DNA of 64,000 bases from the NCBI GenBank assembly GCA_035516255.1, contig DATJAL010000031.1:1-64000 (forward strand), read 5' to 3'. The notes beneath the pieces were generated by a model. The model made no database searches. It was not told where the DNA came from and saw nothing but the letters and a program-made list of their open reading frames with translations. Source of the stretch: Chitinivibrionales bacterium. Its GTDB lineage: Bacteria; Fibrobacterota; Chitinivibrionia; Chitinivibrionales; FEN-1185. Within the stretch, counting starts at the first letter, position 1, and each line of letters opens with the position of its first letter. The position numbers were made by a program, and so were the translations under genes. Positions 1 to 64,000 of this stretch are shown here, piece after piece.

Positions 1-83
1 ACATGGCCTTTTTTCCAACAGAATTTTCTGAGGAACAGTTTTGCCCTGTTTTCAGTTTTCCCTATGAATTCAAAGGTTTCTAA

Positions 84-112
84 TTGACTAAAGCCCATAT
101 GCACAAGATAAT
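84..112 (+). promoter_or_regulatory. Sigma-70-type promoter upstream of the beta-helix genes
   Basis: TTGACT at 84-89, a 17-nt spacer and GATAAT at 107-112. It would give a leader of about 170 nt that carries the 174-209 repeat before the first beta-helix gene. The same architecture is seen at four other gene-proximal places in the window. Confidence 0.5.
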
Positions 113-173
113 TCCTGTGCAAGATGTTTTATAATTACCAAGAATAAAACGGGAATGAAAATTGAAAAAGTAA

Positions 174-209
174 GTGTCATTGCGAGGAGCCTTGCGACGA
201 AGCAATCTT
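174..209 (+). repeat. Dispersed 'GTCATTGCGAGGAGC..GACGAAGCAATC' repeat, copy 1
   Basis: About 36 bp in the leader of the first beta-helix gene, closely matching 44016-44050 and, inverted, 44391-44418. This type of extragenic palindrome-like element is widespread in bacterial genomes. The rest of 1-291 holds no gene that I can support. Confidence 0.6.
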
Positions 210-291
210 CCGTGAGTCGTTCTTAGATTGTAAATTCTTTAAGACCTTTGTGCTCTTTGCGAGAAAATCTTCTTTGCAATAAAGGAGCCCT

Positions 292-1833
292 ATGCTCATC
301 CGTCCTATTTTTCCCGTCCTCTTCGTCCTATCATTCTTTTCCCTCACTCTCGCCAACACCCATTTCGTCGACGGCTCCTCAACCGGCTCCGACACCTACG
401 CCGGCACGTCGGCAGCGCCGTGGAAAACCCTGCAGCACGCCGCGGACAACGTCGGCCCCGGTGATACCGTCATCGTCAAACCCGGCACCTACGCGGGTTT
501 CGTGATGGGATGGGACAACCCGGAGAACGGTACGGCTTCGGCGCCCATCGTGTTTCTCGCGCAGACGGGCGCAATCATCAACAGCCGCAACAACAAGACG
601 GCCGACGGCATCGACCTTGAGGGCGCCAGTTACATCGTGCTCGACGGGTTTATTGTCAAGAACGCCGGCACCATCACGCGCGCGGGCATACGCGCGGTGA
701 CCGACACGGGCGCGGTGATCCGCGACAACAGCATCGACAGCTGCGGCACGTGGGGCATTCTCACCGGGTTTGCCGAAAACGTGCTCATCGAGAACAATGT
801 GTGTTCGCGCGCCGTGGTGCAGCACGGGATTTACTTCAGCAACAGCGCCGACCATCCGGTCATTCGGGGAAACCGGGTGTTCTCGAACAACGCGAACGGC
901 ATCCACATGAACGGCGACGTGTCGCAGGGCGGCGATGGCGTCATCTCTAACGCGCTCGTGGAGAACAACATCATCTACGACAACGGCAGGGCCGGCGGGT
1001 CGGGCATCAACTGCGACGGCGTGAAGAACTCGCGCTTCCAGAACAACCTGTTATACAACAACCACGCCAGCGGGATCTCGCTGTACCAGACCGACGCGAG
1101 CGAAGGCTCCACCTTCGACACGGTGGTGAACAACACCATCATCGAGGCTGCGGACGCGCGCTGGTGCGTCAACATCCAGAACACGCCCACCGGCATCATC
1201 CTGTATAACAACATACTTTACAATTACCACTCCTGGCACGGCAGCATCGACGTGGGCGGGGGGAGCACCGTCGGGCTCACGAGCGATTACAACATCGTGA
1301 TGGACCGTCTCACGCCCGACGACAACACGGTCCTGACGCTGGCCCAGTGGCGCTCGCAGACCGGACAGGACATGCACTCGATCGTGGCGGCGCCGGCGCA
1401 GCTGTTCGTGAACCCCGACAGCGGGAACTATCACCTGCTTGACACGTGCGTCGCGGTCGACAAGGGCACTTCGCAGTTCGCGCCCAGCAGGGACATCGAA
1501 GGCACGGCAAGGCCGCAGGGAAAGGGGTTTGACATAGGCGCGTACGAGGCGGGGAACGGGGCGGGGGTACTTTATTCCGGCAATGGCGTCCGGTTGAATG
1601 AAAAGCCGGTGGTGCGATTTGACACGAAAAGGCATTTGGTGACATTCGCGGGAATGGATGGGGAAAACATATCGGCAGTAGCAATATATTCCGTTGCGGG
1701 AAAATGCCTGGTGAATAATTCCACAGCAGGCGTACGGATGATGACATGGCGGCCTTGCGCGCCGGGGACGTATGTTGCGGTTGTCAATATTGGCCGAGCA
1801 TCAGCAAAAGCTACTTTTGTTGTCGATAAATAA
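292..1833 (+). CDS. Secreted right-handed parallel beta-helix protein with C-terminal sorting-like domain
   Basis: 513 aa. Residues 1-21 are a signal peptide (MLIRPIFPVLFVLSFFSLTLA). The pattern 'GTSAAPWKTLQHAADNV', then 'GDTVIVKPGTY', is the usual start of a pectate-lyase-like/DUF1565 parallel beta-helix. Residues about 85-390 contain repeated N-rich rungs (ENN, DNS, NNI/NNLLYNN) typical of beta-helix coils. The last ~75 residues form a beta-rich tail with 'IYSVAGKCLV', resembling type-A secretion/sorting domains of Bacteroidetes and Fibrobacterota. It probably binds or cleaves a polysaccharide outside the cell; no catalytic residue can be assigned. It is first of three similar genes in a row and has an AAAGGAG-like ribosome site before ATG 292. 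Confidence 0.85.
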   Translation: MLIRPIFPVLFVLSFFSLTLANTHFVDGSSTGSDTYAGTSAAPWKTLQHAADNVGPGDTVIVKPGTYAGFVMGWDNPENGTASAPIVFLAQTGAIINSRNNKTADGIDLEGASYIVLDGFIVKNAGTITRAGIRAVTDTGAVIRDNSIDSCGTWGILTGFAENVLIENNVCSRAVVQHGIYFSNSADHPVIRGNRVFSNNANGIHMNGDVSQGGDGVISNALVENNIIYDNGRAGGSGINCDGVKNSRFQNNLLYNNHASGISLYQTDASEGSTFDTVVNNTIIEAADARWCVNIQNTPTGIILYNNILYNYHSWHGSIDVGGGSTVGLTSDYNIVMDRLTPDDNTVLTLAQWRSQTGQDMHSIVAAPAQLFVNPDSGNYHLLDTCVAVDKGTSQFAPSRDIEGTARPQGKGFDIGAYEAGNGAGVLYSGNGVRLNEKPVVRFDTKRHLVTFAGMDGENISAVAIYSVAGKCLVNNSTAGVRMMTWRPCAPGTYVAVVNIGRASAKATFVVDK

Positions 1834-1877
1834 AAGGTCTCTTTCAAAGAGTGCAAAAACGGAAAAAGGAGACTGCC

Positions 1878-3383
1878 ATGTCCATCCTTCCTATTTTTCC
1901 TGTCCTGTTCGTCCTTTCTTTCTTTACCCTTGCTTTTTCCGCCGCCCTCGAGGTCGGCCCGGGAAAAACCTATTCCCGCATCGAAAGCGCCTATGCCTCG
2001 GCAAACAGCGGCGACACCATCCTGGTGTATCCCAAGGCCGCGAACGCCGCCTACGACAGCGTGGCGGTGTATTTGACAAAAAGAAAACTCCTCATCCGCG
2101 GGGTGCTGCCGGGCGGCCGCGTTGTGCTTGACGGCACCGGCTACGATTATTCTGGCGTGGGCTCGGTGCCGCGCGCCATGTTCCAGTTTAACCAGGGCGC
2201 GGACAGCTGTGTGGTGGAGAACTTCGAAATCTTTGGCTGCCAGAACAGCTCGTACAATGGCGCGGCCTTCCGCATCAACCAGGTGAACGACATTACCATT
2301 CGCAACTGCGACATCCACAATAACGACATGGGCCTGATGTCGAACGGCACCGTGACCGACAATTCCGCGGCCGACCAGCTCGTGGAAAACTGCATCGTGC
2401 ATGAAAACGGAAACACGGCCGATCCCGGGTACAACCACAATTTCTACATGGGCGGCATGAGCGTGACTATACGCGGGTGCAACGTGTACGGCGCGACCAC
2501 GGGCCACGACATCAAGAGCCGCGCGCACCTCACCATCGTGGAAGGGTGCCGCGTGCACGACTGCCAGAACCGCGAGTTCGACCTCGTTGACGACAATGGC
2601 GTGACCACGGTGGCCGGCAGCCATGCGCTGCTGTCCGGATGCGTGATTGTCAAGGCGCAGAACGCGAGCGGCAACAAGACCGTGATCCACTTCGGCCAGG
2701 ACGGCGGCTATGACCACGACGGCACCCTGTACGTGGTGCACTGCACCATCGTCACGCCCTACATTTCGCCGGTGGTCGATCTGAGCGCGCCGAGCGCGGG
2801 CGTGAGCTTCACCAACACCATCGTCACGGTGCCGTCCGGCACGCAGAGCGGACAGGTGCTGGTGAACGCGCGTAACGGAGCGGTAATGACAAATGCCGCG
2901 GGACGGTATATGTGGATGTCGAGCGGTTTTTCAGCGCCTGCCGGCGGGACGTTTGATCATATCTCCATTGGGGCAGCAGGCATTGTCCCAAAATTCACCA
3001 ATGCAGCGGTAGGGGATTACAGCCTTGCCGACAGCGAGGCGGGCATTGTCGACGCGGGGCTTGACTATGCGTCAATCACGCTGCCGCAGTCGCTGGCCGG
3101 AAGGCAGCCCGTGGCGTTTCAGGTGCCGCTCGGGTTTTTCAACAGAATATTTGTGGGAAACCCCGACATAGGTGCTTATGAGTGGAAGAACGGGCCGAAT
3201 GGGGTGAGAAATTCGGTAAGGACGTTTAAACCTGATTACAAGACGTTTACAGTGGGGAAGGGAGTGGTTGATGCGAGGGGGAGGATGGTGGCGGGAAATA
3301 AGTATCTGTTAAATCAAAATAGAATTGCAGCAGGATGTCTATTTGAAAAGTCAGGGAAAAATATGATATGGTTGAAAAATTGA
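1878..3383 (+). CDS. Secreted right-handed parallel beta-helix protein
   Basis: 501 aa from ATG 1878, chosen because AAAGGAG lies just upstream and the signal peptide (MSILPIFPVLFVLSFFTLAFS) starts there; the frame stays open to 1851. The signal peptide is nearly identical to that of the preceding gene, indicating duplication. 'GPGKTYSRIESAYASANSGDTILVYP' is the DUF1565-type entry to a beta-helix, followed by N- and D-rich rungs (RNCDIHNND, ENCIVHENG, 'TNTIVTVPSG'). The C-terminal ~60 residues are a weaker version of the sorting tail. It lies 44 nt after the first beta-helix gene, so the two are probably cotranscribed. Substrate unknown. Confidence 0.8.
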   Translation: MSILPIFPVLFVLSFFTLAFSAALEVGPGKTYSRIESAYASANSGDTILVYPKAANAAYDSVAVYLTKRKLLIRGVLPGGRVVLDGTGYDYSGVGSVPRAMFQFNQGADSCVVENFEIFGCQNSSYNGAAFRINQVNDITIRNCDIHNNDMGLMSNGTVTDNSAADQLVENCIVHENGNTADPGYNHNFYMGGMSVTIRGCNVYGATTGHDIKSRAHLTIVEGCRVHDCQNREFDLVDDNGVTTVAGSHALLSGCVIVKAQNASGNKTVIHFGQDGGYDHDGTLYVVHCTIVTPYISPVVDLSAPSAGVSFTNTIVTVPSGTQSGQVLVNARNGAVMTNAAGRYMWMSSGFSAPAGGTFDHISIGAAGIVPKFTNAAVGDYSLADSEAGIVDAGLDYASITLPQSLAGRQPVAFQVPLGFFNRIFVGNPDIGAYEWKNGPNGVRNSVRTFKPDYKTFTVGKGVVDARGRMVAGNKYLLNQNRIAAGCLFEKSGKNMIWLKN

Positions 3384-3461
3384 AAGGTGAAATGATTTGA
3401 CCGAAAGTAAAATTACGATATGGAAAGATCCTCAAAAATAAATTTACCGCTAAAATCATGC

Positions 3462-5225
3462 ATGATTCAAAGCATTAATAAATATTTATCATGCCTTTAC
3501 CTTTTATCAACCTCCGCCTTTTGCCTTACCTATCACGTCTCTCCCTCAGGCTCCGACGCCGCGGGCGACGGTTCCTCTGCCAAACCCTGGGCCACCATCA
3601 GCGGCGCCGCGGGAAAATCAATGGTCCAGGGCGGGGACACCATTCTCGTCGCCGACGGTACCTACAACGGCTCAAAGTACATTGGCCGCTCGTTTTCCGA
3701 CTGGCTGACCGTGCGCGCCGAGTACCAGTACAAGGCGAAGCTCACGAACATCCAGAACAATCTGGGCGGCGAGGCGCTGTCGATTTACACGCAGGGATCT
3801 GCGAAAATCCGCATCGAGGGGTTTGTCTTTTCAAACGTGTATCCCGGCTACACCTGTCCCGACGGCAGGGAGGCGAACTACCTCGTGCATTTCCAGGACG
3901 CCTGCGACATTGTTTTCCAAAACAACATCCTGTTCGGCAACAACGCGCCGGGCGCGTGCAACGAGCTCCTTAAAATCAACCGCGGCGACACACTCTACTA
4001 CCCGCGCGACATCCAGATCAGGGGGAACGTGTTCTACGACCGGCCGAGCGCGGGCGGCACCGACCTCATCGACGCGACGCGGCCGGGTGAGCTTGACATA
4101 TACGAAAACATATTCTTCGAGCGCAGCGCGCCGCTCGCGCAGTCGTTCATGACCATCAAGCGCGAGGTGCAGGAGGACTCCATGCCCGCCGCCTACAAGC
4201 CGGCGCGCAACCCGCGGATCCACGTATACAAAAACGTGTTCCTCAACTGGGACGGCGCGGCGGACCAGGCGTTCGTGCAGTTCGGCGAGGACGATTTGCC
4301 GGAATACATGATCACCAACTCGCTCATCGAAAACAACCTGATGATCGGCAATTCCGCGAACCCGCTTGCCGCGCCGATCCAGCTCAAGGGGTGCAAAAAT
4401 ATAACCGTGAGGGCGAATACGATTGTCGGTGATTTGCCCGGGGGATCGTTCGGTTTCCGCATCGGCACCGAAGGCACCAACCCGAGGGCGTCCGGGTTTT
4501 ACATTTACAACAACATCTGGTGCGACCCGACCGGCACCATGACCAACCGATTTGTCAACACCTACGGCGACGTGGACACGTCCTCGATCACACTCTCGAA
4601 CAACCTATTCTGGAACAAGGGCGATCCGCTGCCGTCAACCGGTTCGCCGCTGCCGGCCGCGGACGCGAGAATAATCGTGGCCGACCCGCTGCTCGACACA
4701 AACCAGTCGGGAATCGTGCTGCCGGTCTGGGACGAAACAAACGGTATGTTTACAAGCGGCAGCACGACCATACGCCAGGAATTCGAGCGCCTGGTGAACA
4801 CGTACGGCAGCATCCCTTCAGGAAGCCCGGCCATCGGCGCGGCCGACGCCGCGAACATGCCGGTTGATGATATTCTGGGAAACCCGAGAGATACGAAGCC
4901 GGATATCGGCGCCTTTGAATTTTCCAGCGCCGGAGCAAAGGGAAAAGAAATAGGGACGGGAGAGGGGTTTGATCATAATTTTAATTTAAAAATCATCCAG
5001 AACATATCAGGCAAGAGAATTCTTATTGTTGACGCAAATAAAAGCTCATCCCTTGATCTTTATTTTTACGATTTGTCAGGAAGGCAATTGCTTGCGTTGA
5101 AAAATATCGGAATCACGGCGGGAAGAAACGTCATCAGTCATGAAATTTCCCTATCAGGAATATTTTTAATGAAAGCAGCGTATAACGGCGGGCAGGTATT
5201 TCAGAAAATATTTTTCCTGAAATAA
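3462..5225 (+). CDS. Secreted right-handed parallel beta-helix protein with C-terminal sorting-like domain
   Basis: 587 aa from ATG 3462, where the signal peptide (MIQSINKYLSCLYLLSTSAFC) begins; the frame is open back to an ATG at 3420. Typical chondroitinase/pectate-lyase-like entry 'YHVSPSGSDAAGDGSSAKPWATI', 'GDTILVADGTY', then beta-helix rungs ('QNNILFGNN', 'ENNLMIGNS', 'YNNIWCDPTG'). 'IGAADAANMPVDDILGNPRDTKPDIGAFEF' is the conserved end of many such proteins. The C-terminal 80 residues carry 'LYFYDLSGRQLLALKN', a type-A-like sorting domain. Third of a tandem trio; a strong terminator follows at 5408. Confidence 0.8.
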   Translation: MIQSINKYLSCLYLLSTSAFCLTYHVSPSGSDAAGDGSSAKPWATISGAAGKSMVQGGDTILVADGTYNGSKYIGRSFSDWLTVRAEYQYKAKLTNIQNNLGGEALSIYTQGSAKIRIEGFVFSNVYPGYTCPDGREANYLVHFQDACDIVFQNNILFGNNAPGACNELLKINRGDTLYYPRDIQIRGNVFYDRPSAGGTDLIDATRPGELDIYENIFFERSAPLAQSFMTIKREVQEDSMPAAYKPARNPRIHVYKNVFLNWDGAADQAFVQFGEDDLPEYMITNSLIENNLMIGNSANPLAAPIQLKGCKNITVRANTIVGDLPGGSFGFRIGTEGTNPRASGFYIYNNIWCDPTGTMTNRFVNTYGDVDTSSITLSNNLFWNKGDPLPSTGSPLPAADARIIVADPLLDTNQSGIVLPVWDETNGMFTSGSTTIRQEFERLVNTYGSIPSGSPAIGAADAANMPVDDILGNPRDTKPDIGAFEFSSAGAKGKEIGTGEGFDHNFNLKIIQNISGKRILIVDANKSSSLDLYFYDLSGRQLLALKNIGITAGRNVISHEISLSGIFLMKAAYNGGQVFQKIFFLK

Positions 5226-5376
5226 AAAGTCCCCGGAACATTTTTAATTCCCCGCCTTGGTCAAAGGAAAAGAATAATCCGTGTTACCAAAGGTAAGAAA
5301 AATATCCACCCATGACCGCTTATGGTCAATTACATTATTACTGACTTTTTCCTCCCTCGTTTAATAAAATAAATCT

Positions 5377-5401
5377 GTTGAACGGTTGCAAAACCTTCAA
5401 C
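5377..5401 (+). promoter_or_regulatory. 25-bp palindrome
   Basis: GTTGAA-C-GGTT-GCAA-AACC-TTCAAC, an almost perfect inverted repeat seven bases before the terminator at 5408. It could be an operator or the first hairpin of a small RNA. Confidence 0.35.
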
Positions 5402-5407
5402 ATGACC

Positions 5408-5458
5408 AAGCGGGTATCCTCCTAGATCCCCCTCCTGGACATACCCGCTTTTATTTTT
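5408..5458 (+). terminator. Rho-independent terminator after the beta-helix cluster
   Basis: Stem AAGCGGGTAT (5408-5417) pairs perfectly with ATACCCGCTT (5441-5450), followed by a T-rich tract (TTATTTTT). The loop is 23 nt and can fold further. Confidence 0.75.
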
Positions 5459-5490
5459 AGCTATCCACATTCTTCATTCCATTATTTCTC

Positions 5491-5773
5491 TGGTGGGGGA
5501 AGTATCCCCCTGGGGTGCAGCTTCCGCTGAGTGCAGTTGTAAAGTAACCCAAATTATTTGCCTTATGCCGTTATAATGTTTCTTCATTCCATAGTACGTA
5601 AACTCTCTATTACCACTGCCGCAACGACAGCCACTCGAATGACCGCAAGCCACGATGGTACCGGCGCCAAAGAGGGGGTGTGCCCCCGGATCGCCGCCGT
5701 ATCCCGGCGATGCTTTTTGCTTGACATTTGGGATGCGGCGGAAGCCGGGGGCCAGGGGGAGACTTCCCCCGCC
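5491..5773. repeat. MITE-like element bounded by inverted repeats
   Basis: The arm at 5491-5513 (tggtgggggaagtatccccctgg) is the inverse of 5751-5773 with two mismatches, and homology continues inward (GCTTCCGC at about 5519 against GCGGAAGC at about 5738). The enclosed ~240 bp carries no credible gene; both strands are open for about 100 codons but look like repeat translation. It occupies the gap between the beta-helix terminator and the ABC operon. Confidence 0.5.
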
Positions 5774-5850
5774 ATCGTATTTTATTTTATAAGGCATATA
5801 GTATTTTCAAAATCCAACTTCGAAAACAAAATATTAATAATGGAGGCCGC

Positions 5851-6531
5851 GTGATAAATATCATCGAGACCAAGGCGCTCAAAAAAAACTACGCGCTCGG
5901 GACGACTACCGTGCACGCGCTGCGGGGAATAGACCTCGCCATTGAGAAGGGCGACTTCCTCAGCATCGTGGGGCCGTCGGGCAGCGGTAAAACGACGCTG
6001 CTCAACATCATCGGGTGCATCGACTTCGCCACCGAAGGAAGCGTGCGGGTGGGCGAACAGGAGATCACGCGGCTCAACGACCGACAGATCACCGACATAC
6101 GGCTTCACAAAATCGGATTCATTTTCCAGACGTTCAACCTCATTCCCGTGCTCAACGCGCTCGAAAACGTTGAGTTCCCGCTCCTACTCATGAAAAACAA
6201 ATCGAAGCCCGAGGTGAAAAGAAAATCCGAGGAGCTCCTTGACGCGGTAGGACTCAGAGAGTACATGAAGCACAAGCCCGCCGAGCTCTCGGGCGGGCAA
6301 CGCCAGCGCGTCGCGATCGCGCGCGCGCTCGTCACCAACCCGGACATCGTGCTCGCCGACGAGCCCACGGCAAACCTCGACTCGGTGACGGGCGCGTCGG
6401 TGCTCGACGCAATGCGGGAGATGAACCACCGCCAGCGCACCACGTTCATTTTCTCCACGCACGACGCCAATGTACTCAAGTATGCGAGCCACGTGATCAA
6501 GATCAAAGACGGCCTCATCAGCAGGGATTGA
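5851..6531 (+). CDS. ABC transporter ATP-binding protein (LolD/MacB family)
   Basis: 226 aa from GTG 5851, which follows TGGAGG at the right distance; the upstream open frame is repeat DNA. Walker A GPSGSGKTT at residues 41-49, Q-loop 'IFQTFNLIPVLNALENVEFPLLL' (typical for this family), signature LSGGQRQR at about 146, Walker B 'IVLADEPTANLDS', H-loop 'STHD'. Length and motifs match LolD/MacB/FtsE-type ATPases, which energise periplasmic-facing FtsX/MacB permeases rather than substrate uptake. The two permeases follow directly, so it is probably the motor of an envelope exporter. Confidence 0.93.
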   Translation: MINIIETKALKKNYALGTTTVHALRGIDLAIEKGDFLSIVGPSGSGKTTLLNIIGCIDFATEGSVRVGEQEITRLNDRQITDIRLHKIGFIFQTFNLIPVLNALENVEFPLLLMKNKSKPEVKRKSEELLDAVGLREYMKHKPAELSGGQRQRVAIARALVTNPDIVLADEPTANLDSVTGASVLDAMREMNHRQRTTFIFSTHDANVLKYASHVIKIKDGLISRD

Positions 6532-6534
6532 CCG

Positions 6535-8061
6535 ATGAACCTCATTATAAAAATCGCATGGCGCAACATCATGCGCCACCGGGGAAAAAGCCTGGTGATC
6601 GGGTCCATCCTGTTTTTCGGCGCGCTCGTCATGACCATGGGCAACGGCGTCATCTCGGGCATGAACGAGGGCCTCAAGCAGACCATCGTCAACAGCTTCA
6701 CCGGCGACATCGTGCTCGTGTCTGACAAGCAGGAGAGCGACAACGTGTTCATGGAATTCATGGGCAAGGCGGTGCCGCCCCTCTACGATTATCCCGCCAT
6801 CGGCAGGGCGCTCGGGGAACAGCCGTTCGTCGAACGGTGCCTGCCCGCCGGCAAGAACCTCGCGATGATCCTGAACGAGGAGGAGAACGGGATGCCCGGC
6901 AACGCGTTCCTGGTGGGCGTTGACTTTGAGAAATACCGGACAATGTTTCCCGGGAACGTCAGGGTCGTCGAGGGAAGGCTCCTTGACAAGAACGAACAGG
7001 GCGCGCTGGTGCCGGCGTGGGCGAGAAAGGAGTTCGCGGCCTACACGAACATCTGGTTCATGGCCGAGGGACAGACGCTCGACACGGCAAAGCTGCCCAA
7101 GGAGGTGAAGCCCGACGCGGCGACGCTCATCCCGAAAACCAACGCCGTGCTCATGGGGTTCAACGAGGACAACTCGACCACCGACATCAGGCTCCCGGTC
7201 AAGGGCATCATCGAATACAAGGCGCTCAATTCGCTGTGGGGAAGGTTTGTGATCGTGGACATCGAGTCGTACCGCCGATGCCTGGGCTATTTCGCCGCCG
7301 CCGACAAAGTGGAACTGTCCGCCGAGCAGCAGAAGCTGTTTTCAATGAACAGCGACAACATGGACGCTCTGTTCACGAACGACGCCGTGATGACGGCGAA
7401 CACCGCCGCTCCCGCGAAAAAAACCGCGGCGGCCGCCAGCCGCGCCGAAACTCCCCAAACCGTCGATGTGGACGCCGGCGCCTACAACCTCGTGTTCGTG
7501 CTGCTGAAAAAGGGCGCCGACCCGGCGAAGTCGATCGCGAAGCTCAACGCGGTGTTCAAGGAAAAAAAGCTCGGCGTGCGCGCCGTGTCGTGGAAAAAGG
7601 CGCTCGGGCCCGTGGGCAGCATGGCAACGCTCATCAAGGCGGCGCTGTTCGTGTTTGTCATGTTTCTCTTCTTCGTCGCCATCATCATCATCGTGAACAC
7701 GCTGAGCATGGCGGCCCTCGAGCGCACCGCCGAGATCGGCATGATGCGCGCCGTGGGCGCGAAAAAGGGGTTCATCACCACCATGTTCCTCGCCGAGACC
7801 GCCATGCTGTCGTTCGTGTTCGGCGGCATCGGCATCGTGACGGGCGTCATCAGCGTCAACCTGCTGGCGCTGGGGCATTTCACCACCACGAACGACATGG
7901 TGCAGCTGCTGTTCGGCGGCGACACGTTCAGGCCGATGCTTAAGGCGATGGACATTGTTCTATCGATAATTCAACTTACGATAGTGACTCTCATTGCCGT
8001 GATATATCCGACGCGTGTCGCTCAGGGAATTACTCCCCTTGATGCGGTTCAAAGGGATTGA
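6535..8061 (+). CDS. ABC transporter permease (FtsX/LolC/MacB-like), first subunit
   Basis: 508 aa, starting 3 nt after the ATPase stop. N-terminal cytoplasmic 'IAWRNIMRHRGKSLVIGSILFFGALVMTMGNGVISG' is the classic start of the FtsX-like permeases with the first membrane segment. It is followed by a large MacB-PCD-like periplasmic domain (residues ~50-355) and three C-terminal membrane segments with 'ALERTAEIGMMRAVGAKKGFI', the conserved FtsX cytoplasmic motif. Pairs with the second permease at 8182 as a heterodimer, as in LolCE. An Ala-rich linker near residues 285-305 is probably flexible. Confidence 0.9.
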   Translation: MNLIIKIAWRNIMRHRGKSLVIGSILFFGALVMTMGNGVISGMNEGLKQTIVNSFTGDIVLVSDKQESDNVFMEFMGKAVPPLYDYPAIGRALGEQPFVERCLPAGKNLAMILNEEENGMPGNAFLVGVDFEKYRTMFPGNVRVVEGRLLDKNEQGALVPAWARKEFAAYTNIWFMAEGQTLDTAKLPKEVKPDAATLIPKTNAVLMGFNEDNSTTDIRLPVKGIIEYKALNSLWGRFVIVDIESYRRCLGYFAAADKVELSAEQQKLFSMNSDNMDALFTNDAVMTANTAAPAKKTAAAASRAETPQTVDVDAGAYNLVFVLLKKGADPAKSIAKLNAVFKEKKLGVRAVSWKKALGPVGSMATLIKAALFVFVMFLFFVAIIIIVNTLSMAALERTAEIGMMRAVGAKKGFITTMFLAETAMLSFVFGGIGIVTGVISVNLLALGHFTTTNDMVQLLFGGDTFRPMLKAMDIVLSIIQLTIVTLIAVIYPTRVAQGITPLDAVQRD

Positions 8062-8063
8062 AG

Positions 8064-8167
8064 AAGATTCACCGCAGAGACGCCGAGAAATAGAGGATAG
8101 CAATGATTGGGTTTGAAAATATCAGCGACGGAAGCGCTGTTTTTTCTGCGTCTCTGCGGTGAATCTT
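8064..8167. repeat. Inverted repeat (20-bp perfect arms) between the permease genes
   Basis: AAGATTCACCGCAGAGACGC at 8064-8083 and its exact inverse at 8148-8167, separated by 64 nt. This is the common 'accgcagagacgc' extragenic repeat. The right arm ends 5 nt before the GGAG ribosome site of the second permease, so a folded transcript could affect its translation. Confidence 0.75.
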
Positions 8168-8181
8168 TTCTTGGAGAAAAA

Positions 8182-9945
8182 ATGAACGTCATAGCCCAGA
8201 TCGCCCTCCGCAACCTTGTCCGCCAGAAACGGCGCAATGTTCTGCTCGGCACCGCCATTGCGTTCGGCATGATGATCCTCGTGCTCGCCAACGCATTCTC
8301 GCACGGCCTGAGCGACGTGATCTTCAACAAGATCATCAAGTACACCTCGGGCCACATCAGCGTGAGCTTTTCGCAGAACGGCAACCTGTACCGCATGCTG
8401 TTCGCGGACGGCGACCGCATGATGACCATCGCGAAAAAAGCGATCCCCGACATCGCGAGCGTCCAGGAGGCCATCGGCATCATGGCGCGTGCCATCGGCA
8501 ACGGCGCGAACGACAACGTGATCATGGTGGGCCTCGACCCCAAGAGCGGCACCAAGGAGGACGAGAAGGAAGCGGCAGCGAATTTCAGGATGATCAAGGG
8601 CTCGTTTCTTGACGTGATGCGCACCGACGTCGAGAACCCGGTGGTGCTCGCCGAATCGAAGGCCAAGGCGCTCAACGTGCAATACAACGACATGCTCCAC
8701 GTGCGGTATCAGGACATCCACGGCCAGAACCAGGCGGCGCGGCTCACCGTGGTCGGCATCTTCAAGCCCGCCAACGTGTTCATGGCGGCGCCGATTTTCC
8801 TCTATATCAAGAACCTCAAGAAGCTGGGCAACTACGGGCCGCACGACATCGGCCAGCTTTACATCATGATAAAGACCGACCCGAAGCTCAACGCGAAACG
8901 CTGGGCCGACTCGCTCCACGCCGCGCTGGAACCGTCTTTGGCCGCCGCCTGCGGCACCATTGCGTTCAAGGGAAAATCGGCTCAGGCGGTGGCGCTGGGA
9001 TTTAAAAACGATTCGCTTGTCCGTCAGATGCTCGGCGATTCACTGAAAAGCGCAGGCGTCGGCGCCGGGCCGTTTGCGAAAGAAGGAGTCGTGCTCGCCT
9101 CGGCAATCGCCTCCGTCCTCAATGTAAAGCCCGGCGACACCTGCGTTTTTTCGTTCCGTCCCAAATACGAGGAAAAGGATTGGGCCGAAAAGCTTGCGGT
9201 GACCGGCGTGTTCGCTCCGTCGAAGCTGGTGCCCGACAATGCCGTGCTCATCAACGAAAATAAATTTTACAAATTCTATTACGACCACTGGCCCAAGCCC
9301 GCGGATTCCGCAACTGCCGCGCTTCTACCGAAAACAACAAATCCCGTCTATGCCGCGCTCGCGCCCGAATGGCTGCTGCTCAAGCGCACCAAAACCACCA
9401 CGGAGGCACAGAAGCAGTCCAAGGAAGTCGCGCGGATGCGCACCAGGGCGTTCACGGTGAACGTGCAGTCGATGTACGAAAGCGCGAGCATGGTGGTGAA
9501 CCTCGAGATCGCGCTCAATTTCATCACGCTCGGCGCGGTCATGGTGCTGTTCTTCATCATCCTCATCGGCGTGGTGAATACGCTTCGCATGACCATCCGC
9601 GAGCGCACGCGCGAGATCGGCACGGTGCGCGCCATCGGCATGCAGAAGAAGGACGTCCGCAACACGTTTGTGCTCGAGACTTTTTTCCTGGCCCTGTTCG
9701 CGATTGCCGGCGGGACCATTGCGGCGTTCATCGCGATGGCCGGCCTGTCGATCATCACCATCAATACACAGGACAATCCTATCGGCATGCTGCTGGTGAA
9801 CAGCCATCTCCATTTCGCGCCCACGGTGGCCGGGACCATTGCCTACACCGCGCTGATCCTGTTCATCGCGGTGGCCACGGCATGGTTTCCGGCGCGGCGC
9901 GCGGCCAACCTGTCCGCGGCCGCGGCGCTAAGGCATTACGAGTGA
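8182..9945 (+). CDS. ABC transporter permease (FtsX/LolE/MacB-like), second subunit
   Basis: 587 aa from ATG 8182, preceded by GGAG; the frame is open back to 8107, but that part is repeat DNA. 'MNVIAQIALRNLVRQKRRNVLLGTAIAFGMMILVLANAF' is the FtsX-family N-terminus. Then comes a long periplasmic domain (about residues 50-435) and three membrane segments with 'TIRERTREIGTVRAIGMQKKDVR' and the C-terminal 'WFPARRAANLSAAAALRHYE'. The periplasmic domain is larger than in the first permease, as is common when one subunit carries the partner-binding site. Probable complex: this protein, 6535-8061 and the ATPase. Confidence 0.9.
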   Translation: MNVIAQIALRNLVRQKRRNVLLGTAIAFGMMILVLANAFSHGLSDVIFNKIIKYTSGHISVSFSQNGNLYRMLFADGDRMMTIAKKAIPDIASVQEAIGIMARAIGNGANDNVIMVGLDPKSGTKEDEKEAAANFRMIKGSFLDVMRTDVENPVVLAESKAKALNVQYNDMLHVRYQDIHGQNQAARLTVVGIFKPANVFMAAPIFLYIKNLKKLGNYGPHDIGQLYIMIKTDPKLNAKRWADSLHAALEPSLAAACGTIAFKGKSAQAVALGFKNDSLVRQMLGDSLKSAGVGAGPFAKEGVVLASAIASVLNVKPGDTCVFSFRPKYEEKDWAEKLAVTGVFAPSKLVPDNAVLINENKFYKFYYDHWPKPADSATAALLPKTTNPVYAALAPEWLLLKRTKTTTEAQKQSKEVARMRTRAFTVNVQSMYESASMVVNLEIALNFITLGAVMVLFFIILIGVVNTLRMTIRERTREIGTVRAIGMQKKDVRNTFVLETFFLALFAIAGGTIAAFIAMAGLSIITINTQDNPIGMLLVNSHLHFAPTVAGTIAYTALILFIAVATAWFPARRAANLSAAAALRHYE

Positions 9946-9967
9946 TGTGCGCGGACGAAACTCCTTC

Positions 9968-10799
9968 ATGATTGGCTCAACCATGCCTGACAAAATCCTC
10001 ATCGATTTGGGCCCGGTCCAAAAGACCCTTTTACTTCCGCTCTGGGGGCGCGCGTGAGAGCGGAAAAACAAACCCGCTATTGGTTGACAAAAAGGCCGTC
10101 GAAATAATGGAAATGATCGACTACGACTTTTCCGCAATCGTAAAAAATATGAACGAACTCTCTCGTCTCGCATGGATCGTGCGGAGCATGCTCGTTGACG
10201 CGATGGTAAAGGGGTTCCTCGCGAAACATCCTGCCGGGACCGTGGTCAACCTCGGTTGCGGCATGGACACCACGTTCGACCGGGTGGACAACGGCACATG
10301 CACGTGGTATGACCTTGATATGCCGGACGTGATGGAACTGCGGAAAAAATTCATCGCGCCGTCGGAGCGCAAGGTTTTTCTTTCGCAGTCGCTTCTTGAC
10401 ATGTCGTGGATGAATAAGATCGGGACGGATGACGGTGTGCTGCTGGTGGCCTCGGGGGTGTTGTATTATTTAAAGGAGGACGAAGTCAGAAAATTGTTCT
10501 TGACAATTGCGGACCAATTCCCCGGATGCGAACTGGTCGCCGACCTGGCTTCGCCGTTCGGCGTGAGAATCGCAAACAAGCTTGTGATACGGGCTGGCGG
10601 CCTCGGCGAGCAGTCGTTTCTCACCTGGGGAGTCAAGAATGTGCGGGACATCACGGCATGGGACGAGAGAATACGGGTAACAACGGTCATGAAGTATTTC
10701 AAAGGCCGGAAAAGACATCTGGCGCCCAAGTACTGGTTTGCGGCAATGATATCGGATGCGCTGAAGATCCAATATATGGTCCATATATGCTGGAAATAA
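9968..10799 (+). CDS. SAM-dependent methyltransferase, PPM1/TcmP (leucine carboxyl methyltransferase) family, apparently frameshifted
   Basis: The family begins with 'L..V..TLL.PLW.RA.ES....PLL.D.KAVEI'. This is found in two frames: ATG 9968 or 9983 reads 'MPDKILIDLGPVQKTLLLPLWGRA' and stops at TGA 10055, while the frame from about 10050 continues 'ESGKTNPLLVDKKAVEIMEMIDYDF' to 10799. A one-base slip at or just after the G5 run (10044-10048) restores one protein of about 275 aa. SAM motif 'VVNLGCGMDTTFDRVD', acidic 'WYDLDMPDVMELR' and post-motif 'LLVASGVLYYLKEDEVR' are all intact. Substrate unknown. If the shift is real, the nearest in-frame restart is ATG 10107. Upstream of a second methyltransferase gene. 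Confidence 0.75.
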
Positions 10800-10811
10800 A
10801 AGGAGGCAGCC

Positions 10812-11378
10812 ATGGCCGGGATAACGCCAAAAGACAAAAACCGTGTGTGCCCCGTCGAGCTGGCGGGCGGATTGGACAATACCATCCGGCGCTGGCTGCA
10901 GAACCCGAAAAAAATAGTGGGTCCCTATGTGCATGAAGGAATGACCGTCATCGACATCGGGTGCGGGCCGGGATTCTTCACCGTTCCCATGGCGGCCATG
11001 GTCGGTCCCTCCGGCCGGGTTTACGCCTGCGACCTGCAGGACGGCATGCTTGACAGGCTGAAGGCGAAGATACGGGGTTCCGAACTGGAAGGCAGGATCA
11101 CGCCGCACAAGACCGGCGCGGATACAATCGGAGTGAAAGAACGGGCGGATTTCATCCTCGTGTTCTACATGCTCCATGAAGTGCTTGATAAAGGCGGTTT
11201 TTTCAGGGAAATCAAATCGTTGCTTAAGGAGAACGGGAAGGCCCTGATCGTCGAGCCTAATTTTCATGTGTCAAGGGACGAGTTCAAGGAATCAATGGTG
11301 AAGGCGGGGAAGGCCGGATTTAATATCATGGAGGGGCCAAAGGTTTTCATGAGCAGGTCTGGGGTGCTGACGGCGTAA
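10812..11378 (+). CDS. Class I SAM-dependent methyltransferase
   Basis: 188 aa, with AGGAGG before ATG 10812, 12 nt after the previous methyltransferase. Motif I 'VIDIGCGPGFFTVPMA' at about residues 46-61, acidic ribose-binding 'VYACDLQDGMLDRL', and the UbiE/Methyltransf_11-like 'DFILVFYMLHEVLDKGGFFREIKSLLKENGKALIVEP'. Substrate cannot be read from the sequence. The run of three methyltransferase-type genes here (9968, 10812, 11577) suggests a small modification cassette placed inside the exporter locus. Confidence 0.85.
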   Translation: MAGITPKDKNRVCPVELAGGLDNTIRRWLQNPKKIVGPYVHEGMTVIDIGCGPGFFTVPMAAMVGPSGRVYACDLQDGMLDRLKAKIRGSELEGRITPHKTGADTIGVKERADFILVFYMLHEVLDKGGFFREIKSLLKENGKALIVEPNFHVSRDEFKESMVKAGKAGFNIMEGPKVFMSRSGVLTA

Positions 11379-11409
11379 TATTCGCAATCGAAAAAGCGGA
11401 TAGCGTTCT

Positions 11410-11481
11410 ATGAAATATAATGGTATCGTCATTGGAGGTGGACTGGGCGGACTCAGCGCGGCAGAAACCTTGATCAAATGA
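11410..11481 (+). pseudogene. N-terminal stub of an FAD-dependent oxidoreductase
   Basis: ATG 11410 encodes 23 residues, MKYNGIVIGGGLGGLSAAET.., which is the beta-strand and GxGxxG dinucleotide fold of phytoene desaturase/CrtI-like or retinol-saturase-like oxidoreductases. It ends at TGA 11479, and no continuation of the enzyme is recognisable in any frame before the next gene at 11577. Probably the remnant of a large internal deletion. A 35-codon open stretch follows in another frame and may be the old 3' end. Confidence 0.6.
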
Positions 11482-11576
11482 AGGAACTTGTTTCATGGAC
11501 GGGCTGGGAGATGACGCAATCGAAGGAATTGCTGTTTTGCAGGATCGTGCAATTAACAAAAACATAAGGAACAGGA

Positions 11577-12155
11577 ATGATCTTTGACCTTGACAAAATG
11601 CATTCACCCCCGGTTCTCACCTGGATCGTTATGATTGCGGCCTACGGCTTTCTGGAGGTCGCTATCGGCCTTCGCGCGCGCGCCGGTTCACGGCGCAAAA
11701 GGGTACGCGACGCCACGTTCTACCTGGTGACCGTTCCCGCTATGGCCGCCATGTACGGCGCGTTTTTCGAGGCGATGCTGAAAAGCCATTCCCTTCCCGC
11801 GCTGTGGTTCGGCAGCGGCACCGTTATTCTCGCGGGCGGAATTGCCTTGCGCATCACGGCGCTGCTTCAACTCGGCCGCGGCTTTTCAACCAAGGTTGAA
11901 CGCTCGGAGGGCCAGGCGCTTTACACCAGGGGAATTTACGGCGTCATCCGCCATCCGCTTTATGCGGCCACGCTGCTCCAGGTGATCGGCTCGGGTGTGA
12001 TGCTCCATTCGGCATTGGCGTTCATATTGTTCCCCTTCAGCGTCGCCGGCATCCTGCTTCGCATCCGGAAAGAAGAACGGTTTATGGCAAGGGAATTTCC
12101 AGGATATGGCCATTATATGGAGAAAACAAAAAGGCTGGTGCCGTGGATATGCTGA
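11577..12155 (+). CDS. Isoprenylcysteine carboxyl methyltransferase (ICMT/PEMT)-like membrane protein
   Basis: 192 aa with four to five hydrophobic segments. C-terminal signature 'LYTRGIYGVIRHPLYAATLLQVIG' with the RHPxY motif, followed by 'RIRKEERFMAREFPGYGHYMEKTKRLVPWI' (EE...F..Y..Y) defines the ICMT/phospholipid methyltransferase superfamily. Bacterial members methylate small lipids or isoprenoid-linked acceptors in the membrane; the substrate here is unknown. AAGGAACAGG precedes the ATG. Its position between an exporter and a LolA-like protein fits modification of an exported hydrophobic molecule. Confidence 0.82.
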   Translation: MIFDLDKMHSPPVLTWIVMIAAYGFLEVAIGLRARAGSRRKRVRDATFYLVTVPAMAAMYGAFFEAMLKSHSLPALWFGSGTVILAGGIALRITALLQLGRGFSTKVERSEGQALYTRGIYGVIRHPLYAATLLQVIGSGVMLHSALAFILFPFSVAGILLRIRKEERFMAREFPGYGHYMEKTKRLVPWIC

Positions 12156-12294
12156 AATGGCAGCTGAAGGATTTACCGGGGACCTTTTTGGACCTCACAT
12201 GATTGCAAGCTGCCGCCGGTTCATCCATTATTTTAATGATTCAATACATTGATAATAACCACGCGGCTTTCCCGACAAATTTGGAGGAGATTGA

Positions 12295-13050
12295 ATGAAG
12301 AAAGGGCTTCTTTTCATTGCTGTTCTCTGCCTGCCCATTTTTTCCCAGCCCCCGATCCAGGAGCTCCTGGTGAAGATCGAGGCCAACCACAAGCTGACCT
12401 CCGACATCAAGGCGGACGTCACGCTCACGCAGCAGAAGGCGGGCCAGGGCATCAAGCAGTTCGACGTGCTGTATTACCGCCGCGACGCCGACGATTCGTA
12501 CCTCATCGTGATGACCGGGCCGGAGTCGGAAAAAGGCAACGGCTACCTGCGCGTGGCCGACAACTTCTGGATGTACCGCAAGAACACGCGCACCTTTCAG
12601 CACATCAACCGCGACGAGAGCATCGCGGGCTCCAACGCCAAGGGCGAGGACTTCGAGCGCAGGCCCGTGACCGAGCTTTACGAGGGCGTCAGGGACTCCC
12701 TCGGAAAAGAGCACGTGACCGAGGAAAAGCTCGGCCAGATCCCGGTGTACAAGTTTGAGGTGAAGGCAAAAGTAAACGACGTGGATTATCCGAGGAAAAA
12801 GATCTGGCTCCGCATCGACAATTCGCTCATGTTAAAGGAAGAGGACTACTCCTCGTCCGGCACGCTCATGCAGACGTCGTATTTCCTCAAATACACCACG
12901 GTGAGCGGCAGGTACGTGCCCGTTGACCAGATGTTCGTCGACGAATTCGAAAAGGGGAACAAGACCCAGGTGAAGATCTCGGGCATCGTCATGGAAAAGC
13001 TGGACGACAAGATCTTTACAAAGGCGTATCTGGAGAATTTGAGCAAGTAA
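12295..13050 (+). CDS. LolA-like outer-membrane lipoprotein-sorting protein
   Basis: 251 aa. Signal peptide at residues 1-17 (MKKGLLFIAVLCLPIFS), then 'IQELLVKIEANHKLTSDIKADVTLTQQK', 'YLIVMTGPESEKGNGYLRVADNFWMYRKNTRTFQHI' and 'YPRKKIWLRIDNSLMLKEEDYSSSGTLMQTSYFLKY', characteristic of the COG2834 LolA-like family that ferries hydrophobic cargo through the periplasm. TTGGAGGAG lies before the ATG. Together with the FtsX-type exporter upstream and the beta-barrel downstream it makes a plausible inner-to-outer membrane route. Confidence 0.87.
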   Translation: MKKGLLFIAVLCLPIFSQPPIQELLVKIEANHKLTSDIKADVTLTQQKAGQGIKQFDVLYYRRDADDSYLIVMTGPESEKGNGYLRVADNFWMYRKNTRTFQHINRDESIAGSNAKGEDFERRPVTELYEGVRDSLGKEHVTEEKLGQIPVYKFEVKAKVNDVDYPRKKIWLRIDNSLMLKEEDYSSSGTLMQTSYFLKYTTVSGRYVPVDQMFVDEFEKGNKTQVKISGIVMEKLDDKIFTKAYLENLSK

Positions 13051-13067
13051 GAGAATACTGGTTGACG

Positions 13068-13126
13068 CCTCACCCTATCTCCCCCGGCCCCTGAGCCTTG
13101 CGAGGGGGTGGGGAGAAGGGGTGAGG
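13068..13126. repeat. Inverted repeat between LolA-like and barrel genes
   Basis: CCTCACCCTATCTCCCC (13068-13084) against GGGGAGAAGGGGTGAGG (13110-13126) form a stem with one mismatch and one bulge. A dispersed 'cctcaccc..tccccc' repeat; it is not followed by a T tract, so probably not a terminator. Confidence 0.55.
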
Positions 13127-13148
13127 TGAACGGAAAAAGGAAGAGCCC

Positions 13149-14501
13149 ATGTCCTATCTTCATAACATCATCCTCATAATATCGCTGTATATTTTTACAC
13201 TATTTGCCGCCGACCCAGCCGTGGACGAAAGCGCCCTGTTCTCCGACACCACAACGCTCGTGGCACCTTCATCCCTTGCCGATACGCAACGGGTAAAAGA
13301 CCCTTCGGAAAAAAAAGGCACCTCGGTGGGCGGGGACATCATCGCGGCTTCGCTGCTGTCGGCAAACAGCGACTTTCTGACCCATTACCGCCTTGCCAAC
13401 ACGTCGATGATGAACCTGCTTGTGGGCTCGGTGGAGCTCGACTCCCGCCTCCCCAACGAGACCAAGGTGTTCGGCAACCTCGAAGTGGATTACATGCCGG
13501 CGCTCGATTCGCTTGACAGGTATGCGCTTTCCCTGCGCGAACTTTTCCTTGATGTCAATGCGAACCGGCGCGCGTATTTCCGCGTCGGCAAGCAGGTGCT
13601 CCAGTGGGGAAGGTGCTATTTCTGGAACCCCACCGACCTCATCAACGTGGAGCGCAGGCCGTTCATCGAGAAGATCGGTTTCCGGGAGGGCGTGCTGGGC
13701 GCCAAGGCGCATGTGCCGTTCGGCACCGTGGCCAATCTCTACGGGTTCCTTGACCTTCACAGCGCCACGCGGCCCGACAGCCTGGCGCTGAGCCTGAAAG
13801 GCGAGTACCTTTTCGGCGGCACGGAAATGGCCTTGAGCGCCTGGGGCAAGCGCGGGAAGCCGGTGGTGCTGGGATACGATATTTCCACGCATGTGCTCGG
13901 GCTCGACGTCGCGGGCGAAATGAGTATCTCAAACGGCGACGTGAAGCCCCGTATTGCCATGCATGATTCGCTCTTATGGATCGACACGGTGAAAAACGGC
14001 GTAACGCCCCGCGTCAGCCTGGGCATAAGCCGGTTCTTCGATTTCATGGACTTCCACGACGCGTTGCAGGTGGAGGTGGAGGGATTTTACAACGGCGGCG
14101 GATACACCGAAAACCTTTTCGCAGACACCGGCAGATACGGCATCGGCAGTTCTTTCTTGCAATCGGCGCCGAGCGGTTTCGCGCCCTCGCAGCCCCGCCT
14201 TACCAAATCGGAATACCTGCTGGCGAGCGGCCTGTACGACGCGAACTATCATTCGCCGCTGTATGCGGCGCTGTTCGTGGGCATCAGCAGGTTCCTTCTG
14301 AGTGACCTCACGTTCAACATCAACGGCATCATGAACATTTCCCAGGTCTGCGGCATCGTGACCGGCTCGATCGGCTACACCACGCTCGGCAACCTCACCA
14401 TCGGCGCGATGATTATCGGGTACCTCGGCAAGGAGGGGACTGAATACACGTTTCCCGGGCAGTCAATTGGTTTCAGGCTTACGGCTGATGTGAGGTTTTA
14501 A
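13149..14501 (+). CDS. Outer-membrane beta-barrel protein, DUF1302/alginate-export-like
   Basis: 450 aa with a signal peptide ending near FAADPA. Alternating amphipathic strands and 'YFRVGKQVLQWGRCYFWNPTDLINVERRPF' correspond to the 'R.GrQ.v.WG....f.p.D.inp' motif of DUF1302-type and related barrels. The C-terminus 'GFRLTADVRF' ends in Phe, as usual for BAM substrates. It follows the LolA-like gene by about 100 nt and has AAGGAAG before the ATG. Likely the outer-membrane end of the exporter; its substrate is not known. Confidence 0.78.
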   Translation: MSYLHNIILIISLYIFTLFAADPAVDESALFSDTTTLVAPSSLADTQRVKDPSEKKGTSVGGDIIAASLLSANSDFLTHYRLANTSMMNLLVGSVELDSRLPNETKVFGNLEVDYMPALDSLDRYALSLRELFLDVNANRRAYFRVGKQVLQWGRCYFWNPTDLINVERRPFIEKIGFREGVLGAKAHVPFGTVANLYGFLDLHSATRPDSLALSLKGEYLFGGTEMALSAWGKRGKPVVLGYDISTHVLGLDVAGEMSISNGDVKPRIAMHDSLLWIDTVKNGVTPRVSLGISRFFDFMDFHDALQVEVEGFYNGGGYTENLFADTGRYGIGSSFLQSAPSGFAPSQPRLTKSEYLLASGLYDANYHSPLYAALFVGISRFLLSDLTFNINGIMNISQVCGIVTGSIGYTTLGNLTIGAMIIGYLGKEGTEYTFPGQSIGFRLTADVRF

Positions 14502-14506
14502 AAAAA

Positions 14507-14551
14507 AATCACCACGGAGACACTGGAGCACGGAAAAGAAAAAGAGTGAAG
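14507..14551. repeat. Degenerate 'accacggagacac..gag' repeat
   Basis: 'atcaccacggagacactggagcacgg' immediately after the barrel gene is a diverged copy of the element at 8064. Another partial copy is at about 14750-14775 (tcaccgtcgagactcagag). Confidence 0.45.
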
Positions 14552-14609
14552 AGGAAATGTTCCTTATAAAGGTTTTAATCCAACAGCCTTAATTCTACAA
14601 TCTGCAATT

Positions 14610-14747
14610 ATGAACTGCACCTGTCCAAAGAAAAAATGCGTCCGCCACGGCGATTGCCTCCCCTGCCGAGAATATCATTCAAGAAAAAACCAACTGCCGC
14701 GCTGCGAGAGACCAAAATTTCGGTTGTGGCCCTGGGGAAAAAAATAA
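14610..14747 (+). CDS. Tiny Cys-rich putative metal-binding protein
   Basis: 45 aa, shorter than usual gene-caller limits. MNCTCPKKKCVRHGDCLPCR.. has six Cys (C3, C5, C10, C16, C19, C32) plus His13 and His23. The pattern CxCPK..C.RHG.C..C..YH......P.CeR is one I recognise as a recurrent family of small bacterial proteins of unknown function. The spacing suggests a compact zinc site. No clear Shine-Dalgarno; the start follows an AT-rich stretch. The ordered Cys pattern argues against a random open frame. Confidence 0.65.
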   Translation: MNCTCPKKKCVRHGDCLPCREYHSRKNQLPRCERPKFRLWPWGKK

Positions 14748-14826
14748 ATATCACCGTCGAGACTCAGAGAAGAGATTTTAGGGGTATTAATTCAATTGGA
14801 AAAAAAATTTGACCTTCGATGTATTT

Positions 14827-14894
14827 GTCATTCCCGCGAAAGCGGGAATCCATGCTTGATTTGTTGACTGGACTCCCGCGTGCGCGGGAGTGAC
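14827..14894. repeat. Palindromic repeat pair (GTCATTCCCGCGAAAGCGGGAATCC type)
   Basis: A 68-bp element: left hairpin TTCCCGCGAAAGCGGGAA and right hairpin CTCCCGCGTGCGCGGGAG, bounded by GTCA/TGAC so that the whole is also an inverted repeat. A very common extragenic repeat type; a fragment of it may lie at about 16680. Confidence 0.75.
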
Positions 14895-14931
14895 AGCAAT
14901 CATCTATTTTGCCTCTTTTTAATAATGACAA

Positions 14932-15441
14932 TCATTTTCTTCTTTGTGTCCTCAGCGTCTCTGTGGCTATCTTCTTTTTTTTATTCTTTCTCACCAGCGC
15001 CGTGACCCTCGGATAAAATCCCCACTGTTCGTAAAATTTAAACGCGTTTTCGTTTCCCACCGCAACGTTCACCATCATGGATTTCACACGCTTTGCCTCG
15101 AACCAGTCGATCACCATCCGGACCAGCGTGCTGCCGATGCGCTGCTTGCGGAATTTTTCCTCAACGAACAGGGATTCTATTTCAGCATGGCCTTTGGGGT
15201 TGATGGCGCCCACGCAGTATCCGACGCAGGCGCCTTTGGGTGTATCGGCCAAGGCAATATGCAGTTTTCCGGTCCGGGACTTTTCGAGCAGGTCGGCCCT
15301 GCGCTCCGGCCATTGCATGGACCTGAACTGTCCGCTGAAAAAAACGGAAATCCCCGCGTGGTGCCGGGTGAGTTTTTTCCAGAGGGGAGCGACAAGGGGA
15401 AGAAGTTTGGCGTCGCCTTCGGTGAACTGAATATCGGTCAT
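14932..15441 (-). CDS. GNAT-family N-acetyltransferase
   Basis: 169 aa. The GNAT core is clear: 'VGYCVGAINPKGHAEIESLFVEEKFRKQRIGSTLVRMVIDWFEAKRVKSMMVNVAVGNENAFKFYEQWGFYPRV', with the acetyl-CoA-binding RKQRIG loop and the C-terminal N.NA..FYe..GF motif. Substrate unknown. The last ~15 residues (..KIATETLRTQRRK) are translated from the 'gccacagagacgctgagg' repeat (about 14938-14973), so the native protein probably once ended near 'VRKNKKKK'. Confidence 0.85.
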   Translation of the reverse strand: MTDIQFTEGDAKLLPLVAPLWKKLTRHHAGISVFFSGQFRSMQWPERRADLLEKSRTGKLHIALADTPKGACVGYCVGAINPKGHAEIESLFVEEKFRKQRIGSTLVRMVIDWFEAKRVKSMMVNVAVGNENAFKFYEQWGFYPRVTALVRKNKKKKIATETLRTQRRK

Positions 15442-15583
15442 AGGGATATTCCCGATGGAAAGTTTGATTCAAGGAAAATTATTCTTATCGAGGATAATTG
15501 CAATAGAAATGAGAAAAACAATACCGTATTGGTGGAAGGATGGCGTCAGCGTCATGACAAGTGCTGCAAATCAATCGGATAAT

Positions 15584-16648
15584 TCACTTTGCTTTCACCG
15601 CCTCCACATGCCACGCCCCTCCCGGGTCCTTGAAATGTTTCGGGTATTCCCGTTTCATGACATCGAGTGTCTCGTCGTCCATTTTTGTTTTAAACAAATT
15701 CTGCGCGCTCCGCAGTTGGTCGAACGTGAGCCCCTTTGCGTCGCGCAGGTCGGCGGCGGTGAGCATGGCGCCGCCGAAGTCCGCGCTGTCAACCTGCGCG
15801 CTTCTGAGATCGGCGCCGTGCAGGTACGCGCTCCGCAGCACGGCGGCGCACAGGTCGCACGAGCGCATGTCCGCGCCGCGCAGGTCGCACCCGGAGAAGT
15901 TCGCCTGCTGAAAATTAAGGCCCGAAAGCTTCATTCCCTTTAAATCCATTCCCATGAACACGCATGCACAGAAGCTGCGCCGTCCCGACTGGATTGCGGC
16001 AAAAAATTCGTTTGCGTCCATAAAGGTATTGCCGTTGCGGTCGGCGCTGGTATCGGCGGCCGTTTGTGCCGGTTGTGCGGCGGTAAACGATGTGAGCATG
16101 CCGACCATGGCCGTGTCGCGGTTGCGCTGCGCGACCGCTTTCGGCGTTTGCCCGGAGGCGGACTTGCGTTTGCGGTCTGCTCCGCGCGAAAGTAAATAAT
16201 GCGCGGTGGCGAGGTCACCGCGCATGACCGCCGACATCAGGGGCGAATTGCCCTGAGCATTGGGGCGGTCGACGTTGACGCCGTGCGCAAGCAATGCGTC
16301 GGCGATCTGATAGTGCCCTTTACGCAGCGCCCAGTACAGGGCGTCGAAATGCATGGTGTCGGCGAGCGACGCGTCAGCGCCGTGCTCGAGCAGGATGCCT
16401 ACTGCGGCGTTATTGTTTGCCTGCACCGCGGCAAGCAGGGGCGTGGTGCCGTCGGGCCGCCGGCAGTTGAGGGAGGAGCATTTGTCAATACACCGGTTGA
16501 GCTCGGTGAGGGGGCCGGAGACCACGAGCTGGAAAAGGAGACTGTCGGTTTCGTCGGATGCCTGGAGCTGTAAAAAAAGAACGGGAATTGTCAGGATAAG
16601 CGGCCGCAGCCGGGAAGATTTCACGCGGATATTTAAACGTTTTTCCAT
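15584..16648 (-). CDS. Exported ankyrin-repeat / pentapeptide-repeat fusion protein
   Basis: 354 aa. A hydrophobic stretch (residues ~15-30) may be a signal sequence. Residues ~40-190 contain four ankyrin repeats ('DGTTPLLAAVQANNNAAVGILLEHGADAS', 'HFDALYWALRKGHYQIADALLAHGVNVD', 'QGNSPLMSAVMRGDLATAHYLLSRGADRK', 'SGQTPKAVAQRNRDTAMVGML'). 'DRNGNTFMDANEFFAAI' resembles an EF-hand/dockerin-type calcium loop. Residues ~240-310 are pentapeptide repeats (ANFSG CDLRG ADMRS CDLCA AVLRS AYLHG ADLRS). Both repeat classes mediate protein contacts; function unknown. No partner gene is adjacent. Confidence 0.8.
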   Translation of the reverse strand: MEKRLNIRVKSSRLRPLILTIPVLFLQLQASDETDSLLFQLVVSGPLTELNRCIDKCSSLNCRRPDGTTPLLAAVQANNNAAVGILLEHGADASLADTMHFDALYWALRKGHYQIADALLAHGVNVDRPNAQGNSPLMSAVMRGDLATAHYLLSRGADRKRKSASGQTPKAVAQRNRDTAMVGMLTSFTAAQPAQTAADTSADRNGNTFMDANEFFAAIQSGRRSFCACVFMGMDLKGMKLSGLNFQQANFSGCDLRGADMRSCDLCAAVLRSAYLHGADLRSAQVDSADFGGAMLTAADLRDAKGLTFDQLRSAQNLFKTKMDDETLDVMKREYPKHFKDPGGAWHVEAVKAK

Positions 16649-16981
16649 AGGCGCAAATAAAAACGATGTTCTCGCCAGGCTTGTCCTCGCGAAAGCGGGG
16701 GAACGAAAAGCTCGTTAAAAAGAAAAAGAAAATAATATTAACCACGAAGATCATGAAGATGAGGGGAAAAAAAGTGGAAGAATTTTAAAAATAGGCTTGA
16801 TTTGTTATCGGGGAAGGGTAGTTATATATTGTGGCATGGCACTCAGGTTGGGATGTCCCGGGGAAATGAGGAACTGCGGCGCGTGGAACCTCTGGGGTTG
16901 CCTTGGCCCTTGACATTCTTACCAATTTCTATATTTAACTTTAAGTTGATGTTTATCTATATTTTACCAAGGGAGTGCAGT
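16649..16981. other. Intergenic region without a supported gene
   Basis: Contains 'cctcgcgaaagcggggg' (a fragment of the 14827-type palindrome) and 'accacgaagatcatgaagat'. The ORF overlapping its right end is only an upstream extension of the antitoxin frame. Confidence 0.5.
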
Positions 16982-17213
16982 GTGAAAACGGTCACCGTCC
17001 TGGAGTTCAGAAAGAACGCAGAAAAAATCATTCGCTGACAGGGTAAAAGAATGCTTATGACATACCGCGGGCGGCCGGTGATCCGGCTTGAACCGGTTTA
17101 TCAATAACAAGGTTGATATTGATGATCCCATTCTCCAGCTTGACGGAATTGTCTCTGGGAAAAAGGCGAGGTTAAGCAACAGGGAAATGGATGAAATCAT
17201 TTATGGCAAATGA
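16982..17213 (+). pseudogene. Phd/YefM-type antitoxin, broken by a stop and a frameshift
   Basis: GTG 16982 after GGGAG reads 'VKTVTVLEFRKNAEKIIR', then TGA at 17036, and the same frame continues 'QGKRMLMTYRGRPVIRLEPVYQ', the conserved middle of Phd/YefM antitoxins (TYRGRPVIRLEP). A +/-1 shift near 17105 then gives 'NNKVDIDDPILQLDGIVSGKKARLSNREMDEIIYGK', ending at TGA 17211, as expected for the toxin-binding tail. TGG to TGA is the simplest cause of the stop (many relatives have W there). The tail overlaps the PIN toxin start by 11 nt, the normal operon arrangement. Confidence 0.7.
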
Positions 17214-17616
17214 AATATTCTTCGATACGAGCGGTTTGTTTTCTATTGTGGTCAATGACGACGATAAACATGAAACGGCAAGCGACATTGTCCGCCGCGT
17301 TATAAAAAACGGAAATAGGCTTGTTGCCACGGATTATATCATTAATGAAACCGCGACGCTTCTGAAGGCATGGGAGCATGCACAAGCTATTTCAAATCTT
17401 TTTGACGGCGTAATGTCCTCTAGGACTTGTCGAATTGACTGGATGGATCCAGAACATTTCGACAGTACAAAAGCTTTTTTTCTAAAACACCATGATCACG
17501 AATGGTCGTTTACCGATTGTTTCAGCTTTATTGTCATGAGAAGTGCTGGAATACTAGATGCGCTGACAAAAGATGCGCACTTCAAGGAAGCCGGCTTTAA
17601 TCCGCTTTTGTTATAA
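17203..17616 (+). CDS. PIN-domain ribonuclease toxin (VapC-like)
   Basis: 137 aa from ATG 17203, inside the antitoxin tail. PIN acidic residues are in place: 'IFFDTSGLFSIV' (first Asp), 'ATDYIINETATLL' (Glu), 'HEWSFTDCFSFIVM' (Asp), and 'DALTKDAHFKEAGF' (last Asp). Full family length, no disruption. VapC-type toxins cleave tRNA or rRNA and are normally held inactive by the antitoxin encoded just upstream, which here appears defective. Either the toxin is weak or silent, or the antitoxin defects are assembly errors. Confidence 0.85.
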   Translation: MANEIFFDTSGLFSIVVNDDDKHETASDIVRRVIKNGNRLVATDYIINETATLLKAWEHAQAISNLFDGVMSSRTCRIDWMDPEHFDSTKAFFLKHHDHEWSFTDCFSFIVMRSAGILDALTKDAHFKEAGFNPLLL

Positions 17617-17659
17617 ATTGGATCGTCTTCTTCACATTTACCCCTGGGGGAACACTCAA

Positions 17660-18628
17660 ATGAACTTCCGTACCTTCGGCAAAACAAACTGGCAGATCAG
17701 CGAAATCGGCTGCGGCATGTGGGGCCTCGCCGACTGGACCGGTGGCAGCGACAAGGAATCGGAGGAAGCGCTTGACCGGGCGGTCGATCTCGGGTGCAAT
17801 TTCTTCGACACCGCTTGGGCCTACGGCGGCGGCAAGAGCGAGCAGATCCTCGGCAGGCTGATCAAGCGGCATCCCGGCAAAAAGCTTTACGTTGCGACGA
17901 AAATCCCGCCCAAGAATTTCAAATGGCCTTCCAAGCGGGAATATTCCCTTGACGAATGCTTCCCGCCGGACCATATCAGGGAATATGTTGAAAAAAGCCT
18001 CAGAAATCTCGATGCGCCGGTTGATTTGATCCAGTTCCATGTCTGGGAAGACGGCTGGGCGGACGACACCCGATGGCAGGAGGCGGTCGCCTCGCTTAAG
18101 AAGCAGGGAAAAATTAAAGCGGCTGGCATCAGCATCAACCGGTGGGAGCCGGACAACGGCCTTGACACGATAAGAACTGGCCTCATCGAGTCGGTGCAGG
18201 TGATCTACAATATTTTCGACCAGTCCCCCGAAGACCTCCTGTTTCCGCTTTGCAAAGAGCAGGAGATTGCGGTGATCGCCCGCGTGCCGTTCGACGAAGG
18301 CACGCTCGCCGGCGTGATCACGCTCGATACAAAGTTCCCCGCGAACGACTGGCGCGGAACCTACTTCGTGCCTGAAAACCTCAAGGCCAGCGTCGAGCAC
18401 GCGGAGCGGCTTAAAAAGATCATTCCCGCACAAATGACCTTGCCCGAAACGGCGCTGCGGTTCATCCTGAGCAATCCAGTCGTGTCAACCACCATACCGG
18501 GCATGCGTAAAACGAAACACGTGGAATCGAACATTGCCGCGGGCAACAAGGGGCCGCTTGATGAAAAAATGCTGGGCGAGCTGAAAAAACACCGGTGGGA
18601 CAGAAAGCCGACCACGTGGTCGCAGTAG
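17660..18628 (+). CDS. Aldo/keto reductase
   Basis: 322 aa from ATG 17660 (the frame is open to 17573, but the family starts with 'MNFRTFGKTNWQISEIGCGMWGL'). Catalytic tetrad visible: Asp in 'FFDTAWAYGGGKSE', Tyr in the same motif, Lys in 'LYVATKIPP', His in 'LIQFHVW'. NADP-binding end 'TIPGMRKTKHVESNIAA'. An AKR11/YccK-like cytosolic oxidoreductase; carbonyl substrate unknown. Convergent with the next gene; the two stop codons are 8 nt apart. Confidence 0.9.
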   Translation: MNFRTFGKTNWQISEIGCGMWGLADWTGGSDKESEEALDRAVDLGCNFFDTAWAYGGGKSEQILGRLIKRHPGKKLYVATKIPPKNFKWPSKREYSLDECFPPDHIREYVEKSLRNLDAPVDLIQFHVWEDGWADDTRWQEAVASLKKQGKIKAAGISINRWEPDNGLDTIRTGLIESVQVIYNIFDQSPEDLLFPLCKEQEIAVIARVPFDEGTLAGVITLDTKFPANDWRGTYFVPENLKASVEHAERLKKIIPAQMTLPETALRFILSNPVVSTTIPGMRKTKHVESNIAAGNKGPLDEKMLGELKKHRWDRKPTTWSQ

Positions 18629-18636
18629 GGAAGCGG

Positions 18637-19068
18637 TCAGGTTCTTTTCTCCCAATCCTCAATTCCGCCACGAACGATAAGAAAGATTGGGTGCGGCAGC
18701 GGCGCTTTTATTCCTGAGATCTCTTTCCGCTTTTTTTTATCGCGGTCGCGGAGCTTCTGCTTGAGGTGCGCAAGTTCGTAGCGCAGTTGACCAGCGGTCA
18801 CCCGCAGCTTTACATTTTGGACTGGTCCGGATATTTTTCTTCTGTCAAAATGGTATCCCCGCTGTTTCGCCTCCTCAAACACGAAATGCAAGTATCGGTG
18901 AATGGATGCGCGGGGATTGTTACTCAGCAAAAAACGCCTGAGCTGGGGATGGTTGCGGTATGCGGTGGTTTTCCCGCGCAGAACTTTACGCGCAAGAAGC
19001 GCTTCTCGCCACAGCGCCACGAGGCCCTGGGCGTCAAGATAACCGGGATGGATGCTCCACAGGCGCAC
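18637..19068 (-). CDS. Pyrimidine dimer DNA glycosylase (Pyr_excise / T4 endonuclease V family)
   Basis: 143 aa if started at GTG 19068, where the family motif begins ('VRLWSIHPGYLDAQGLVALWREALLARKVL'); the frame is open to ATG 19104. Further family blocks: 'GKTTAYRNHPQLRRFL', 'RYLHFVFEEAKQRGYHFD', 'VTAGQLRYELAHLKQKLRDRD' and the C-terminal 'PHPIFLIVRGGIEDWE'. These DNA-repair enzymes excise UV photoproducts. It lies directly downstream of the membrane protein gene and may be cotranscribed with it. The family call is from memory of its conserved N-terminus. Confidence 0.8.
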   Translation of the reverse strand: MRLWSIHPGYLDAQGLVALWREALLARKVLRGKTTAYRNHPQLRRFLLSNNPRASIHRYLHFVFEEAKQRGYHFDRRKISGPVQNVKLRVTAGQLRYELAHLKQKLRDRDKKKRKEISGIKAPLPHPIFLIVRGGIEDWEKRT

Positions 19069-19075
19069 CGGAGAT

Positions 19076-19537
19076 TCAGACCTTGCTCTTGTTCCACTCC
19101 GCAATGGGGTTGAAATGCCTCATTTTTTCAAAAATGTAATGCGAGCGGGCTGCTCCGGCGATCGAGATGATGATCGCGGAAATCCCGAGAATAAAAAGCA
19201 TCCTGCCGCGCATCACGGCCTTTTTCCCCGTGATGACCACGGTGTCATGGATCACTTTCTGCCCGGGATACGGCATGCGACGGGAAGTCATTATCCTGCG
19301 TCCTATGAAGATGAGAAAAATGGAGGGGCCGATGACGCAAAAGAGCACAAACATCACAAGAGCCTCGGACACATTCATCAGCGGCGCGAAATAGGCGGTT
19401 TTCATGAAGTGCATGAGCGGCCCCCATCCGAGGCCGACCGTGAGCGAAATGACCGCGATGCCCAGCAAATAGGCGGTAAAGAGTTTTTTCCGGTATTGTT
19501 TGTCTACTTTTACGATTTCCCGAACTGCCTCATCCAT
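19076..19537 (-). CDS. Small membrane protein of unknown function
   Basis: 153 aa from ATG 19537, which has GGGGA upstream; ATG at 19567 is also in frame. Predicted membrane segments: LFTAYLLGIAVISLTVGLGW, ALVMFVLFCVIGPSIFLIFI and MLFILGISAIIISIAGAA, with a basic 'GRRIMTSRRMPYPGQKVIHDTVVITGKKAVMRG' loop between the last two. I do not recognise the family. It ends 7 nt before the glycosylase start. Confidence 0.7.
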   Translation of the reverse strand: MDEAVREIVKVDKQYRKKLFTAYLLGIAVISLTVGLGWGPLMHFMKTAYFAPLMNVSEALVMFVLFCVIGPSIFLIFIGRRIMTSRRMPYPGQKVIHDTVVITGKKAVMRGRMLFILGISAIIISIAGAARSHYIFEKMRHFNPIAEWNKSKV

Positions 19538-19741
19538 AAATGTCCCCTGGATTGTGACACATTGCAAGCTGATTAATTATACACTAAAAAAATTCATCTG
19601 TGTATTTAAAAAACGGAAATCATCATTCCAACTCTGAAATTCGTGGCCGTGCGGCTGATTATTACTGACATGAGTCTCAAATTAATGGTACCATTTACTT
19701 ATGATTTTAATTTTGTCATAAAAGCCAAAAGGAGGACCGTG

Positions 19742-20938
19742 ATGATAAAAATATTGGGGGCCGTTCTTTTTTTCGTGATTGCAGCATGCCTGTCGCTTTC
19801 ATGCTCCAATCCCTCAAAACCGGTTGACACGGTCAACACGATGTGGTCCAAGGTGCTCTCGCCGAGCGGCGTGCCTGACACGCTGCGCTATGGACAATCG
19901 GTGAGTGTTCAGATCGCGGTGGGCGACAGCGACGGCGATGCGGCCACCGTTTCGCTTGCGGGATTACCCTCGACGTGCTACAACCTTTCGATGAAAGGCG
20001 ACACCGCCCTGGTCAACCTTAATCTTGTCGGCGACAGTCTCCAGTACGATTCGTTATATACCGTGCACATCATCGGCAGGGGCGGAGCCGCGGTCGATTC
20101 ACTGTCGTTGACCTACACGATCATGGTGATTGACACCGCGAGGCTGGGCGGCGTGCGGAAGCTCATCACCGGAATGTGGTGGCTCGAAACCGGCGCCGAT
20201 ACGACGATCACCACGCGTGACTCTTCAAACACTTCGTTTATCACCAGGGACACGGCGGAGCACCATAAATACAGCAAGGTTATCTACGCCACTCCTTCCG
20301 GTTCGGAAATGGTGTATGTGGTACAGACCAGCGACACCGTCTCTACCGTCGCGGGAGCGGCGGAGAGCACCACCACAAGCTTTCTTCTGCTCCATCATTC
20401 CGCTACCGGGGTTTCCTATGTGTATCCTCCTTCGGGATGGTTTGACGACAGCATCAGGGTGAAGGCATACGATCTGCCCCTGGCCGTAAACAAATCGTGG
20501 CAGTACGTCAACGCCGCCGGCGATACAACCTTCCATGCGCCGTTTGGCATCATCAATGTAAAGGTGAAGTACCTGATTTCCATAGAAGGAACCGCGCAAA
20601 TACCGGGTGTAACGCCCTACCAGTTCAGCGGCGCAGATCGTCCATGTTTTCAAGTCGCGAACGCCACGACCTGGAGCACGGTTCTCACGTGCGACACCTC
20701 GATTTCGATCCTGACCCTCACCATCAACCAAGGCGACACGATCGCGTCCAGCATCACCCAAAGCCAGGCCAGCATGTATGTGAATACAGAACTTTCCATA
20801 CCCCTGTACTCGTTTACCGTCGAGACCAAGGTCGATACCAATTATATCGACGGCGTCGTTTCGCGCGGCACGACCAAGAAAGGGTCGTTCATCACTTCCT
20901 ATTTTGATGCGAGGAAAAATGTCACGCTCGTGAAATGA
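19742..20938 (+). CDS. Lipoprotein of unknown function
   Basis: 398 aa from ATG 19742 (AGGAGG upstream; the frame is open to 19643). Lipobox 'LSLSC' with Cys near residue 21 after a hydrophobic signal. The following ~100 residues (VLSPSGVPDTLRYGQSVSVQIAVGDSDGDAATVSLAGLP..) look like a cadherin/Ig-type beta sandwich. The remainder is Thr/Ser/Val-rich beta structure, with 'GMWWLETGADTTITTRDSSNTSF'. A surface or periplasmic lipoprotein; no enzymatic motif. Closed by a strong terminator. Confidence 0.75.
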   Translation: MIKILGAVLFFVIAACLSLSCSNPSKPVDTVNTMWSKVLSPSGVPDTLRYGQSVSVQIAVGDSDGDAATVSLAGLPSTCYNLSMKGDTALVNLNLVGDSLQYDSLYTVHIIGRGGAAVDSLSLTYTIMVIDTARLGGVRKLITGMWWLETGADTTITTRDSSNTSFITRDTAEHHKYSKVIYATPSGSEMVYVVQTSDTVSTVAGAAESTTTSFLLLHHSATGVSYVYPPSGWFDDSIRVKAYDLPLAVNKSWQYVNAAGDTTFHAPFGIINVKVKYLISIEGTAQIPGVTPYQFSGADRPCFQVANATTWSTVLTCDTSISILTLTINQGDTIASSITQSQASMYVNTELSIPLYSFTVETKVDTNYIDGVVSRGTTKKGSFITSYFDARKNVTLVK

Positions 20939-20966
20939 ACCCCGGTGCAGGTTTACAGGGCAGGAA

Positions 20967-21488
20967 TCACGCGCCCGTCTTTTCGGCAGACGGGCGCTTT
21001 TCTTGTCCGGACCGGGCGGCGGGTTTCTCCGAAGATTTCCGGACCAGCAAAACGACCAGATACACCACGACGGCGATATTGATGCCCAGCAGAATGACCT
21101 TCGTGACCGTGCCATGCCAGACCATCTCGTACAGTTCAAACGGAATGAACAGCCCCGTTTCAAACACCGCCATGTATTCGGCCCACCGTCGCTGAAACAA
21201 CAGCCCCGCGCCTTCGGTAAAGAACATCCCGGCCATGAAAAACGCGCTCGCGCTTATCTCCTTAAGCAGGCGGTTGTCTATCAGGTCGAGCCGCATGAAA
21301 ATGTCCTGGACAAATCGGTTTTCTGCGTCGATATGCAGCTTGGTGATCAGCACCATGAAGAGGTCGGCAATGTCCTTGTCGAGCAGCTTGAGCACAATCA
21401 CGGCGAGGCTGACAAACAGCGCCCCTTTTATCAGTTTGAACAGGGCTATGAGGAAAATGCCGAGCGGGCGAGAGGAAGGCTGGGGCAT
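20967..21488 (-). CDS. DUF2127-family membrane protein
   Basis: 173 aa from ATG 21488; a TTG at 21566, directly after the DUF4954 stop, would add 26 residues that resemble a signal anchor. 'RPLGIFLIALFKLIKGALFVSLAVIVLKLLDKDIADL' followed by 'LHIDAENRFVQDIFMRLDLIDNRLL' and 'EGAGLLFQRRWAEYMAVFETGLFIPFELYEMVW..TVTKVILLGINIAVVVYLVVLL' matches DUF2127: four membrane segments with a conserved 'W.....gl.lP.ElyE'. Function unknown. Downstream of, and probably cotranscribed with, the DUF4954 gene. Confidence 0.8.
   Translation of the reverse strand: MPQPSSRPLGIFLIALFKLIKGALFVSLAVIVLKLLDKDIADLFMVLITKLHIDAENRFVQDIFMRLDLIDNRLLKEISASAFFMAGMFFTEGAGLLFQRRWAEYMAVFETGLFIPFELYEMVWHGTVTKVILLGINIAVVVYLVVLLVRKSSEKPAARSGQEKRPSAEKTGA
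20971..21004 (+). terminator. Rho-independent terminator for the 19742 lipoprotein
   Basis: Perfect 10-bp stem GCGCCCGTCT / AGACGGGCGC, loop TTTCGGC, then TTTTCTT. It lies inside the 3' end of the convergent DUF2127 gene, so the two genes share these bases. Confidence 0.85.
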
Positions 21489-21569
21489 GAGGTTCACAGA
21501 ATTCGTAACCGCCGATGCATGGAGGTAAATAATGACCGTAAAGAGAAAAATAATCCGTTCCGGCAAACC

Positions 21570-23465
21570 TCAGAGCTTCGCGATGATCTGCTCCAGTTCG
21601 GCCTTCATTTTCTTTATTTTATCCGTAGTTTCCTTGACAAATAAATCATCTTTTGCCTGCGTATGCGCCGCATCGTAATCGGCGATGACGCGTCTGCCGC
21701 GCTCGTCGTCCTTCTGTTTGGCCTTTTTCGTATCGGCCGCGACTTTCTCGTGCATCTGAAAAAGCCGGGTCAGGTTCTCCTTGACGCCGCGTTTGGCAAG
21801 CCCTTCCTTGCCGCAAAGACCGCGCTGGTGCTCCCAAACGGGGTCTTTCGTTGCGTCGCGGAAGACCGAGACGGCCGCGGCTCCGCCTGCCAGACGTCCC
21901 GCGAGACCGCAGAGACAATAATATTCAATGTAAAAATCGTAGGTCGCAACACCTTTTTTCCTGCTTTCCTCGGTCATGAAGTTTTCGCCGAGCCCGTTGA
22001 TGTCGGCCGGCCCGTACCACTCCCGCGCGGGCGCGGCGTTTTTGAGGCGGTCCCTGGCCGAAACGATAAGGTCAATGGTGTCGGGCCGCAGCGTGTCGCA
22101 AGCGAATGCACCGCGCTTCGCCTTATTGCGCTTGAGGAATTTGCTCTCGTTTCTCTTCACCGCATAGAGGTTGTCTGAAAGCACCCAGCCGGGGATAAGC
22201 TCGTTGAGGGACTGCGGCGCGCCGGCGGGCGCCGCCGATGGCTTATTGATAAGAGAGAAAGGGAATTCCATCCGCTGGGGAAGGGTGGTGACGCCGGTGG
22301 CGATGATCCCGTAGGGCGCGCGGGAAAAGTCGGAGGGAAATTTGATATTCGCGCCCAGCCCGATAAACGTGCCCTCGCCGCACCAGAGTTCCTGGTCGGG
22401 CGCCCGCGCGGTGTGGTTGGAGCCCACATTGGCGCCGGCGGCGACGTTTCCCTTGCCCTCGGGCCACAATGCCGCGATGAGCAGCGCCTGGTGATGCAAG
22501 CCCACAAACGGTCCGACCAGGCACGCGGTCACCTCTCCCTCGGCGATTTCCGTGTTCGGGCCTATGATGCTCTTTGTCACCTTTGCATGGCGTTCCACGC
22601 GGGAATGCTCGGTGAGCACCGAGTCGTCCACGATGGCCATCGAAGTTATCTCGCAGCCCCATTGCACGCACGAGTTGCGCACGAACGCGCCGCCGCCGAT
22701 GAGCGCTTTTTCCTGGGGTGTGCACATGATCGTGGCGTTTTCCACGAGCGTTGCGCCGTCGATGAAGCAGCCCGGTCCGGCAAAAGTGTCGGCGACACGG
22801 GGGGTGTTCCTGATGACGCAGCCCGGCCCGGCAATGCCGAACGCCGAAGCCGCGGCCTCGGCATAGGCCTTTACAAAATCCCTGTAACCGGACTGAAGCT
22901 GCCTGTCGGAGCGCCGCGCCGCGATCGCCTGCGCTGCCGTCATCGTCATGTCGGCGAAGGATTGCACTTCGCGGCCGCCGGTCTCTATTCCCACCGGAAT
23001 GTCGAGGCCGTTGCCGAACGTGCAGGTTCCCGTGCACACCAGCGCGCCCACGCGATGAACCACCGCCTGGTCGAGGACAAGATAGCGTGCCATGGAAACG
23101 TCGTACACGAGGCAGTTGTTGCCGATTTCCGATTCGACAATGACGCTTTTGTAAATCCCGCATGGAATGGCAAGCGACGCATCGGCGGCGACCGGCCGCC
23201 CGTCGAAAGCGCCCAGCACGCAGACGCCGAAAAACGCGGAGTCGGTAACCCCGCCGGGCCTGAAGGCCTCGGCCACCAGGATGAGATGCCAGTCGGCGGC
23301 CCGGTTGCCCTGCGCCTTGAGCCGTGATATTTCGTCCTCCGACAAATGGCGCACCGCGTCGCCGAACAGCCGGCTTTTGGTTTTTCCCTGTTTGAGCGGG
23401 CGGACGGCGTTCAGGAATTCCGATTTTTCAAGAATCCCGGCCGTCAGGGTCTTTATATCATCCAT
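21570..23465 (-). CDS. DUF4954 family protein (left-handed beta-helix, nucleotidyltransferase-like)
   Basis: 631 aa with GGAGC before ATG 23465. The middle (residues ~190-400) has hexapeptide-type turns ('AGPGCVIRNTPRVADTFAGPGCFIDGATLVENATIM', 'GCEITSMAIVDDSVLTEHSRVERHAKVTKSIIGPNTEIAEGEV') as in GlmU-like left-handed helices, and 'GANVGSNHTARAPDQELWCGEGTFIGLGANIKFPSDFSRAPYGIIATGVTTLPQRMEFPF', which I recognise from DUF4954. The C-terminus (from residue ~560) is Lys/Glu-rich coiled coil. The family is common in Bacteroidetes and Fibrobacterota; the activity is not established. Confidence 0.82.
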   Translation of the reverse strand: MDDIKTLTAGILEKSEFLNAVRPLKQGKTKSRLFGDAVRHLSEDEISRLKAQGNRAADWHLILVAEAFRPGGVTDSAFFGVCVLGAFDGRPVAADASLAIPCGIYKSVIVESEIGNNCLVYDVSMARYLVLDQAVVHRVGALVCTGTCTFGNGLDIPVGIETGGREVQSFADMTMTAAQAIAARRSDRQLQSGYRDFVKAYAEAAASAFGIAGPGCVIRNTPRVADTFAGPGCFIDGATLVENATIMCTPQEKALIGGGAFVRNSCVQWGCEITSMAIVDDSVLTEHSRVERHAKVTKSIIGPNTEIAEGEVTACLVGPFVGLHHQALLIAALWPEGKGNVAAGANVGSNHTARAPDQELWCGEGTFIGLGANIKFPSDFSRAPYGIIATGVTTLPQRMEFPFSLINKPSAAPAGAPQSLNELIPGWVLSDNLYAVKRNESKFLKRNKAKRGAFACDTLRPDTIDLIVSARDRLKNAAPAREWYGPADINGLGENFMTEESRKKGVATYDFYIEYYCLCGLAGRLAGGAAAVSVFRDATKDPVWEHQRGLCGKEGLAKRGVKENLTRLFQMHEKVAADTKKAKQKDDERGRRVIADYDAAHTQAKDDLFVKETTDKIKKMKAELEQIIAKL

Positions 23466-23567
23466 GGTTCAGCTCCAATGATCCTAAAAATTATGACACT
23501 CCATCATCGATTGCAAGCTCGGCATGATTCGGGAATCTGAAAAATAACTGGACGGACGGGGAAGGCA

Positions 23568-25001
23568 TCAATAATAGCTGAAATGATACGACCGTGCCAT
23601 ATGCGGACCGTGTATCTGTAAATAATACTGTCCCGGACCAGCGTGATGACCGCCGCCTGCGGTGCCGTCCCAGGTAAAACGCCCTGCCAGCGGCGATTCG
23701 AGCAAGCAGACCAGTCTCCCATCCGGTGAAAACACCGATGCGCCTGCAACGGGTTCGGTGGAAGGAAACGATACGTGAAGCAGGGACGCCCTTTTGTTTC
23801 TCCCGCTTATCAAAAGCTCAACGGTCTGCGCGCCGGGCGCGGTTGACGAATGGCCGTAAATTATTCCCGACGCCGGTACCTCGACCCAGCCGCGGCCGAA
23901 GTTCTGGTCCGGCGTGAGCGTCGTGAGGCTCTGCCGGTCGGCGTCGGCGTACCCGAAATCGGTGATGAACCGGTTGAGGTCCGCGTCCGGGTGCGTGGTG
24001 CAATTCATGATGTCGATGCGGATCTTCCGTGTTGTCAAGTAATCGACCGCGGGGCCGAACGTGCCCATCACCGCGTAATACAGCGGCGTGTCCGGGATGC
24101 AGCTCCAGTCGCCGGCCTTCGAAGACCACAGCGAATCGACGATGCAGAGCTGCTGCCGGCACGGCACGCCGGCCGAAGGGGTGCCGATGATGGCTTCGTT
24201 CTTGTTGAGCTCGAACAGCTGCGTGAGGTCCTGCGGGCAGTTCGATCCGTGCGCGCCTCGGGTGATGGTGCCCACGTGGTTCTTGCAGGTCATGGTGAGC
24301 CCGACCCAAGTGGCGATGTGGGGTTTGTTGACTCCTATGTTGACAAGCACGTCCGCGTTCTGGATGAGCGTGGTGCACTTGAGCGCCTCACCCATCACGG
24401 TGACCGGAAACGTGTCACCTCCGTTGCTCACCACGACATCGGCGGGGAGGAGGGTGCCCTTGAATCCGCTGAAATTCGACACGGCGTCGTCCATGGTGTC
24501 GTAAATGACCATGCTGGCAAAGGGGACGCCGAATCCGTTAAGCACGCTGCAGATTTTATTGATAAACGCAGCGCGCGGGTGCAGTCCCGTGGTGGCGTCG
24601 AGGCCCGAGCAGTTGACTTTTATCGCGATCCGGACGTCCGGCCACGCCTTGGCGTCCGGTTTTTTTAGGATGGTGGCCCACGCCGCCTGCGTATCGGCCT
24701 TCTGCGCAAGCGCCCGTGCCATGGCGTCCATGACGTCCGAAACTTTAGCGGCGTTTACCACGCTGTTCTGGGACGCCGTGTCCCATTTAAGCGGGACGCT
24801 GTTTTCCATTGACGGATCGCAGCACGCCACTACGCGGAGATTGTCGATGTCCGGATTGATCTGCATGCCGGTGACAAAGCCGGAGGAACGGGAGAATGCC
24901 GTTCTTAACCCGACGGAAGCGGCCGCAAGGCCGGCGGCGGCTAAAGTGGAGGTTTTTAAGAAGCTGCGCCTGGCAATCATGTTATTCTTTGAAGGTTTCA
25001 T
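23568..25001 (-). CDS. Tat-exported DUF362 protein with C-terminal sorting-like tail
   Basis: 477 aa from ATG 25001; the longer ATG 25019 is also possible. Twin-arginine signal 'IARRSFLKTSTLAAAGLAAASVG' near the N-terminus. The body has DUF362 features: 'RIAIKVNCSGLDATTGLHPRAAFINKICSVLNGFGVP', 'LIQNADVLVNIGVNKPHIATWVGLTMTCKNHVGTI' and 'DLTQLFELNKN', a fold found in iron-sulfur-related or periplasmic proteins. The C-terminal ~75 residues ('GASVFSPDGRLVCLLESPLAGRFTWDGTAGGGHHAGPGQYYLQI') are a typical type-A-like sorting/FlgD-like domain. No Cys-rich cluster is visible. Function unknown. Confidence 0.75.
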   Translation of the reverse strand: MKPSKNNMIARRSFLKTSTLAAAGLAAASVGLRTAFSRSSGFVTGMQINPDIDNLRVVACCDPSMENSVPLKWDTASQNSVVNAAKVSDVMDAMARALAQKADTQAAWATILKKPDAKAWPDVRIAIKVNCSGLDATTGLHPRAAFINKICSVLNGFGVPFASMVIYDTMDDAVSNFSGFKGTLLPADVVVSNGGDTFPVTVMGEALKCTTLIQNADVLVNIGVNKPHIATWVGLTMTCKNHVGTITRGAHGSNCPQDLTQLFELNKNEAIIGTPSAGVPCRQQLCIVDSLWSSKAGDWSCIPDTPLYYAVMGTFGPAVDYLTTRKIRIDIMNCTTHPDADLNRFITDFGYADADRQSLTTLTPDQNFGRGWVEVPASGIIYGHSSTAPGAQTVELLISGRNKRASLLHVSFPSTEPVAGASVFSPDGRLVCLLESPLAGRFTWDGTAGGGHHAGPGQYYLQIHGPHMARSYHFSYY

Positions 25002-25070
25002 AATAGATAAATATACCATTGTATAAACGGATTTGCTTGAAGCGATGGATAAATCTTTAGCAGGCCGGCG

Positions 25071-25646
25071 TTACTTGTTAAACATGATTCCTATCCGAAA
25101 GCCCGGGCCGCCGAGCGTGGACACCTTCCCTTCATGCATTGCAACAAGGTATTCAAGCCTGCCCAAAAAAGATATCGCTTTTGTCAGCCAAAATTCGTAG
25201 GTAAGAATGGGGGAGGCGAGCATGGCCGCATGCGATTCGTAATGTGCCGAAACCGTGTCGTCCGGCGTGCGTGACAGAACATGAAGGTTGGTGATCCCGC
25301 CTCCGCCGGCCATGGCGCCCAATGAAAAACGGCCGAATGCGGTTGGGAGACAGAATTCGAAAGTCAGGCCTCCATAACCCATGTCAAGGTAGCTTCCCGA
25401 AAGGCCGGGTGATTGATAGTCAAGGCTGTAGGTGCTCCCAATGCATCCAATGCGGAAATGGCTGGTGAGATTGAATTGAAGCAACCCGCCAAGACCCCAG
25501 GCCATTCCGCGCATATGGCCGTAATCGCCAGCTATGTCCGCATACTGCGCGTAGGCGGTCATTCCCCCGGCGAATCTGCTTGCCGATGAAGTTGCTGAAA
25601 CCGAATAAGAAAAAAAGAAAATAAATATCAGAATCGGAATCGTACG
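25071..25646 (-). CDS. Putative outer-membrane beta-barrel protein
   Basis: 191 aa if started at TTG 25646, where GAGG lies 8 nt upstream and a clean signal peptide begins (LRTIPILIFIFFFSYSVSA); the frame is open to 25703. The mature part is Gly-rich with alternating amphipathic strands ('GLGGLLQFNLTSHFRIGCIGSTYSLDY', 'MGYGGLTFEFCLPTAFGRFSLGAMAGGGG', 'ILTYEFWLTKAISFLGRLEYLVAM'), fitting an 8-stranded barrel. Family not recognised. Downstream of nothing in its own direction; it may be alone. Confidence 0.6.
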   Translation of the reverse strand, partial: RTIPILIFIFFFSYSVSATSSASRFAGGMTAYAQYADIAGDYGHMRGMAWGLGGLLQFNLTSHFRIGCIGSTYSLDYQSPGLSGSYLDMGYGGLTFEFCLPTAFGRFSLGAMAGGGGITNLHVLSRTPDDTVSAHYESHAAMLASPILTYEFWLTKAISFLGRLEYLVAMHEGKVSTLGGPGFRIGIMFNK

Positions 25647-25795
25647 CAAATTGGCGCCTCTACACTTTATTAAGATGTATTGTCGTGTATGATAAATGAC
25701 CATTTAAGGAAGAAGAAAATAGAAGAATCTCGTTCAGGATACAAGTTCGAGACCGATCTTCTTCTTTCACTTGCGGCGGAGAAAGAGAAGACGAG

Positions 25796-25942
25796 ATGCC
25801 AACTGCACAAGAAATACTCAATTCCTTTGTTGGAATCAATGGTTTTTCGGTTGACCGTGAAGCAACTTTGTTGAGCGTGTATTTGAATGGCGCAGCCCGC
25901 GCATTCCCCGCGACTTGGCGCGGGGTTAGCGGACGACTATAA
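25796..25942 (+). CDS. Possible small protein, truncated by a palindromic repeat
   Basis: 48 codons from ATG 25796: MPTAQEILNSFVGINGFSVD.. continues EATLLSVYLNG, an ordered helix-rich composition unlike random DNA, then runs into the GC hairpin at 25906 (ARAFPATWRGVSGRL) and stops at TAA 25940. It may be the remnant of a longer gene interrupted by the hairpin element. An overlapping frame from 25680 is also open but less convincing. Confidence 0.28.
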   Translation: MPTAQEILNSFVGINGFSVDREATLLSVYLNGAARAFPATWRGVSGRL

Positions 25943-25992
25943 AATATTCTATTTCCATAGCCAAGGAAGAATCCCCGCCACTTGGGGCGGGG
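25906..25992. repeat. Two related GC-rich hairpins with identical ACTTGG loop
   Basis: CCCCGCG-ACTTGG-CGCGGGG at 25906-25925 and CCCCGCC-ACTTGG-GGCGGGG at 25973-25992; both are followed by TT. The stem differs at one pair (G-C versus C-G) but pairing is preserved. Confidence 0.65.
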
Positions 25993-26004
25993 TTCTTCAA
26001 TTTC

Positions 26005-26040
26005 AAACGGTGCCTGCGAGAACGGGTGCCGTTTTTTATT
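26005..26040 (+). terminator. Rho-independent terminator-like hairpin
   Basis: AAACGGTGCC (26005-26014) pairs with GGTGCCGTTT (26025-26034) with two G-T pairs, and the T tract continues to 26040. It could end a transcript from the 25.7-25.9 kb region. Confidence 0.6.
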
Positions 26041-26157
26041 TTACATTATTTCGTGGCACCAAACTTGCATCATTATCATTTTATATGATGTTAATTGAAC
26101 TTTTTTTCATTTATGATAAGATGTCCTGATTAAATTTTAATAATGGAAAGGAAAACC

Positions 26158-26583
26158 ATGCGGAAAATCAACATGCTGCTTCTCTTCGCCTTCTTATTTG
26201 CGTGCTCTATTGTCGGCCCGCAGTGCAGTAAACCTAGTTCGACGTTCACGCTTAAATTCATCAATACTGGTCCGCTCTCCGTTACCGGATTCTATTTGAA
26301 CCAGGAAAATGATTCGATTAATTGGGGATCGAACATTCTGCCGGTGGACTCGCTCACTACCAACGAATATGTCCTTTTGCACAATTTAGAAATCGGGCCG
26401 GTATATGCTTTCCGCGCCCGGTTCGACAGCATCGGCGCCGCAGCGTACCTGATCCATACGTCCATGCCGACCCATCCGGACGTCATTACCGTCCATGCTG
26501 CCCTAGACACGATAGGAAACTGGAGCATCGGCCACGCCTGGGGATGGGAGACATGGCCGGGGGAAGTGAAGGTGGGGCCGTGA
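26158..26583 (+). CDS. Small exported protein, possibly a lipoprotein
   Basis: 141 aa from ATG 26158 (GGAAAGGA upstream; ATG 26143 is also in frame). N-terminus MRKINMLLLFAFLFACSIVG.. has a Cys at the end of the hydrophobic core and another in 'GPQC', so the lipidation site is uncertain. The rest is a beta-rich domain ('STFTLKFINTGPLSVTGFYLNQENDSINWGSNILPV', 'PGEVKVGP'). Not recognised. TTGAAC-N16-TAAGAT at 26095-26122 may be its promoter. Confidence 0.6.
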   Translation: MRKINMLLLFAFLFACSIVGPQCSKPSSTFTLKFINTGPLSVTGFYLNQENDSINWGSNILPVDSLTTNEYVLLHNLEIGPVYAFRARFDSIGAAAYLIHTSMPTHPDVITVHAALDTIGNWSIGHAWGWETWPGEVKVGP

Positions 26584-26643
26584 CATCAATGACAAGCCGA
26601 AGGACTTGCTCCGGGTACGATGTCGCAAAAGTCAATGCATCGC

Positions 26644-29265
26644 TTATTCCGCTAAGTGAAGCAGCGTCTGGGCACTTACCGCGCCTTTTATTTCCATCCT
26701 GACCGCATACGTCGAATGCCGCGGAACGAATCCATCATTCGGAACAAATGCCGGAATACCGCGAATCAAAGAGGTCGGCCTGCTCTTCCACACGCATTTC
26801 CCGTCAAGGCGGTACAGGCTCACCACTGCCGTCCCCGAGCCGGGGGACGTTATCCTGAATGCCGGACGCCTTTTATCAAAAGTAAATGAGAATGCGGCGT
26901 ACTTTTGCTGGCCCGGTACCATCCTGTCAACCTGCATCGATTCCGTGATGATGAGATAGCTGCCTTGCTTTACGGCCTGCGGATTGCGACCCGGCACCCG
27001 CACCATTGCGGGCGTTGCATTCGGAGCGTACAGCTTGAGATTAAGCGGGCTTTTATCGTCAAGATACACGGCCACGGCGGTGTCTGAAATTGACGCATGC
27101 ACGGCGTTCACCTTGGCAGCACTTTGCAAAATAACGCGCCGGCCGCTGCTGTCCGCGACCACGGTGCCTGCGCCCAGGAAAACATCTTTTATGATGCCGT
27201 CGGATGCAAAGCCGATGCTCGCCGCGTTCGCGTCCGTCACATAGCCGCCGGCCGCTGCCGTGTCGCCGGCGCCCGCGCGGCGGATGATATGGTCAAATGC
27301 GAGATTTCCGCTCACATGCACCACGGATGCGGATGAGGTCTGATTGGTCAGGGTGAATGCCGGCCGTGCGGCCCAGGTTGAGACGGTCGACGGGAAAATC
27401 ACGTTGACAAAGTCAACCTTTTTCACGGCCTGCGGCGGCCTGATGACAATGCTGGGCTTGGCGGAATCAACGGTGTCGAACACGAACGGAGCGGGCGAGA
27501 GCGTTTTGATGCCGAGCAGATTGCCCTGTCCGCTCGATGCCCGCGCCCATCCGCCGGCGGTGTCGATGACGGCCGAATCGGCGCAGTGGAACCGGATCTC
27601 GTACGAGTGCGCCGCGCTGTCGGCGACATTGTCCACGATGATGAAATACGCGGGGCGCACGAACAGGACGTTCCTTGCGAAAAGCGAAACCATGAACGGC
27701 CCCATGGACCCGTCGGCGTTCGTGGACCGGCACCGCCGCGACGCGTCGGAGGAGACGAAGTCGTATCCGTCAATGTCGCTGACCGTGGTGAGGAGCCCGT
27801 CGTTGCCCGCGTACACGCCTGTCTGGTCGGTGGGGAAGTACTGGCCCCTGCCGTCCACGAGCAGGGTGTTGTGCGACGACGACTGGTACGCGGTGCCGAG
27901 GTCGTCATACAGACTGCGGCCCTCGTTCTCGCCGATTAGGGTGGCGCTGCCCCGGTACAGCCAGATGGTGTTGGCGTCGGCGTGGTCGTGACCCACGTTG
28001 AGGTTCGCGCCCGATGTGTCGAAGGGGTAGTTCTTCGACAAATACTGATTGTAAAGAAACATGCCGCCGTAGGCGCCGGTTTTTAATCCGAAGGTCAGGT
28101 CCGAGTCGCCCCAGCCCGTGCGCCAGATCACGCCCTGAAGGTCCCACAAAGTGCGGTACAAAGGGAGGTTTGCAGGCGGGGTGGAGGCGGCGGACGGTGA
28201 ATAATAAAAGAACTCGCACACGTGATTGCCCGCCTGGTACGAACTGCGCCCAAGGTCGGTGCCCATTCTTGCCCAGAGCCACTGGCCGATGCCCGAGCCG
28301 CATTCCGATCCCGCAAGCGCGAGCAGGGAATATCCCGCGGCGCTCAGCCATCCGCCCCAGTCATCGATGTAACTCGAAAAGTCGAGCGCCATCTGGCGGT
28401 CCGACGGCAGATAATTGTACAGGGCGAAGAGTGCGTAGTTCGAGAGGTAATTGCGCGGGTACAGGTCGATGTTCTTGAGCCGCTTGAGGTTGAAATAGAA
28501 CGGCATTGACGCGGTGAGCTTGGAGTTCTGATACAGGCAGCCCTCGTGCCATGTGCCGTCGCCGATGTTCGCGAGGTCGAAGCTGTCCCTGCGCATCTGG
28601 GCGATCACGTGGGAGAGCCATTGTGCAGCACTGTCGCATTCGCCGTCGAGCGCGAGCGCGGCAATGCCGAGCGCGGTGTTGTTGTTGTCCCAGTGGTTCT
28701 GGCCGTACGATTCCGGCCACCAGTTCGCCCACGCGGCGGTGTACGGGCCCGCGGCCGCTTCGTACATTTCCTGGCTGTGCTTGACCAATGCGGCGCGCAC
28801 CGCGGCGCGGTCGCCCGCCGAAAGGCTGTCATAGAGCCAGTCATATGCCATGGCGCATGCCCGGATCATTGAGCCGAGCGACAGGTCACGGTCGCCGAGC
28901 GTCGCGTCCGCGCCCCAGTACGGCCACGTGGCAAACGCGGTGAGATAGCTCCGGCCGAGCGTCAGGTACTGAACATCGCCGGTGGCGACAAACGCGAACG
29001 CGAGCACCGTGACGTCGCGCGCGTCAAGGCTCAGATCGGAAGACGCCGCACCGGTAGGGGCTGTCGGCAGTGGCAGCGGCAACAGGGAGTTTGCGCAGGA
29101 TATGATGGGCGCCATGATGGCGGCGTGGGTGGTGGTTGCCTTGGTTCTGATTGAAGGGATGTCGGTGGAGGAGAAGAAAATGGACGGATGGTTTGCAAGA
29201 ACTGCTTCAGGTCCAATAAGGACAATGAGCGCCAGAATGAATTTTTTCCAAAAGGATTTACCCAT
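26644..29265 (-). CDS. Heparinase II/III-family polysaccharide lyase with C-terminal sorting-like domain
   Basis: 873 aa. Signal peptide at residues 1-24 (..FILALIVLIGPEAVLA). Then 'HPSIFFSSTDIPSIRTKATTTHAAIMAPI', the usual N-terminus of the alpha/alpha-toroid lyases (residues ~25-390). The heparinase_II_III beta-sandwich contains 'NVGHDHADANTIWLYRGSATLIGENEGRSLYDDLGTAYQSSSHNTLLVDGRGQYFP', with the conserved His and Tyr/Asn positions. The C-terminal ~80 residues ('VVSLYRLDGKCVW..') are a sorting-like tail. Such enzymes cleave uronic-acid polysaccharides by elimination; the exact polymer is not decidable. Probably works with the GH105-like hydrolase next to it. Confidence 0.87.
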   Translation of the reverse strand: MGKSFWKKFILALIVLIGPEAVLANHPSIFFSSTDIPSIRTKATTTHAAIMAPIISCANSLLPLPLPTAPTGAASSDLSLDARDVTVLAFAFVATGDVQYLTLGRSYLTAFATWPYWGADATLGDRDLSLGSMIRACAMAYDWLYDSLSAGDRAAVRAALVKHSQEMYEAAAGPYTAAWANWWPESYGQNHWDNNNTALGIAALALDGECDSAAQWLSHVIAQMRRDSFDLANIGDGTWHEGCLYQNSKLTASMPFYFNLKRLKNIDLYPRNYLSNYALFALYNYLPSDRQMALDFSSYIDDWGGWLSAAGYSLLALAGSECGSGIGQWLWARMGTDLGRSSYQAGNHVCEFFYYSPSAASTPPANLPLYRTLWDLQGVIWRTGWGDSDLTFGLKTGAYGGMFLYNQYLSKNYPFDTSGANLNVGHDHADANTIWLYRGSATLIGENEGRSLYDDLGTAYQSSSHNTLLVDGRGQYFPTDQTGVYAGNDGLLTTVSDIDGYDFVSSDASRRCRSTNADGSMGPFMVSLFARNVLFVRPAYFIIVDNVADSAAHSYEIRFHCADSAVIDTAGGWARASSGQGNLLGIKTLSPAPFVFDTVDSAKPSIVIRPPQAVKKVDFVNVIFPSTVSTWAARPAFTLTNQTSSASVVHVSGNLAFDHIIRRAGAGDTAAAGGYVTDANAASIGFASDGIIKDVFLGAGTVVADSSGRRVILQSAAKVNAVHASISDTAVAVYLDDKSPLNLKLYAPNATPAMVRVPGRNPQAVKQGSYLIITESMQVDRMVPGQQKYAAFSFTFDKRRPAFRITSPGSGTAVVSLYRLDGKCVWKSRPTSLIRGIPAFVPNDGFVPRHSTYAVRMEIKGAVSAQTLLHLAE

Positions 29266-29357
29266 GAGTACCTCGGGGCTAAAGTTTACGAGGCGCGGAT
29301 AATGAAGACGGGAATTGCAATATTATCAAATGTCAATTTCATGGAAAATCGAGAAAG

Positions 29358-30689
29358 CTACTTTATACATTTTAGAACATACGCCTTGTTCTTCGATAGA
29401 TTTTTCGGGACACGGAGCGTTTTGCCTGATAATTCCGTATAATCAAGCACCAATTTTCCCGAAAGGTCAAAGAGTGCGGCACCGCTCGCGTCCTTGGGAA
29501 TGGTGATTGCTCCATCATGTGCGGAAATTATAATTCTGGAACCTACAGTATTATAAAGAGCTTTATTGTTGGCAGGAGAAACAGCCGCTGCCGCCGTTGC
29601 CCCTGTCGCCATCATCCACATCTGTTCCCCCGCTTGCATGAACGCGCCTTCGCCTTCCACCGACGAATTGTTCACGTCGATGCTGGCTGGCTGATCGCTT
29701 ACGTTCTCGCACCGTTGGAGCCTGCCGTCGGTGCCCACGTTTGCCACGAGGTCGCGCCAGGCTTTTTTTACGCAGTCGATGTACTGCGCCGAATCCAGAA
29801 GGTGATTGTTGATTCCCCATGCCATGCCGAAACAGAAGAAAGCCGACGCGCTTGTTTCCGGATCGGGAAATTGAGTGTGATCGCGCATGCTCGTGGTCCA
29901 CAGCCCGCTGTAAAGGGAATTGAAGCCCTGTTCGGCCATGATCGCGGCCGCCATTTCCCTGAATTGCTTTTCCCATTTGGGCCGTTGGGGATGATCAAGC
30001 GGCATGTCCCGCAATACGCGCGTCATCCCTCCCAAAACCCATGCCACGCCGCACGACCAGAACACGGGCTGGCCGTTGGCCGCTTTCTGGGTTTTAAATC
30101 CGCCGTCGCGGTACCAGAGGTGGTAGTTCGTGTCGTAAAGATTTGCGCTGGTCGTCCACCAGTACTGGGCCATCGAATCTATGAATTCATTGTTATTGAT
30201 CGCCCGGCAATATCGGGACACCGCTGGCGGCGCCATGTACAGGGCATCGTCCCAGCTCCAAATACCTTGTTGCTTGACCGTATAAAAAAGATTTTCAAGG
30301 TTCGTTTTGACATTCGCTATCATCGAGTCGTTGGCCGGCCTCGGGTCGAGCAGGTAAATCTCGCAATAGGTCTGGCAGCAGCAGATATCGTCGGCGCTGG
30401 TGGTGAGAAGCGTGACGCACGGCATCCATTTGAATTTGATCGCCCACTGCCGCGCGAAATTGAGATAGGTGCTGTCTTTGGTGAGACGGTGCATTGCCAT
30501 GACGCCGGTCATGTATGCCCCGCCGTCCCAGCTGTTGGGGTAGATCGGCCCGCTTTTCATATGGTAATAGGCCACGCGCTTGGTGATGCCGATGATGCTG
30601 TCCGGGGCGAATTCGTCGGGGTAGGCTTTAGCGGGCGCTATAATAATAGGAAAAGAAATGACCACAAAAAACAATGTGATGGATTTCAT
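29358..30689 (-). CDS. GH105/GH88-like unsaturated uronyl hydrolase with C-terminal sorting-like tail
   Basis: 443 aa with GGGGGA before the ATG; signal peptide at residues 1-22. The alpha/alpha-barrel shows YteR/RhiN-type motifs: 'WSWDDALYMAPPAVSRY' (catalytic Asp region of GH105) and 'QPVFWSCGVAWVLGGMTRVLRDMP', plus 'DPETSASAFFCFGMAWGINNHLL'. The last ~60 residues ('ALFDLSGKLVLDYTELSGKTLRV') are the sorting tail. GH88/GH105 enzymes remove the unsaturated uronic acid left by lyases, so this is a logical partner of the heparinase-like lyase encoded upstream (29265) in another transcript. Promoter-like TTTACA-N18-TATATT precedes it. Confidence 0.82.
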   Translation of the reverse strand: MKSITLFFVVISFPIIIAPAKAYPDEFAPDSIIGITKRVAYYHMKSGPIYPNSWDGGAYMTGVMAMHRLTKDSTYLNFARQWAIKFKWMPCVTLLTTSADDICCCQTYCEIYLLDPRPANDSMIANVKTNLENLFYTVKQQGIWSWDDALYMAPPAVSRYCRAINNNEFIDSMAQYWWTTSANLYDTNYHLWYRDGGFKTQKAANGQPVFWSCGVAWVLGGMTRVLRDMPLDHPQRPKWEKQFREMAAAIMAEQGFNSLYSGLWTTSMRDHTQFPDPETSASAFFCFGMAWGINNHLLDSAQYIDCVKKAWRDLVANVGTDGRLQRCENVSDQPASIDVNNSSVEGEGAFMQAGEQMWMMATGATAAAAVSPANNKALYNTVGSRIIISAHDGAITIPKDASGAALFDLSGKLVLDYTELSGKTLRVPKNLSKNKAYVLKCIK

Positions 30690-30811
30690 GACAATTTCCC
30701 CCTACTCTGAATTATATCAACAATATAAGACTTTTTTAGGAATTATGTAAAGATAAGAGATGGTTTTTCTCCGAGTGATTTTCAAGTTGCGAGAAATACA
30801 ATTGAAAGACC

Positions 30812-30837
30812 CTTCGACAAGCTCAGGGTGACATAGG
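30812..30837 (+). repeat. 'CCCTTCGACAAGCTCAGGGTGACA' palindromic repeat
   Basis: A single copy of the ubiquitous 'ccttcgacaagctcagg' extragenic element in the 640-bp gap 30690-31331, which otherwise holds the 30929-31160 repeat and no gene. Confidence 0.6.
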
Positions 30838-30928
30838 AGAATTATCGAATAACACTTGATGATTAGGAGCAATCACACATGCCTCCAGTAAGATTCGCGG
30901 AGAAATTACCAAATCCGAGCGCCAGGCA

Positions 30929-31160
30929 GGACCGGAGGGTGAGCCAGAGCGAATTGTCATTTCATTCCCCAAGGGTATAGAAATGGCACTTCGTGCTTCA
31001 TTATTATATCTCTTGCCTTGTGTCACTTCTTTCCCTAATGTAAGGTAGTTGCGCTCTGCGCAGTTAATTATACCTTTTGCATTGTGCCGGCCGACCCCGC
31101 CGTCACGCATAGGACGGTCCGGCAACGAGGCGAATAGCCGAGCCCGGAGGGAGGGCCGGT
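30929..31160 (+). repeat. Long dispersed repeat, copy with 130-bp insertion
   Basis: The ends match 47238-47340: 'ggaccg.agggtgagc.agagcgaattg' at 30929-30956 and 'ccggccgaccccgccg..ggcggtccggcaacgaggcgaatagccgagccc' from 31087. At 47 kb these halves are contiguous; here 130 bp (30957-31086) separate them. Confidence 0.7.
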
Positions 31161-31331
31161 GTCCGAGCATAAAAAAATATGGAATAAGTCCTGCACGGGC
31201 AGGCGCCCAATTTATTTGTTTTACATTGATAAATTCTCAAAAAAATGCCATTTCCGCAAGCCGATTGTTATATTATAAATCCATTAAAAATTCGGATTCC
31301 ATAACCCCCCACCTTCTAAAAGGAGCAGTGG

Positions 31332-33737
31332 ATGAAATCAAAGGCATTGTTTGTATTTATCGCGGTGCTTGCAACGGCCGGGCTTGTGATGCTTTCGTGC
31401 GCGCCGTATGCGCAACTCAAGCCAAAACCTGAGCTGTCCTCCGCGGAGCAGGGATACATCCAGCTTAAAAACGATAAAAAGGATTTCGAGTTGAAAAAAG
31501 AGAAAAAATATGTGATCATGTTCCCGGCGCCGGCAGAGGACAATTTCTACCTCGTGCTTAATGCGCCGTCAAAGAAAAAGATGAACAGCTTTTTTTCGGC
31601 CACCTATGCCGAAAACAAAACGCCGGGTGAAAAAATAAAGGACGAAACACTGTGGCCCGATTCCATAAGCGTTTATGCGGTGAACACAAAGTCGCCTTCT
31701 TACTACTGGTTCATGGAAGTGGGGGGGGAGGACTTTGTCCTTTCCATGAGATACCGGTATGCGCCCCAATGGCGTTTCAAGTTCGAGACCAAGGCGGCGG
31801 AATACAACGCCACCCTTGCCAGGAACGTGGTTGACAGAAGCGCTTACAAGGGCATCGGCACCACCACGCAGATCGACGCCATCAATTTTGCCGCGGCAAT
31901 CGACACCATCAAGCGCCACGAGGCGGCGCTGGAAGGGGTATACAAGGAACTGCTCGCGATCGAGAGTATTTTCCCGGCGCGCATCGTGAACTCCACTGAC
32001 CCGGCGTACCAGAACTATAAAAAACTGCGCGCCAACCTCGAGGACGAGATGAATTTCCAGAAGGCGTGGCTGGCGTCGCTCGATTTCTTCAGCAAAGAAA
32101 AGGCGTCGCGCGGCAGCCCCGAGGATTTCCTGGGCAAGATCGCTGATTTCACCTCGTATTTCAACCAGAAAAGCATGCTGGCGCCCAACGTGACCACCGA
32201 AAGCCAGCGCGTTCTTAAAAACAGGTTCGACGAAGTGATGCCCTATCTCACCATGAAACTGTCGGGAAAGGAAGACGCCGCGCTGTTTGACCAGAAGCTG
32301 TACAATACGGCTTCGCTTGCGCCGCTCGGCACACTGCTCGAAAAAGCGGGCATTGCCGTTCCGCAGGAACTCACGGCCATGACCAAATACGTCACGGATT
32401 TCGATTCCAAGGCGAAAACGCTTGCCGCGCTCAAGGATTCGGTAGACCGCATCGGCAAATACGTGAAGGACGGCCCGCAGTTCCCGAATGACGAGTTTTT
32501 CAAGGGCGTTGTGGCGCGCATGACCGCGGTGCAAAACGCAATGCCTTCCAAAATAGACGAGTCGTACGGCAAGTACGCGGCGAGCAAAAGCGCCGAGGCG
32601 CTCAACGCAGAGATTGCAAAGCTCGCGTCCTTTGTTTCCCAGCGCCTGGCGGAAAGCCAGCAGGCCGAGGTGCTCGTGCAGCAGGTTAACATCCTTAAAC
32701 TGCAGGGCGATTTCCACGGAATGGAAGGCCTGCTTTCGCAGGCCAAGCAGCTCGGGTTTCTGCTTGACAGGTATCGTGACCTTGACAGGCTGTCGGTTGA
32801 GCAGCAGATGAAGGCCGTGAGGACGTCGCTGACGTCCGCGGCTTGGCAGCAGGCGGAAACCGGCCTGCGCAACCTGCACGTCGACCAGACGTTCATCAAT
32901 CCACAGGCGGCCCTTCCCTTCAAGCAGGCCGCGGTGCGCGACATGGAAGATTCGCTGTACTCCACGGTCGAGCGCGTCACGCGCGCACGGGTAAATAAGT
33001 TCTGTGAGGAAAAAGTGACGGTGCTCGAGAACGTGGATTCGCTGTACTCCGACTCGGTCTTCCTGCCGGTGTACGACATCACCTTCTCGTCCGGGTCGCA
33101 GAACCATCTTCTCAAGAAAAAGGAGGCGCTCATCGCCGACCTGGCCAAGTTGAAGGACTATGATTTCCCGGCCAAGGCGATCAAGCTGTGCTACGAACAG
33201 TTCATCAAGAACCCGGATGAGAACGGCGTTCTCAAGGCGCGCGCCGTGGTGACGCACGGCAAGCATTACAAGGGCGACGACAAGGAGCTCAAGATCAAGA
33301 TTGCGGAATGCGACCCGCTGTCGGCAAAGTGGATTTCCAAGCCCAAGGATTACCGCCGCGTGTTCGTGCTGCCCGTGACCGACAACCGCAGCAGGGGGGC
33401 GAAGAACAAGTATTACATCAGGCTCAACGTGAACATTCCGACCGACGCCGAGTTTCCGGTGTACGACGTGAACATCAAGCTGCCGAAAGAAATCGCTCAG
33501 AACGCGGCGGCGAGCCAGTGGTATGACCAGATCCTCTGCAACAAGACCGTGCTCAAGAACGAGGGCCGCTTCTCCATCGGCGCGCCGACCGCGGCCAACG
33601 ATTTTGAATGCCAGATCACGCCGGTGCAGATGAACAAGGACAAGAACAATATCCTGGAAGTCAACTTCACGTATCCGGCGTTCAAGCCGTTCACGGTGAG
33701 CGTGATGGTGCAGAAGCCGATCATAAAGAAGAATTAA
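31332..33737 (+). CDS. Large lipoprotein of unknown function
   Basis: 801 aa, AAAAGGAG upstream. Signal plus lipobox 'GLVMLSC' (Cys about 23). Residues ~30-170: a beta-rich domain with 'YVIMFPAPAEDNFYLVLNAP' and 'WFMEVGGEDFVLSMRYRYAPQWRF'. Residues ~180-600: long helical, Lys/Glu/Ala-rich coiled-coil-like region with regular heptads. Residues ~620-801: beta domain ('VFVLPVTDNRSRGAKNKYYIRLNVNIPTDAEFPVYDVNIKLP'). Its length and architecture suggest a periplasm-spanning or scaffold lipoprotein. I do not recognise the family. The SBP-like gene 34208 follows, with an MNT gene in between. Confidence 0.8.
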   Translation: MKSKALFVFIAVLATAGLVMLSCAPYAQLKPKPELSSAEQGYIQLKNDKKDFELKKEKKYVIMFPAPAEDNFYLVLNAPSKKKMNSFFSATYAENKTPGEKIKDETLWPDSISVYAVNTKSPSYYWFMEVGGEDFVLSMRYRYAPQWRFKFETKAAEYNATLARNVVDRSAYKGIGTTTQIDAINFAAAIDTIKRHEAALEGVYKELLAIESIFPARIVNSTDPAYQNYKKLRANLEDEMNFQKAWLASLDFFSKEKASRGSPEDFLGKIADFTSYFNQKSMLAPNVTTESQRVLKNRFDEVMPYLTMKLSGKEDAALFDQKLYNTASLAPLGTLLEKAGIAVPQELTAMTKYVTDFDSKAKTLAALKDSVDRIGKYVKDGPQFPNDEFFKGVVARMTAVQNAMPSKIDESYGKYAASKSAEALNAEIAKLASFVSQRLAESQQAEVLVQQVNILKLQGDFHGMEGLLSQAKQLGFLLDRYRDLDRLSVEQQMKAVRTSLTSAAWQQAETGLRNLHVDQTFINPQAALPFKQAAVRDMEDSLYSTVERVTRARVNKFCEEKVTVLENVDSLYSDSVFLPVYDITFSSGSQNHLLKKKEALIADLAKLKDYDFPAKAIKLCYEQFIKNPDENGVLKARAVVTHGKHYKGDDKELKIKIAECDPLSAKWISKPKDYRRVFVLPVTDNRSRGAKNKYYIRLNVNIPTDAEFPVYDVNIKLPKEIAQNAAASQWYDQILCNKTVLKNEGRFSIGAPTAANDFECQITPVQMNKDKNNILEVNFTYPAFKPFTVSVMVQKPIIKKN

Positions 33738-33750
33738 TCTAAGGCGCCTT

Positions 33751-34074
33751 ATGATTGATGAAAAAAAACTGCTTGATGATTTTGTAAAGGAGATTGTCGC
33801 CGCAGCCCATCCGCTTCGGATTATTCTTTTCGGCTCCTGGGCAAGAGGGGAGCGGCATGCCAACAGCGACCTTGACGCATTGGTAGTGATGCCCGACGGG
33901 ACTGCGTGCCGAAGAACCGCGCGGGAAATTTACCGAAATTTATCCGGATTAGGGTATGCGGCGGACATAGTTGTTGCAACGCCGGCGATCATCGAACAGC
34001 AAAAGAACAACCGCTCACTTGTATATTTTTACGCCATAGCAGAAGGCAAGGAGTTATACCGTGCAGCGGCGTGA
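33751..34074 (+). CDS. MNT-type nucleotidyltransferase domain protein (antitoxin-like)
   Basis: 107 aa. The NTP_transf_2 motif is exact: 'LRIILFGSWARGERHANSDLDALVVM' (GSxAxGx..SDxD), with the third Asp in 'YAADIVVATP'. Minimal nucleotidyltransferases of this size pair with HEPN ribonuclease toxins and adenylylate them. The stop overlaps the start of a HEPN remnant by 14 nt. It sits in the middle of an envelope operon 14 nt after the 801-aa lipoprotein, suggesting insertion. Confidence 0.88.
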   Translation: MIDEKKLLDDFVKEIVAAAHPLRIILFGSWARGERHANSDLDALVVMPDGTACRRTAREIYRNLSGLGYAADIVVATPAIIEQQKNNRSLVYFYAIAEGKELYRAAA

Positions 34075-34195
34075 CGGCCCGGTCCCGGGTACACCCGAAG
34101 ATTGGCTGCTGCGGTCGAAAAGCAACCTTTCGCCGGCGGAAAAAGTCGTCAGGTGGACTGAAAAATTATTAATGGATAAATCGGCAATAACCTAG
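34061..34195 (+). pseudogene. Truncated HEPN-domain partner of the MNT protein
   Basis: GTG 34061 encodes 44 residues: VQRRDGPVPGTPEDWLLRSK.. then SNLSPAEKVVRWTEKLLMDKSAIT. 'PEDWLLRSKSNL' is the typical N-terminus of HEPN toxins (p-e-WL-A-s-Dl), which normally run to about 125-140 aa and carry an RX4-6H motif. Here the protein ends at TAG 34193 without that motif. It overlaps the MNT stop, the usual pair arrangement. Confidence 0.6.
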
Positions 34196-34207
34196 AAAGG
34201 GTGTCCC

Positions 34208-35956
34208 ATGAAAGCAGTTCTCATCGTCATCCTCGCAATTCTCGTCCTCGCCGGCGGCGGGGCAGTATACTGGTTCGTGTTCCACAAGGACCTGAGCGGC
34301 AAGATCGTCATACCGTACATCGCGCACCAGAAGCCGCGCATCGACCCGCATGTGCCGAGCGCCATCCCCATCGCCGACAAGCTCGACGAGGTGGTTTTCG
34401 ACGGCCTCTTCAATGTTTCGGCCAATCCGAGCGGCATCACGTACGAGGACGGGCTGGGGGAGCTGATCAACGTCGACCCGAAGACCAGCGTGGTGACGGT
34501 GAGGCTCAAGCAGGGCAAGAAATGGCATTCGAGCTGGAACGTGACCATGGAAAAGAACAAGGCCACCATTGCGCCCAAGCAGGACAATTTCTTCTCGGCG
34601 CAGGACCTCAAATTCACCCTGCACCGCATCCAGAAACTGGGAAGCCTTTCACCCGATTACATTCTGGTGTCGCAGGCCATCCCGAATTTCGACTTTTCCG
34701 GGCCGGACGACAACAACGAGATAAAGTTCCAGTTCAAGGGCGACCGCGACTGGAAAGAGCCCGACATCAAGGAAGTGCTTTCGTTTAAAATCATCCCGGC
34801 GAATTCTGAGATGGACGCGCCCGCCTACACGATCGGCACGGGTCCGTACCTTCTGACCGGGGAGTACGAAGACGTGATTTACTTCCAGAAAATGCCCGAC
34901 GGCATCGCGCGCATCCCCAATTTCATCCTCAAGCCGTTCATCGACAACAGCACCTACACCACCGAATTGCGCAACCGCAACATCAACACGCTGCTGTCCA
35001 CGCCGTTCGGCGCCGTGTCGTCCATCCTGGGCGACAGCGCCAAGTTTTTCCATAAGTCAAGCATCGCCACGTGTTTCTTCGCCGTGCTGTTCAACGTGGA
35101 GCGGCTCAACCTCCAGCAGCGGCTCGCCCTGCGCAAGCTCATCAACAACCAGATCATCATGAACCGCTTCTTCAAGATAGGCACCCAGCAGCAGCGCCAT
35201 ATCGCCAATTACAAGGGCGAGGGCGACAACTATTCGGAATATCTCAACAACAGCGTGTTTCCCACCACCTCGTACTACGTGGAGGAGCAGATCGTGACCC
35301 CGGACTCGGTGCGGGAAGGTCCGGACGTGTCGGTGCTGCCCGACACGGTGCGCATCCAGACCTGCCTGAATTATGATTTCAAGGAAGAACTCTCGGATCT
35401 CGTTGAGATCATGAACGACCCTGCCCTGTTCCACGGCAAGATCAAGGTGGCGGCCGTGGGCAACGAGGACATCAAGAAGCAGAACTACGACGCCGTGCTC
35501 GTGGCCATCAGCGGGTACCGGAGCAACTTCCTGTTCGACCTGTTCCCGATCTTCCTGCGCGAGCCTGATTTCGAGTCGTACAAGATCAACTTCAGGACCA
35601 TGGTTGACGCTAAGGGAAAAGAGGCCGCCGACCCGTCGTGCTTCACGGCGAACAAGAACTTCTTCCGGCTCGACCTGGGCGCATCGTCGGCCGAGCAGGC
35701 CGATTTCAAGCAGCTGCTCGACTACATCTACGGGTTCATGGCGACGCGCGAGATCGGCGACAAGCAGCACTATTCGCAAAGCCTCGACAAGCTCGAGCAG
35801 AAGCTGGCGCTCGGCTCGTGGCTGTTCTCGCTGCCGTCGCTGGCGTATTTCTCCACGCAGTTCGACGCCTCGACCATCGACCTGTACGGCGTGGCTTCGC
35901 AGCTGTCAACCGCGAAGAAATGGCAGGAAGCGCCGAAGAAGAATAAACTTTTTTAA
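34208..35956 (+). CDS. Membrane-anchored SBP_bac_5 (OppA/DppA-like) substrate-binding protein
   Basis: 582 aa. N-terminal anchor 'VLIVILAILVLAGGGAVYWFVF' without a Cys lipobox. The body follows family 5 extracellular solute-binding proteins: 'IADKLDEVVFDGLFNVSANPSGITYEDGLGELINVDPKTSVVTVRLKQGKKWHSS', 'FFSAQDLKFTLHRIQKLGS', 'YTIGTGPYLLTGEYEDVIYFQK' and 'LRKLINNQIIMNRFF'. These bind peptides, nickel complexes or similar. A matching permease/ATPase set occurs 8 kb downstream (42908-46860), so this may be its binding protein. A strong terminator follows at 36041. Confidence 0.83.
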   Translation: MKAVLIVILAILVLAGGGAVYWFVFHKDLSGKIVIPYIAHQKPRIDPHVPSAIPIADKLDEVVFDGLFNVSANPSGITYEDGLGELINVDPKTSVVTVRLKQGKKWHSSWNVTMEKNKATIAPKQDNFFSAQDLKFTLHRIQKLGSLSPDYILVSQAIPNFDFSGPDDNNEIKFQFKGDRDWKEPDIKEVLSFKIIPANSEMDAPAYTIGTGPYLLTGEYEDVIYFQKMPDGIARIPNFILKPFIDNSTYTTELRNRNINTLLSTPFGAVSSILGDSAKFFHKSSIATCFFAVLFNVERLNLQQRLALRKLINNQIIMNRFFKIGTQQQRHIANYKGEGDNYSEYLNNSVFPTTSYYVEEQIVTPDSVREGPDVSVLPDTVRIQTCLNYDFKEELSDLVEIMNDPALFHGKIKVAAVGNEDIKKQNYDAVLVAISGYRSNFLFDLFPIFLREPDFESYKINFRTMVDAKGKEAADPSCFTANKNFFRLDLGASSAEQADFKQLLDYIYGFMATREIGDKQHYSQSLDKLEQKLALGSWLFSLPSLAYFSTQFDASTIDLYGVASQLSTAKKWQEAPKKNKLF

Positions 35957-36040
35957 GATCAAAGGAAATATGCGGCTGTGTCAGCAATGGAGAAGTAGCA
36001 AGAACCATCGAAGGGAAAAATTCTGTCGTGCGGAATAAAG

Positions 36041-36072
36041 AAGGGAACCGCTTTCGGTTCCCTTCTGTTTTG
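36041..36072 (+). terminator. Rho-independent terminator after the SBP gene
   Basis: Perfect 10-bp stem AAGGGAACCG / CGGTTCCCTT with CTTT loop, followed by CTGTTTTGC. Confidence 0.85.
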
Positions 36073-36085
36073 CATTTTATTGCGG

Positions 36086-36114
36086 TTGACAAATTTATAT
36101 GAAAGCCGTATATT
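36086..36114 (+). promoter_or_regulatory. Sigma-70-type promoter
   Basis: TTGACA at 36086, 17-nt spacer, TATATT at 36109-36114; near-consensus. Drives 36161 with a leader of about 40 nt. Confidence 0.65.
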
Positions 36115-36160
36115 CCCATCGGGTGAAAAAGCCGACAAAAATCAAGTTGTTTAATATCTT

Positions 36161-36523
36161 ATGAGCGTCATGACAGGCATCATCGTCGGTTGGATCGTGG
36201 TCGGCATCGCGTCAGGCCTGATCATCTGGCTGCTTGTCCGTTCCACGCGGCGCGCACGTGTATTGATTAAAACGGGCGTTCCGCTCGAGGCGACGATCGT
36301 GAAGGTGCTCAATGAGGGGACCGTGGTGAGCGGATCGCCGGGCGTGATGTTCAGGGTCATCATCGAAGTGACGCCGCCGGCCGGCGCGCCGTTCAATGCA
36401 GAAAAGGACCTCTATGTCTCCCTGGCCGACGCCGGTTCGGTCCGGCCCGGCGGCAAGGTGAAGATCGTCATGGACCCGAAGACGAACCGCGTGGCGATAC
36501 CGGGGACGGATGACAGATTGTGA
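36161..36523 (+). CDS. Small membrane protein with DUF3592-like soluble domain
   Basis: 120 aa. One N-terminal membrane segment (IIVGWIVVGIASGLIIWLLV) with basic residues after it, then a small beta domain: 'GVPLEATIVKVLNEGTVVSGSPGVMFRVIIEVTPPAGAPFNAEKDLYVSLADAGSVRPGGKVKIVMDPKTNRVAI'. The 'G....A.I........g...v.v.v.p..g..f.a.........l.pG..v.V.yDP.n...v' pattern resembles DUF3592 and related domains. Function unknown. ATG 36170 is an alternative start. Own promoter at 36086. Confidence 0.7.
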   Translation: MSVMTGIIVGWIVVGIASGLIIWLLVRSTRRARVLIKTGVPLEATIVKVLNEGTVVSGSPGVMFRVIIEVTPPAGAPFNAEKDLYVSLADAGSVRPGGKVKIVMDPKTNRVAIPGTDDRL

Positions 36524-36696
36524 GGGCTCGCATGGTCGCCAAGCCTCTGATGCCATTTGATTCTTGACTGATGCTTTTCATGCCGCATTGTTCTCCGCAA
36601 GCATTTTTTCCTTCTCAAAATGCAAAGCACGGCAGAGAGGCAGTGCGAACGTCCGTTCGCAAGGGGGGAGACACCCTGCTCAACCGTGCCGTTATT

Positions 36697-37869
36697 TCAC
36701 CTGTCAAATTTGCACATTCGCACGGCGTCAATAATTTGGCCGTTTCTTTCATGGACCAGTATATATATGCCGGTATTTATGCTCCGTGGAATGAGTCCAG
36801 CAGGCGTGGCGGCAGAAAATTTAAAGCGGTCCATAAGCTTACCGCGCACGTCGAAGACCCTAACTTCATCAAGGCCCGTGTTTCCCTTGATTGACAATCG
36901 CGGAACAAGCGCCATGGATGTCAGGGGCTGCGGCGGGTTCCATGAGCCCCATGCGGTTTTCAGCGCTTCGAGTTGTGTGCGGATACCGACACTGGCGGTA
37001 CCGGGATTCATATTTGGACCCAATCCCCCCGCCGTATCGGCCTGCAGCCACATGTCGGCTAACAAAAATCCATTGGGTCCTTGAGCCGCCATACTTGACG
37101 AGCTGCATCCGCCATGCTGTGTACCTATGGCCGATGCAGTGTAGTTGTCGCTACCATAACTCCAACTTCCGCAGCCTTCGCTTTCGATATAGGGTTTGGT
37201 ATTGTTGTGGTATCCGACATGGACCGCAAGATCCGCTGCTGCAAACGCCGCTTGATCGTTCCAAGGATTCGCAACAATAATGGCCGGATCGACAGCCCTT
37301 ACTGTTGATATTACCTCAACCTTGTTAGGTATGATACCGCCAGCCATGGCTTCATTGTCGGGATCCATAAAGGTATTGCGGTAATTATGAGCACTGAGCC
37401 ATCTCGCCGTGTTTGCAATGGCGGTGTCTACTTGCGCTTGACCCCAATTGGAACATTTTGCATTGGTGCCTCCCCAGTATAGGCATCCGACCTGTATTAT
37501 CATGCCCTTGGAATCCGCTGCTTCAATAATCTGGCCGAGCCTTGTTGAATAGACAGGGTTAAGGGTACCGTCGCAGTTGAATCCCGGAATGTTCCCATAT
37601 CGCGACCCCATGATAAAGACACTTATGGTATTGCACCCGTAATATTTGAAGGTGTCCAGATAAAAGATAAGCGAATCGGTCGCCCACTGACATACGAGCG
37701 ATTGGGAACAACGCAGGCCCTTGGCGACGAACCCCTTGCCGTTGATTGTCGTAGAATCGCCGCGTACCCCAAAAACATACCCGGTCGCTGAAGCCGGGAC
37801 TGTTAAAAATATGAGCGCCAGCGTTGCGCTTAACGCGAAGCGGCTGAGATTAACACAGGACATTTTCAT
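36697..37869 (-). CDS. Secreted GH-A clan (GH5-like) glycosidase with C-terminal sorting-like tail
   Basis: 390 aa with GGAGAGG before the ATG; signal peptide ending 'VPASA'. TIM-barrel features: 'GLRCSQSLVCQWATDSLIFYLDTFKYYGCNTISVFIMGSRYG', 'LGQIIEAADSKGMIIQVGCLYW', 'YRNTFMDPDNEAMAGG' (N-E acid/base motif) and 'KPYIESEGCGSWSYG' (possible nucleophile Glu). C-terminal ~70 residues 'EVRVFDVRGKLMDRFKFSAATPAGLIPRSINTGIYIL' are the sorting tail. Paralogue of the next gene (37954), with the same block order. Exact GH family uncertain. Confidence 0.72.
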   Translation of the reverse strand: MKMSCVNLSRFALSATLALIFLTVPASATGYVFGVRGDSTTINGKGFVAKGLRCSQSLVCQWATDSLIFYLDTFKYYGCNTISVFIMGSRYGNIPGFNCDGTLNPVYSTRLGQIIEAADSKGMIIQVGCLYWGGTNAKCSNWGQAQVDTAIANTARWLSAHNYRNTFMDPDNEAMAGGIIPNKVEVISTVRAVDPAIIVANPWNDQAAFAAADLAVHVGYHNNTKPYIESEGCGSWSYGSDNYTASAIGTQHGGCSSSSMAAQGPNGFLLADMWLQADTAGGLGPNMNPGTASVGIRTQLEALKTAWGSWNPPQPLTSMALVPRLSIKGNTGLDEVRVFDVRGKLMDRFKFSAATPAGLIPRSINTGIYILVHERNGQIIDAVRMCKFDR

Positions 37870-37953
37870 AACCTCTCCTTTAAAGGGTTAAAATGGATAA
37901 ACTTTGCTTTTTTTAAAACCGCCGGCGTCCATGATGGCGCTTTGGTCGTTCAA

Positions 37954-39189
37954 TTATGGCCTGCAAATCTTTTGTACGTTGGTGATGATGTTGCATTTGC
38001 CATAGACAACCAGATATGGAATTCCCTGACGCAACGACAGCGACTTTTCGAGCGCGGCCGCATCCCCATGAGTTGCGCGTGCAAGTAGCTTGCCGCTTAG
38101 GTCGAACACCTTCAAATTATCGTAACCGGTAATGGTAACGCGCGACGGAAGTACGTGTGACACCACCGAGGTCGGCGCAGGCGGGACCCATGCTCCATAG
38201 TTGGTTTTAATGTATTCGAGCCACCAGCGGACGCCGGCATCCGGAAGCACGGCGGTGACGTTTGCATTCACTTGAGAATCGGTAAAATTCGACATGCCGC
38301 CAGGCGTCATGAACGGACCTCCGATTCCCTGAAGGGGACCGCATTGGAGCCAGGTCGAGGCGAATCCGATTCCATTATTACCTGCCATTTGCGTTTTCGT
38401 ATCGTTGAGGGACAGTGTTTTATACGCGCTGGTATATCTGCCGATACGGATGTAGTTGTAATAATTGGCCTGCTTGCTGTAACCGCTCCAGTAATTGCCG
38501 AAGTCGGGGGAATATTCGGAGTCGAAATAAGGTTTTCCGGCGGTCTTTGGCCCAAAGTGTATGTTCAGATTCGCGGTTGGCGCGCCTGCACTCCCGTTGC
38601 AGGCGATTACAGCTGCATTATCCACGGCATGACCGGCCTGCACCATCAGTTCCACAGAAAGCCCTGTCATATTCTCATTGTCCGGGTCAATAATAAAATT
38701 CCGGTAGCTATGGTATTTAAGCCATTGAACAACATTTGCAACCGCTTTGTTTGCGCTTGTCTGGTCTGCCGTTGTCGGGTTCGGGAAGCTGTCTTTTGCG
38801 GTGGACGTTCCCCAGTACAGACAGCCGATAAGGACCATCATGCCACGGTTGTCGGCCGCTTCGATGATTTCTCCCATTCTTGCTGCAACGGTAGGATTGA
38901 GACTCTGGTCCTTCAAATAACCTCCGACATCGCCAAACCGTGATCCCATGAAATACACCGTAACGAGGTTTACTCCGTAGTTTTTAAATGTGTCCAGATA
39001 GGTTATGAGCATTTGTGCTGTGGAATCCGAAACAAGCGCGTTTGAGCAACGGAGGCCGATCACTTTTATTTCGGTGTTGTTCAGCAGGATCTTTGAACCG
39101 GATACGGAGACATTATAATTAGTCGCACATGCGGACCAGATAATAAGGAATAATGTGATGAAAAGAGCTGATGGATTTTGGAACTTCAT
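37954..39189 (-). CDS. Secreted GH-A clan (GH5-like) glycosidase, paralogue of 36697-37869
   Basis: 411 aa from ATG 39189, which follows AAGGGGG; the frame is open to 39237. Signal peptide ends 'WSACA'. Blocks parallel to the paralogue: 'IGLRCSNALVSDSTAQMLITYLDTFKNYGVNLVTVYFMGSRFG', 'MGEIIEAADNRGMMVLIGCLYWG', 'YRNFIIDPDNENMTG', 'KPYFDSEYSPDFGNYW'. C-terminal tail 'DNLKVFDLSGKLLARATHGDAAALEKSLSLRQGIPYLVVYGKC' is of the sorting type. The paralogues differ enough that an old duplication is likely. Near-consensus promoter at 39278-39306. Confidence 0.72.
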   Translation of the reverse strand: MKFQNPSALFITLFLIIWSACATNYNVSVSGSKILLNNTEIKVIGLRCSNALVSDSTAQMLITYLDTFKNYGVNLVTVYFMGSRFGDVGGYLKDQSLNPTVAARMGEIIEAADNRGMMVLIGCLYWGTSTAKDSFPNPTTADQTSANKAVANVVQWLKYHSYRNFIIDPDNENMTGLSVELMVQAGHAVDNAAVIACNGSAGAPTANLNIHFGPKTAGKPYFDSEYSPDFGNYWSGYSKQANYYNYIRIGRYTSAYKTLSLNDTKTQMAGNNGIGFASTWLQCGPLQGIGGPFMTPGGMSNFTDSQVNANVTAVLPDAGVRWWLEYIKTNYGAWVPPAPTSVVSHVLPSRVTITGYDNLKVFDLSGKLLARATHGDAAALEKSLSLRQGIPYLVVYGKCNIITNVQKICRP

Positions 39190-39277
39190 AAAACCCCCTT
39201 TGGGAGAGAGAGGATGGATAACGGTTTTGCTTGTCATTTTTTGTTATCGAGGGTTAATAGTGATTCCTTGATTTGAT

Positions 39278-39323
39278 AATATAAGGCCAAAAAAGTAAAA
39301 TGTCAATAAATAAATAGACTACA
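39278..39323 (-). promoter_or_regulatory. Sigma-70-type promoter with upstream TGTAGTC element
   Basis: On the minus strand: TGTAGTC (39317-39323), TTGACA (39301-39306), 17-nt spacer, TATATT (39278-39283). The element TGTAGTC-N-A-NN-TA-NN-TATTGAC is shared with the promoter at 41722. The rest of the 39190-39648 gap is very AT-rich with no gene visible. Confidence 0.6.
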
Positions 39324-39648
39324 ATGCAAATAAATTATAATTACTTTAATATCAATATGTTAAATATATAATATAATCCTTTTAAAAATCTAATTTAAAC
39401 TGTAATATCACACAAAATAGAGTGATATTAAGGGGATGCTTTTTATAATAAACCTTCAATAGGCGTATGTGGAGGCAGAATTCTCCCGTAGAATCCTGGA
39501 TAATTTCCCGTCTTTAACGGTATTAGGTATTGATTAAAAGAAAGCCTTTTATGATTGGAGAAATGCGGCCTTTTTTCGAGAGGATAAGTTCCAAGGCCGA
39601 GAAGTATTGACAAATTCTTTTATTGATTAAAAAAAGAATACAAAAAAA

Positions 39649-40872
39649 TCATTTGCCTTCTAGGCACCAATTCACCGCTGCGTCAAACAGCCTCCACCCA
39701 TTGGCATTCAGGTTAAGGGAGGCGTCCAATTCAAGAAACAGGCCCACGCGGCGCGCCGGAGCGGGAGTGGTGTCGTAGAGAGGTGTTCCCTTGTCAAAAC
39801 AGAAATCCATCGCCTCATCCGTCATGCCGGGAACTGATGCTATGATCGTGGCGGCTGTCGCCGGCATGCCCCAGCGCAGTTGCAGCGGCTGCCCGAGCAC
39901 CGCCACCGTGCCGCTGAGGCCCGCGGCAAGGGGGTGGGCCGGGGAAACGATGGCAACGCTGTCGTAGCTTGCGGACGTCACACCATAATCGATCCCGTTT
40001 TTCGGACCGGTGAGCGTCATGACACCGAACAGGGAGCTTTCTCCGGCAAGAACCGGCTTGGCCCAGACGCGGAGCATGCCGGCCGTCACGCCGGAATCGA
40101 TTGACGAACCGAAAAAAACCAGTGCGATTCCCGCGGTGTCGACCGCGGAAACGGTGCCCGCAAACCTTGAGATCATGGCGATCCCCCTGCCTGCCAACCG
40201 GCGCAGGAAGAGCGAATCCCGGTTGTTGAGGGTGTCGGCCTTATTGACATACAAGACACGGTAGGTTGCGGAAATTGCGGTGTCCCCGGATGTCACCAAT
40301 ACATTGCCGGCGATGTTCCTCGGCGCGCCGGGAGCAGCGTCGCTGGCGTACACGAACAGAGGCATAAGCGCGGCGGGGAGCGAGTCGATGATCACGATGC
40401 TGCTGTCAGCGACAATGGAGAATGTGGTTCCCGGTATGTAGACGTGTCCCGGGCCCGCACGAAGGGTGTCGGCGATAAAGACAATAGCCGCGCCCGGGGC
40501 GCTCAGTGCGGCTGTCTTTACGGTTGCGGTGTCGTTTTTCAACACCTGTTGACCGGTGACGAGCAGCCGGGAGTGATCGTCCAACTGGAGGGCCTGAACA
40601 GAATACCGTCCCGTTTTCACGCCATTAAAAAAGTATGAGCCTGCGGTGTCGGTCGTGTCGGATGCGATAGCGCTGTCTTTGATGCCGGTCACCGGATTGA
40701 ACGCCGAGGGAACCAGCAGCACAAGGGTGCGGCCGGCGGGCGTATTGTCTGATTTGACAATATTGCCTTTTAGGCAGCCCACGTCGGTGGCGGAACCTCC
40801 ATCGGTGACAATCGGATTGGTACCGCATGATGCAAGAAAGACGGTGACAAGGGCAAGAAGAATTCGTTTCAT
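39649..40872 (-). CDS. Lipoprotein with carboxypeptidase-regulatory-like domain, coupled to a TIGR02147 protein
   Basis: 407 aa. Lipobox 'VFLASC' (Cys16). Residues ~30-115 ('VGCLKGNIVKSDNTPAGRTLVLLVPSAFNPVTGIKDSAIASDTTDTAGSYFFNGVKTGRYSVQAL') form a CarboxypepD_reg-like beta-sandwich (GxV....P..G..V.........T...G.Y.F..v..G.Y.v). The C-terminal half is beta-rich and ends 'LELDASLNLNANGWRLFDAAVNWCLEGK', a ThuA/DUF-like end seen in related Fibrobacter proteins. The ATG overlaps the stop of the TIGR02147 gene (ATGA) and the ribosome site GGGGGAGG lies inside it. Role unknown. Confidence 0.78.
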   Translation of the reverse strand: MKRILLALVTVFLASCGTNPIVTDGGSATDVGCLKGNIVKSDNTPAGRTLVLLVPSAFNPVTGIKDSAIASDTTDTAGSYFFNGVKTGRYSVQALQLDDHSRLLVTGQQVLKNDTATVKTAALSAPGAAIVFIADTLRAGPGHVYIPGTTFSIVADSSIVIIDSLPAALMPLFVYASDAAPGAPRNIAGNVLVTSGDTAISATYRVLYVNKADTLNNRDSLFLRRLAGRGIAMISRFAGTVSAVDTAGIALVFFGSSIDSGVTAGMLRVWAKPVLAGESSLFGVMTLTGPKNGIDYGVTSASYDSVAIVSPAHPLAAGLSGTVAVLGQPLQLRWGMPATAATIIASVPGMTDEAMDFCFDKGTPLYDTTPAPARRVGLFLELDASLNLNANGWRLFDAAVNWCLEGK

Positions 40873-41714
40873 TTCTGCCTCCCCCTTCTCTTGGGTCCGC
40901 GCTCCATGGGGAAAAGCTGCATTCCAAATGCGTGAACCTTTTTCGGGCTTCCATTGTCAGCCGCTATGAGGTCAAGCATTTTCTTGCGGGTGGCGTCGAG
41001 TTCAAGTTTTATCATACCGAACGCATTATCGGAAAAACTTCCGATGATGGTCCTGAAATACTGCCTGTCGGCGGGGATGGAATCGAGTGCACCGCAGCTT
41101 ATTTCCATCATCGCCTTGTGGAGTTCCCTCGCAGCGAGTGAATTTATGTCCGTTCCTGTTGATATGATCCTGTCGCTTACCTCGTAATGCCCGTCGGCTC
41201 CAGTCCGGATGAGGCCAAGGCTGAGAAGAAGCTCAACGGATTTTTTTGCCTGCCGGGGAGAAATTTTCGGCGTAATCGCTTTTGCGAGAAATGAGTAATC
41301 ATCAAGGAATTTGTGGGCGTGAATGTATTCACGGACCGCGATGTTGCGCCAGTCCGAGAGGTAATTGTATTGGTCTTTTCTGATTTTCTGGATTTCAGAA
41401 CGGTGGGAAAACTGGGAGAGCCCGGTGAAGAAGCGCTGTTTTTTTTCCGATGTCTTTGCCTGATTATATTGCACGAGAAGCGAAAAAAACTTTGTTTCCT
41501 TTTTGGCAAGACCAAGCGCGGTACTGAATTTTTTTATCGAGCTGGGCGAGAGGTTCTTTTTGCCATCAATCACGTTCTTGAGGAAATTCGGGCCGCTCAT
41601 TCCTGCTTTTCCGAGGAACAGCCGGTGAGAGAAGCCGGGGCTGGTTTCCTTTTTATAATGGTAATAGTCTGAAAGATATTTCCGGAAATCGGTGTATTCA
41701 AAAATTGGCTTCAT
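40869..41714 (-). CDS. TIGR02147/DUF4423-family putative transcriptional regulator
   Basis: 281 aa from ATG 41714. Starts 'MKPIFEYTDFRKYLSDYYHYKKETSPGFSHRLFLGKAGMSGPNFLKNVIDGKKNLSPSSIKKFSTALGLAKKETKFFSLLVQY', the hallmark of TIGR02147, a family expanded in Fibrobacter and Bdellovibrio with an XRE-like helix-turn-helix (residues ~35-70). The C-terminal DUF4423 part has 'YIHAHKFLDDYSFLAKAITPKISPRQAKKSVELLLSLGLIRTGADGHYEVSDRIIST', a winged-helix-like block. Its stop overlaps the lipoprotein start, so both are made from one mRNA. The predicted +1 of its promoter is almost at the ATG. Confidence 0.9.
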   Translation of the reverse strand: MKPIFEYTDFRKYLSDYYHYKKETSPGFSHRLFLGKAGMSGPNFLKNVIDGKKNLSPSSIKKFSTALGLAKKETKFFSLLVQYNQAKTSEKKQRFFTGLSQFSHRSEIQKIRKDQYNYLSDWRNIAVREYIHAHKFLDDYSFLAKAITPKISPRQAKKSVELLLSLGLIRTGADGHYEVSDRIISTGTDINSLAARELHKAMMEISCGALDSIPADRQYFRTIIGSFSDNAFGMIKLELDATRKKMLDLIAADNGSPKKVHAFGMQLFPMERGPKRRGRQK

Positions 41715-41721
41715 GGTATAA

Positions 41722-41767
41722 AAGATACAGGTAAAATGAAGAAAAGTCAATAGTTATTTGGACTACA
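41722..41767 (-). promoter_or_regulatory. Sigma-70-type promoter of the TIGR02147 gene with TGTAGTC element
   Basis: Minus strand: TGTAGTC (41761-41767), TTGACT (41745-41750), 17-nt spacer, TATCTT (41722-41727). The transcript would begin about 41715, at the start codon. The remaining sequence to 42026 is AT-rich, with no gene. Confidence 0.5.
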
Positions 41768-42026
41768 TGATTATAATCGTTATATATTGTTTTAGTGAAT
41801 TGATATTTAATAGATTACACAAAATTAAATGATTCTTGAATTAAATAAAAGCCAATTTTATTAATGATATATTGGGTGGATATTTTGGCAAAATGTTTCA
41901 GGCGTGTTTCATTGGAAAATGATTTCTGATCATTTTTACAGAGATAATCCGCATATATTCCAATAAATAATTATTTTTATTGTGCATGCAGTAATGAACT
42001 TATTTAAAGGTCAGATTGCCAACGCC

Positions 42027-42911
42027 ATGAAAAGATCATGTGAGAAATTCCTTTTTTTGATTCTTATATTAAACGTATTTTCATTTTCCCAAACTACCTC
42101 CGACGTCCTCATCCTTTCCCGGCCGCAGGACTACACCATATTCAACGAGTACCAGCAGCCGCTCTCCGATCATGAAAAAAACCTGTTTGTTCCAAATGCT
42201 CCCCTGCAGATCGTGAAGGAAAACGAAATCATGGGCGATCAGATCACCCATGCGCTCAGGTTTGTATTCGAAGGCAGGACATGGTTCATCGAAAAAGATG
42301 AGTCCGGTAATTTCGCGGGCGATAAGGGCAAGCAATTCAGGCAGGTCTTAAGAAGATGCCTTATCGTCGGCGACACGGTGCAAATCACCGCCGATGGTGC
42401 GGTGCCGTTCTCCGAAAAATTCCCGCCCGGGGCAAACGGCTGGCTGAAAAAAGGGGAGACGGTGGAAAGGCTTTTTTCCTACGGCGGGTTCTATTGCGTG
42501 AAGCGGCCTGCCGTAACGCCGCCGTATGGATGGAGCAGGTTCGGCGCCAAGACCGGGTGGAGGCGTGTAGAACAGGGCCTTGAAAAACCGCAAGGGCTTA
42601 CCACCTTGCTCACGGAGCAGATCATGGACCGTTTCAAGGCCGCCAACAAAACCTATGAAGAATATTTCTCACATTTTGACAAACTCACCGGCCAGGAAAA
42701 GACAATTCCCCGTTGGCGTTGTGAAGCAAAGGGGGATGAGGTGCATTGCTCCTTAAATGCGCCGTATGACGGAACGTCACAGCTCGACGAAAGCACCCAG
42801 TATCTGGTACGCGATCTTGAAAACATGCTCATCGGGAAACAGTACGAGGTACTGTTTGACAAGGGCGGAATCTTTATAAAGCCGAGAAGCCAGGGCCGGG
42901 ACAAGCCATGA
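42027..42911 (+). CDS. Exported protein of unknown function at the head of an ABC transporter operon
   Basis: 294 aa from ATG 42027, which begins a signal peptide (MKRSCEKFLFLILILNVFSFS); the frame is open to 41982. The body has 'SDVLILSRPQDYTIFNEYQQPLSDHEKNLFVPNAPLQIVKENEIMGDQITHALRFVFEGRTWFIEKDESG' (SH3-like beta strands) and 'LKKGETVERLFSYGGFYCVKRPAVTPPYGWSRF'. No enzymatic motif. Its stop overlaps the next ATG (ATGA), so it is translated together with the permease 42908, which suggests a periplasmic accessory subunit. Confidence 0.72.
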   Translation: MKRSCEKFLFLILILNVFSFSQTTSDVLILSRPQDYTIFNEYQQPLSDHEKNLFVPNAPLQIVKENEIMGDQITHALRFVFEGRTWFIEKDESGNFAGDKGKQFRQVLRRCLIVGDTVQITADGAVPFSEKFPPGANGWLKKGETVERLFSYGGFYCVKRPAVTPPYGWSRFGAKTGWRRVEQGLEKPQGLTTLLTEQIMDRFKAANKTYEEYFSHFDKLTGQEKTIPRWRCEAKGDEVHCSLNAPYDGTSQLDESTQYLVRDLENMLIGKQYEVLFDKGGIFIKPRSQGRDKP

Positions 42912-43972
42912 GGCAGAAACTTTTTGAACATATTCTGAGTGTGGCATTTGTGAGCGTGGTGCTGCTTGCCGCGCTGTTCGCGGCCCGCGCGGGCGTTCAG
43001 GCGAGGCATGAGCAGGAAACGAGCAGGGCGCAGGAATACGGCGATCTTTCGTTTGTCGATTTTAACGACGGGTTCCATAAGGCACTTCTCAAGGACGCGG
43101 TGAACATTTTTTATCCCGGTCAATATGAAAATAACAATGCGACGGTGGAGAAAATCCTTGCGCTGCGGGAAAGCGAGTTCAGCAAGAAGCTGCAGAAATC
43201 GTATGTGGAAGAGACGCTGTCGTGGAGGAAGCTTGGCCAGCTTTTCATCATGTATCTGAAATTCATCGCCGTGTACGTTGTGGTGATGCTCCTCACGTAT
43301 TACGGCGTGCAGACCCTGGCCGTATGGCGTTTCTGCAGAAAGAAACAGCATGCGTTTGCACAGGGGAAAACATTCGGCGCCATCGCCCTGCATGTTCTCG
43401 CGGCCATCGGAAAGACCGCGGCGTATTTCGTGCTCTTTTCGCCGGCCTATGTGATCGCCTATTCCATCCGCACCGAATTCAACACCGATACTATCATTTT
43501 CATGGCGATTCTGGGCGTGCTTTCCAACGGCCTGCTCGTCACCTATGCCAACAAGTTCTACGCGTTCCTGGTTGCCGAAAGCCGCAAGGGATACGTGGAA
43601 ACCGCGCTTGTCAAGAACCTGAGCTCCTCCTATGCCCCGCATGGACCCGGCGGAATCCGAACCAGCGCGGTCCTCAGGCCAATAAAGCGGTTCGACGGCC
43701 ATGTTTTCGGGCATATTTTCTCCAACGCGCGGCACCAGTACCTGCCCACCATCAAGGAACAGGCGTCATTTCTCATCACCGGGCTCATCATCATTGAAAT
43801 GGCGCTCAACATCCACGGTCATTTGAGCTACGAAATGTTAAGGCAGATGCTGTATAAGAATTATGATATCGTGATAGTCATAATTCTGGGGATATTCTTC
43901 ACCGTCAAGGGAACGGAGATTGTGGTGGACCTCGTGGAGAACAGGGCGGAGAAGAGGATCGAGAACAAATGA
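42908..43972 (+). CDS. ABC transporter permease (DppB/OppB-like)
   Basis: 354 aa. N-terminal membrane segment ('ILSVAFVSVVLLAALFAARAG'), a periplasmic stretch (~residues 30-110), then five hydrophobic segments. 'GVLSNGLLVTYANKFYAFLVAESRKGYVETALVKNLSSSYAPHG' is an EAA-type loop like DppB ('GY..TA.akGl'). 'IIIEMALNIHGHLSYEMLRQMLYKNYDIVIVIILGIFFTVKGTEIVVDLV' matches the C-terminal DppB block. Partner permease 44510 and ATPase 45361 follow after a repeat-flanked GIY-YIG gene. Confidence 0.78.
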   Translation: MRQKLFEHILSVAFVSVVLLAALFAARAGVQARHEQETSRAQEYGDLSFVDFNDGFHKALLKDAVNIFYPGQYENNNATVEKILALRESEFSKKLQKSYVEETLSWRKLGQLFIMYLKFIAVYVVVMLLTYYGVQTLAVWRFCRKKQHAFAQGKTFGAIALHVLAAIGKTAAYFVLFSPAYVIAYSIRTEFNTDTIIFMAILGVLSNGLLVTYANKFYAFLVAESRKGYVETALVKNLSSSYAPHGPGGIRTSAVLRPIKRFDGHVFGHIFSNARHQYLPTIKEQASFLITGLIIIEMALNIHGHLSYEMLRQMLYKNYDIVIVIILGIFFTVKGTEIVVDLVENRAEKRIENK

Positions 43973-44015
43973 AGCATGTTGACAGTTGATGGTTGACTTG
44001 TTATTGGGCGTGGAA

Positions 44016-44050
44016 ATGTCATTGCGAGGAGCTTGGCGACGAAGCAAGCT
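44016..44050 (+). repeat. 'GTCATTGCGAGGAGC' repeat, copy 2
   Basis: Left flank of the GIY-YIG gene; matches 174-209. The copy at 44391-44418 is inverted, so the gene is bracketed by inverted copies. Confidence 0.65.
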
Positions 44051-44077
44051 CAGATAAGACTGCATAGATGACAAAGT

Positions 44078-44305
44078 ATGAATAAGTATCATGTTTACAT
44101 AACGACCAATCCATCAAATACAGTTCTATACACAGGTGTAACAGGAGATATATCCAAAAGGGTGTTTGTCCATAAGAATAAACTTTTAGATAGTTTCACT
44201 AAGAAATGCAATGTCATAAAACTTGTTTATTCCGAGGAATATTCTTTTATCGATGACGCTATAAAAAGGGAAAAACAGATAAAAGGTGGATCAAGGAAAA
44301 AGTAA
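44078..44305 (+). CDS. Small GIY-YIG nuclease (COG2827-like), C-terminally truncated by an in-frame stop
   Basis: 75 aa. 'MNKYHVYITTNPSNTVLYTGVTGDISKRVFVHKNK' holds the GIY ('VYI') and YIG ('YTG') motifs and the catalytic Arg region; 'AIKREKQIKGGSRKK' carries the conserved Glu. It ends at TAA 44303. Reading through, the same frame gives 'IELIRATNPEFKELKVVG' up to TGA 44360, the usual end of these ~95-aa proteins ('..KK.eLI...NP.fkdL'). TAA probably replaced a Lys codon (AAA). Flanked by inverted repeats and inserted between two subunit genes of one transporter. Confidence 0.8.
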   Translation: MNKYHVYITTNPSNTVLYTGVTGDISKRVFVHKNKLLDSFTKKCNVIKLVYSEEYSFIDDAIKREKQIKGGSRKK

Positions 44306-44390
44306 ATTGAATTGATACGGGCTACTAATCCGGAGTTTAAGGAATTAAAAGTTGTTGGATGAAAAAAAGGATCAATGAATGTCCATAAAT

Positions 44391-44418
44391 AGATTGCTTC
44401 GCTTCGCTCGCAACGACA
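44391..44418 (-). repeat. 'GTCRTTGCGAG..GAAGCAATCT' repeat, inverted copy
   Basis: The reverse complement reads TGTCGTTGCGAGCGAAGCGAAGCAATCT. Right flank of the GIY-YIG gene. Confidence 0.65.
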
Positions 44419-44509
44419 CGCCACTTGTCATTGATTCTCAAAAAGGAGCTTGTAATTATTTTAAGGCTTTTTTAACCGGAAACCGTCAACTGCCAACAGT
44501 CAAACAATT

Positions 44510-45364
44510 ATGATTAAGCAGTTATTGCTAAAGAAAGACCTCCGGTGGATCCTCATCTGGCTCCTCGGCATCATTGTCGCCGCAGTCTGGAACATTTTGT
44601 TTCTGAACAAACCCGCCCTGCGCCAGGTGACGGCCGGCTTTATCGACACCTTTGCCATCGCTCTGCTCGTGGTGGTGTTCACCTTGCTGCTGGCGTGGTG
44701 CGTGACGCTGGCGCTTCACTCCTTTGAAATGAGTAAAAACAAAGCGCCGTATCTGCTGCTCACGTTTCTCCTCAACCTGATCCGCTCGATCCCCCAGATC
44801 GTGGGCATCCTGTTCGGTTACGTGGCGGTGGGCGTGCTGATCCAGACCGGCGCCGTGCGGAGCCATGCCGTTATTTTCCCGCTGCTTGCCTTTTGCGTGA
44901 GCCTGTTTGTTTTCATTGAATTCGTTGATCTCATGCGCGAGCGCATCGCGCATTACCAGAAGCTCGATTTTTACAACGCGATGCGCGTATGCGGCATTTC
45001 CGAGGGACGCGTGATCAATTTCGACATCCTCTGGAAAAACAGCCGCATTCATATCCTCAACAAGCTCATCTCGGTATTCGGCGCCGCTATATTTTTGCAG
45101 TGCAGCGTCGACTTCATCATTTCCGTCGGGCTTTCAACCGACGTCAACGCGGTGACGCTGCCCGCCACCATGGGAAGCCTGCTTGCGAAAATAGACAGCA
45201 AGCAGGACATCCTCTCCATCGGGTACGCGCTCACGCACCCGGAATACATCGGCTCGCTGTTTTTCGAACACCTGTTCGGCATCACCGTGGCGTTCCTCAT
45301 CGTTTTTTCTCTTATGTCAATATACCATATCGCCAACGGCTACGCGGAAAGGCACCGCCTATGA
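44510..45364 (+). CDS. ABC transporter permease (DppC/OppC-like)
   Basis: 284 aa with six membrane segments. BPD_transp_1 features: 'TFLLNLIRSIPQIVGILFGYVAVGVLIQTGA' and the EAA loop 'YNAMRVCGISEGRVINFDILWKNSRIHILNKLISVFGAAIFLQCSVDFIISVGLST', which contacts the ATPase. It is shorter at the N-terminus than DppC. The stop overlaps the ATPase start (ATGA at 45361-45364). Confidence 0.8.
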   Translation: MIKQLLLKKDLRWILIWLLGIIVAAVWNILFLNKPALRQVTAGFIDTFAIALLVVVFTLLLAWCVTLALHSFEMSKNKAPYLLLTFLLNLIRSIPQIVGILFGYVAVGVLIQTGAVRSHAVIFPLLAFCVSLFVFIEFVDLMRERIAHYQKLDFYNAMRVCGISEGRVINFDILWKNSRIHILNKLISVFGAAIFLQCSVDFIISVGLSTDVNAVTLPATMGSLLAKIDSKQDILSIGYALTHPEYIGSLFFEHLFGITVAFLIVFSLMSIYHIANGYAERHRL

Positions 45365-46860
45365 CGCTCGAGCGCTTTTCGGTGCGGGTGAAGGCGGGGC
45401 AGCGCACCGTCGTGTCCGCCGCGAACTACGGCGTGTTCCAGGACGAGGTAACCTTCCTGTTCGGCGAGTCGGGCATCGGCAAGTCCATGGTGTCGAAGGC
45501 CGTGTACGGCCTGCTCGATCCCGACGAACTTTCGGCGACGGTCAACGACAAGCCCTACACGGTGTACCTTGACGATGCGGAGGTGAAGGAGATAAAGAAG
45601 AACAGCTTTTTCGTGTTCCAGGAGCCGTCGTCGCACCTCAATTCCCTTTTAAAAATCTCGGACCAGCTCAACGAAGGCAGCCTGCGGCTTTCGAAGGACG
45701 AGGCCGCGATCATGGAAAGACTGTGGCAGGACGCGGACGTCGCCGCAATCCGCCGCATTCTCGACGTGTTTCCCAAGCCGTACCGGCCCAGCGGCGGCGA
45801 AAAGCAGCGTGTGCTTTTGGCGATGGCGTTCAAGAAAATCGACGTGCTCATGCGCACTACCGGCGCCGGCGGCAGGAGCTTCTTCGTGTTCGACGAGCCC
45901 ACCGGGAGCCTTGACAACCGTTACCGGAACCTGTTCCTTGGATTGCTTTTTGAGAAATACGCAAAGCGCCCGTTCACGGTCATGATCATCACGCACGATT
46001 ATTCCATCATCAGCGAGCTGTACGCGAACTACCGGCCGCTTCTTCCGCGGATCCATCTGCAGGAACTGCGCCGCAAGGAGGGCGCCGAGGTCGAGGTGGT
46101 CGATTTTTCCGCGCAGGATTACCTGAGCTGGCTCGGCGAGGCGCCGGCAGGCTCGTCGTTCGGTGTTTCGGAAACGCCCGTGCTCAATTTCGGCGCGCGC
46201 TTTACCGTGTTCGGCAGAAACCTGTGCCTGTACAAGGATCCGGCGCACACGAAGGAAGCCGATCTCGAAATCAACAAGGGTGAAATGGTGTATGTCAAGG
46301 CGCCGAGCGGCGTGGGCAAGACCACGCTCGCAAAGGTGATCATGGGGCTTTATCCTGCACAGAAATTCGGCATGACGCTCTGCGGCTTGCGTCTTACCGA
46401 AAAAACGCCGAAAAAAATATGGTCAGCTAAGATTTGGGGCAAAAAGGCGGGCATGGTGTTCCAGCATGCCGACGAATCGCTCAACCTGGCCGCGTCCGTG
46501 AAAGAGACCTTTGATGGTCTGCCGCTTTCCGAAAAACTTACCCTTGGGCGGCTTTCGCAGGTGCTTTCCGAGCTGTTCGACGGGAAAATCACCCAGGCGT
46601 TTCTTGCCAAAAAGGTGGCCATGCTCAGTGGCGGCCAGAAGCAGCGGCTGAACCTTCTGCGCACCATCGTGCTGGCCACCGACCTGCTCATCCTCGACGA
46701 GCCGCTCAACGGTCTCGATTTCCTCAGTGTCAAGAAGGTGCTCTCGATCCTCGACAAAAAACGGAGCGAAGGCACGGCCATGCTCATGATCTCCCACAAC
46801 GAGGAGATATTCGACCACTTCGTTGACAAAGAGCATGTGTATTACCTGGCCGAAGTATAG
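45361..46860 (+). CDS. Fused double ABC ATPase (DppD-DppF-like)
   Basis: 499 aa from ATG 45361; the frame is open upstream to 44989, but that overlaps the permease. First ATPase: Walker A 'GESGIGKSMVSKA' (~residue 35), signature 'PSGGEKQRVLLAMA', Walker B 'SFFVFDEPTGSLD', H 'IITHD'. Second: 'APSGVGKTTLAKV' (~residue 315), signature 'LSGGQKQRLNLLRT', Walker B 'LLILDEPLNGLD', H 'ISHN'. Peptide/nickel transporters usually have two separate ATPases; here both are in one chain. Completes the transporter with 42908 and 44510. Confidence 0.88.
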   Translation: MTLERFSVRVKAGQRTVVSAANYGVFQDEVTFLFGESGIGKSMVSKAVYGLLDPDELSATVNDKPYTVYLDDAEVKEIKKNSFFVFQEPSSHLNSLLKISDQLNEGSLRLSKDEAAIMERLWQDADVAAIRRILDVFPKPYRPSGGEKQRVLLAMAFKKIDVLMRTTGAGGRSFFVFDEPTGSLDNRYRNLFLGLLFEKYAKRPFTVMIITHDYSIISELYANYRPLLPRIHLQELRRKEGAEVEVVDFSAQDYLSWLGEAPAGSSFGVSETPVLNFGARFTVFGRNLCLYKDPAHTKEADLEINKGEMVYVKAPSGVGKTTLAKVIMGLYPAQKFGMTLCGLRLTEKTPKKIWSAKIWGKKAGMVFQHADESLNLAASVKETFDGLPLSEKLTLGRLSQVLSELFDGKITQAFLAKKVAMLSGGQKQRLNLLRTIVLATDLLILDEPLNGLDFLSVKKVLSILDKKRSEGTAMLMISHNEEIFDHFVDKEHVYYLAEV

Positions 46861-47237
46861 TCTTTTATTTATTTGGGTGGGGGAAGCTTAGCCCGTCTCA
46901 TAATTACTTACATAGTCATGGCGCCTGCCGGTCACGGCACCGGTTCTACCCCTTCGGGTACTTCTCCCTCGTCAGGGATTTCCAAGGGTCACAAGGGTCG
47001 TCCCTTCGGTCTCGCCTTCGGCTCGGACCGCCACGGCCCTTATGTGCCTGACGGCGAGGGCCGGGCAGCATCGCGCTCTGGCGACGGCCTCCGGTCGCCC
47101 CTGGCGCGGAGCATCCCCTTTTACTTTACAAACTCAACAAGCGACTTCCGTTGGGGATTCAGACACTGGTGATTAGCAACAAATATTAACGGCGAAGAAA
47201 TCAGAATCGGGGTTAATCCTCATGCCCGGCGTTAGGT
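46861..47237. other. Intergenic repeat-rich stretch
   Basis: Contains C/G-rich, hairpin-forming 'cttcggtctcgccttcggctcggaccg' and 'gacggcctccggtcgcc' segments, probably degraded copies of the 47238 repeat in the other orientation. One strand is open for about 100 codons, but the translation (GTGSTPSGTSPSSGISK..) does not look like a protein. Confidence 0.5.
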
Positions 47238-47340
47238 GGACCGAAGGGTGAGCGAGAGCGAATTGCCGGCCGACCCCGCCGCGAAGCGGTATCGGGCGGT
47301 CCGGCAACGAGGCGAATAGCCGAGCCCCTAGGGAGACCGA
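47238..47340 (+). repeat. Long dispersed repeat, uninterrupted copy
   Basis: 103 bp matching both halves of 30929-31160 without the 130-bp insertion: ggaccgaagggtgagcga... to gccgagcccctagggag. Internally palindromic (ccggccgacc against ggtccgg). Confidence 0.7.
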
Positions 47341-47401
47341 CCCCACCTCGTATGAAAGAGCGAGGTGGGGGAACGCCAAACTTTATTTCAACGAAAAATT
47401 G

Positions 47402-48023
47402 TTATTCCGACAGGCTAAACGGCGGATATTCATCCGTTATCAGCAGAAACGTGTACGCGTTCACCCGTAACCCCCATCGCACCACACCCACCACGAATTT
47501 ATGAATACCTGCCGGATACTTGCCTGTAAATAGTATCGCGAACCAGGTAATTATTGTCAGGAAAACCACGGCAATTCCTAAAAATATCAGGATGAAAAGG
47601 TGCGGGAGAGCGAGAAACCATTTCACCAACGGCATGCCCTGGGACAATTCTTTTGAGGCATCGGGATGGCGGAGTTCTACCATGACTGATTGGTCCTCTT
47701 CAATAGCCGGATATTCATCGCGCAGGAGCAAAATGTAAGCGCCGACCCTCATCGAAAATTTTGTCAAGGCATAATTCCAGTCGAACCACCAGCGCGGGTA
47801 TTTTTTCCTGAACAGAATCATGAGCAGGGTCGGCAGAAACAGTATGCCCGGAGCCGCCCATATCACCTTCTCTGTATGAATGCCCGACATGAGAGACAGA
47901 ATGATAATGATGGGGATGGCGCAAAAATATCCTGAAAAAGGCGGTCAAGCGGCCCGACCGGGAAGGGCAAGGGATTGAGAGCTTGGCATAGGGGAATGAT
48001 CCGGAAACAGGCTTGGTATCCAT
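47402..48023 (-). CDS. DUF4389 membrane protein, apparently frameshifted
   Basis: The long frame (47402-47890) gives 'MSGIHTEKVIWAAPGILFLPTLLMILFRKKYPRWWFDWNYALTKFSMRVGAYILLLRDEYPAIEE', 'MPLVKWFLALPHLFILIFLGIAVVFLTIITWFAILFTGKYPAGIHKFVVGVVRWGLRVNAYTFLLITDEYPPF', unmistakably DUF4389 (two tandem related halves). The expected N-terminus is in another frame: ATG 48023 reads 'MDTKPVSGSFPYAKLSIPCPSRSGRLTAFFRIF'; removing one T at the run 47923-47927 joins it to 'CAIPIIIILSLMSGIHTEKV'. The repaired protein would be about 206 aa, the normal size. Function of the family is unknown. Confidence 0.72.
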
Positions 48024-48148
48024 GACATATTTTCTTTCTTTCGAAATGATGTTTGATAGGAAGATAGTCTGCGGAATGTGTTCGCGTCCATCTTTTTCAG
48101 CCGCGTTCTCCACGTGCCCCAAGGTCGAAATGTTTATCTGCCGCAAAG

Positions 48149-48177
48149 TTGACTAAAAGATAAACAAGCCGTATATT
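48149..48177 (+). promoter_or_regulatory. Sigma-70-type promoter of the nine-gene biosynthetic operon
   Basis: TTGACT at 48149-48154, 17-nt spacer, TATATT at 48172-48177. Start point about 48184, leaving a leader of about 165 nt before ATG 48350 with no obvious riboswitch. Confidence 0.6.
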
Positions 48178-48349
48178 CTCAGTCAGATCCGGCCTCCACT
48201 AGAACAGGCGCAAAAATGATATTGGTGAAATATCTTGCGTAAAATCGCAACTTTCGTGGATTCTTGCTGTTTTGCCATCATACGCGATATCAAGGTCTTA
48301 GCGTATATCCAATAAATCGGTATGGATTTTGATAACTGGCTTCTACAGT

Positions 48350-49333
48350 ATGATTACCTTTATAAGAGCATATATAAAATCCATGAGATTGTATTACTCG
48401 TTCGTGACCGGCATGGCCGGATGGCTGGGTGTTTCATATTATGAATACCTTTCCACAAATCCCATTGAACGGACGATCGAAACGGCTCCTGCACCTGAAA
48501 AGAAAATAATCATTCTCGTCCTTCTGTTTCTCAGTTGGGGCGTCAACCAGATCATAAATGATTTTCTTGGATTAAAAGAGGACCGCATCAATGCACCTCA
48601 CCGGCCCATGGTGACCGGCGAATTGAATCCCTATGGCGCACTTCTCCTCTCCATCGCACTCATCCTCGTTTCCGCAGCGGTCACCTGGTTCTATCTCGAG
48701 CCGTTTGCAATAGTATTTCTTTTCGCTGGCGTATTGCTCAACATCCTTTATGAATTCGCAAAAGGCAAGGGTATTCTCGGGAACATCGTTTTCGGGTTCA
48801 TGATCACCATGGCCCCGCTTTTTGGCGGTTATGCTTCGGGTCCGACGGCATCAACGGTTCTGATGCCCCATCGGGTGTCGGTGCTCATTATGGTATGGGT
48901 GATGAACGCCCTCATGACCTATTACACGTATTTCAAGGATTACAAAGGCGACATGGCAGCGGGCAAGTTGACGCTCGTGGTCTCATTCGGTCTCCGGAAA
49001 TCGCGCTGGATTTCGATTTTTTCCGCGTTTCTGCCAACGTTGATTTTTGCAGCGCTCAGGATTTCGGGGATTTACCGCACACCGCTGAACACTACGTTCA
49101 TTTCGCTTGGTCTTCTGACTGTTTTTCTTCAGATTTGGACCGGCGTGCTCTATTACCGTTTTCCAAGCGGGCCCGGAGCATATAATTCTTTGATCACGAA
49201 TTTTCGGGCCTGTACCTGCGGCCAGGCCGCGCTCATCGGCATATTCAATCCCGACCTCGCCCTGTGGCTTTTTATTTTTTCCTATGTTTTTGTCGGGTTT
49301 CTTTTTGATTTCCACCGCGACCATCAGCAGTGA
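48350..49333 (+). CDS. UbiA-family prenyltransferase
   Basis: 327 aa from ATG 48350; a TTG at 48329 is also in frame. Eight to nine membrane segments. First aspartate motif 'NQIINDFLGLKEDRINAPHRPMVTGEL' (NDxxxD plus the conserved 'aphRP...G'), second 'YYTYFKDYKGDMAAGKLTLVVSFG' (DYxxDxxxG...T). UbiA enzymes move a prenyl or polyprenyl group onto an aromatic ring, glycerol phosphate, sugar phosphate or similar acceptor. First gene of a compact operon; 16 nt to the next start. The acceptor is probably the lipid or amine made by the downstream genes, but this is inference. Confidence 0.88.
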   Translation: MITFIRAYIKSMRLYYSFVTGMAGWLGVSYYEYLSTNPIERTIETAPAPEKKIIILVLLFLSWGVNQIINDFLGLKEDRINAPHRPMVTGELNPYGALLLSIALILVSAAVTWFYLEPFAIVFLFAGVLLNILYEFAKGKGILGNIVFGFMITMAPLFGGYASGPTASTVLMPHRVSVLIMVWVMNALMTYYTYFKDYKGDMAAGKLTLVVSFGLRKSRWISIFSAFLPTLIFAALRISGIYRTPLNTTFISLGLLTVFLQIWTGVLYYRFPSGPGAYNSLITNFRACTCGQAALIGIFNPDLALWLFIFSYVFVGFLFDFHRDHQQ

Positions 49334-49349
49334 CAGAGGGAGAATCCCC

Positions 49350-50549
49350 GTGAGGCTTTTCGAAAATGCAGGTATCGGCGCGGTAACGCTTGAAAACCGG
49401 ATCATCCGCTCGGCGACCTTTGAGGGAATGTGCGATGCGCAGGGGGCGCCCACGGACCGGTATGTAAATTTTTACGCGTCTCTTGCGAAGCATCACATCG
49501 GAGGAATCGTCACCGGATTTGCCTTTGTCAACAAAGACGGCAGGGCAATGCAGCCGGGCCAGGCCGGAATCGACGGCAACGACAAGATCCCCCGGTTCGC
49601 CGAGTTGACGAAAAACGTCCACCGGCATGGCGGCATCGTTTTTTTGCAGATCGCTCACGCTGGCAGGCAGACGGTTCCATCTGCGACCGGCGGGAAGGTG
49701 TATGGCCCGAGTGCAAAGAAGTCAGGATATTTTACTGTTAAACCGTCGCGGCTTTCCCTTTTGCAGGCGGAATCAATTATCAATGATTTCGGCCGCGCCG
49801 CTCAAAGGGGACGTGAGGCGGGGTTTGACGGCGTTCAGGTGCATGCCGCGCACGGTTATCTCATCCATCAATTCCTTAATCCGGCGGTCAATGACCGCAG
49901 CGACGCATACGGCATTGACCCGCACAGCGGCATCGGCACGGAGTTCCTTGGCCGTGTCCTGCAATGCATTCGCGCCTCATGCGGCAGCGACTATCCCGTT
50001 CTTGTTAAAATAAGCGCAGGCGACGAATACCACCGCGGAATGAAGAGGCCTGAATTCGTCAACCTGATCCGGTTCCTTGATGCGCAAAAAGTGGACGCCG
50101 TCGAAATAAGCTGGGGCACCATGGATCGGCCGCTGAATATTTTCAGGGGCGCTACGGTCCCGGTTCAGGCCATACTTGATTACAATCCGGTATACCACCA
50201 GCATAACGGACTCCTGCGTATGGCATGGAAAATCGTTGCACTACCGGTTCTCAAGAAATCTTTGAAACCGTTCACGCCTACCTACAACCTACCCTTTGCA
50301 CGGCTTGCCAGGGAACACACGAAAGTTCCCCTGATCTGTGTAGGCGGTTTCAGGTCGGGTACGGAAGCAACCGGAGCTGTTGAAAACGACGATATCGATT
50401 TCGTGAGCCTGTGCCGGCCCTTTTTACGGGAACCGTCCCTCGTTTTAAAGTGGCGGCAGAACAGGGACTATCGATCGGGCTGCATAAACTGCAATCGCTG
50501 CGCGGTCATGTGCGATTCGGGGCAGCCGACGCGCTGTTATGCGCAATGA
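49350..50549 (+). CDS. NADH:flavin oxidoreductase (old yellow enzyme family) with C-terminal Cys cluster
   Basis: 399 aa from GTG 49350, preceded by AGAGGGAGA. FMN-barrel motifs: 'LENRIIRSATFEGMCD', 'GGIVTGFAFVNKDGRAMQPGQ', 'GIVFLQIAHAGRQT' (catalytic His region), 'GFDGVQVHAAHGYLIHQFLNPAVNDRSDAYG', 'PLICVGGFRSGTEA'. The C-terminus 'GCINCNRCAVMCDSGQPTRCY' contains five Cys in the pattern C-x2-C-x2-C-x3-C-x7-C, which may hold an iron-sulfur cluster as in dienoyl-CoA reductase. Likely reduces an activated C=C of a pathway intermediate. Confidence 0.9.
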   Translation: MRLFENAGIGAVTLENRIIRSATFEGMCDAQGAPTDRYVNFYASLAKHHIGGIVTGFAFVNKDGRAMQPGQAGIDGNDKIPRFAELTKNVHRHGGIVFLQIAHAGRQTVPSATGGKVYGPSAKKSGYFTVKPSRLSLLQAESIINDFGRAAQRGREAGFDGVQVHAAHGYLIHQFLNPAVNDRSDAYGIDPHSGIGTEFLGRVLQCIRASCGSDYPVLVKISAGDEYHRGMKRPEFVNLIRFLDAQKVDAVEISWGTMDRPLNIFRGATVPVQAILDYNPVYHQHNGLLRMAWKIVALPVLKKSLKPFTPTYNLPFARLAREHTKVPLICVGGFRSGTEATGAVENDDIDFVSLCRPFLREPSLVLKWRQNRDYRSGCINCNRCAVMCDSGQPTRCYAQ

Positions 50550-50571
50550 ACACTGAACCAAGGAGACGACA

Positions 50572-50820
50572 ATGGACATCGAGGTGAAAGTTTTAGATCT
50601 CGTCCGTTCAAACATTGAGAAAAAAGGCGCGGTCACCCTGCAGAGCGACCTGCGCAAGGACCTTGAGGTGGACTCGTTCGGCACCATCATGATCGTCAAC
50701 GCAGTCGAGGACGCGTTCGGCATCACGGTGGAAGAGACCGATATCAAAAGCATGGAAAAGGTTTCCGACATCGTGGAACTGCTTTCGAAAAAGTACCATG
50801 TTTCGGGGAAACAGCCATGA
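50572..50820 (+). CDS. Acyl carrier protein
   Basis: 82 aa, AAGGAG before the ATG. Four-helix ACP pattern with the phosphopantetheine Ser35 in 'LEVDSFGTIMIVNAVEDAFGITVEETDIKSMEKVSDIVELL'. 'DSFG' in place of the usual 'DSL' marks a specialised ACP rather than the housekeeping AcpP. The stop overlaps the next start (ATGA). A 4'-phosphopantetheinyl transferase is not visible in the window. Confidence 0.92.
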   Translation: MDIEVKVLDLVRSNIEKKGAVTLQSDLRKDLEVDSFGTIMIVNAVEDAFGITVEETDIKSMEKVSDIVELLSKKYHVSGKQP

Positions 50821-52001
50821 AACCTTCGACCCTTTATCAATCACTGAAAACGGACCTGTCCCTTGCCGTCCGCGCCGGTTTTAATCCTTACTACCAGAAA
50901 TTGGAACGGGGAGGTGCGGGAAGGCTGAAGGCGGACCGCGCGCCGCTTTTCGATCTGGCGTCGAACGACTATCTCGGTCTGGCGGCCGACCCGCGCGTCA
51001 AGGCCGCGATGGCGGAGGCGGTGAACCGCTGCGGAGCATCGTTCTGCGGCACGCCGATCGCGGCGGGCTATGCCGGAATTCTGGCGGAGCTTGAGGCGGG
51101 CATCGCGGCCATTACGGGCCTCGAGTCGGCGGTGGCCTTTCCCTCCTGCTATCAGGCGAACAACTCGCTGTTCAGTTCCATCGCCGGCGCGGGAGACGCG
51201 GTCATCGTCGACCACTACGCGCACGCGTCGCTGATCCAGGGCATACGGGCAAGCGGCGCATGTGTCAAGCCATTTTTGCACAACAACACGGATCACCTTG
51301 AAAAGCAACTTGCCGCCTCCCGGAGCTTCAGAAGGGTTTTTGTTGCGACCGAGTCGGTGTTTTCCACCGAAGGGAGCATCGCGCCGTTTGATGTCATCAA
51401 CGACCTGTGCGGACGCTATGATGCGACGGCAGTCATCGATGATTCCCACGGTATCGGCGTCATCGGAAAGAACGGCCGCGGCATCCTCGAGCACGCGGGC
51501 ATCAGCGGTTTCGAGGGAATCTATACCGCGTCGCTCGGCAAGGCTCTCGCCGGCACCGGGGGCGTGATTGCGGGCAGGGAGGCGCTCACCGGATATCTCC
51601 GCTATAACTGTTCAGGACTCATTTATTCAACAGCATTGGTGCCGTCGGCCGCGGCCAGCGTGCTCGCATCAATGAAGATCATTTCGGATGAGTTCGCGGT
51701 CCGCGGGAAGAAAATGTGGGACAATCACGCTCTTCTAAAAGCGCAGTTGACAGATGCGGGATTTGCGTTGGCCGGCGGCGAAGCGCCCATAGCAGCGGTT
51801 ATGTGCGGTTCCTCCGAACGCACCATTTTGCTGGCCAAGCTGTTTTTCGAGAACGGGATATTCTCAACGCCCTTCATTCCGCCTTCCGTGCCCCCGGAGC
51901 AAGGCGTGCTGAGGCTCATCATCGGCGCAAAGGTGGATGAGGCTGACGCGCGCGAATTAGAGCGGCGCGTCGCCGCGATAGGATGCGAGGCCAAACGATG
52001 A
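50817..52001 (+). CDS. Alpha-oxoamine synthase family PLP enzyme (AONS/KBL/SPT-like)
   Basis: 394 aa. 'FDLASNDYLGLAADPRVKAAMAEAVNRCGASFCGTPIAAGY' and 'LAELEAGIAAITGLESAVAFPSCYQANNSLFSSIA', 'VDHYAHASLIQGIRAS', 'ATAVIDDSHGIGVIG' (Asp/His pair) and PLP Lys242 in 'IYTASLGKALAGTGG' define the family. These enzymes condense an amino acid with an acyl thioester and lose CO2 (8-amino-7-oxononanoate, ketosphinganine or amino-ketone products). The direct coupling to a dedicated ACP suggests an acyl-ACP donor. Which amino acid is used cannot be read here. Confidence 0.92.
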   Translation: MKPSTLYQSLKTDLSLAVRAGFNPYYQKLERGGAGRLKADRAPLFDLASNDYLGLAADPRVKAAMAEAVNRCGASFCGTPIAAGYAGILAELEAGIAAITGLESAVAFPSCYQANNSLFSSIAGAGDAVIVDHYAHASLIQGIRASGACVKPFLHNNTDHLEKQLAASRSFRRVFVATESVFSTEGSIAPFDVINDLCGRYDATAVIDDSHGIGVIGKNGRGILEHAGISGFEGIYTASLGKALAGTGGVIAGREALTGYLRYNCSGLIYSTALVPSAAASVLASMKIISDEFAVRGKKMWDNHALLKAQLTDAGFALAGGEAPIAAVMCGSSERTILLAKLFFENGIFSTPFIPPSVPPEQGVLRLIIGAKVDEADARELERRVAAIGCEAKR

Positions 52002-52960
52002 AACACTTTTTCGTGATCAATCCCATGTCCCGCAACGGCCGCAGCGGCGCGTTGACCGGCAAGCTGCTGTCTCTTGCCAAACAGGAAGGCATTTCCCTTG
52101 ACTACGAGATGACAACCTCGCTCGAACATGCCTTTGCGCTCTCGAAACGCGCCAACGAAGAACGGTACGATGTCGTCGTGGCCGTGGGCGGCGACGGAAC
52201 AATCAACCGGGTGCTGAACGGTTTTTTCAACGCCGATGGACAGAGGATTTCCTGCGCCAGGATGGGAGTGATTCACACGGGCACCAGCCCCGATTTCTGC
52301 AAGAGCTACGGCATTCCACGGTCGCTTGAGGGCGCCCTTCACGCCGTTGCGGCCGGGACAACCATTCCGGTGCGGGTGGGCAGGATCGCTTGCACTGCGC
52401 CGCAGGGTTCGCAGACGGAAAGCACGGCCACACCGCCGCAGTTCTTCGGTTGCTGCGCGAACATAGGGCTCGGAGCCGCCCTCGCCCGCGCCGCGAACAG
52501 CGGCATACGGCGGTATGCCGGTGATTTCGCCGGAACCTTTCTTTCCCTGATGAACCTGTTGCGCAGGTACCGGCCCGGCACGGTTTCTCTCAATATCGAC
52601 GGAAACCGTCGCACCCTCACCGGCGTGTATGACATCGCGGTGGGCAGAACGCGCTACATCGCTTCGGGGATCCAGGTGCGGAACGCGCCCGCGCCGCTCG
52701 ACGCAACGTTCTATGTTCTCACGGTAAAAAAGCTGTCGCCCCTGAACATTGCCGCGGTGCTCGGACTGATTTACGGGGGCAAGGAAATTCCCGCGGGCCG
52801 CGATTATATTTCGCTGGAGTACGGCGCGCGCATCTGGATTTCCGGAGGCTCAGGCCTTGAGGTCGAGTTTGACGGCGACCCGGCGGGCGTTTGCCCATGC
52901 GTCATTTCGGCGTCAACCGACCCTCTTGAACTGATCATTGGAGACGGCCATGCCCGGTGA
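51998..52960 (+). CDS. Diacylglycerol kinase-like lipid kinase
   Basis: 320 aa from ATG 51998, overlapping the preceding stop (ATGA). N-terminal 'FFVINPMSRNGRSGALTGKL' and the nucleotide motif 'YDVVVAVGGDGTINRVLNGFF' (GGDGT at about residue 63) identify the DAGK catalytic family (DgkB, sphingosine/ceramide kinases, YegS). 'GCCANIGLGAALARAANS' is the second conserved glycine region. In this operon it may phosphorylate the long-chain amino-alcohol or a glycerolipid product. Confidence 0.9.
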   Translation: MKHFFVINPMSRNGRSGALTGKLLSLAKQEGISLDYEMTTSLEHAFALSKRANEERYDVVVAVGGDGTINRVLNGFFNADGQRISCARMGVIHTGTSPDFCKSYGIPRSLEGALHAVAAGTTIPVRVGRIACTAPQGSQTESTATPPQFFGCCANIGLGAALARAANSGIRRYAGDFAGTFLSLMNLLRRYRPGTVSLNIDGNRRTLTGVYDIAVGRTRYIASGIQVRNAPAPLDATFYVLTVKKLSPLNIAAVLGLIYGGKEIPAGRDYISLEYGARIWISGGSGLEVEFDGDPAGVCPCVISASTDPLELIIGDGHAR

Positions 52961-53990
52961 AAAAGAGATCATCAACATACTGGATGCTGTTCTTCCACAG
53001 GGGCGCTTGAACCGGTGCAATGAATCCGACTGCGAAATCATATCGCTGTGCGGGCAGAAGTTTCTTTTCACCACGGACGAATTTTCCGAGGAGGACAGGT
53101 TTTGCGAACAGGATCCCCGGCTGCTCGGCTGGAACATCGCCGCCGGCGCCCTGAGCGACGTGTATGCGTGCGGCGGCACGCCGCACTACTATGCCCATTC
53201 GTTGACAGTTGCGAAAACATGGGACGGGAAGTTCATCGAGGAGTTCGGCAGGGGGGTGGCCGATGCGCTCGGTGAATCGGGCGCGCGGTTCATGGGGGGG
53301 GATTGCGGGCAGGCGCAGGAATGGCGGTGCTGCGTCTCCATCATCGGGTCGTGCGACGGCGAGCCGATCACCCGCATGGGCGCGCGGCCTGGCGACCGTA
53401 TTTATTTGAGCGGGCGTGTCGGCGCGGGAAATGTGCAGGCCGCGCTTGGCATGTCGCCGTTTGGAAAAAGGGGCGTTCCCGGATTGCCCGGCATCAGGTT
53501 CAGGCTCCGCGCCAGGGAATCGGCGCTGGTGAAGCGGAATGCATCCTCCTGCATTGACACAAGCGACGGCGTCTGGAAGTCGCTCACCATTATCGCCGAC
53601 CTCAACCGGTGCGGTTACGCCGTGGATTCGCTGCCGTACCACCGCGCCGGCGTCCTGCTCGCCAAGGCAGTGGCCATGCCGGCAATAATGCTTTTTTTCG
53701 CCGAATGCGGGGAGTATGAACTACTCTGCACCATTCCGGAAAAGTCCGAGCGTGATTTTCTCAGGGAAGCGGGGGAAAAGGGCCTGCGCTTTTTCCGTAT
53801 CGGAACCGTCACCGAAAACCTCAGGACAATCGCCGATGGAAAGAACACGCTCGAGGTGGGCGATCTGCACATCGAGGCCCGCGGCTTCGAATCGACCCGG
53901 GAATATCTTACGGCCTTGACCGGCTGGATCAAACGGCAACGCTCGCGGGAAACGGAGTCCTTAAGCGGGGGAGCGCATCATGCCGCGTAG
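52950..53990 (+). CDS. ThiL/PurM-like ATP-binding protein
   Basis: 346 aa from ATG 52950 (GGAGA upstream), overlapping the kinase stop by 11 nt. AIR synthase/ThiL fold: 'FLFTTDEFSEEDRFCEQDPRLLGWNIAAGALSDVYACGGTPHYYAHSLTV' and 'GARFMGGDCGQAQEW', with 'GDRIYLSGRVGAGNVQAALGM' and 'NASSCIDTSDGVWKSLTIIADLNRCGYAVDSLPYH'. The N-terminal GDDAA of true ThiL is replaced by 'NESDCE', so this is not a housekeeping thiamine-phosphate kinase. Probably an ATP-dependent phosphorylating or activating step in the pathway. Confidence 0.85.
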   Translation: MPGEKEIINILDAVLPQGRLNRCNESDCEIISLCGQKFLFTTDEFSEEDRFCEQDPRLLGWNIAAGALSDVYACGGTPHYYAHSLTVAKTWDGKFIEEFGRGVADALGESGARFMGGDCGQAQEWRCCVSIIGSCDGEPITRMGARPGDRIYLSGRVGAGNVQAALGMSPFGKRGVPGLPGIRFRLRARESALVKRNASSCIDTSDGVWKSLTIIADLNRCGYAVDSLPYHRAGVLLAKAVAMPAIMLFFAECGEYELLCTIPEKSERDFLREAGEKGLRFFRIGTVTENLRTIADGKNTLEVGDLHIEARGFESTREYLTALTGWIKRQRSRETESLSGGAHHAA

Positions 53991-55251
53991 GGTCGTCATC
54001 ACCGGCATGGGGCCGGTCACGAGCATCGGCATCGGCAAGGACGCGTTCTGGCGCTCGCTGTTGCGCAAGGGGATCGTTGTTTCGCCGGTGCCCGAAGCGT
54101 TTGAGCGCACCTGTCAACTTCACTCGCGCTGGTACGCGCCCCTGCCTGCCGTCTCCCTCGGGGATTACGGCATGGATTTTCATTTCGCAAGCGCCATGCA
54201 GCCCGAGGACCGGATGGCGGTCGCGGGCGCAAAGCTGGCGCTTGACGACGCGGGATTTCCCCTTGAGCGCACCGGCGCCGGGCTTGCGGTGAAGGACCTC
54301 GGTTCCTGCAGCGTGCTCATCGGCACCGGGCTGAGCGGCCTTCAGAGCGCGTTCGAATCGTACCTCGCGCACCGCCTGCCGCAGGAACTGCTCGACCGGC
54401 TCGCGGTGCAGAAAAGGATAAAGTTCAACCGGATGGTCATCCCGGCAACCATGCCCAATTCGCCCGCGGCATGGGTCTCCATCTGCTTCGGCGTGCACGG
54501 CCAGAGCGCGACCATCAACGCCTCGTGCGCGTCGGGAACCTGCGCCGTGGGCGAGGCGTTCCGCCGGATACGCGACGGGTACGACGACACGGTCCTGTGC
54601 GGCGGCGTTGAGAACCTGAGGGACGAAAGCGGCGCGATCATGCGCGGGTTCGACATACTCGGCACATTGACAAAAAGTAAAGACGGCCCGCCGCGCCCGT
54701 TTTCAAAAAACAGGAGCGGCTTTCTTTTTGCCGAGGGCGCCGCCTGCCTGCTGGTGATGGAGGCGCTCGAGCGCGCGCGGTCGCGCAAGGCGCGCGTCTA
54801 TGCCGAGGTGCTCGATTACCGCGCGTGCAGCGACGCGGCGAACATCGTCCAGATAGAAAAGGAGGGGCGGCAGATAGCGCGGATGCTCGCGGAAATTTCC
54901 AGGGGCAGGCACATCGACTACCTTAACGCCCACGGCACCGGCACCGAGCCCAACGACGACGTGGAGGCGCGGGCCGTTGCGTCCGTGTTCGGCGCCCGCG
55001 CTGAACAGCCGCTTGTCAATTCGACCAAGGGCATTCTCGGCCACACGCTGGGCGCGAGCGGCGCCCTGGAAGCCGCGGTGACCGCGCTTTCCCTGACGCA
55101 GGGCGTTGTGCACGGCAACCTCACCGACGACCCCGTGGAAGGCCTGAATCTGCCGCTTGAACCGGTCACCCGCCCGATACGGACGGCGCTGACCGTTTCC
55201 TACGGATTCGGCGGCCATAATGCGGCGCTGCTCCTGGGAAAGGTGCCTTGA
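53980..55251 (+). CDS. Beta-ketoacyl-ACP synthase (KAS II-type)
   Basis: 423 aa, overlapping the previous gene by 11 nt. 'RRVVITGMGPVTSIGIGKDAFWRSL' start; catalytic Cys183 in 'TINASCASGTCAVGEAF', His318 in 'LNAHGTGTEPND', His355 in 'GILGHTLGASGALEA', and 'VSYGFGGHNAALLL' near the end. Triad intact, so catalytically competent. It probably extends the acyl chain on the operon's ACP before or after the oxoamine synthase step. No ketoreductase or dehydratase of a normal FAS is in the operon. Confidence 0.93.
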   Translation: MPRRVVITGMGPVTSIGIGKDAFWRSLLRKGIVVSPVPEAFERTCQLHSRWYAPLPAVSLGDYGMDFHFASAMQPEDRMAVAGAKLALDDAGFPLERTGAGLAVKDLGSCSVLIGTGLSGLQSAFESYLAHRLPQELLDRLAVQKRIKFNRMVIPATMPNSPAAWVSICFGVHGQSATINASCASGTCAVGEAFRRIRDGYDDTVLCGGVENLRDESGAIMRGFDILGTLTKSKDGPPRPFSKNRSGFLFAEGAACLLVMEALERARSRKARVYAEVLDYRACSDAANIVQIEKEGRQIARMLAEISRGRHIDYLNAHGTGTEPNDDVEARAVASVFGARAEQPLVNSTKGILGHTLGASGALEAAVTALSLTQGVVHGNLTDDPVEGLNLPLEPVTRPIRTALTVSYGFGGHNAALLLGKVP

Positions 55252-55252
55252 C

Positions 55253-56284
55253 ATGGAAAAAGTCCTGATCACCGGTGCTACCGGTCTTATCGGCAGCCAT
55301 GTCGCCGAAGCGTTGTGCGACTGCGGGTATTCCTGCATCGCGTTCGTCCGCGCGCCTTCGCGGCTGCCCGAGGAACTTGGCGGGCGCGTGGAGACCAGAA
55401 TTGGGGACATCCGCGACCTTGACGCGTTCACCGCCGCGGCCCGAGGCTGTTCCTCGATCGTCCATGCCGCGGGAATGGCCGCCGACTGGGGCGACAAGGC
55501 CGATTTTCTCAACATCAATGTGCGGGGCACCCTCAACGCGCTCGAGGCCGCCCGCACAAACGGCTGCGCCCACGTCATTGTCACTGGATCGATTTCGTCC
55601 TACGGCGAGGAGGACTGCGCGTTTGTCAAGGATGAAACATCCCCCTTTAATCCGCATTACCGTTATTTCCTCGACCGGCTGTTCCCCTGTAAATTAAACT
55701 GGTACCGTGACTCGAAGGCCGAAACCACACGGCAGGCCATGGCGTTTTCGGCGCGCCACGGCATCAACTGCACGATCCTGGAACCCGCGTGGGTATACGG
55801 GGAGCGCGAATTCAATTCGGGCTTTTTCAGTTATGTCAAATCCGTCCAGCAGGGCCTCGGCTTCCTGCCCGGATCAAAACGGAACACCTTTCATGCCGTT
55901 TACGCGCGCGACTGCGCGAAAGCGTACGCGCTCGCGCTGCGGAAAAAACCGAAAGGCGTGGAGCGGATCATCATCGGCAATCCCCGGCCCCAGCCCATGC
56001 ATGAGCTATTCGGGCTTTTCTGCGCCGAGGCCGGGCTCAAACCGCCCCGCCTGCTGCCGAAGTGGGTGGCGTATCCGCCGGCTTTTGCGCTGGAGGCGGC
56101 ATGCACGCTTTTCCGGAGCAAAAAACCGCCGCTTCTTTCCCGGGGCAGGGTAAACATGTTTTACGATTCGATTGGCTATTCCACGGAAAAGGCCCGCGCG
56201 CTTCTCGGCTTTACCTGCGACTACACGCTCGGCCAGGGCATCCGCAACGCCGTGCAATGGTACCGCAAAAAAGGATACTTATAA
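55253..56284 (+). CDS. NAD-dependent epimerase/dehydratase (extended SDR)
   Basis: 343 aa from ATG 55253, two bases after the ketosynthase stop. NAD motif 'VLITGATGLIGSHVAEAL', 'VHAAGMAADWGDKADFLNINVRGTLNALEAA', catalytic 'WYRDSKAETTRQAMAF' (YxxxK) and 'EPAWVYGEREF', 'NTFHAVYARDCAKAYALAL'. It resembles 3-beta-HSD/CerR-like and dihydroflavonol-reductase-like SDRs that reduce a keto group on lipids. A good candidate for reducing the amino-ketone made by the oxoamine synthase. Confidence 0.88.
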   Translation: MEKVLITGATGLIGSHVAEALCDCGYSCIAFVRAPSRLPEELGGRVETRIGDIRDLDAFTAAARGCSSIVHAAGMAADWGDKADFLNINVRGTLNALEAARTNGCAHVIVTGSISSYGEEDCAFVKDETSPFNPHYRYFLDRLFPCKLNWYRDSKAETTRQAMAFSARHGINCTILEPAWVYGEREFNSGFFSYVKSVQQGLGFLPGSKRNTFHAVYARDCAKAYALALRKKPKGVERIIIGNPRPQPMHELFGLFCAEAGLKPPRLLPKWVAYPPAFALEAACTLFRSKKPPLLSRGRVNMFYDSIGYSTEKARALLGFTCDYTLGQGIRNAVQWYRKKGYL

Positions 56285-56296
56285 ATCGGAGGACGC

Positions 56297-57574
56297 ATGA
56301 AAAGAATACAAAACGTCACCGGCCTTGGCCGTTCGGTTTTTCTGCTGCGGCTCGAGCTCGCGGTATTTTTCCATTTTCTGCCTTCTCTTGTCACCGGCCG
56401 CATCTCGTTGCCCCGGTTCGCGGCTTTTTTAAAACGGCTGCTGTTTTTTCTCTCCAGGCTGCGGCACAACAAGTTCGCGCGCATCGGCAATGCCGCGAGA
56501 ATAGACCTGTATGTGCCGGGATTTCCTTCGCGCGCCTTTTACACGGCATGCGAGAAGTTTTCGGTGTTCGGGACAAAACTGCCCTGCGCCACCGTGCTTG
56601 TCTCGGTCACCTCGGCATGCCGGTATGCGTGTCCGCATTGCTACCAGCGCCGCGACAAGGGAGCGGACATGCCTCTCCCGGCGCTGGTGGGCGTCGTGCG
56701 GCGGCTCCAGGACATGGGCGTCGCCTTTTTCAACGTCGAGGGCGGCGAGCCGTTTCTTGTGTACGACCGCCTGAAAAGCGTTTGCGCCGCAATTGACGCG
56801 CGCTCGGAGGTATGGGTGAATTCCACGGGCGACGGCATGACCCTTGACCGGTTGAAGGAGTTGAAGGGCCTCAACCTGACCGCCATCATGTTTTCCCTGC
56901 ACACCGCGCAGCCGGAAAAGCTCAACCGGTTCATGGGGTCGGCAAGCGCGTGGGAAAATCTTGAACGCGGGGTATCCCTGTGCCACGAGGCCGGCGTTCC
57001 GGTGACGTTCAACGCCTGCATCCCCAGGGAGGACTTTTTTAACGGCGAGTTCGAGAAGATAATGGAGAAGGCAAGGGAGTGGAACTCCGGCCTGATCCAA
57101 TTGATAAAACCGAAGCCGGCAGGCGCGCGCATGGAACAGGGCGTGGAAACCATCCTGCCGGACGATAGGGAGGCAATCAGGCGGAAAATCCACCGTTACA
57201 ACCACGACGCCGCGTACCGATCATACCCGTCAATTTCCGCGCAGATTCTCGAGGAGGCGCCGGAGGTGTTCGGCTGCACCGCCGGGGGGACCGACCGGTT
57301 TTACCTCAACGCAAAAGGCGACGTGCAGCCGTGCGAGTTCCTTAACATTTCCTTCGGCAACGTCACCCGGGAGGATTTTTCTTCAATTTACAAGCGCATG
57401 CGCGCCTGTTTTGAAAAACCCGGCCAAACCTGGCTCTGCGAGGCCTATTCGGCAAAAATTAGGGAAGTGGCCGGTGAAACCGGCGTGCTGCCGCTCGGGA
57501 CCGAAGAATCGGAAAAAATCTATATAAACTGGGAGAGGGGCAAGGCAACGGAGCTGTATAAGGTCCTGGAATAA
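56297..57574 (+). CDS. Radical SAM enzyme with Cys-rich C-terminus (SPASM-like)
   Basis: 425 aa, GGAGG before the ATG. A hydrophobic N-terminal region (~residues 15-60) suggests membrane association. Cluster motif CxxxCxxC in 'SVTSACRYACPHCYQRRD' (~residues 108-115), 'FFNVEGGEPFLVYD' (GGEP) and 'NLTAIMFSLHTAQPEKLNRFMG'. The C-terminal part has 'VFGCTAGGTDRFYLNAKGDVQPCEFLNISFGNV', as in SPASM/MoaA-like enzymes. Reaction unknown; last gene of the operon. Confidence 0.9.
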   Translation: MKRIQNVTGLGRSVFLLRLELAVFFHFLPSLVTGRISLPRFAAFLKRLLFFLSRLRHNKFARIGNAARIDLYVPGFPSRAFYTACEKFSVFGTKLPCATVLVSVTSACRYACPHCYQRRDKGADMPLPALVGVVRRLQDMGVAFFNVEGGEPFLVYDRLKSVCAAIDARSEVWVNSTGDGMTLDRLKELKGLNLTAIMFSLHTAQPEKLNRFMGSASAWENLERGVSLCHEAGVPVTFNACIPREDFFNGEFEKIMEKAREWNSGLIQLIKPKPAGARMEQGVETILPDDREAIRRKIHRYNHDAAYRSYPSISAQILEEAPEVFGCTAGGTDRFYLNAKGDVQPCEFLNISFGNVTREDFSSIYKRMRACFEKPGQTWLCEAYSAKIREVAGETGVLPLGTEESEKIYINWERGKATELYKVLE

Positions 57575-57672
57575 TAACACAACAATGGCGTGGAACCCGA
57601 GGAAAAAATATTTTCTTATGGTAATAGAAGTTCTTCATCGCCCGAGAAACAAATTTCTTAAAGACCGTTTTT

Positions 57673-58740
57673 ATGAAAAAGCCCGTCATCTTGTTTTGCA
57701 TCCTCTGTCTTATTTCCTGTTTGTTAAGCAATTGCGGCAAGACCATCAGCCCGACAGAGGGCAAGCACCGTTCCCAGGACATCCCCGCGAACGTCGTCGC
57801 CTCGGACACGCTCACGAGCGGCGTGGTGCAGATCACCTGGGACAGCGTCGCGGGCGCGCGGGGCTATCTTGTGTTCCGCGCAAAGGGCATGTCCGATTCC
57901 TTTCTTCCTATTTCTCCGGAAGTGGCGGGCCGGCTTTATCTCGATTCCACCGCCGTGCCGGATACCGCGTACTTTTACCGGGTCTGCTCGGTGTTGAGCA
58001 GCGGAGATACCAGCCTGCCCAGCGCTCCGGACATGGGAGAGGCCCGTCTTGACACAACGACATACATTCCCGCTTTTTCCGCGTCCGACGGCGCCTATGC
58101 CGACCGCGTCGCGCTTTCGTGGAGAAGGCCTTTTGCGCACACCACGGTCATTGCCGCAAGCTCGGATTCCACCGGCACCGTCTGGACGCCGATATGCACC
58201 ACGTCAACCGCCACCGGATGCAGCGATTCCCTCGTCACGCCGGGCCCGCACCGCTACCGGCTCGCGGTGATAAGCGATTCCGCCGCCGGCACCCTATACT
58301 ATTATGACAACGGCTACCGGCTGGTCACGGACAAGGAGTTTTTCATCGAGATGAACAAGACCGTCAAGCATTCCGAGGCGAAGCTGACCAAACTCGGGTC
58401 GCTCGGCTCCGAACAGGTGCAGGGCGACACGACCGGCACGCTCACCTACAACGCGATGATGAAAGGGCTTTCCCTGGTGAACGTCACCATCGACTATGTT
58501 GACTACCGCGACTTTTACCTGACCCTCAACGGCAGGCAGGCCACGGCCATCACCAACGTGTTGAACCAGAGCGGCATCGTCACCGACACTGTGTATGTCA
58601 CCGGCATTTACCCGGGCGCGGTGGTGTACAACATCAATGTCAGCAACGGCGCGCCCGTAAGCGGGACCTATACCGTGATCCAGCAGGGGAGGCCGCCGGG
58701 CGTGATCCAGTTTGCGGATGTAGAGCAGTATGTGTTATAA
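57673..58740 (+). CDS. Lipoprotein with fibronectin type III-like domain
   Basis: 355 aa. Signal and lipobox 'LISCLLSNC' (Cys21 likely). Residues ~35-115 form an Fn3-like module ('PANVVASDTLTSGVVQITWDSVAGARGYLVFRAKGMSDSFLPI...DTAYFYRVCSVLSSGDTSLPSAP'); a second partial module follows. The C-terminal part is beta-rich ('TLTYNAMMKGLSLVNVTIDYVDYRDFYLTLNGRQ'). Extracellular or periplasmic adhesion/scaffold role is likely; no enzyme motif. About 100 nt after the biosynthetic operon, probably separate. Confidence 0.78.
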   Translation: MKKPVILFCILCLISCLLSNCGKTISPTEGKHRSQDIPANVVASDTLTSGVVQITWDSVAGARGYLVFRAKGMSDSFLPISPEVAGRLYLDSTAVPDTAYFYRVCSVLSSGDTSLPSAPDMGEARLDTTTYIPAFSASDGAYADRVALSWRRPFAHTTVIAASSDSTGTVWTPICTTSTATGCSDSLVTPGPHRYRLAVISDSAAGTLYYYDNGYRLVTDKEFFIEMNKTVKHSEAKLTKLGSLGSEQVQGDTTGTLTYNAMMKGLSLVNVTIDYVDYRDFYLTLNGRQATAITNVLNQSGIVTDTVYVTGIYPGAVVYNINVSNGAPVSGTYTVIQQGRPPGVIQFADVEQYVL

Positions 58741-58774
58741 ATGTTAGATTGATAAAATAGAAGAAAGAAAATTC

Positions 58775-58806
58775 AAGACATGGTAGGGGCTCTGCCCCCA
58801 AAACCC
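58775..58806 (+). repeat. 'AAGACATGGTAGGGGC' repeat
   Basis: aagacatggtaggggctctgcccccaaaacccc; its inverse is at 63650-63683 with a slightly different loop. Between the lipoprotein and the 58905 hairpin there is no gene. Confidence 0.6.
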
Positions 58807-58902
58807 CGTAGGGAAAGGGCAAATGACATAATGGAAGGTGCGAAGCACCATTACCTTACCCTTGCGGAATGAAATGACAAAATGCTTATTATATCGCCCT
58901 CC

Positions 58903-58927
58903 AACCTCCCCCGGGAGGCTTTTTTTG
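58903..58927 (+). terminator. Possible rho-independent terminator
   Basis: AACCTCCC-CC-GGGAGGC followed by a run of seven T. Short loop and GC stem; probably ends transcripts from the 57.7 kb lipoprotein. Confidence 0.5.
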
Positions 58928-58966
58928 GGGAACAGATTTTAACTCATTTACCGCACTGCACTTCCG

Positions 58967-59482
58967 TCAGTTCCTCGGGTGCACTGTCCTGATGTCAATA
59001 GGACACTTCTCAAAATCCGCAAGAATGTGGCTGAATCTCCACGTGTTCACTTTTTGCGTCGCCTCGTAATAGTTGTATTTGACAACCGGCAGGTTCTGCT
59101 TTAAAAAGAAATTGAGGCTGTCGTCGTTCAGCGAATCGAACGCGACGCGGTGAAACATGTAGGCGTTCAGCACGTATTGCCGGACCGCGATCACCGAATT
59201 CGGCGCGATGTCGATGGTTGTGCCGTAATGATCGTGGTCGTATTCGAAAAAGAGGGTGTGCTCGCCGGCCGGCACCACCGCTTCCGTTATTTTGTCCTTG
59301 AACGTCTTTCCGACCAGCAGGGAGTCAACGTAAAAGTCCACCGCTTCGTCGGAATTGCCCTCGTTTCTCACTATAATGAAAAGCGCCTCCTCCTTCTCGC
59401 GCGGAACGTTGGAGACCTCTTCAAGGCACCCGGCAATCAGCGTGACCGAAACGGCAATAAAACAAATTTTGATCAATCGCAT
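58967..59482 (-). CDS. Lipoprotein of unknown function
   Basis: 171 aa, AAGGGATG before the ATG. Lipobox 'VTLIAGC' (Cys19). 'ALFIIVRNEGNSDEAVDFYVDSLLVGKTFKDKITEAVVPAGEHTLFFEYDHDHYGTTIDIAPNSVIAV' looks like a small PEGA-type beta domain (short sandwich with 'V.aGehtl'). C-terminus 'YEATQKVNTWRFSHILADFEKCPIDIRTVHPRN'. Not recognised beyond this. First of three minus-strand genes with similar spacing. Confidence 0.75.
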   Translation of the reverse strand: MRLIKICFIAVSVTLIAGCLEEVSNVPREKEEALFIIVRNEGNSDEAVDFYVDSLLVGKTFKDKITEAVVPAGEHTLFFEYDHDHYGTTIDIAPNSVIAVRQYVLNAYMFHRVAFDSLNDDSLNFFLKQNLPVVKYNYYEATQKVNTWRFSHILADFEKCPIDIRTVHPRN

Positions 59483-59501
59483 GCTGCATCCCTTCGTGGT
59501 G

Positions 59502-59894
59502 TCATTTGGAAAAATATTCCCTCATCGGCTTGAAATAAAAATCCTGCCATCCCTGCCGGTAATCGGAGGATTGACCTTCGGGAATCCCGCTGTGGCCGAG
59601 CGTCAGCTTCGTGCCGTTTTTCGCTTTTTTAAGGGTGATTTCGACCAGCGAATCAGGGTCATCACCGGCGAATTCCGTTGTCCGCCAGCGCTGCACGATT
59701 TTCCTGTCCTTTGCCAGCTTGATGGTCCTGCCGCTTATATAGCCGTCCCATGCCGAAAATGTGCCGTTGACTTTGGCGGAAATCCTTGCGAGAGAGCCGG
59801 TGAATGCGGAATGTTCCCTGGATGAGAGCCACGCCTTGAACAAAGCGGCAGGGGAAACGGGAAAGACCGCGCTCACCGTGAAGGATTTTTTCAT
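59502..59894 (-). CDS. SRPBCC / AHSA1-domain protein
   Basis: 130 aa. START-like fold: 'FTVSAVFPVSPAALFKAWLSSREHSAFTGSLARISAKVNGTFSAWDGYISGRTIKLAKDRKIVQRWRTTEFAGDDPDSLVEITLKKAKNGTKLTLGHSGIPEGQSSDYRQGWQDFYFKPMREYF' reproduces the AHSA1/Activator of Hsp90-like pattern, including the GW..y...m..yf ending. Ligand unknown. 12 nt downstream of the CAP gene. Confidence 0.9.
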   Translation of the reverse strand: MKKSFTVSAVFPVSPAALFKAWLSSREHSAFTGSLARISAKVNGTFSAWDGYISGRTIKLAKDRKIVQRWRTTEFAGDDPDSLVEITLKKAKNGTKLTLGHSGIPEGQSSDYRQGWQDFYFKPMREYFSK

Positions 59895-59906
59895 AAAAAG
59901 ATCTTT

Positions 59907-60419
59907 CTATTGGTAGAAATTAAACACGGTCCATACGCTGCCCGACGGCGTCGTGTAAAATCCCACCGAAACTTTTGAGTATGCCGTGTTGGTCATGTTG
60001 ATGTAATGTCCGTGCTGGGAATACGGCTGGCCCGGCCCCTCGTCCCACATTGCCTGCAGACATCCGCCGACGATCGACCCGGTGGAACCATAGCCGGGGC
60101 ATTCGTTCTGCGCGCTTTCGCCGCACCGTCCAAAGGCGCCGTGCGCGACGCCGCTCTGGCTGTCGTCCCGCGCCTCGGTGTCGGAGCAGGAGTCCTTGTC
60201 GGACCAGTAGGTAAGCGGCCCGAGGCCGATGGTGGCGCGCAGGGAATTTATTTTGTCAACGCACTGCTGGCGGACCGCGGCGTAGGGGTCGGCGGTGTCC
60301 GTCGGCGTGGCTGGGGTGTAGTGGGTTGACGGAGTGGAACAGCGGACTAAGATGAACGGCAATGAAAATGACGCGATAATAGCGAGGTGGAGGAAAATAA
60401 GGCGAAGGATACTATTCAT
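59907..60419 (-). CDS. CAP (SCP/PR1)-domain lipoprotein
   Basis: 170 aa, GGAGC before ATG 60419. Signal followed by 'LVRC' (Cys27), a likely lipidation site. CAP domain: 'QQCVDKINSLRATIGLGPLTYWSDKDSCSDTEARDDSQSGVAHGAFGRCGESAQNECPGYGS', 'MWDEGPGQPYSQHGHYINMTNTAYSKVSVGFYTTPSGSVWTVFNF' with conserved His, Glu and HGHYINM. Several Cys suggest disulfides in the periplasm or outside. Functions of bacterial CAP proteins are varied. Confidence 0.88.
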   Translation of the reverse strand: MNSILRLIFLHLAIIASFSLPFILVRCSTPSTHYTPATPTDTADPYAAVRQQCVDKINSLRATIGLGPLTYWSDKDSCSDTEARDDSQSGVAHGAFGRCGESAQNECPGYGSTGSIVGGCLQAMWDEGPGQPYSQHGHYINMTNTAYSKVSVGFYTTPSGSVWTVFNFYQ

Positions 60420-60629
60420 AGCAGCTCCGGTTAGGGATTCTGAAAAAACATCACATCCATTTATCTTTCACCTCTTTGTCCGTCCAAAATATAATTATAC
60501 CATCCCGCAATTCAAAATCAGCCTGATTCATGATTTTTACCGTCCATATCCATCAGATTCTATTTTTTCGATATTCATCATTTAATTTATAGACATCCAT
60601 GGAACCTCAACCCCCTATGCCTTGTCTAA

Positions 60630-61256
60630 ATGAACAGAGCAGCAGGTGAACAGCCGGGCTTGCATCCCGCGCAGGACGAAGAGGACCTCAGGCTGGTCGA
60701 GAACGTCCGGCAGGGGGACAGGATCTCCTTTGACCGGCTCGTGCTCAAGTACCGCGACCGGATCGTGATGCTCTGTGTGCGGACGCTCGGCGATTTTCAG
60801 GAAGGGGAGGACGCGGCGCAGGAGACGTTTGTCAAGGCCTACCGGAGCATCGGCGGGTTCAGGGGAAGGGCGAGCTTCTCGACCTGGCTCTACCGGATCG
60901 CGGTGAACACCTGCCGCAACCAGGGCCAGTCGTGGTGGAACCGGGCGTGGCGCACCGCGCTGCATCTTGACAAACCGGCTGTTGACGGGGAGGGAAATGA
61001 GATGCAGACCGAGCTGGCCGGCGACGACCCGCCCGCCTCGGCGGAACTGGACCGGAAGAGAACGGGCGAGGCGATCCGGGCGGCGATAAAAAAGCTCCCT
61101 CTCATCCACCGCCAGCTCATCGTGCTGCGCGACATCGAGGGGAAGAGCTATGAGGAAATCGAGGGCATCACGGGTGTTCCGGCCGGAACGGTGAAGTCGC
61201 GCCTTGCGCGGGCGCGCGCCGCGCTGCAGAACGATCTGAAGGGGCTTTTGGCATGA
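60630..61256 (+). CDS. ECF RNA polymerase sigma factor
   Basis: 208 aa. Region 2: 'DLRLVENVRQGDRISFDRLVLKYRDRIVMLCVRTLGDFQEGEDAAQETFVKAYRSIGGFRGRASFSTWLYRIAVNTCRNQ'. Region 4: 'AIRAAIKKLPLIHRQLIVLRDIEGKSYEEIEGITGVPAGTVKSRLARARAALQNDL' with the HTH. Overlaps the anti-sigma gene (ATGA, 61253-61256), so the two are coupled. No Shine-Dalgarno is obvious. Probably responds to envelope stress. Confidence 0.92.
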   Translation: MNRAAGEQPGLHPAQDEEDLRLVENVRQGDRISFDRLVLKYRDRIVMLCVRTLGDFQEGEDAAQETFVKAYRSIGGFRGRASFSTWLYRIAVNTCRNQGQSWWNRAWRTALHLDKPAVDGEGNEMQTELAGDDPPASAELDRKRTGEAIRAAIKKLPLIHRQLIVLRDIEGKSYEEIEGITGVPAGTVKSRLARARAALQNDLKGLLA

Positions 61257-62518
61257 ACGACAGGGAAATAAGGGAATCACTCCACGATTACGCGCGCGGA
61301 CTCCTCGGCGAAAAGGAGAGAAGGGAGGTCGAGCGGGCTCTCGCCGCGTCAGCATCCCTTAAAAAGGAGCTGGAGCGGGTGCGGGCGTACTACGGCGCTC
61401 TTGACGAAATGGAGCCTGTGCGCGCATCCAGGGATTTCCTGGAAAAAGTGCATGAGAAACTGCAGCATCGTACCGGCGCGGCCGGCCTTGTAGAAAAAAT
61501 ATTCTTTCCGCTTTATGTGAAAGTTCCTCTCGAGCTGCTGGGCGTCGCCGCGACCGTTTTGGTGGTGGTGTTTTTATATGTTCCCTATTTGACCCAGAAG
61601 CAGCAACAGGAAACCATGCGCCAGCAGGCGACCGAAGAAGACGTGCCCAAGCCCGCTGCGTCCGCGCCTGCGGAAACGCCACCGCCTGCGGCAATGGCGC
61701 AACAAGAGGAAAAGACGCGTGTTTCGCCTGCCAAAGCCCCTTCAGAACAATTCGCCGCTGCAAAGGCGAAACGGAGCACGAAACCGGAAACGCATGCGCA
61801 GGATTTTGCCGAGGCAATGCCGGAACAGGCGCCTTCCGTTGCCGTCGCCGGGAAGCAGTCCGCCGGGTTTGGCGGCTCCATGGCGGACAAATCATCAAGG
61901 GGATCCGCGGCGCCGCCGGCGCCTGCGGGCGCGCCGAAAGAACTTGCTTTGTCGGAAAAGGACGAAGCGAGAAAGGCCGCTCCCGAAGCGGCGGAAGGCG
62001 AAGCGAGGTCGGCCATGCCGTCCAGGACGGCGGGTCTTGAGGCGGAAAAAAGCAAAAGGGAGGAATTGAGTGCCAGGCCGTCCGGGGCTGGCGCCGCTAT
62101 TGCAGAAAGTAATCCGCGGCAAGTTCGGGAAATCGTCGCTCAATACGCCTTTAACAGCGCCGGTGAAGCGCCGCAGCCTGCCCAATACGAAAAAATGAGA
62201 ATGGCGGAAGCGAAAAAGTCCATCTCCGGTAATTACGCGGCCCCTGCCGCCGCGCCGGCTCCGGAAATGAAGGCGGACCGTTTAATGGCCAAAGAGGATC
62301 AGGAAGGATTCATCAACGCGGTTGCTTCGAAGTTTAATGCCGGTGTCCAGTCAAGGGATTCCGGTGACTTAAGGATTTATTCAATCACCATCCCATCACG
62401 ATATGTGCCGTCGTTTCTTGATTCGCTCCGTGCAAAGGGTGCACTGACTATATCAGGATACGCCGCGGTGAAAGCAATTGCTGATAAGGTTACGGTTATC
62501 CTAAAGACTTCTCGATAA
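61253..62518 (+). CDS. Putative transmembrane anti-sigma factor
   Basis: 421 aa. N-terminal ~65 residues ('NDREIRESLHDYARGLLGEKERREVERALAASASLKKELERVRAYYGALDEMEPV') are a zinc-finger-like anti-sigma helical domain without the classic HxxxCxxC. Membrane segment 'LLGVAATVLVVVFLYVPYL' at ~85-105. Long Ala/Pro/Lys/Glu-rich linker (~110-300), then a C-terminal periplasmic domain ('INAVASKFNAGVQSRDSGDLRIYSITIPSRYVPSFLDSLRAKGALTISGYAA'), DUF4349-like. Location and coupling to the sigma factor support the role. Confidence 0.75.
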   Translation: MNDREIRESLHDYARGLLGEKERREVERALAASASLKKELERVRAYYGALDEMEPVRASRDFLEKVHEKLQHRTGAAGLVEKIFFPLYVKVPLELLGVAATVLVVVFLYVPYLTQKQQQETMRQQATEEDVPKPAASAPAETPPPAAMAQQEEKTRVSPAKAPSEQFAAAKAKRSTKPETHAQDFAEAMPEQAPSVAVAGKQSAGFGGSMADKSSRGSAAPPAPAGAPKELALSEKDEARKAAPEAAEGEARSAMPSRTAGLEAEKSKREELSARPSGAGAAIAESNPRQVREIVAQYAFNSAGEAPQPAQYEKMRMAEAKKSISGNYAAPAAAPAPEMKADRLMAKEDQEGFINAVASKFNAGVQSRDSGDLRIYSITIPSRYVPSFLDSLRAKGALTISGYAAVKAIADKVTVILKTSR

Positions 62519-62557
62519 AAAAATCTTTTTTGCTTTTTCCTTGAAACCTCGCCCCAG

Positions 62558-62580
62558 CCCCTCTCCGAATCGGAGAGGGG
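62558..62580. repeat. Palindromic repeat (CCCCTCTCCGAATCGGAGAGGGG)
   Basis: Perfect 10-bp stem with AAT loop after the anti-sigma gene, without a T tract. A common dispersed palindrome; it may reduce read-through. Confidence 0.65.
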
Positions 62581-62643
62581 AGAATAAATGAAATATCCTC
62601 TCCGCGAACGTAGGTTATTCCAATATTTTGTTGAAGGACTTTA

Positions 62644-63009
62644 TTATATCCATTCCAATTCCGTATCCGTCAAACTGCCGCCCGCGTTTCCGGTGTTGAG
62701 CGTGCCCTTTGGCTCTATCAGCATAACGGTGCATTCCGTTTCGCAAACCGGTTTGTGCTCAACGCCCTTGGGCACCACGATCAGTTCGCCCTTGTTCAGG
62801 GGAAAAACAGCGTCGCGCAGCGCGAGCTTCATGCGGCCATCAACCACGAAGAAGAGCTCGTCGGTCTCTAGATGGCTGTGCCAGACAAAATCGCGCTTTG
62901 CCTTTACCATCTTGAATTGGTAATCGTTGAGCTCGGCAACAAGTTTGTATTTGTGAAGCTCGGTGATCTTGCGGGCTTTTTCTTCGAGATTGACAACGCG
63001 AATGTCCAT
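62644..63009 (-). CDS. Cupin-domain protein
   Basis: 121 aa. Cupin_2 pattern: 'KAKRDFVWHSHLETDELFFVVDGRMKLALRDAVFPLNKGELIVVPKGVEHKPVCETECTVMLIEPKGTLNTG' with HxH, Glu and a later His as metal ligands. Sequence resembles small stand-alone cupins of unknown substrate; no Shine-Dalgarno is visible. Alone in its orientation here. Confidence 0.9.
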   Translation of the reverse strand: MDIRVVNLEEKARKITELHKYKLVAELNDYQFKMVKAKRDFVWHSHLETDELFFVVDGRMKLALRDAVFPLNKGELIVVPKGVEHKPVCETECTVMLIEPKGTLNTGNAGGSLTDTELEWI

Positions 63010-63113
63010 GGTGTTGTATTCTTTTCTATCAATGGCACTGTCGAGGACGACAGTGGCACACGTTAAGAGGTCTTATATCCAGCCAAGTACCTAGCAGACT
63101 CTGTTTAAATGGA

Positions 63114-63536
63114 TTATGCTGACAAAACTGGTCGTCGAGAATAATCCTTATCTGGCGAACTGCCAAATTCCTTATACCAGCGAATTTCTTGAGCCCATTT
63201 CTGCTTTTGGAGTATGTCATCGATAGCGAGTGCGAGTTGGGTAGCTTCCGGTTCTTTATATTGTGAAAATATTCTGGTTAGGAAGGTAGGAGCTTCCCGA
63301 AAATTAACTTCCCACCATTGTTCACCCGCATAATCAAAGCCAGCTGAAACAATATACCTGAAATTTCCAATCCTGCAGGGAAACTCGTGGTCGTATTCTG
63401 AATGTTCTATATCGCCAAGCTCATATTTCTGGTGTAACCCATCATGAAGCGCTTGGATAATAGCGGTATCCGGCGGTACACCAGCAGGAGGTTTTGGCAA
63501 ATTAGTTAAGAGCCGCGCAAACCTAAAGGGTTTCAA
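63114..63536 (-). CDS. Hypothetical protein started by TTG
   Basis: 140 aa from TTG 63536, which has a strong AGGAGGA 5 nt upstream; there is no ATG alternative nearby. 'TAIIQALHDGLHQKYELGDIEHSEYDHEFPCRIGNFRYIVSAGFDYAGEQWWEVNFREAPTFLTRIFSQYKEPEATQLALAIDDILQKQKWAQEIRWY' is an acidic, Trp/Tyr-rich mixed alpha/beta protein, of a style seen in immunity proteins, but no family is recognised and no toxin lies next to it. Confidence 0.7.
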   Translation of the reverse strand: MKPFRFARLLTNLPKPPAGVPPDTAIIQALHDGLHQKYELGDIEHSEYDHEFPCRIGNFRYIVSAGFDYAGEQWWEVNFREAPTFLTRIFSQYKEPEATQLALAIDDILQKQKWAQEIRWYKEFGSSPDKDYSRRPVLSA

Positions 63537-63649
63537 CTATTCCTCCTTTCATTTACTTTACTGTTCTATTACTGCATATAAAAAAAAATTGAAAAATACC
63601 CCCTTTCCAAGGGGGTTCGGTGGTTGTTATAAAAAGCATTTTCCTTGCC

Positions 63650-63683
63650 GGGTTTTAGGGGCGGCGAGCCCCTACCATGTCTT
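63650..63683 (-). repeat. 'AAGACATGGTAGGGGC' repeat, inverted copy
   Basis: Reverse complement of the 58775 element: gggttttaggggcggcgagcccctaccatgtctt. 'ccctttccaagggggttcgg' at about 63601-63620 is another common extragenic repeat. Confidence 0.6.
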
Positions 63684-63701
63684 TTTTATTTACTTCCTGC
63701 A

Positions 63702-64000
63702 TTATTTTTTGCTGCTTGCGCCTTTGTAAATCGGCACATGCTGCATCAAGGTGTATACCACATTCATGAGCAGGTTCTGCTGCTGCAGTTCGTCGGTAAA
63801 CGGCTTGTACAGGTCAAAGCGGACCTTGAAGACGTCCTCCCATAGGATGGATTTTTTCTGCGACTTAAGCTTTACGTACAGGGTGATTCTCGCGCTTGCC
63901 TGTGTGGATTGAAGAGTGCTCGAGTCTTTCGAGGAGAGGCGCTGGTATTCCGGCCCGACATCATAAACTATGGTAACAAACCCGAGCGGCAGGGAGATCG
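63702..64000 (-). CDS. C-terminal part of an unidentified protein, cut by the window edge
   Basis: The frame is open from the edge to TAA 63702-63704 (about 99 residues): 'ISLPLGFVTIVYDVGPEYQRL..', '..QASARITLYVKLKSQKKSILWEDVFKVRFDLYKPFTDELQQQNLLMNVVYTLMQHVPIYKGASSKK'. It looks like a beta-rich domain followed by a helix. No family recognised; the start is outside the window. Confidence 0.6.
   Translation of the reverse strand, partial: ISLPLGFVTIVYDVGPEYQRLSSKDSSTLQSTQASARITLYVKLKSQKKSILWEDVFKVRFDLYKPFTDELQQQNLLMNVVYTLMQHVPIYKGASSKK

Follow-up and report, generated by a model that had tools for sequence, protein, structure and literature searches.

Background

Enzymes of the alpha-oxoamine synthase (AONS) family include BioF of biotin synthesis and Kbl of threonine degradation, and in prodiginine biosynthesis an AONS co-occurs with an acyl carrier protein (ACP) and a ketosynthase. 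UbiA enzymes use diphosphate donors and often prenylate aromatic rings. ThiL converts a phosphomonoester into a diphosphate, and phytol kinase and phytyl-phosphate kinase together make a lipid diphosphate from a lipid alcohol. The ceramide phosphate pathway of Caulobacter comprises Spt, AcpR, AasR, CerR and the ceramide kinase CpgB (PMC11324152). In the archaeal ether-lipid pathway, DGGGPS attaches a prenyl group to the hydroxyl of a phosphorylated lipid, and its activity falls strongly in Ala mutants of either D66 or D180 (PMC9385802).

The nine-gene cassette described here, from a Chitinivibrionales bacterium, shares traits with each of these systems. Like the Caulobacter sphingolipid pathway, it combines a dedicated ACP that would feed a PLP oxoamine synthase with a reductase and a lipid kinase; unlike it, its AONS belongs to another clade with another selectivity motif, N-acyltransferase and acyl-ACP synthetase are absent from the cassette, UbiA, radical SAM (rSAM), FadH-like, ThiL-like and ketosynthase (KAS) genes are added, and the cassette occurs also in monoderm Bacillota. 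Profile and predicted fold both put its UbiA enzyme nearest to DGGGPS, and the acceptor could plausibly be a phosphorylated lipid, but the cassette has no GGGPS or G1P dehydrogenase, and the Asp motifs are altered relative to archaeal DGGGPS (D66 to Gly, D180 to Tyr). The AONS is of the same family as BioF and Kbl, but forms a separate clade, with the biotin genes elsewhere in the genome and no adjoining tdh. Finally, the pairing of AONS with ACP and ketosynthase recalls prodiginine-type modules, from which the cassette differs by its lipid kinase, UbiA and radical SAM genes and by the dispensability of its ketosynthase. A first-pass annotation of this DNA knew of no described pathway with this exact set, and none was found in the open-access literature searched.

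Results and discussion

Organization of the locus

The analysed window is the whole 64,000-nt stretch of contig DATJAL010000031.1. It contains nine ORFs lying head to tail on the + strand at 48350-57574. Families were assigned with Pfam, each domain scoring over its gathering score (UbiA, Oxidored_FMN, PP-binding, Aminotran_1_2, DAGK_cat/YegS_C, AIRS/AIRS_C, ketoacyl-synt, an Epimerase-type SDR and Radical_SAM/SPASM):

48149..48177, +, promoter-like site TTGACT-N17-TATATT (10/12 consensus matches)
48350..49333, +, UbiA-family membrane enzyme, closest to archaeal DGGGPS, with altered NDxxGxxxD and YFKDxxGD motifs (Pfam UbiA 9e-26)
49350..50549, +, FadH/old-yellow-enzyme (OYE)-like flavoprotein with a C-terminal 4Fe-4S-type Cys motif (Oxidored_FMN 9.5e-54)
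50572..50820, +, ACP (PP-binding 2.8e-7)
50817..52001, +, AONS of a new clade, motif SxC(G/A)TP (Aminotran_1_2; tree 100/99)
51998..52960, +, DAGK_cat/YegS-type lipid kinase, motif GTSPDF (DAGK_cat 1.5e-22, YegS_C)
52950..53990, +, ThiL/PurM-superfamily phosphotransferase-like protein (AIRS; ThiL model 9e-38, under cut-off)
53980..55251, +, FabF-like KAS (ketoacyl-synt)
55253..56284, +, extended SDR with HpnA/OleD-like epimerase fold (Epimerase 1.8e-31; HpnA 2e-34, under cut-off)
56297..57574, +, rSAM enzyme with SPASM/twitch-like C-terminus and two N-terminal helices (Radical_SAM 1.5e-18, SPASM)

The nine-gene operon with four overlaps reported in the first-pass annotation was recovered by direct reading of the sequence, with ATGA overlaps at 50817-50820 (ACP/AONS) and 51998-52001 (AONS/DAGK) and 11-nt overlaps at 52950-52960 (DAGK/ThiL-like) and 53980-53990 (ThiL-like/KAS). 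The consensus promoter also reported in front of the genes is present, but it is weak evidence because such sites are only mildly enriched in the window (8 found vs 4.8 +/- 2.4 by chance). Nothing useful came from scans for Rfam families, tRNAs or terminators.

Recurrence of the cassette in distant phyla

Most of the nine-gene set recurs in about 20 genomes from ten named phyla (Fibrobacterota, Calditrichota, Auribacterota, Omnitrophota, Bacillota, Neomarinimicrobiota, Bacteroidota, Cloacimonadota, Pseudomonadota and Synergistota), mostly with the gene order kept and in some cases with it circularly permuted. The carriers are distantly related and for the most part anaerobes, and within every group sampled the cassette is rare. 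No flanking genes common to the compared loci were found, and in the flanks scanned no transporter, resistance gene or regulator consistently accompanied the cassette; this suggests a product that stays in the cell. Recurrence across phyla, unshared flanks and rarity within groups therefore identify the nine genes as one self-contained, co-inherited pathway rather than a chance cluster. Gene-neighbourhood comparison keeps the set together, the genes not being split among unrelated neighbourhoods in relatives, and over 13 complete loci eight of the nine families show correlated evolutionary distances (mean r 0.68, largest p 0.024). Loci of Azoarcus/Zoogloeaceae and of Synergistaceae form a pair. 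Sequence conservation is high and uniform, with a median UbiA identity of 62% across wide distances, and the cassette UbiA had no match among 72,556 plasmids.

Divergent loci retain a minimal core of ACP/AONS, lipid kinase, SDR, rSAM (on the same or another contig) and UbiA, and some lineages can do without KAS, OYE or ThiL-like genes. KAS is missing from two otherwise full loci, in genomes whose only KAS homologues score like generic FabF, and no cassette-type ThiL-like gene was found genome-wide in the divergent Omnitrophota carriers, which retain DAGK and UbiA. One locus (L023) harbours inserted genes, encoding a TPR protein, a beta-barrel and two proteins of unknown function, that do not recur elsewhere. 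A weaker rSAM relative (L063, 29% identity) lies outside any cassette in genome G003.

A separate clade of oxoamine synthases and its carrier protein

In the AONS phylogeny, the cassette enzymes form a clade of their own (100/99), apart from serine palmitoyltransferase (SPT), BioF, ALAS and Kbl; the SPT references, which are plasmid-borne annotated genes, form another (100/98), and the Kbl sequences constitute the nearest reference clade. The cassette AONS scores under every NCBIfam equivalog cut-off, with 256/640 bits against the SPT-CFB model and 295/426 bits against that of BioF. At the amino-acid selectivity site, located by means of published position equivalence (PMC11906848) and alignment, cassette sequences carry Thr (26/27) followed by Pro (27/27), vs Ser-Arg in SPT, Thr79 replacing the Ser of SPT and BioF. 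This Thr-Pro pair makes Gly or Ala a likelier substrate than Ser, although the reading of Thr79 is soft since the V79T variant of ThAOS used L-Ala as its sole amino acid (PMC11906848).

Membership of the SPT group was rejected, the enzyme being outside the SPT clade, far under the SPT cut-offs and of Thr-Pro rather than Ser-Arg type; no SPT scores over cut-off in its own genome. A biotin or threonine role was likewise rejected because the clade differs and a separate biotin operon, bioA-bioF-(bioH-like)-bioB, is present on another contig (C2). The outcome that the first-pass annotation had opposed to its own reading, an AONS grouping with BioF/Kbl beside a biotin or threonine pathway, thus did not occur. 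Its proposal of an aminoketone made from acyl-ACP gains support from a natural ACP::AONS fusion in a relative locus (L120), which establishes the coupling of these two components and indicates that the dedicated ACP probably feeds the oxoamine synthase. This fusion and the ACP/AONS gene overlap are the genomic evidence expected of an ACP-dependent AONS of the proteobacterial type. No ceramide N-acyltransferase was found among the nine genes or recurrent flanks, as previously noted; the ACP/AONS/SDR/kinase set resembles sphingolipid and sulfonolipid pathways, but the AONS itself is not an SPT.

A UbiA enzyme with rewritten aspartate motifs

Both a PDB profile search (8e-13) and Foldseek on an AF2 model (pLDDT 86; 6m31/7bpu at 2.1e-8 vs 3e-5 for the next family) place the UbiA enzyme nearest to DGGGPS. 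At the position of D66 in MjDGGGPS, all 24 cassette UbiAs have Gly, and at that of D180, 22 of 23 have Tyr, whereas the non-cassette UbiAs of relatives keep both Asp (14/14). With one to two critical Asp lost, ordinary prenyl transfer is not assured, and canonical prenyl-diphosphate chemistry may be absent. These replacements weaken the suggestion of a prenylated product. The nine genes include no prenyl-diphosphate synthase, and no GGGPS gene was found among them or in recurrent flanks.

Other enzymes of the cassette

Catalytic residues are conserved in the AONS, KAS, rSAM, ThiL-like and OYE proteins. The enzyme described at first as OYE-type does belong to the Oxidored_FMN family, and is more exactly a barrel of FadH type whose C-terminus carries an Fe-S Cys motif (C383, C386, C389 and C401, 22/22) and which lacks the C-terminal reductase domain; a GTG start is proposed. 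The lipid kinase combines the DAGK_cat catalytic domain with YegS_C, both over the Pfam cut-off, and keeps SPDF in 24/24 sequences. The ThiL-like protein scores under the cut-off of the ThiL equivalog model (130/184 bits); its PurM-type Asp residues are conserved, so it may act like ThiL on another substrate. The KAS is also under the FabF equivalog cut-off (263/494 bits), with C183, H318 and H355 conserved at the positions expected for catalysis. In the rSAM enzyme (AF2 model, pLDDT 87), C108, C112 and C115 are conserved in 28/28 sequences and C327, C346 and C381 in 26/26, and SDR::rSAM fusions in two loci (L089 and L090) establish the coupling of these two enzymes.

Proposed pathway and alternatives

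From these gene families we infer substrates, an order of steps and a product. The cassette, probably a horizontally mobile unit, has about an even chance of making a membrane amphiphile, most likely a sphingoid-like amino lipid that is phosphorylated and given a second substituent by UbiA. The ACP, charged by the cassette KAS or by housekeeping FabF, would pass an acyl chain to the AONS for condensation with a small amino acid, presumably Gly or Ala, to form a long-chain aminoketone; the extended SDR would turn the ketone into an amino alcohol, and the DAGK-type kinase would phosphorylate it. The DGGGPS-like UbiA would then add a second, probably isoprenoid, chain to the resulting phospholipid-like molecule in place of sphingolipid N-acylation; prenylation by DGGGPS of a phosphorylated-lipid hydroxyl would fit an acceptor made by AONS, SDR and DAGK. 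As for the remaining roles, we guess that the rSAM enzyme and Fe-S flavoprotein alter the chain or head group and that, in full versions, the ThiL-like protein phosphorylates the lipid a second time or activates its head group.

Alternatively, the DAGK-type and ThiL-like kinases could act in succession on a lipid alcohol, in the manner of phytol kinase and phytyl-phosphate kinase, to make a lipid diphosphate that serves as UbiA donor for another acceptor. This matches the known chemistry of the ThiL and UbiA families, the 11-nt overlap of the two kinase genes and the conserved Asp of the ThiL-like protein, but we consider it unlikely, since the divergent Omnitrophota keep DAGK and UbiA without a cassette-type ThiL-like gene and UbiA lacks one to two metal-binding Asp. 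More doubtful is a route to a heteroaromatic, in which a KAS-extended beta-ketoacyl-ACP and Gly or Ala would be condensed by the AONS, followed by ring closure to an alkyl-hydroxypyrrole that is prenylated by UbiA into a quinone-like membrane redox carrier: the prodiginine-like trio, the small amino acid predicted from Thr79 and the frequency of aromatic-ring prenylation agree with it, but KAS is missing from two otherwise full loci, the core lipid kinase is left without a role and UbiA is nearer to DGGGPS than to aromatic prenyltransferases. A secreted antibiotic or signal is quite improbable; the sparse, patchy distribution and the inter-phylum transfer suggested by the Azoarcus/Zoogloeaceae and Synergistaceae pairing would suit it, but no conserved transporter, resistance gene or regulator accompanies the genes, and their uniform conservation is unlike that of fast-diversifying clusters. 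That the cassette is a bacterial sphingolipid or sulfonolipid pathway enlarged by tailoring genes is very unlikely, for although AONS, ACP, extended SDR and DAGK kinase parallel the Caulobacter ceramide system (PMC11324152) and SPT is among the nearest solved structures, the AONS lies outside the SPT clade and far under its cut-offs, with the Ser and following Arg of SPT replaced by Thr and Pro, the cassette has no N-acyltransferase and the genome no SPT over cut-off.

The amino-lipid reading has a more specific form, plausible though short of even: a new class of membrane lipid, hybrid between sphingoid and archaeal types, whose amino-alcohol backbone, made from acyl-ACP plus Gly or Ala, is phosphorylated, receives a second chain, isoprenoid or other, from the metal-motif-rewired UbiA and is altered anaerobically by rSAM; horizontal transfer would have carried it to anaerobes in at least ten phyla. 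A nine-gene pathway that stays intact in ten or more phyla of largely anaerobic bacteria, and for which the literature searched yielded no published product, makes a strong candidate source of an unknown membrane lipid or lipid cofactor. Should the product combine fatty-acid-derived and isoprenoid chains, it would be relevant to the lipid divide that separates Bacteria from Archaea. The cassette also brings a new AONS clade, together with a UbiA subfamily in which nearly every copy shows the same rewriting of the catalytic Asp motifs. One carrier, Herbivorax sp. ANBcel31, is listed under a strain name and not as a MAG, which may allow a direct test of the product.

Structure of the operon

Nine ORFs, head to tail, were confirmed as real:

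48350-57574, + strand: genes for a UbiA, an old-yellow-enzyme (OYE)-like flavoprotein, an ACP, an alpha-oxoamine synthase (AONS), a DAGK_cat/YegS-type lipid kinase (DAGK), a ThiL-like protein, a FabF-like ketosynthase (KAS), an extended, HpnA/OleD-like SDR and a radical SAM enzyme

Each gene has a clear Pfam family above the cut-off and none of the nine proteins reaches an NCBIfam equivalog cut-off, so that every gene of this cassette represents a divergent member of its own superfamily. The gene overlaps noticed in the first-pass annotation were confirmed (ATGA at ACP/AONS and AONS/lipid kinase, 11 nt at kinase/ThiL-like and ThiL-like/ketosynthase), and the OYE gene probably starts with GTG at 49350. 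As for the consensus promoter also claimed there, a promoter-like site exists, but matches of this kind are only mildly enriched. Elsewhere in the window, a putative ECF-type sigma-factor-like ORF at 60630-61256 shares its end with a gene at 61253-62518, whose long Ala/Lys-rich product appears anti-sigma-factor-like, and a solitary 75-aa ORF, possibly GIY-YIG-nuclease-like (44078-44305), lies upstream of an ABC-transporter pair.

Distribution and evolutionary history

One AONS scan of genome contigs, after which the nine proteins were all compared with the fetched loci by tblastn, revealed this cassette in Calditrichaceae, Auribacterota, Omnitrophota, Chitinispirillaceae, Herbivorax, Desulfosporosinus, Neomarinimicrobiota, Bacteroidales, Cloacimonadota, Zoogloeaceae and Synergistaceae (names as on the sequence records; most loci are MAG-derived and some are short contigs holding only part of the set). 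Gene order is kept except in Bacteroidales, which display the circular permutation ThiL-KAS-SDR-rSAM-UbiA-OYE-ACP-AONS-DAGK (rSAM, radical SAM). Among flanking genes, no family outside the cassette was found in more than three loci, the one five-locus cluster being the ACP itself. Profile searches revealed further copies and their rarity, with matches in 5/168 Fibrobacterota genomes (one a weak non-cassette match), 3/341 from the class of Herbivorax, 4/247 Bacteroidales, 4/193 Omnitrophota (two divergent) and 3/125 Cloacimonadota, and none in G001, a 98% complete genome of the same genus as the window's organism. In a Clostridia genome (L123:1-9124, G512:C2), about 5.6 kb with five other ORFs separate UbiA from the remaining cassette genes, and in one Bacteroidales cassette the ketosynthase and SDR genes are separated by an inserted gene whose 347-aa product has no match in Pfam (L086:6045-7088).

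Among 13 complete loci, eight of the families have correlated distance matrices (mean r 0.68, all p <=0.024). A quick concatenated tree with long rows, whose details are provisional, groups the loci mostly by phylum yet joins Azoarcus with Synergistaceae, and therefore suggests that the genes have long been inherited together, with some transfers. Zoogloeaceae/Azoarcus and Synergistaceae MAG loci (L036, L037, L038, L039) pair in trees, suggesting that the cassette may have moved between phyla; isolate codes hint that their sources may have a gut habitat in common.

Core and accessory genes

The set is reduced in two Omnitrophota genomes: L089 holds AONS-DAGK-[SDR::radical SAM fusion]-UbiA, and L120 holds ACP::AONS fusion-DAGK-SDR-UbiA, the radical SAM gene of the latter genome being on a separate contig (L088). 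A cassette-type ThiL-like gene was not found in either genome, the weak matches resembling ordinary ThiL. The ketosynthase is absent from L025 and L071, in whose genomes all KAS homologues score like generic FabF, and OYE is absent from L084 and L038; L090 carries another SDR::radical SAM fusion (L038 and L090 appear partly decayed or misassembled and were given less weight). These reduced loci and absences therefore define a core of ACP/AONS, lipid kinase, SDR, radical SAM and UbiA, to which KAS, OYE and the ThiL-like protein are accessory.

The oxoamine synthase and its probable substrates

In a careful tree with a small set of annotated plasmid-borne references, most of them classified with NCBIfam (Kbl beside tdh, BioF beside bioA/bioC, ALAS, and SPT of Parabacteroides, Prevotella and Sphingomonas), all 27 cassette AONS fall together in a single clade (100/99), to which Kbl is the closest group (98/95) and from which SPT, BioF and ALAS are separate. 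A biotin pathway as context of the AONS was discarded, the real biotin operon (bioA, bioF, bioH-like, bioB) being located on a different contig. The residue corresponding to site 79 of ThAOS is Val in Kbl, Ser in both E. coli AONS and S. paucimobilis SPT, and Thr in R. capsulatus ALAS (PMC11906848). The cassette AONS have Thr there, followed by a Pro replacing the Arg found in every reference sequence. From these residues we infer that the amino-acid substrate is probably Gly or Ala, not Ser, although the V79T variant of ThAOS used Ala as sole substrate (PMC11906848). For the acyl source, the strongest evidence comes from the ACP::AONS fusion. On a Parabacteroides plasmid (L133:1-1440), an SPT gene adjoins, divergently, a diacylglycerol-kinase-family gene, a second instance of an oxoamine synthase next to a DAGK kinase.

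UbiA and the other enzymes

UbiA is the most conserved cassette protein (median identity 62% over 13 loci). DGGGPS, the archaeal ether-lipid UbiA enzyme that couples a phosphorylated lipid, through its hydroxyl, with GGPP (PMC9385802), was its top match in a profile search of solved structures (8e-13), and its AlphaFold model (pLDDT 86, 16 sequences) matches DGGGPS 6m31/7bpu at 2e-8, the runner-up being at 3e-5. Alanine mutants of DGGGPS D66, D70, D180, D183 and D187 have strongly reduced activity (PMC9385802). The cassette UbiA retains D183 and D187 equivalents in nearly all sequences, and D70 likewise with one exception, but has Gly at D66 in 24/24 and Tyr at D180 in 22/23, both Asp being present in 14/14 of the other UbiAs that were examined in relatives. 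This is most simply read as a DGGGPS-like enzyme whose use of donor or metal has changed, because of which the prenylation envisaged in the first-pass annotation is still hypothetical. A second UbiA of the window's genome (L068:8449-9294, G000:C45; PRK12884 family, below cut-off) is canonical DGGGPS-like with both Asp motifs intact.

The lipid kinase carries the motif GTSPDF, with SPDF invariant in 24/24, and the ThiL-like protein retains the PurM-type Asp residues. The flavoprotein, a FadH-like barrel, carries a C-x2-C-x2-C-x11-C motif but lacks the C-terminal reductase domain. The radical SAM protein retains CX3CX2C and three additional Cys, and has two N-terminal helices; its resemblance to SkfB, BlsE, SuiB, MoaA and PqqE is limited to the superfamily. 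Another Fibrobacterota genome (L063:6873-8189, G003) encodes, outside any cassette, a radical SAM/SPASM protein that shares 29% identity with the cassette protein; it adjoins a gene for a 514-aa protein without NCBIfam match.

Proposed pathway and nature of the product

The proposed pathway is a form of amino-lipid biosynthesis, and there is a fair chance that its product would represent a new lipid class. No account of the gene set was found in open-access full text, in line with the first-pass annotation. In the preferred route, AONS would condense acyl-ACP with Gly or Ala into an aminoketone, which the SDR would reduce to an amino alcohol and DAGK would phosphorylate; UbiA would then add a second chain, followed by radical SAM and flavin tailoring, and in full cassettes the ThiL-like enzyme might provide a second phosphate or another activation. 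The AONS, SDR and DAGK steps follow from family chemistry and the ACP::AONS fusion, and we infer the UbiA, radical SAM, flavin and ThiL-like steps.

Among rival readings, DAGK and then the ThiL-like protein could build a self-made lipid diphosphate donor, or the product could bear a hydroxypyrrole head group. It is less likely to be a tailored sphingolipid; no SPT over the cut-off was found in the window's genome. A secreted natural product is disfavoured, since no conserved exporter, resistance gene or regulator accompanies the cassette, which argues for a product that stays in the cell. That monoderm Bacillota also have the cassette speaks against a lipid confined to the outer membrane.
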